Shown here in pieces: positions 1 through 64,000 of a stretch of 64,000 bases of DNA. Both the position numbers and the translations under genes were made by a program. The DNA comes from Bactericera cockerelli (taxonomy: Eukaryota > Arthropoda > Insecta > Hemiptera > Triozidae). Numbering within the stretch: position 1 is the first letter of the stretch; each line of letters opens with the position of its first letter. The notes beneath the pieces were generated by a model. The model worked only from the letters and a program-made list of their open reading frames with translations, made no database searches and had not been told where the DNA came from. The stretch lies in NCBI GenBank assembly GCA_024516035.1, contig CM044955.1, positions 46,018,969 through 46,082,968 on the forward strand. Reading direction: 5' to 3'.

Positions 1-582
1 ATTAATCTTGATACACCTGGCTCTGAGCACAGGACCGGAAAGTATTATTAATATTAAATCTTGTTACACCTGGCTCTGAGCACAGGACCTGAAAACATTA
101 TTCATCTTGATACACCCGACTCCCACAGGACCTAAAAGTACCTATTATTAATCTTGATACACCTGGATCTGAGCACAGTGCCTGAAAGTATAATTAATCT
201 TGATACACCTGACTCACACAGGACCTGAAAGTATAATTAATCTTGATACACCTGACTCACACAGGACCTGAAAGTATTATTAATCTTGATACACCTGACT
301 CACACCACACAGGACCTGAAAGTATTATTAATCTTGATACACCCGACTCACACAGGACCTGAAACCATTATTAATCTTGATACACCCGACTCCCACAGGA
401 CCTGAAAGTATTATTAATCTTGATACACCTGGCTCTGAGCACAGGACCTGAAACCATTATTCATCTTGTTACACCTGACTCACACAGAACCTGAAAGTAT
501 TATTAATCTTGATACACCTGACTCACACAGGACCTGAAACCATTATTCATCTTGATACACCTGGCTCACACAGGACCTGAAA

Positions 583-775
583 GTTTTTTTTTAAATTAAA
601 ATTAAAAATAAAGATGAGTGTTTCACAGCCGTTTTTAATTCGTAGCCATGAAACAGGAGCTACTGTAGACGCTTGTGGTCTGTGTTGTAGACTACCCATC
701 CCGTAGTATGCCTCCCCTCCGATGGGCGAGAAGTGACACAATACTTCCCAATTAAGTGCTGGGTCCTTTATAATT
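583..775 (-). repeat. Interspersed repeat J inside the exon 1 array
   Basis: A poly-T start, then GATGAGTGTTTCACAGCC and a segment with CATGAAACAGGAGCTACTGT, recurs in the opposite orientation at 12490-12650, there ending in poly-A. It looks like a retroposon inserted into the array. I do not recognise the class. Confidence 0.6.
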
Positions 776-1149
776 AATAATAAAAAGTATAATTATTAAT
801 CTTGAACCACCCGACTCCCACAGGACCTGAAAGTATAATACATTAATCTTGAACCACCCGACTCCCACAGGACCTGAAAGTATAATAAATTAATCTTGAT
901 ACACCTGACTCACACAGGACCTGAAAGTATAATTAATCTTGAACCACCCGACTCCCACAGGACCTGAAAGTATAATAAATTAATCTTGAACCACCCGACT
1001 CCCACAGGACCTGAAAGTATAATTAATCTTGAACCACCCGACTCCCACAGGACATGAAAGTATTATTAATCTTGATACACCTGACTCACACAGGACCTGA
1101 AAGTATAACAATTAATCTTGATACACCTGACTCACACAAGACCTGAAAG

Positions 1150-1427
1150 TATGTATGTATGATTTGTTTGTTGTGAAGCACCAGGCCTCTTCACAATTTT
1201 TGTGGATAGCGCAGCATTACTAAGCTTCCTTCACATTTCGAATTATTCAATTACATTAATTTCTTTTTACTCTGATAATGCCGCCTCTGGTCGTTACTCA
1301 TACAAGTAACCACCCCGAACGTTCAAGTACAGATCAGAAAAATTCCTCCCCCGCTGGGGATCGAACCCAGGTCACCATGCGTGCAATGCCTAGCGCGCTA
1401 ACTCGCTCTGCCACGCTGACTACACAC
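1150..1427 (-). mobile_element. SINE-E (tRNA-like head), minus
   Basis: It shares GGCCTCTTCACAATTTTTGT and the tRNA-like head (on minus CACCGTGGCAGAGTGAG ... GGGTTCGAT box B) with copies at 34335-34830, 47835-48112, 54092-54235, 55062-55300 and 63085-63168. It lies inside the exon 1 array, so it inserted after the array formed. Confidence 0.7.
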
Positions 1428-1476
1428 AGGACCTGAAAGTATAATAATTAATCTTGAACCACCCGACTCCCCACAG

Positions 1477-36827
<35,351 letters not shown>

Positions 36828-38380
36828 ATGTGAGTTACCATGAGTAAGAATTGTGTAGATTAGGTGGCCAGAGCGCCAGAGGCAACAATCCCACCCTTAA
36901 GTTAGGATGTATGTATTTTTTTTTTGCTTAATGGAACTGTCCCATTCTAGAATAGAATTCTGAAGTCCTGTTTGATTAATATTAATTATATTATAAAAAG
37001 AGTATATTACCAACAACACTATAATGTGAAATATTAATTCGAGAATTTTTTTATTGGTAGTGAGAACCCAAAACTATTGAGTTTAACATTAATTGAAGTA
37101 CAGAAGAATAAAGGATTGAGATTAACATGAGCTTCGTTAACGTTCACAAAAAATATCGAACGTCTAAAAAGGCTGTCCGTCGAGACCCTCCATTGGAAGA
37201 ATTCTATGTTTGTTCTCTCGTTTGATTCCAGGATATCAACACCTGGCCAAAGTGTTGTGCTGACGAGCTTGTAATGTACAAAATTATTCTGTTATCTCCC
37301 TCTGCCCCCGGCCCCACGAGCAGAGCTCAAGATATGAGATTTCTTCCTTCTCTACGCAGTAACAACAGAAATCTATTTATTTATTATTTTTTTAATGAAT
37401 ATTTATTTAAAGAGAGGTCTGTAACATTCAGAGTCCTTGCCCCCCACAGAAATCTATTTAAACTATAAAAAAATCTACCAAAAAAAGCGAGCATAATGAC
37501 GGTGGCGGACTTGCAACTTGGAAGACGGTAGTTTGAGTCCCTAGTACGGCAAATATATAGTTAGGTCAGTTGGAGTCATTGTGATGAACACAAATATGAT
37601 GATTTCTTGAGCCACGTTTTCGACAAAAAATCAATATCTTATGTGTACAATGTCACTTACAACAAAATGATTTCTATTTAAAATATAGCTAATTGGTCAC
37701 GAGTTCTATGCTTGGGTGTACGGGGGCTTTTCGTCGACCACTGTGTCGTCCTTTGTAGATATTACAATTCTCTACTCTTCTTTCTTTGTGATTTTATTTT
37801 TATCTTTCGATATTTTAATTTTAAGACAAATTTTAATTTAAATTTCTATTGTTCTCCTCTATCTTTCTTGTTTTTTTCTCTCCCAAATTTTGTACAGAGC
37901 AAAAAAGAGAAATTATTCTTCAAGTTTTGAGTTTTGCTATACAGTAATTCTTGTCCATAATTTTTGAACGCATCGGATTTTTTAATTATTTGATTCTGAG
38001 GATAGGAAAGCCTACTGATCTGTTAGTGATCTAAAAGTTAAAGATTGAACCCCTAAAAAGGCGCGAAGACTCTTGATAGACTGTATAGTAGTAATGATGT
38101 AAAAGAAAAATTCCCATTCGCCATTTGTTTTGCATTCTGACGGAAAAAAAATATTTGTGTTGGGAAATCTTATCATTTCAGTCCCAAGAAAACATTAGAT
38201 TACTTCTCAAATTGTGGAATCAGTTTATCGTAAGGTCTGAATATTTGAGTTATTTTTCTATTGATGTATCTATTGTAAACTAATTCATCTGTCTAATTTC
38301 GGTATTTTTTCTTAAGCACTACATATAAATTAAGTCTTTTCTCTTTCTTGTGAATAAATACAATTCCATTCTGACATAGA
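36828..38380 (+). other. Mi-2 3' UTR, probable extent, with possible UTR intron
   Basis: A strong donor GTGAGT lies at 36830, two nt after the stop, and a good acceptor TTTGATTCCAG ends at 37231, so a 3' UTR intron is possible. A poly(A) signal AATAAA is at 38353-38358. Around 37490-37590 is a degraded SINE-B. The extent is inferred; cDNA is needed to define it. Confidence 0.45.
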
Positions 38381-38399
38381 TTTTTTACGTATTGATTTC

Positions 38400-40250
38400 T
38401 TTATTACATTGAGTATTAATAATTCCGTGTCAATACGATGTGCATTGTGCATACATTATACCTGTCACGTTGGTGGAAGGATTATCCAGATCCAATATTA
38501 AGAAAAGAGGTTTCACTCTCCAATCGTTCGGAATCCCACTTGCTACCCAAATTAACCTCAGCTGCCTGGTTAGGCGGGAAAAGCCAATCTCACGTGTACA
38601 ATGTACATGTAAACGAAATTATTTGTTAAAAAATTCTGCTCAACCGTTAAACTAGGGAGGTTTGCAGTTCCCACAAGGATCTCCTGTATTGATTTCACTG
38701 AACGTAATGTGCAGTTTACCTACAGCATCGGTCCTGGACCTCGTATGAAGATTTTCAAAAAATTACTGGAAATTATATGTTAAATTGAATAAATAAATGC
38801 TACGGAACTCAGCTCCATTTACAAGTAAACAAAACTTTATTTGATCATTTTTAATGAAAGAATAAATTATAAATCTTACTCCCTTAAAAGACATAAACCA
38901 ACGTTGTTTTATTGGCGATGCAAAACCACATATTTCATTATTGCAACAAACAAAGCATAAATATATTTTTTTAGTAGAAATGCTTTAAAATGCAAGTCTT
39001 GGAAAAAAAAACTGAAAGTTATTTAGGGGAAACCCCAATGTAGGTGGATCCATGTTCTTCTGGTATGTTAAATATGAATACATGGGGTGTATATTATATC
39101 GAATTCGATCTTATTTATACACCAATAAAAATAACAACCAACGAATGGGCTCAAAACAAATGTATCAACATGTACAAGATCTTTAAATTGACGTATAGGT
39201 TTCAGTAGGCCTTGTGTGCGTTTTGGAATTAATATAGGAGTGAATAATTATAAAGATACTATAAATTTTTCTAGATGAAAATACTGAAGGAATGATGAAC
39301 GAAATAATAATACCCACAGGAGGCTGTTCCCAAAAAACGTATTTTACGCGGGAAGATAGATAAAAGTGATTGCGGATGAGTCGAGCAACACAGAAGAACA
39401 AGAAGATCCAGGGTTGCATTACATTTCACTACAGTGTTGTCAGACGCACCCTTGTAGTTGTTCTATCTTGTGCTAAAGTAGGAGTATCAACATAGGGCTT
39501 GGTGGAATATGTTGCCATAGGCAATAACCCCGCCATTGTTTCGATTAAATTCGTTGAAACTATTTTCGATAGACTTACGGTTCTGGACTTTAGAGTAGTT
39601 AGTGGAATACACAAGATGACGGTGACAAGATAATAACAAATTCATTGTTTCGATTAAATTCGTTGAAACTATTTTCGATAGACTTACGGTTCTGGACTTT
39701 AGAGTAGTTAGTGGAATACACAAGATGACGGTGACAAGATAATAACAAATTCATTATCCAAAAATACAAATTTAAATTTTCTTGCAACATTTAGGAATCC
39801 TGGTAATTCGAAGACGTAATGTGTTCTAGGTTTCTTCTGAATTTGCGCGTAACTACTGAGTTCTGTCAGCGTGACATTGACATTGAAATCAATGTCGAAT
39901 GCTTATCATTTTCTATTAAAGTGATATTTAAATATTCGTTATTATCTCGTTACGTACGTTATCTTGTTTATTTCCATTAACTATTCCTAAGTTCAGAAAC
40001 GGACGTCCAACTGTTATGACAATAGTTTCATAGGGGTTCCAACTTTATTTCTATGTGCTACTGAGGGCGTATGCCGGCTATGTATCAAAAGTCCCACGTA
40101 AAATCGTATGGAACAACCACAAACCCTGCATATCTTTACTAATTAATAAATAAATATTGAAAATTTATCACCGGATGATTTCTCTCTCAAACCATTTTAA
40201 ACTACATTTCAGATGGTGTCTCTCTACTTTACAAATGAATCTTTTTCAAA
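38400..40250. other. Intergenic region between convergent Mi-2 and ACBP genes
   Basis: No gene is supported. A SINE-C-like fragment is near 38490-38660. A 109-nt direct duplication (39534-39642 and 39643-39751, starting CATTGTTTCGATTAAATTCG) and a repeat G end (39505-39535) lie here. A possible ACBP poly(A) signal on minus (TTTATT on plus) is at 40254-40259. Confidence 0.6.
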
Positions 40251-40305
40251 TAATTTATTTATAATTTAAATAATTTAAAAGATTGTATATAAATAACTAT
40301 ATTTA

Positions 40306-40410
40306 TAGTCGAACCTGGATATAAGAGAAAATAATATTTTTTTTGGGAGACCTGAATATGAGAGAAAAAATTTCAGGTACCTTCAGCTCTCTTATATTCA
40401 AGTTCGACGG
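40306..40410. mobile_element. 105-bp MITE with Tigger-like termini
   Basis: TAGTCGAACCTGGATATAAG and the inverted end CTTATATTCAAGTTCGACGG are flanked by TA. It lies about 50 nt after the ACBP stop, so probably in its 3' UTR. Confidence 0.7.
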
Positions 40411-40458
40411 TACATATATTTTTTTGAGAATCATGGATAATGCGAGGGAAATATGCTT

Positions 40459-40598
40459 TCACTTCTTGCCATATTTCTGAATGAGTTCGTTAACTTTGAC
40501 GACGTAGGCAGATTGTGAGTCCTCCTTGGACTTGCCTTTCTTCTCCTCCCATGCCTCCCACTTGGCTTTGCCGCGGAAATCTAGCAGTCCAGGTTTAG
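40459..40598 (-). CDS. ACBP exon 3 with stop
   Basis: It encodes [40 protein letters not shown] and KYGKK, with stop TGA at 40459-40461. The minus-strand acceptor is GTGCTTTCAG next to 40598. It starts with 2 nt completing an Ala codon. Confidence 0.96.
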
Positions 40599-43500
40599 CT
40601 GAAAGCACAAAGTGAAAATGTTGATAACTCGACCTAGTAAACCTAGTTGGACATCCAAAAATCAACATAATATCCTCTTCGCGCCCAATGTCCTCGTAAG
40701 AGGACATTTATTTTATAGTCCTAAGTGCCCAAGCTTAAATTATATACTACAAGTAGTATAAAATGTTTGTCCTCGGGTGAGGACACCTTGTACTACAAAA
40801 CAAAAAATGGTGTTGGGCGCGAAGAGGATAGGTATATTGTATAACAATCAAACAACAGGCACAATATATACCTACCTGTCTCGCGATAGTGGAAGGATTA
40901 TATGGACACGCAAATCCAATGTAGGCTCCTACCATGGCCAGTTCTATTTTGGTTTTATCCTCCTGATATAAGTTATTTAGGAGTGAGGTTTTACCCTCCA
41001 ATGGTACAAGCTATCTACATTGACCTCACCCGGCCTGGGTTGGGCCAGACATAACTAACTTAACTTTTTTTTTTTGTCGAAAATATTTGTCCAAACTGAG
41101 GGTTGGACAAATATGTGGACCACGGGTTGTAGTCATAACCATATACCACGGAGGTTTGATACTATCACATAATAAGATATGAGACTAAGATTCATTGTCA
41201 TCTGGAGTCACATGGACTGATGAGTTCCAAATAAATAAGGACGAAACTATTCTTAGACTGCTCTCAAAGTCATAAAAAATTGTTCGTGATTCTATCATTT
41301 TATTTTTGTGACCATATTCTTTTTTCCTCTGGACTACGAGCAGTAGTTGACAACCGTTACAACAGGGACTGAAATTAACTCACCTATAATATAATTCCCA
41401 TATTTTCTAAAGATTTTATGCCATGAAGAAGAAAATCAACATTAACAATATAATGAAGATGTTGAATGCAATAATCAATTGATTTTGTTGTGACATTTTT
41501 GCTAATTTAATTCACTGTGATTTTTTAATATTTATATAAAAATGAGATTAGTTAAAACATGGAATATTTGGTTACAAGAAAATCTCAAACTATTTATTTT
41601 TTAAAAATTATTATGCTTCAACACAGTGTGTCATATGCACATTCTTTCTGTTTACATTTAGGGGGTTAACAAATAACGATTAGTAAAACTAAATATTATT
41701 TAATTTGTCCTAAAGCACAACACTAATGTTTTAATAACTGGGAACTACTGAAGTAGAGATATACGTATAGAGGGCGACTAGATTATGTAATCCCGTGCCC
41801 GTTACACATCAGGCCCGGTTATTTTTATCTGTCGGTGGTGGAAGTAGTATATGGACGCTTAGGCTCCTGACATGGCCCATGATTCTATTTTAGTTATAAC
41901 GTTCTGATTTTAATTATTTAGATTGGTGGTTCTACCCACAAATTCTTGGGAACTATACCAGGGACCCAGTTTAACCTTACCCAGCTTGAATTCGGACCGA
42001 AATGCCAACCTCACGAGTTCTTTGTTCGGGAGGTGACGGATTTTTTTGTTATGTAATTCTGCCCGACTGGGGATTCGAACGAGCGACTTCTAGACCATGA
42101 GCAGTTGTAACAACCATAGCTCCATGGAACACGAGATAGTACTTAAAATAAACCAATATGTAATATTGATCCACCAAAAAACTACCGTTAAAAAAAGGGC
42201 CAAGTTCCAGAACTCCTATCCAAAAAGGTTTCGCCAATGAATGCAGTGATATCTTGTTTGCGGCCAAGTTATCTTGGTACTAAACTATTTCTTTTATTTA
42301 AAGCCGTTTTCTGAATTCCTCATTTTGTATGTTTTCAACTACAAACTATCTTCTAACTTGGCCAGTTTCGAACCTTGTGATGGTTATATTGTTATTCTGT
42401 GCCTATACATATAGTCGTAATATTCCATACAACCGATGGCATAATACTGGCCAAGTCAGAGGATAGTTTGCAGTTAAAAACATATAAAATGAGGAACTCA
42501 GAAAACGGCTTTTAATAAAAGAAATAGTTTAGTACCAAGATAACTTGGCCACAAACAAGATATCACTGCATTCATTGGCGAAACCTTTTTGGATAGGAGT
42601 TCTGGAACTTGGCCCTTTTTTTAACGGTAGTTTTTTGGTGGATATCATTACTTTTTGTAAATGGTTCCTTTCACAGCACGTTTCATTATTTTTTATTAAA
42701 AAATTCAGGATTCTTCACTTTAATATGCTCCCTAAAACGACACCGTTTAACAGCAGAAATAGTGCGAAAGTTCCGGTTTTCAGATTTTTCCCTGTATCTG
42801 TACAGTAAACCCTAGCACCATGCAAAATTTCAGCTTTGTAGGTAGTAGGGAAGTGCCTCATAATTTAGATCCATAATCGATTATATATTTCCTCCCTGAA
42901 ACGACACCGTTTAACACCATGATAAGTGAAAAAGTTCCGGTTTTCAGATTTTTCCCAGTACTTTTACAATAAACTCTACCAGTATGCAACATTTCAGCTT
43001 TTTAGGTAGTCGGGAAGTGCTTCATAATTTAGATCCATAATCGATTATATATTTTCTCCCTAAAACGACACCGTTTTACACCATGATAAGTGAAATAGTT
43101 CCGGTTTTCAGATTTTTCCCAGTACTTTTACAATAAACCCTACCATCATGCAAAATTTCAGCTTTCTAGGTAGTCGGGAAGTGCCTCATAATTTTGATGA
43201 TCTGTCAGTCAGTCAATCAGTCAGTAACATTTCAGCTTTTTAGGTAGTCGGGAAGTGCTTCATAATTTAGATCCATAATCGATTATATATTTTCTCCCTA
43301 AAACGACAACGTTCAACAGTTTTCAGAACTTTTTCAGATTTTTCCCTGTACTTTTACATTAAACTCTACCATCATGCAAAATTTCAGCTTTCCAGGTAGT
43401 CGGGAAGTGCTTCATAATTTAGATCCATAATCGATTATATATTTTCTCCCTAAAACGACACCGTTTTACACCATGATAAGTGAAATAGTTCCGGTTTTCA

Positions 43501-46500
43501 GATTTTTCCCAGTACTTTTACAATAAACCCTACCATCATGCAAAATTTCAGCTTTCTAGGTAGTCGGGAAGTGCCTCATAATTTTGATGATCTGTCAGTC
43601 AGTCAATCAGTCAGTCAGTATCAAAATCGCAAATTTCAAAATTACATTCCTCTGAAAGTTTTTTGCATAGAGTCTTGAAATTTTCAACGTCTTTTTAATG
43701 ATATTAGAACAATCTATGTTCCAAATTTCATATCTCTATGATCAATTGAACCGAAGATATGAGGGTGTGAAAAACCGGGTGAATCGGTTCGTGTAAAGAT
43801 ACACTGCCGTGCTTGCTGGAACTTGGCCTGGCGCACTGCCGTGCGCTCAGATTCTATACGGCTCGTGTGGCCCAGGGGCAAATACTGGGTGCACCAGAAA
43901 AACTTTAAGATTTTTAAAAAAGATGCTACAATTGCGATTGTGTTATAAAAGATGAAAAGTCCTACTATTCTGCGCAACCCACTAAAATTATGACATAATA
44001 ACACTATCATTGTCAGACAACTCAAGAAGCTTGAGAGTGTCGTCTTGCATTTTAGCGAGGATTCGGTTGCATTTGTTCTACCCAAAAGCATCTGGTCAAG
44101 TCAGAACCAGTCTCTGATATTTTGGAACCATTGCAGAATAGTGTTGCGTGTAGAAATCCTCCCACGTGATTTAATCCGGCAGGAACTAAATTTTCTGAGA
44201 AATAGCTTTTGAAAAATGTCTCCAAAACAAATGCACGATGCTTAGGAATAGTTGCGAACAAAATGACACTAACAGCCGTATCAATGAACAGAAAACGCCG
44301 TCCGAGCAATGTCTCAAGCATGATTTAATTTAATGTTACTGGTCAATATCATGCTAGAGACATTGCTTAGCCAAAACTCGCTGTTCATAAATAATACGGT
44401 GTAACAATTTGTTACGTTATTCTGATGCACTCTGTATAATGGGCACTCAACCAAGACATAAGTTCTTCTTCAGTGAACATGGGCTAAAAGACGACCTTAG
44501 AATCACTTGAATTGAATAATAATCTTTATTTGTCATAATTATGTACATGGAAAAAAACACCTCCGAAACTAATTGCTAACTTATTGGTAAGTGCTGGTGT
44601 AAATACATAGGTACATGGTCGGTGGATGTGGTTAAAGCGCTAGCCTGGTAATCCAGGTATCTTGGAGATCCTTTGGTTAGAATCCCACCAATATCAGTAG
44701 AATCTCGCTAACTCGAAATAATTCTTTAGCCTTTGGAATAAATGTGTCTAAAATAAATGCGTGTAAAAAAGTCCCCTCAATATGTCGAAATAAATGTTTC
44801 AACTCTGTTCTATACGGAAACCTCTTAAAAGTCAAATTTTCCTCTATACTCAATGTTTCTAATTTTTATTAATTCACTCCTTATCCAAAATGATTGTGAT
44901 TCTACTGTATATGATTTTTCCTCATTGGTTTGAGAGTTTGACACAAACATACAATGAGTGACAAATTCAGCGGAACGCATAGGTTTTTCCTCATATAACG
45001 TGAGTATTTCTTGTTGGACAAAAATATATTTTTCATATTTTTTCCAATTGCGGAAATCACACAAAATTTGGTACAGAAATAGCAAAGACATGAAGGCCAA
45101 TTTTCAAATTTGAATGAAGTTCTTGTCATTGTCGACCTTTCCCATACAGGGTGTACAAAAAAACTGTTTCCAATAAAAAAAATTATTTTAAATTCATTAT
45201 TTTGGATTAAGAGTAATTAATATTGTATTGCTTTATGTATTCATCATCATTCCTTCTTGTCTCAAAAATGTTGGAGCTCTTTGATGGACAGGTCATCATT
45301 ATTCCTCTGAAGCCAAAATAATGAAATTTGAAAAAATCATGGAATTTTTTTTTTCTAACACCCCTGTACAAGAAAGGTCGACAATGACAAGAACTTCATT
45401 CAATTTTGAAAATTGGCCTTCATGTCAGTACCAAATTTTGTGTGATTTGCACAATTAGAAAAAAAATGAAAAATATTTTTTTCCAACAAGAAATACAAAC
45501 GCAAAATTTGTCACTCAGTGTATGATGGCACATCTGCATGAATAAAGGTAGGTAGTGCAAGAACTGTCTAATTCTAAAGTACGATATCTGCATAACTCAA
45601 GTAACTTGATCAGTTTGATGGAGAATTATCCTAATTAGTTTTTCGTTTTCTGGTAGCGTTTCAATGTTAGCTAGAGATAAGCCCCCTAATAAAAGCAACC
45701 TACTCAAGTCACCATTGATTTCAGCTATGAATACTTTTAACAATATGTGTGAGAAGCCAGATTTATTCTGTTTATACGTTTCTCTCTCAAATAACAAACA
45801 ACGCTATATCTGTCAGGTATTGCCTCACATAGTCCTAATTTCTATGTGAGGTGTAGACAGTAGACAGTAGCATTAAAATAAAATAAAAATAAGGAGGATT
45901 GATTCTCAGCAAAATTTAGATATCTGCAAGAGTTTTTTTTTTTTTTTATAGTGGGGTTTAACGTCGCTTTCAACTGCCATGGTCATATCACGACGGGGGT
46001 TTTACCCTCCATTCGCAGGAAACTCACAAACCTGCTACTCACATTGACCTCACCCAGCCTGAGTGGGGCCGGGAAAAGCCAGCGTCACGAGAATTAGAAT
46101 TTGAATGGTCACCCATCCAAGTCTTAACCTCGCTGGATGTCGCTTAACTTCGGTGTTCTGAAGGGAACCGGTGTATTCAACATGCCATCGACGCTGGCTG
46201 CAAGAGTTTGGTCTTTGTGGTAATAGACAACCTAACAGCGGGACCAAAACCTCCTGAGGGGCCCGTGGCACTTTGGTGGTGCGGGGCCCCCTGATGTCAC
46301 AGTGTACACGTCCAATTATTTCGTCTTAAATAATGGGGTGTACATTGCCACAAAAGAACATATTATTTATATGCAGTGTAAAGCCCTATTTTTCTTTCTA
46401 ACCAAAGTTAACCAAACGGAAATAAAATGAACCAAACTGGAAGCAAGTCATTTTTCTTTTGGAAGCCAAAGTTAACCAAAGTGGAAGTAGAAAAATCTTG

Positions 46501-49500
46501 CTTCCAGTTCTTTTATAGGTTAAGTACATTGTTTATCTTTAAAAGTAACCAAACGCATTTTTCTTTTACGAATGACCTTGGAATAAAATGGAAATATTTG
46601 GAAGAAAACTAACCAGGAAATTTTTTTTTGGTTAGAAAGAAAAATACGACTGAAGATCCCCAAAACGCAGGGCCCGTAGCTCGTGCTACATTTCCGTTAA
46701 TCCAGCCCTGCTAATAGGTTCTGAAGAGGTGAATATTTAATCGTACTGTGGTGATAACAGAAGTAACATGATATGATAACTAAGACTAGAGAATCCACAC
46801 ATGATAAAAAAGTAATTCGAAAAAAAACAGGGACTATTAATACTATAGCGGTTCAAGGATATCGAGAGTGTAGAAGCAGGGTGATCGAAATCATCCGGCC
46901 ACTATCTTATACTCGAGAACAGCTCGAGCTAGGAATTTGAAACAAAAAAGTGGTTCTGAAGTTTCTTGGGAAAATATTTTGAATCTTTGCCAAAAGTTCG
47001 TTTCTCCTGAATTTGAAATAAAAAGCATATATTTTTCATTTCATATGAAGAAAATAGTAACACTAGAAAAATACAATACAGTATTACCCTGCTATATAAA
47101 ATTCCTTTTTAGTAACCCTCATTACCCTCACATACCAAACTTGTTTTTATTCAAACATTTTTTAAAGGAAGACGAGCCATCTGTTCCAGGAACAAAATTT
47201 TCCTTGCGGGTCCAGTGGAACTAAGTTTCCGAAGTTCACTGTAACCATTGAGCTACCGAGACCGGCAGTTGTTTTTTAATCGGATAAATTCGATGGTGTG
47301 TAGTCATCTGTTCTTTACAGACAATATTTTTGAAAAACCTGTGTAAATTTTATAGTATACCCTGTTAAAAGTAGTGAACGTATGTTCACTTGTTTGTTTT
47401 TCGCAAAATATATGTCATAATATAGGACAGGTAGCAAAAAGCTATTTTTTTTATTATATATAATAGGTATATATTTATAACAAATTTCATAAGAAATATA
47501 CCTAATACATAGTATAAAAATTCAATAATTACAACTCTATCTTCCATATTGAAACGACTTGCTTGTATCTGCATCCTTTCTATCTGAGAGAAACAGATCG
47601 AAGTATAGCTATTTCAATATTTATCTTTGTCCAGCCACCATACACTTGACTCAACCTTTTAGTCCACTTAGCTGAACCTAAACATTTGATATTCTGAATG
47701 CAATGATTCATCGACTTTGATGTCAGCTATTAGGGCACCTGCATTTTGACTCGCCTCTTGGACGACTGTTTAAACACATGCTCAATCAATTCCAGATAAT
47801 AATAAATAAATGAAATAGTTTAAAATAAATAAATGTTTCATTGTGTTATTATATCACAATTTTTAGTGGGTAGCGCAGAATTACAGAACTTTTCCATACC
47901 TTTTAATATCCTAATATCTTATTTTTGCCTATAATTCCGCCACTGGTCGCTGCTCACATTGAAGCAGCTACTCATTTTTCCTCACGTGGTATGAGCGGAC
48001 CCTGAACACTCAATAACACAGTAGAAAAAAACGTGCCCTGCTGGGGATCGAACCCAGGTCACCGTGTGTGCAATGCCTCGCGTGCCAACTCACTCGGTCA
48101 CGGTGACTTCTAATACCAGATAATGCAGTCAGTACATTCATCACGCAAATTAATGCTGGCCGCCCGTGTAAGTCAAGAAATATAATTTATTTTCAGTCAA
48201 ATTAATAATGTTAAAAAAAATTCATCTTTCAATAACTTTCATATACAGTCGAACCTGGATAAAGAGAACTTGGATAAAGAGGAAACCCCTATAAAAAGGA
48301 AGGAAATCGTGGCCCCTTCATTTTTTGACCAAAAACCTGGTTAAACAGGAAATTCGAGCCTCTATAAAGAGGAATAGTATGTTTTTTCGGAAACTCGTCG
48401 CCCCGCGGTTGGGAGCCTCTATAAAGAGGAAAACTGTTTCATCTGAACCTCTGTAAAGAGGAATTTGGATCGAGCGAGCCTCTATAAACAGGAAAACCAT
48501 TTCGCCAAACTTCTTTAAACAGGACTTTGTTGTGACTTGTTTAATCTTGCACACAATGTGTCGCTTATGAAATTAATTCTCACTCCTTTTTGTATCAGTC
48601 AGTTTCAGTTTCAGTACCTACCTTCAGTTCTTATTTGTTACTTGAGAGACTATAGTTTTCAATCATGTCTGGTAAAAAAGTTCCACATAAAACTCGAAGC
48701 ATGAAAGAAAAGCTGGAGATCATCGCCAAATATGAAGACGGGGCAACACCAAAGCAACTGATTGAGTTCTATGGCATGTCGTCAACATCCCTCTACAATC
48801 TCATAAAAGCAAGGGACACGATAAAACTCAAGAATGCTGAAGGACTAATCTCATGTATACATTTATGCTAACATTTTTTTGTTTACCTAGGTACATTCTT
48901 CGCAGAAGTACTTAAAAAATAAACAACCCCATGAAACCTTACATTATGGTCAGTAAATTTATTTTCTTATTAAAATTTCGCAGCTTGAAGAATCGAACCC
49001 CAGCACTGTGATTTAAAAAACAACCATGTAAACCACTAACCGTAGGACAATATTCCTCTCGACCTGTATTTTAATGAACCTCTAGAAGCAGGAAAACGAA
49101 ATTTGGAACCTCCCTAAAGAGGAAACCTTTTTAAAGAGGAAACCTCTATAAAGAGGAATAGATTGGCGGTCCCTTCAATTCCTGTTTATCCAGGTTCGAC
49201 TGTAATATAATATGTTCTATAAAAACGACTACTTACATAATTCTGTACTTTTCAGGGAAAAAAATGATAATAATATCGCCTTCTTTATACTTACTGCCCG
49301 ACTAGGACTAATGAGTCCCATTATTCCAGAAGTAAGCTCAAGACGTATTATCAAGTCGTCAAATTCCCAAATTGGATTACCAGACCCATGAGCTGTATAC
49401 AATATCTTACCAGTGGTGTTGTCGCCTACTGTTGCTTGTTTGAACAGAGCGTAGATTTCTAGGAGCTCCGTATTGTCTGGGTTACCGTTCAAGTTCTTCA

Positions 49501-52500
49501 CATCTTCGACAGCTTGATTGAATTCCTGTGAATTTTACATTTGTCAATGTTTTATTTATATATTTACACTTTATTAATAGGACATATTATATACAACACA
49601 AATAATTTATTACAAATTAAAATACAACGTAATAGAAGAAAAAAAATAAAGAAAAAATAAATAAATACAAACGTAATATATGTCCTAACTAAAGGGCGGG
49701 GTTATTGCCTTTGGCAATCTCTTCCACCCAACCCTTTTTTTTACAGAGCGTAGATTTCTAGGAGCTCCGTATTGTCTGGGATACCGTTCAAGTTCAAGGT
49801 TTTGAATTTATTATTTTAATGTTCAATCAATGTACATTAAAATAATAAATACAAAATCACAAATTGTGTGATTGTTTTTGTGTAAGTACAAATAGGTAGG
49901 TAACTATCCTAGAGCGATAAAAATTGACATTATTTCAATAACATTTTACTTAACATAATTAGATAGATATCTTGATTAGCCTCCGTGGCGTGACGGTTGT
50001 GACTACTGCCCGTAGTCCAGAGATCCTCAGTTCGATCCCCGGTCGGAGCAGCTTTTTCACACAGAAAATCCTGTTCCCTCCGTACATGTGAGTCTGGCGA
50101 TTCCGGCCCTACTCAGGCTGGGTGAGGTTAATGTGGGCAGCTGGTGCGATTCCCAGCGAATGGAGGGTAAAACCCCCGTCCTAATCTAGGACTTTAATAA
50201 AATGAAATCGTTGGCTTTCATAGGAATCGTAGGAAGGGAATCCAGCCGTAAAAAAAAGTGCCAAAACCAACCAACATCAACTATGAGGTTGAACAACGTC
50301 GATCCTACTTGAGCGGGATAATACAGAGTAAAATTTGATGAGTCTCAACCTAGACAAATGTAAAGTAGACAAATGTAAAGACAAATAGATAATTTGATGA
50401 GTCTCAACCTAGACAAATGTAAAGTCATGTCCTTTCATACCAAATTAAACCCTTTACTTGCTTCTTATAAAATAAATAACACCGAGCTAACCAGAGTGCA
50501 TAACATCAGAGACCTAGGGGTCATTTTTGAACCAAATCTAAAATTCAATATGCACTATGATAATATAAAAAGAAAGTCATTGAGCATGTTGGGCATGCTG
50601 TACAGACATACTCAGGACTTCAGAAATCCTAAAAAACCTGTATTACACTTATGTACGTTCTCGTCTTGAGTATTGCTGTACAGTATGGTCCCCTCAGTAC
50701 AACACCCACATTAAATTTTTAGAAGCTGTACAGCATAAATTTTTGAAAATGTTGGCTTACAAAACTTTTAAACGTATTGAAAATCACAACTACAATGAAA
50801 TAATGTCAACATATGAAATAGTAAGCCTTGAAAACAGGAGAAAAATACAAGACCTTATTTTCATATACAGGGTGAGCATAAAGTCTCACCCCACCCCCCG
50901 TATCTCAAGAATGGCTGAAAATACAAGAAAACGCAAAAACCCGTATTCCTTAATTTTTAGGGGGATTAATTTTCAGCCAAAAATTTTTTGCCTACACGGC
51001 CCCAGTCAGGCTGGGCATGGACCAATTTTAAAATCTTAAATAGAATAGTATGTCTTGTGGCATATTATTTAAAGGTCTTATAAAGAGAATTTCAGTACAA
51101 CAAATTTCAGTGAGCTACGACTTACCGTTCTCGAGATACAGGGTCGGACGTCCTGCGTAATATCCATATATTTTGACCTATAACTCGTTGACCGTAAATT
51201 CCAGAAAAATGAAATTTGTTGATAATAACTCCTTATGGCAAGAACTTTCGAACAAGTTAAAACTTGATTTGTTTTTTCGTTAAAATTTTTCGGACTGTAT
51301 GTCCGGCTGGCTGACGAAACCGACCAGAAACTAATATCAACAGAGTATGTCGAGTTATACCTTTTTCGACAGGGCTTGTCATAAGGAGTTATTATCAACA
51401 AATTTCATTTTTCTATAATTTACGGTTAACGAGTTATCGGTAAAATATATGGATATTACGCAGGACGTTCGACCCTGTATCTCGAGAACGGTAAGTCGTA
51501 GCTCACTGAAATTTGTTGTAATGAACTTTTCTCTATGAGACCTTTAAAACAATATGCCACAAGACATACTATTCTATTTAAGATTTTAAAGTTGGTCCAT
51601 GCCCAGCCTGACTGGGGCCTTGTAGGCAAATTTTTTTTGGCTGGAAATTAATCCCCCTAAAAATTAAGGAACACGGATTTTTGCGTTTTTTTGTATTTAC
51701 TGCCATTCTCGAGATACGGGGGGTGGGGTGAGACTTTATGCTCACCCTGTATAAAATCATAAATAATCAAGTGTACTCTCCTGAACTCCTTGGTAAATTA
51801 AACATAAAAATAAAAACAAGATTCACAAGATCAAAGGATACATTTGTTCTAGGTGGAAACAAAACTAATCTAGGTGAACATTCGCCCCTTCACCGAATGA
51901 AGAAAATTGGAAATATCGCCGGTCATGCTGGTCTGGATCTGTTTTCCTGCCATTTAAGTGATTTATTACATTTTTTTACTGACTAGTGTCCAATTAACTT
52001 GACCTAACTTGATTGGGTTGTAACTTTGTAAATTTATATTCTTATGTCCATTTTATTTTATTTTATGTTAACTGTATTTTATTGTATTATATTTTTTTTT
52101 TTTTTAAGTGGGGTTTAACGTCGCTCTCAACTGCCATGGTCATATCACGACGGGGGTTTTACCCTCCATTCGCAGGAAACTCACAAACCTGCTACTCACA
52201 TTGACCTCACCCAGCCTGAGTGGGGCCGGGAAAAGCCAGCGTCACGAGAATTAGAATTTGAATGGTCACCCATCCAAGTCTTAACCTCGCTGGATGTCGC
52301 TTAACTTCGGTGTTCTGAAGGGAACCGGTGTATTCAACATGCCATCGACGCTGGCTGTATTATATTTTAATTTTTATGTTTTTTGTAATAAATGGAGCTT
52401 TAACTCCGTCGAATTATTTAAAAAAAAAAAAGAAGATAGATATCTTGATTGGTAGGAATTTTACTCAGATTATTCATACTGTGCACAACTAAGTACGAGA

Positions 52501-52739
52501 TATGTATTTCACAATTTTCCAGCTAGCGCTAAGCTGCTAGTGCATACCTGTATTTACATCAGGAAATAGTTCAAGATAGCATTGTCGGGTTTCCTTAATT
52601 TTAATTATATGATAACATTTAACTTTAACTTACTTTCAATTATCATTTTTTACCCTTCAAGTAGGTAATGAAAGTCGTATGATGTTATCAGCATTTTATT
52701 TAATTTACGAAGACGTATCAAACTTACCTGTAGAGACAT
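40459..52739 (-). CDS. Acyl-CoA-binding protein (ACBP / diazepam-binding inhibitor family), complete
   Basis: This small cytosolic protein binds long-chain acyl-CoA esters and carries them between lipid pathways (family knowledge). Three coding exons on the minus strand give 88 residues, the usual length: MSLQ (52728-52739), [16 protein letters not shown] through [14 protein letters not shown] (49411-49525) and [20 protein letters not shown] to the stop (40459-40598). The ligand-binding [11 protein letters not shown] and KAKWEAW motifs are intact. GT-AG junctions agree in phase. The two introns (about 3.2 and 8.8 kb) are full of transposons. The ATG is the only one that gives the family N-terminus. 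It converges on Mi-2 and is in tandem with the cyclase gene. Confidence 0.95.
40970..42150 (-). mobile_element. Degraded SINE-C-like copies in ACBP intron 2
   Basis: Two decayed copies (about 40975-41160 and 41880-42130) keep TTTTACCCTCCAATGGTACA / CCACAAATTCTTGGGAACTA, CACCCGGCCTGGGTTGGGCC and the head remnant. Between them the sequence is AT-rich with no recognised feature. Confidence 0.5.
42166..42650. repeat. Foldback palindrome, arms about 200 bp
   Basis: GATCCACCAAAAAACTACC and its complement GGTAGTTTTTTGGTGGAT bound two long inverted arms (about 42167-42378 and 42445-42645). Inside are AAGTTCCAGAACTCCTATCC and its complement. It is probably a non-autonomous DNA element. Confidence 0.8.
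42690..43630 (+). repeat. Tandem array with about 180-nt unit (about five copies)
   Basis: The unit contains CCCTAAAACGACACCGTTT, GTTCCGGTTTTCAGATTTTT, CAAAATTTCAGCTTTCTAGG and GTAGTCGGGAAGTGCCTCAT. It ends in (CAGT/CAAT)n. It adjoins the foldback palindrome and may be its internal part. Confidence 0.85.
44040..44330 (-). pseudogene. Degraded transposon gene fragment (DUF4817-like helix-turn-helix)
   Basis: The minus strand encodes [11 protein letters not shown] and, in another frame, [16 protein letters not shown], a pattern I associate with the DUF4817 DNA-binding domain of insect transposon genes. At least one frameshift separates the parts. The family assignment is tentative. Confidence 0.4.
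44952..45520. mobile_element. 569-bp foldback MITE, TA target duplication
   Basis: It is related to 23027-23623 (GCGGAACGCATAGG, TTCTTGTTGGACAAAA, CATTGTCG). The inverted termini have decayed to CAATGAGTGACAAATT / AATTTGTCACTCAGTG. TA flanks both ends. Confidence 0.8.
45936..46198 (-). mobile_element. 5S-SINE, full length, minus, 11-nt TSD
   Basis: On minus it begins GCCAGCGTCGATGGCATGTT, then GAATACACCGGTTCCC, CCGAAGTTAAGCGACATCCA and GGTTAAGACTTGGATGGGTG, a 5S rRNA-like head with internal promoter elements. The body has GCGAATGGAGGGTAAAACCC and poly-A. TGCAAGAGTTT flanks it (45925-45935 and 46199-46209). Confidence 0.92.
46388..46645. mobile_element. MITE-like element with about 18-bp inverted ends
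   Basis: TATTTTTCTTTCTAACCA and TGGTTAGAAAGAAAAATA bound about 258 nt that contains repeats of AACCAAA-GGAA and GAAGCAAG/CTTGCTTC. Confidence 0.65.
47835..48112 (-). mobile_element. SINE-E, minus
   Basis: It has CACAATTTTTAGTGGGTAGC, GCCACTGGTCGCTGCTCACA, box B GGGGATCGAACCC and a head remnant GTCACGGTGAC. The stretch 46650-47830 shows no gene or recognised repeat. Confidence 0.7.
48246..49202. mobile_element. 957-bp Tigger/pogo-like element, TA target duplication
   Basis: The termini CAGTCGAACCTGGATAAAG and TTTATCCAGGTTCGACTG are inverted and flanked by TA (48244-48245 and 49203-49204). Subterminal CCTCTATAAAGAGGAA repeats occur many times at both ends. It carries one short transposase N-terminal frame. 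Confidence 0.88.
48665..48871 (+). pseudogene. CENP-B/pogo-type HTH N-terminal transposase fragment
   Basis: This 68-residue frame [20 protein letters not shown] then [19 protein letters not shown] and [11 protein letters not shown] matches the CENP-B N-terminal helix-turn-helix of Tigger/pogo transposases. The catalytic DDE domain is absent, so the element is non-autonomous. Confidence 0.75.
49262..49392 (-). mobile_element. SINE-A 3' part, minus
   Basis: The plus strand reads AATAATATCGCCTTCTTTAT, TACTGCCCGACTAGGACTAA and TTATTCCAGAAGTAAGC, the reverse of the SINE-A tail. It lies next to the ACBP exon 2 donor. Confidence 0.75.
49411..49525 (-). CDS. ACBP exon 2
   Basis: It encodes [20 protein letters not shown], then [18 protein letters not shown]. 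The acceptor ATTCACAG is next to 49525 and the donor GTAAGA is at 49410 on minus. A 54-nt internal piece is duplicated at 49743-49799. A SINE-A remnant begins within about 20 nt of the donor. Confidence 0.96.
49555..49735 (-). repeat. Repeat G, minus
   Basis: It carries TAAAGGGCGGGGTTATTGCC at its right end and an AT-rich TTTATT tail at its left. It separates ACBP exon 2 from the duplicated exon piece. Confidence 0.65.
49743..49799 (-). repeat. Partial duplicate of ACBP exon 2
   Basis: The plus strand GAGCGTAGATTTCTAGGAGC, TCCGTATTGTCTGGG and ACCGTTCAAGTTC repeats 49446-49500 with one or two changes. It encodes the [18 protein letters not shown] region but lacks splice sites of its own. Confidence 0.92.
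50868..51749. mobile_element. 882-bp foldback MITE inside the LINE, TA TSD
   Basis: The ends CAGGGTGAGCATAAAGTCTC and GAGACTTTATGCTCACCCTG are exact complements; arms of about 370 bp surround about 135 bp. Comparing with the intact LINE at 33057 shows that exactly TA was duplicated. Confidence 0.93.
52096..52355 (-). mobile_element. 5S-SINE, full length, minus, 13-nt TSD
   Basis: It is nearly identical to 45936-46198 and is flanked by TGTATTATATTTT (52083-52095 and 52356-52368) within the LINE 3' UTR. Confidence 0.93.
52728..52739 (-). CDS. ACBP exon 1 (start codon, 4 codons)
   Basis: ATGTCTCTACAG encodes MSLQ and is followed on minus by the donor GTAAGT. This N-terminus is common in ACBPs. 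The 5' UTR and promoter must lie in 52740 to about 53000; I see no clear TATA box or other decisive signal. Confidence 0.9.
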
Positions 52740-53218
52740 TTTTGTTTAGGAACTGATGAACACAAGGTTAAAACTGCAACACAAACAAATTATGACTACA
52801 ATTAATATTTGAAAACGAAGCGTGCCCAACGGAAATTGAAATGAAAACAACAGGGAGGTGAAATGAAACGATAACAGTACCTACTCACAGCTTTGGTCAC
52901 TATGTTGTTGCTAGGGAACACTAATATTTAGCTAACCCAATGAAAACTATCAGGAAGAAAACTCGTAAACATATTATTATGTATGAACTTTCTAGTTAAG
53001 AAGAGAAATGCTTAGATAAGCTGTGGAATGTAAATTTATAATAGCTTTTATCTATGACCTTAGCGGTGAATAGTAGGGGAATGGTGCGCAGCACTTTATC
53101 TCAGAAATTGTAACACATATTATAAAAAATCAAATCATAAAAATCAAACTAATTGTGTTTTTTTCTTCTTCACAAGTCTCTAAGTAGACCACCACAACCT
53201 TGGGCTTACACCCTAAAG

Positions 53219-53503
53219 CCTCGGTCGGCAATTAGCGGACCGCGGTCCGAATCCGGACCGCGAAGCTCATTTGTCCGGCCCGCGAATAAAATTTTAGGTT
53301 CGAAAAATAATATTTTTTTCTCTTTCTTAAAAAAAATTGATTTTCAAGAAGAAGTAGTCCTAAAAATGTGCAAAGAGACAGTATGGACCGAACCGTTTTG
53401 GTGTAAGAAAGTTCCAAAAGACTGTAGGTTCTTATTAATCCGGGCCGCGGAGATTTTTCTCATTTTAATCCGGACCCTAACAGGATTTTATTGCCGACCC
53501 CTG
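53219..53503. mobile_element. 285-bp hAT-type MITE, 8-bp TSD
   Basis: The ends CCTCGGTCGGCAATTAGC and TTGCCGACCCCTG are inverted (GGTCGGCAA core). It is flanked by CCCTAAAG (53211-53218) and CCCTAGAG (53504-53511). Confidence 0.78.
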
Positions 53504-53519
53504 CCCTAGAGCCTTAGAC

Positions 53520-56500
53520 CTTGGTACCTACAGGTTGATTTAGACAATTTTTGGGAGTCCGTTGCGGCCCCTTACATTCTTAATTTATTTATTTTTATTT
53601 TTGATAATTTTATTTACAATCTACAGTGTAGATCTTTTATTTACAATCTTAGTATAGGAAAATACAAATTGTAATAAGTAAATTTGATGTAGTAGATATG
53701 ACATGGAGGAGAAGTAGCCCAATGACTTAAATAAGCTAACGATATGGTTAGACTATTTTACGTGGTACCAGGGTCGAGGGTATACGCCTCCATTGAGTTT
53801 GCGCATTATGAACTCTTAACTGTGTTTTGGCACTGAAAACTAATCATAATACTTACATGTTTTCAGCTGGTTCAATTACTTTACTTTCTATAGGATAAGA
53901 GAGGAACACAGTATAGTTTGTAATTTGTAAGTAGGTACATAATTAGAATACAAATTGGTATGTAGGTAGGTACCTACCTAATTAGAATTCAAGTCAGATA
54001 TTCAAGGTACATATTATAGTTATCTGTATGTACTTTAATTAGTGGATACGTTTCCGCCTCTTCCTCTTGTATCATTATTTAAGATTTAGGTAGTCACCGT
54101 GGCCGAGTGTACTACACTAGCTCGCACGCACGGTGACCTGGGTTCGATCCCCAGAAGCGCAGGAATTTTCAACTTTGATGTCGGGTTCCTCTCATACTTC
54201 GTGAGTGGACCCCGGAAAAAATCCAAAATACAATACAGGAAATGTTACCCAGCTGGGATTTGAACCATGTAGTGCACACGTGATGACCTATCTACTTCAC
54301 TGTGAAGTTAAGGAAAATCATACAGGTCAAATGTTTTAAAAAACATTGTTTTTTAGGGTTAATTACAACATGACAATTAAAGTTCTGGGGTGCCAAAAAT
54401 GTAAACAGTAAATTATCTAAAATATGGACTTGGATAAATACCTACCAACATATATTCAGTTTAGACAGCAAGTTTTATGCTGCAATTTTAGGACAAAAAG
54501 AGAAATATTTCAAATTCCAATCCATACTGATACAGGAGACTGATTCAGCCATGTAAAATTTAAAAACAAACAAAACTCCAATTTTTGGGTATTTTCGTTT
54601 TTCAGGACGTTCAGTATCAGTATAATCATCAGTATAAACAGTCAGTTATTTTGTAAACCATATCAGGTATATAAAAAAATTGTCAGAGTTGACTCCTAAT
54701 AAACAGGGTGTAACTAACCAGACTCAAAAAATTCAGAAATCATAGTTGAAAATGTTATTTAGGGTTCTTTTTTAATGTTACACCTACAGCTTTTTTTTGG
54801 GGGAAGGGTAAATTACAGTATTAAGCTTGTGATATAAACTGAATATTTACCTAACTAGCTATTAGCCCTTACTTTGCATCAGGACATCATTCCACAAAGC
54901 AATTTCACTCTCAAAATCCCCAAATCTCCCTTTCAACCATCAGATTGCAATCAAATAAATTAATCAGAGTGTGTTGTGTTGGAAGTTGAAAAGGAGATTG
55001 GGGAGTATGAGAGAGAGAAAGACTTCTGGAACAAAGCCTAGGACACAACTGAACTAACACACAATGAGTGGTGTAGCACATTAGGCTTGCATGACTGGCT
55101 ACTTGGGTTTGAACACCAGCAGTCAGGATTTTTCAGCTCTGTACCTTGGATGTTTGGGGTCTACTCATAACTCGTGAGGAAATGAGTAGCTGCTTTGATG
55201 TGAGCATTCACCACAGGCAGAATTATGGGCAAAATAATACACAAGAATTAAAAAAGTCCTATAATTCTGCAATACCTACTAAAATAGTGATATAGTAATA
55301 CAGAGAAAACACATTTATTAATTGTTCTGAAATATTCTGAAGGAAAAAATAGAGATGAATTAATACAGGGTGAATTAAAAAAAAATGGGTAAATCCACTA
55401 ACCACATATATGGACTATTTTAGGGGGGGGTCAACTCTATAACAAAAGGTGCAAAAATGCTTTCCAACAGAGTGATACACCCTGCAAGTTGAAAAAATTA
55501 TATCAAATATTTTTAATGACACTGTACCTGTTTGAGCTATTGAAATGGAATGAAAAATTTACTCTCATTACAAGATGTTAACTTTCTATTGACAAGAAAA
55601 ACATACCCATTACACTTTCACGGGCGGCCACAGGAGGAAAAACTCAAAGAAAATTGGTCATAACTTTTTCGTGGTTGATTAAATTTAAATTTTGTTTTGA
55701 CCCCCTTTAAAAAGATTCCATAATATATGTGGTTAATGGATTTACCTATGTACTTTTTTTAATTGCCCTGTACCTAGTTAGTTTCCTTACAGGTATATAC
55801 ATTTTTTTTATTTTTTATTTTTTAATTATGTTCAAACACAACTTGGTATTGTTGCAATTACATTAACTTAAAATTTGAAGGTTAAAGATATTACATGTGA
55901 GGATTAACTAGATCTCAACAAATAACTTTATTTTTTTCCAAATGCAAGCTTAAATCTAATTTCGATGAGTATTGATGAAATAGCAACATAGCTGATATTA
56001 TTGGTGAGCTTAAACCTTCTGGAGCACACAAACTAAATTTTTAATGTAGAAAAAGTTACAGTTTTCCCTTATTCTTAGTTGTAATTCAGGAACCCTGATG
56101 CTGATGTCCTCAGAAATGTCAAAGACTTCTATAATAAATAAATAAAAATCTTCAAAAAATGTCATCTACAACCTAAATTACAAAGTAACACAGAGTAATA
56201 AAGGAAAATGACAAGTGTTCAGATTTTCAAGTGAATCAGTGTACCTATTCACAGACAAAAATAACAGTATGCTTGCCATGTAAATGTACCAAAAATGCTA
56301 AGGCATGGACATTTTGATTAATAGCCATGCTTTTTTGTATTTATTATGTTTTTTCGGGGAATGAGACATTAATTCAGGGGGGTCGATTTTCACCTAGGGT
56401 GGATTGATGGTTCCCACCATGATGGTCAAACATTTATTTCTGCCTTCTTCAGACTGCTACTACTTTCAGAGTGCCCCCTCGGCTTTCACCCAATCTGTCT

Positions 56501-57640
56501 ATGTGTAAATACAGGCCTGTTCTCATCAAGATATATCCTTTTGGGAACAAACAATCTCTAATAGTCAGATACATAGGTAGATGGAAAATCTATTCCTATA
56601 GGAATACATTTTTTTAAAGATGATTGTTCCACAGCTTTTTTATGTTTTAGACATGAAACAGCAGCTACTACTGTATTTTGAACACAATTTTTTGTTGTTT
56701 CTGGGGATCGAACCTGGGACCTTCCACATGGCAAGAGAGTACCTACCTTACCACTAAGCCAATAGCATGCTTGAGTTTTATATATTTATAGAGATTTAAG
56801 GTAAAAGAACATTGATTTCTTTAATAATTCAATTCTTAAGAGGATGTACCTCATGTGTTACCTGAGGAGATTCTTTGGAAAAATTCAGGACTCACAATAA
56901 ATGAAAGATAACTTACATAATGGTAATGATGAACTAAGAAAGTAGGTTTTTCAACTTGAGCTTAAAAGACACTAATAATGATTTGGGAGAAAGTTTAGAG
57001 AACTCATGAAGTCGGCAGTGTGCACTGAATAGTTCTCCCTTCACTAAATAAAATTAATTTAGGTAGGTATTATTATTATGATTGATTTTGATTATTGTGA
57101 TAATATTTCGATTTGAATATTTCAATGTATACGGATTTTTGAACCTTCCCGCTAAATCCTAACTCGACAGCAGCTAACAGTGTTGTCAGACTTACATATG
57201 GTATTACCGTACAAATTTTGTGAAATTAACGTACTTTACCGTACGTCTTTTTTTATTGAAAATCGTAAAAGATACTTTGCGCAGATTTGCAATAAGTTAC
57301 GCTAATTGGATTGAATTGAACTTTTTGTTGGATTGAATTGAACTTTTTGACCGTATCTGACGAAAACTCTTTTATGCACATACTCCGATTCCCTTATTGA
57401 AGTAGTGTTCCGTAAAAAATTACGTACATATTCTGCTCAACCTCACTATTATTTCAGAATAAAATTAGCTAAATAAGGGAAAACAAAACACTGAAGCTTT
57501 ATTGTTTAGTTGCTAATTGACAGATTTAATCATGAACTAGATAAACACTTTCATACACAATCAAATGGCTAATAATGGCCCATCACGTTTACGAATTAAT
57601 TAGTCTATTTGTGACTACGCAATCCACAGTGCTCTAATTT
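53520..57640. other. Intergenic region between ACBP and guanylate cyclase genes
   Basis: No gene is supported. SINE-E copies lie at about 54092-54235 and 55062-55300. A 405-bp MITE with CAGGGTGAATTAAAAAAA ends and TA duplication is at 55366-55770. The remainder is AT-rich with no recognised signal. Confidence 0.6.
55366..55770. mobile_element. 405-bp MITE, TA TSD
   Basis: Ends CAGGGTGAATTAAAAAAAAA and TTTTTTTAATTGCCCTG are inverted. Inside, ATCCACTAACCACATATAT and ATATATGTGGTTAATGGAT extend the inverted repeat. TA flanks at 55364-55365 and 55771-55772. Confidence 0.8.
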
Positions 57641-57644
57641 TCTC

Positions 57645-57730
57645 TCTGTCCCGGTAGCTTAGTGGTCAATGCGTCAGCCGGGTAATCCAGAGGTCTTGGG
57701 TTCGAAACCTAGCCGGTATATTACAAGAAA
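57645..57730 (+). mobile_element. SINE-A head fragment
   Basis: GTCCCGGTAGCTTAGTGGTC and CTTGGGTTCGAAACC are the box A and B region; the body is missing. Confidence 0.55.
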
Positions 57731-57927
57731 ACTTAAAAAAATTTAAGTGCACCTTGTTTTAATTTCTCCGGGCGCAAGCTTCGTGAACAGAGAGTTCCAT
57801 GAGAGTGGCCTTAGCGCCTAAACTAATAAAATAGTCATAAGAAAAACAAAAGAAGGGAAGATATTTTTGTAATTTTCCATGGGACAGCTTCTTATTGCGA
57901 TCCCTTTGACCCACAGGTGGGGACGCT

Positions 57928-63873
<5,946 letters not shown>

Positions 63874-64000
63874 CTGGAAGACATACATATGAGGAACAAG
63901 TAATAATAATAATAACACTCTTTAGTGGAAGGTAACCACCAGGCGAGGTTAATGCTCAAAGCATTTTCTACCACCTAACCCTCAGAGTCTTATTATTATG

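What the first reader, a model, noticed from the sequence alone, without database searches (positions are those of the whole stretch)
1..36055. Repeated expansion of minisatellites across Mi-2 splice junctions
Seven exon edges (acceptors of exons 1, 5, 16, 21; donors of 12, 14, 24) have tandem arrays abutting or near them, and the donor edge of exon 16 is duplicated. Units in at least six include both the splice site and 8-57 nt of exon. Arrays sit always on the intron side: upstream for acceptors, downstream for donors. Unit sequences and lengths (about 23, 31, 44, 73-78, 77, 77 nt) are unrelated, so these are independent events with a common tendency. They create ladders of decoy splice sites in an essential gene. 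I do not know of a described system like this.
Basis: partly seen in the sequence, partly recalled or inferred. Interest (0 to 1): 0.93.

Follow-up and report, generated by a model that had tools for sequence, protein, structure and literature searches.

The report
Splice-junction mirage repeats in insect gene
In the Mi-2 gene of what is likely a psyllid insect, six of 49 exon edges carry tandem repeats whose unit includes the splice site and a piece of exon, a kind of repeat already described in lancelets as "mirages"; the spare splice sites are predicted to be ignored, and the pattern would let one test why duplications gather at exon edges.

Summary
A 25-exon model of the C-terminal part of Mi-2 (1394 aa, 24 GT-AG introns, no internal stop) agrees with psyllid Mi-2 proteins. 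Seven of its 49 exon edges carry minisatellites. At six (acceptors 1, 5, 21; donors 12, 14, 24) the unit spans the junction with about 8-59 nt of exon. The seventh (acceptor 16) abuts its exon, but exon content is unproven. Donor 16 has two further, dispersed exon-end copies. Of 8 large non-coding arrays in the gene, 6 span a junction; 0.66 expected, P about 3e-6, though post hoc. Each of 78 in-register copies examined, if used, would shorten Mi-2, so splicing presumably takes the exon-proximal copy.

It is not an undescribed system: lancelet genes have such "mirage" minisatellites (PMC3087553, PMC3902484, passages), and human IFI6 a related donor minisatellite (PMC4526556, passage). New, as far as my searches show, are the insect host and the density within one gene. 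Likely mechanism: junction-spanning tandem duplication, then unequal exchange. Why edges are favoured (roughly 34-fold per base) is open. The genome-wide question could not be asked: the search did not complete.

The parts
1477..36827 (+). Mi-2 (CHD4-type remodeller), C-terminal part: 25 exons, 24 GT-AG introns, 4185 nt coding, 1394 aa, stop at 36827; the 5' part lies left of the window
   Evidence: model, open frame; human CHD4 6ryr, E=0; psyllid Mi-2 proteins
1..1476 (+). Array at the acceptor of exon 1: 43-53-nt units ending ...CACAG|GACCTGAAAG; 22 upstream unit ends by a relaxed search, 21 of them in register with AG; interrupted at about 575-780 and 1150-1400
5689..6088 (+). Array at the acceptor of exon 5: 71-96-nt units with pyrimidine tract, CAG and up to 36 nt of exon; 4 upstream acceptor copies
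13270..14035 (+). Array at the donor of exon 12: about 77-nt units = 54-59 nt of exon tail + CAG|GTGAGT + about 20 nt intron; 9 downstream donor copies, all with GT
16025..17021 (+). Array belonging to the donor of exon 14 (exon ends 15706): about 77-nt units with up to 55 nt of diverged exon tail + GAG|GTGAGA; 13 copies, 12 with GT
21363..22368 (+). 23-nt-unit array abutting the acceptor of exon 16 (exon begins 22377); five longer copies carry pyrimidine tract and AG; exon content unproven
22543..24108 (+). Donor of exon 16 with two further exon-end copies: 22781-22804 (donor GT lost, behind an interspersed element) and 24084-24108 (22 of 25 identical, spans the junction)
29181..29542 (+). 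Array at the acceptor of exon 21: 73-78-nt units with a TACTAAT branch-site-like motif (motif recalled), pyrimidine tract, CAG and about 15 nt of exon; 4 upstream acceptor copies
35049..36052 (+). Array at the donor of exon 24: 31-nt units ...CGAGTCAG|GTAAGTTCACACTCATT; 27 in-register copies, 25 with GT, 24 of them CAG|GTAAGT

Best explanation
Six of 49 exon edges of this Mi-2 gene carry tandem arrays whose unit spans the exon-intron junction, the kind of repeat called "mirage" minisatellites in lancelets, and they were likely each seeded by one short tandem duplication across the junction, grown by unequal exchange or slippage, and tolerated because splicing is predicted to use only the exon-proximal copy. 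Shown: the arrays, their junction-spanning units, the open reading frame with exon-proximal sites, the frame damage that a spare copy would cause, and the enrichment within this gene. Inferred: the duplication and exchange steps, and splice-site choice. In donor arrays the first copy and in acceptor arrays the last copy must be used, which is what pairing of sites across the shortest exon (exon definition) would give and what a shortest-intron rule or a first-transcribed rule would not. Also inferred: the clustering at edges could reflect duplication that prefers exonic DNA, with purely exonic duplications removed by selection, so that survivors straddle the edge.
For: Arrays and units. Gene model. 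In three psyllid-type Mi-2 proteins (P0121, P0122, P0123) 20 of 24 junctions are free of gaps within 12 residues and the start of exon 1 continues normally upstream; the other four (17/18 to 20/21, acidic linker) have indels of at most 9 residues. Enrichment: 6 of 8 large arrays span junctions, P 3.4e-6, roughly 34-fold per base. Each of 78 in-register copies examined (A1 21 of 22, A5 4, A21 4, D12 9, D14 13, D24 27; three of them have lost GT) would shorten the protein if used; the mildest leaves 1382 of 1394 aa. Outer units of A5 and A21 have diverged or recombined while the unit next to the exon matches it, as expected for growth outward. Exon shares of units range from about 10 of 43 nt to 54-59 of 77 nt, so breakpoints look arbitrary. 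Lancelet precedent: same anatomy at both edge types, regular splicing suggested by RT-PCR, length instability (PMC3087553 passages).
Against: No RNA of this species was seen; use of the exon-proximal copy rests on the reading frame and on relatives' proteins, whose own genes may lack arrays. The position-wise test shows no edge excess. Splice cores of the copies are somewhat less variable than other columns (4 variant cells; P 0.017 in random circular shifts, 0.029 by variable columns, donors alone 0.07), while a plain core-dinucleotide test gives P 0.77; purely neutral decay would not predict the former, though re-seeding from the functional copy could. The preference for exonic DNA is untested, and so are breakpoints and microhomology.
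Confidence: 0.62

Rival explanations
1. The spare splice sites are functional: arrays would bind U1 or U2AF repeatedly and strengthen or regulate splicing or suppress early polyadenylation, and selection keeps them.
For: Splice cores of copies vary less than other unit columns (P 0.017, 0.029 by columns); D24 copies have a stronger donor than the real one, and several A1 and A21 copies score above the real acceptor.
Against: Donors alone P 0.07; core-dinucleotide test P 0.77; two D24 copies and one D14 copy have lost GT; units share no common element between edges.
Confidence: 0.13
2. Array copies are really used as alternative splice sites, making a family of transcripts, most of them degraded, that tunes Mi-2 level.
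For: Copies keep consensus sites; in human IFI6 two downstream repeat units are used as donors (PMC4526556, passage).
Against: Each of 78 copies examined would shorten the protein, which this rival needs rather than forbids; lancelet mirages are reported not to interfere with regular splicing (PMC3087553, passage).
Confidence: 0.12
3. Clustering at edges is chance plus selection of a striking window: a genome with many intronic minisatellites where this gene happens to show six at edges.
For: The window was chosen because it looked striking; one gene only; position-wise test not significant.
Against: Event-wise P 3.4e-6 for large arrays and 3.5e-5 for 14 loci; 8 of 49 edges versus 2 of 284 exon-internal probes.
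Confidence: 0.1
4. Assembly artefact.
For: Tandem arrays are a usual place for assembly error; copy numbers may be wrong.
Against: Copies within an array differ from one another; units differ at every edge; the 4185-nt coding sequence is intact. No reads were seen.
Confidence: 0.03

Closest known systems
Lancelet (Branchiostoma) 'mirage' minisatellites: Adh3, globins BflGb6 and BflGb9, troponin C, PGBD5
   Same: Tandem repeats whose unit spans an exon-intron boundary; both acceptor and donor edges; units of 10 to 160 bp; many copies carry AG/GT signals (PMC3087553 and PMC3902484: passages seen).
   Different: Here an insect; six edges of one gene plus two doubtful or broken ones, against one or two per gene in the passages seen; up to 27 copies; no RNA or polymorphism data.
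Human IFI6 (6-16, G1P3) minisatellite providing multiple splice donor sites (1995 paper; title seen only in reference lists)
   Same: Repeat unit carries a donor site next to an exon end.
   Different: In IFI6 two downstream repeat units are used as donors and give isoforms (PMC4526556, passage); here the donor copies would shorten or shift the protein.
Variable internal tandem repeats at exon-intron boundaries of duplicated human genes
   Same: Minisatellite repeats at a boundary that can involve splice sites (PMC2812944, passages).
   Different: There the repeats change exon or intron structure of recent paralogues; here the coding exon is unchanged.
Intron gain by tandem duplication of AG/GT-containing coding sequence (Drosophila and potato cases)
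   Same: Local tandem duplication that copies splice signals (PMC2891723, passages; PMC4974935, listings only).
   Different: There an exon-internal duplication becomes a new intron; here an existing junction is multiplied inside an existing intron.

Membership tests
Mirage minisatellites (lancelet type) | Tandem repeat unit spans an exon-intron boundary | tested here: met
   six edges
Mirage minisatellites (lancelet type) | Both 5' and 3' exon boundaries can be affected | tested here: met
   acceptors 1, 5, 21 and donors 12, 14, 24
Mirage minisatellites (lancelet type) | Many copies keep AG/GT signals | tested here: met
   D12 9 of 9, D14 12 of 13, D24 25 of 27; A1 relaxed search 22 of 22 with AG, one displaced
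Mirage minisatellites (lancelet type) | Regular splicing is not disturbed | tested here: inconclusive
   open frame with exon-proximal sites; psyllid proteins gap-free at 20 of 24 junctions; no RNA of this species
Mirage minisatellites (lancelet type) | Length polymorphism and somatic instability | not testable with these tools
   one assembled sequence only
Mirage minisatellites (lancelet type) | Concerted evolution of inner units with diverged boundary units | tested here: inconclusive
   seen by inspection at A5 (5758, 5851) and A21 (29226, 29304), two of six arrays; no tree was built
IFI6-type donor minisatellite | Downstream repeat units serve as alternative donors with coding isoforms | tested here: inconclusive
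   donor copies would shorten or shift the frame, the mildest leaving 1382 of 1394 aa; use in RNA not tested
Tandem-duplication intron gain | A new intron at a new position | tested here: inconclusive
   in the model the arrays lie inside introns and no copy forms an extra exon; intron positions of relatives were not compared

The most novel reading that the evidence does not exclude
In this insect lineage exon-intron edges are active duplication hotspots genome-wide, about 30 times hotter per base than intron interior, so that many genes carry ladders of intact spare splice sites that the spliceosome reliably ignores by an exon-definition rule, and that act as a standing nursery for new introns and exons, evolved independently of lancelets.
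Probability: 0.25. Interest if true: 0.82.

Novelty: new member of a known kind. Interest (0 to 1): 0.55.

Why it matters
One gene offers six natural competitions between near-identical splice sites, on both donor and acceptor sides, with the outcome fixed by the reading frame: the exon-proximal copy must win even where it is the weaker site (exon 24 donor, exon 1 acceptor). That makes rules of splice-site choice directly testable. It also suggests that the lancelet oddity is a recurrent mutational outcome in animals, which would supply raw material for intron gain by tandem duplication, a long-debated route.

Tried and rejected
Position-wise enrichment was run first and gave no excess; it counts repeated bases, which the arrays dominate, so I moved to an event-wise test and an edge-probe test; all three are reported. 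Constraint on spare splice sites: a dinucleotide test was null, a core-window shift test weakly positive (one of 25 D24 units dropped for its length); left open. A16 as a junction-spanning array: not accepted, since the alignment stops before the AG. Acceptor of exon 20: a 14-nt copy 200 nt upstream is better read as the target-site duplication of a short interspersed element (112 of 151 identical to another copy). Acceptor of exon 18 scored 24 by its intron part alone and was not counted. Introner-like mobile introns (recalled family) were rejected because the units are unrelated between edges. Other genes of the window: an acyl-CoA-binding gene and a guanylate cyclase on the minus strand, only partly modelled by eye, show dispersed exon copies but no tandem array at a junction that I recognised. 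The interspersed-element string gave 0 matches in viral contigs. Papers: nine searches, judged from the listings, three of which were cut (20 of 26, 15 of 1,686, 15 of 32 shown), gave no insect case of junction-spanning minisatellites; the library misses most subscription journals.

Full report
What is there. The window holds the C-terminal part of a Mi-2 gene. I located 25 exons by reading the sequence and checked the model in a script: all 24 introns are GT-AG, and the joined coding sequence of 4185 nt is open for 1394 aa to a stop at 36827. Human CHD4 (6ryr) matches with E=0. In a search with the full 1394 aa (120 of 6874 hits listed) the top hit is unnamed (P0121) and the best named relatives are Diaphorina citri (87% identity over 98%) and Cacopsylla melanoneura (90% over 68%), both Psylloidea. 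Against these three proteins 20 of 24 junctions are free of gaps within 12 residues, and exon 1 continues normally upstream; the other four, in the acidic linker (17/18 to 20/21), have indels of at most 9 residues (seven of 240 fetched proteins were aligned). So the source is likely a psyllid; no tool named it.

The arrays. Tandem Repeats Finder finds large arrays at 52-1152, 5689-6124, 13270-14035, 16025-17021, 21363-22368, 29181-29542 and 35049-36052, plus a 155-nt repeat at 30367-30708. Cutting them at the splice sites shows that at six edges the unit contains the splice site and a piece of exon: acceptors of exons 1, 5 and 21, donors of exons 12, 14 and 24. The 23-nt array before exon 16 holds the pyrimidine tract and AG in five longer copies, but I could not show exon sequence in it. 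The donor of exon 16 has two further copies of its exon end, at 22781-22804 (GT lost) and 24084-24108 (22 of 25 identical), separated from the exon by an interspersed element and other sequence.

Is it more than chance? Placing units at random in the gene, not wholly inside an exon, the 8 large arrays should give 0.66 junction-spanning ones; 6 are seen (P 3.4e-6). With 14 merged non-coding loci of period 15 or more it is 6 against 0.81 (P 3.5e-5). Spanning was scored by hand; periods under 15 and the coding repeat of exon 19 were left out. Per base, junction windows hold large arrays roughly 34 times more often than the remaining intron. With 32-nt probes against the adjacent intron, 8 of 49 edges score 28 or more, against 2 of 284 exon-internal probes, both overlapping the exon-12 unit; one of the eight, acceptor 20, is better explained by a target-site duplication. 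Against this, a count of repeated positions shows 5 of 49 edges against a mean of 9.1 for shifted sets: the arrays fill the introns. The tests are post hoc on a window picked for being striking, and concern one gene.

What the copies would do. Scored with matrices from this gene's own sites, 9 exon-12 copies and 12 exon-14 copies have donors identical to the real ones, and 24 exon-24 copies read CAG|GTAAGT where the real site reads CTG|GTAAGT; several copies at acceptors 1 and 21 outscore the real acceptor. At the same cut-off other introns hold 73 donor-like and 269 acceptor-like sites in 24,935 bases, so site-like sequence as such is common. I translated the outcome of using each in-register copy: 21 (of 22 found by a relaxed search) at acceptor 1, 4 at acceptor 5, 4 at acceptor 21, 9 at donor 12, 13 at donor 14 and 27 at donor 24, 78 in all including three that have lost GT. 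Each shortens the protein; the mildest, the first copy at donor 24, leaves 1382 of 1394 aa. So a full Mi-2 requires the first donor and the last acceptor, the copy next to the exon in both cases. This is inferred from the frame; RNA of this species was not available. It fits pairing of splice sites across the shortest exon (median exon 178 nt, median intron 1083 nt) and does not fit a shortest-intron or first-transcribed rule.

How it may arise. Units are unrelated between edges, and exon shares range from about 10 of 43 to 54-59 of 77 nt, so breakpoints look arbitrary. The unit next to the exon matches it best while outer units at acceptors 5 and 21 have diverged or recombined. I infer a seed duplication across the junction followed by unequal exchange. 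Why edges are favoured is not settled: duplication that prefers exonic DNA, with exon-internal products purged, would give it; so would selection for spare sites. Splice cores of copies vary less than other columns in a shift test (P 0.017; donors alone 0.07), but not in a plain test of the core dinucleotide (P 0.77).

What is known. [quoted passage not shown] Passages of PMC3902484 add PGBD5 and troponin C. The original Adh3 paper is not held. Passages of PMC2812944 report variable repeats at exon-intron boundaries of duplicated human genes. In human IFI6 two downstream repeat units serve as donors (PMC4526556, passage; the title of the 1995 minisatellite paper was seen in reference lists only). 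Nine paper searches (listings, some cut) gave no insect case. The finding is therefore a new member of a known kind, in a distant animal lineage and at unusual density.

Verdict. Real in the sequence, not an artefact on present evidence (no reads were seen), striking in density, but with a described precedent. The genome-wide question, which would decide its importance, could not be asked: the search of the window's own genome was unanswered nine times.

Noticed in passing
27761-27974: A short interspersed element (112 of 151 identical to the copy at 26789-26939) sits just upstream of exon 20 between two copies of TACTAAGGTGAAGG; it seems to have inserted across the acceptor, so the target-site duplication doubled the splice site and the element's tail now precedes the real acceptor.
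   Followed up: partly
22564-22780: Another interspersed element lies inside the duplicated donor edge of exon 16, flanked by copies of GTGAGTGTGCCT; by eye its A-rich end reads opposite to what the plus-strand copy at about 6370-6560 would predict.
   Followed up: partly
49435-49496 and 49734-49795: Minus-strand acyl-CoA-binding gene: a 62-nt piece, by eye from inside an exon, is repeated about 300 nt upstream in the intron (94% identical), next to a mobile-element-like stretch; it does not span a junction.
   Followed up: partly
57928-61040: Minus-strand guanylate cyclase region (Pfam hit at 57928-58233) whose upstream part reads with frameshifts by eye, while the part from about 59703 downwards looks intact; an 85-nt exon end with the first bases of its donor is present twice (60052-60136 and 60570-60654, 95%).
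   Followed up: partly
39534-39755: Exact 2 x 109-nt tandem repeat; on the minus strand each copy holds a donor-like CCGTAAGT. No exon was identified there.
   Followed up: no
18161-20780: Intron 15 holds a large inverted repeat in four successive arm pairs (460, 165, 201 and 281 nt, 97-100% complementary), a near-palindrome of about 2.6 kb, probably a mobile element or a local inverted duplication.
   Followed up: partly
33041-33694: A 217-aa open frame in intron 23 that looks by eye like the tail of a retrotransposon reverse transcriptase; Pfam gave no match.
   Followed up: partly
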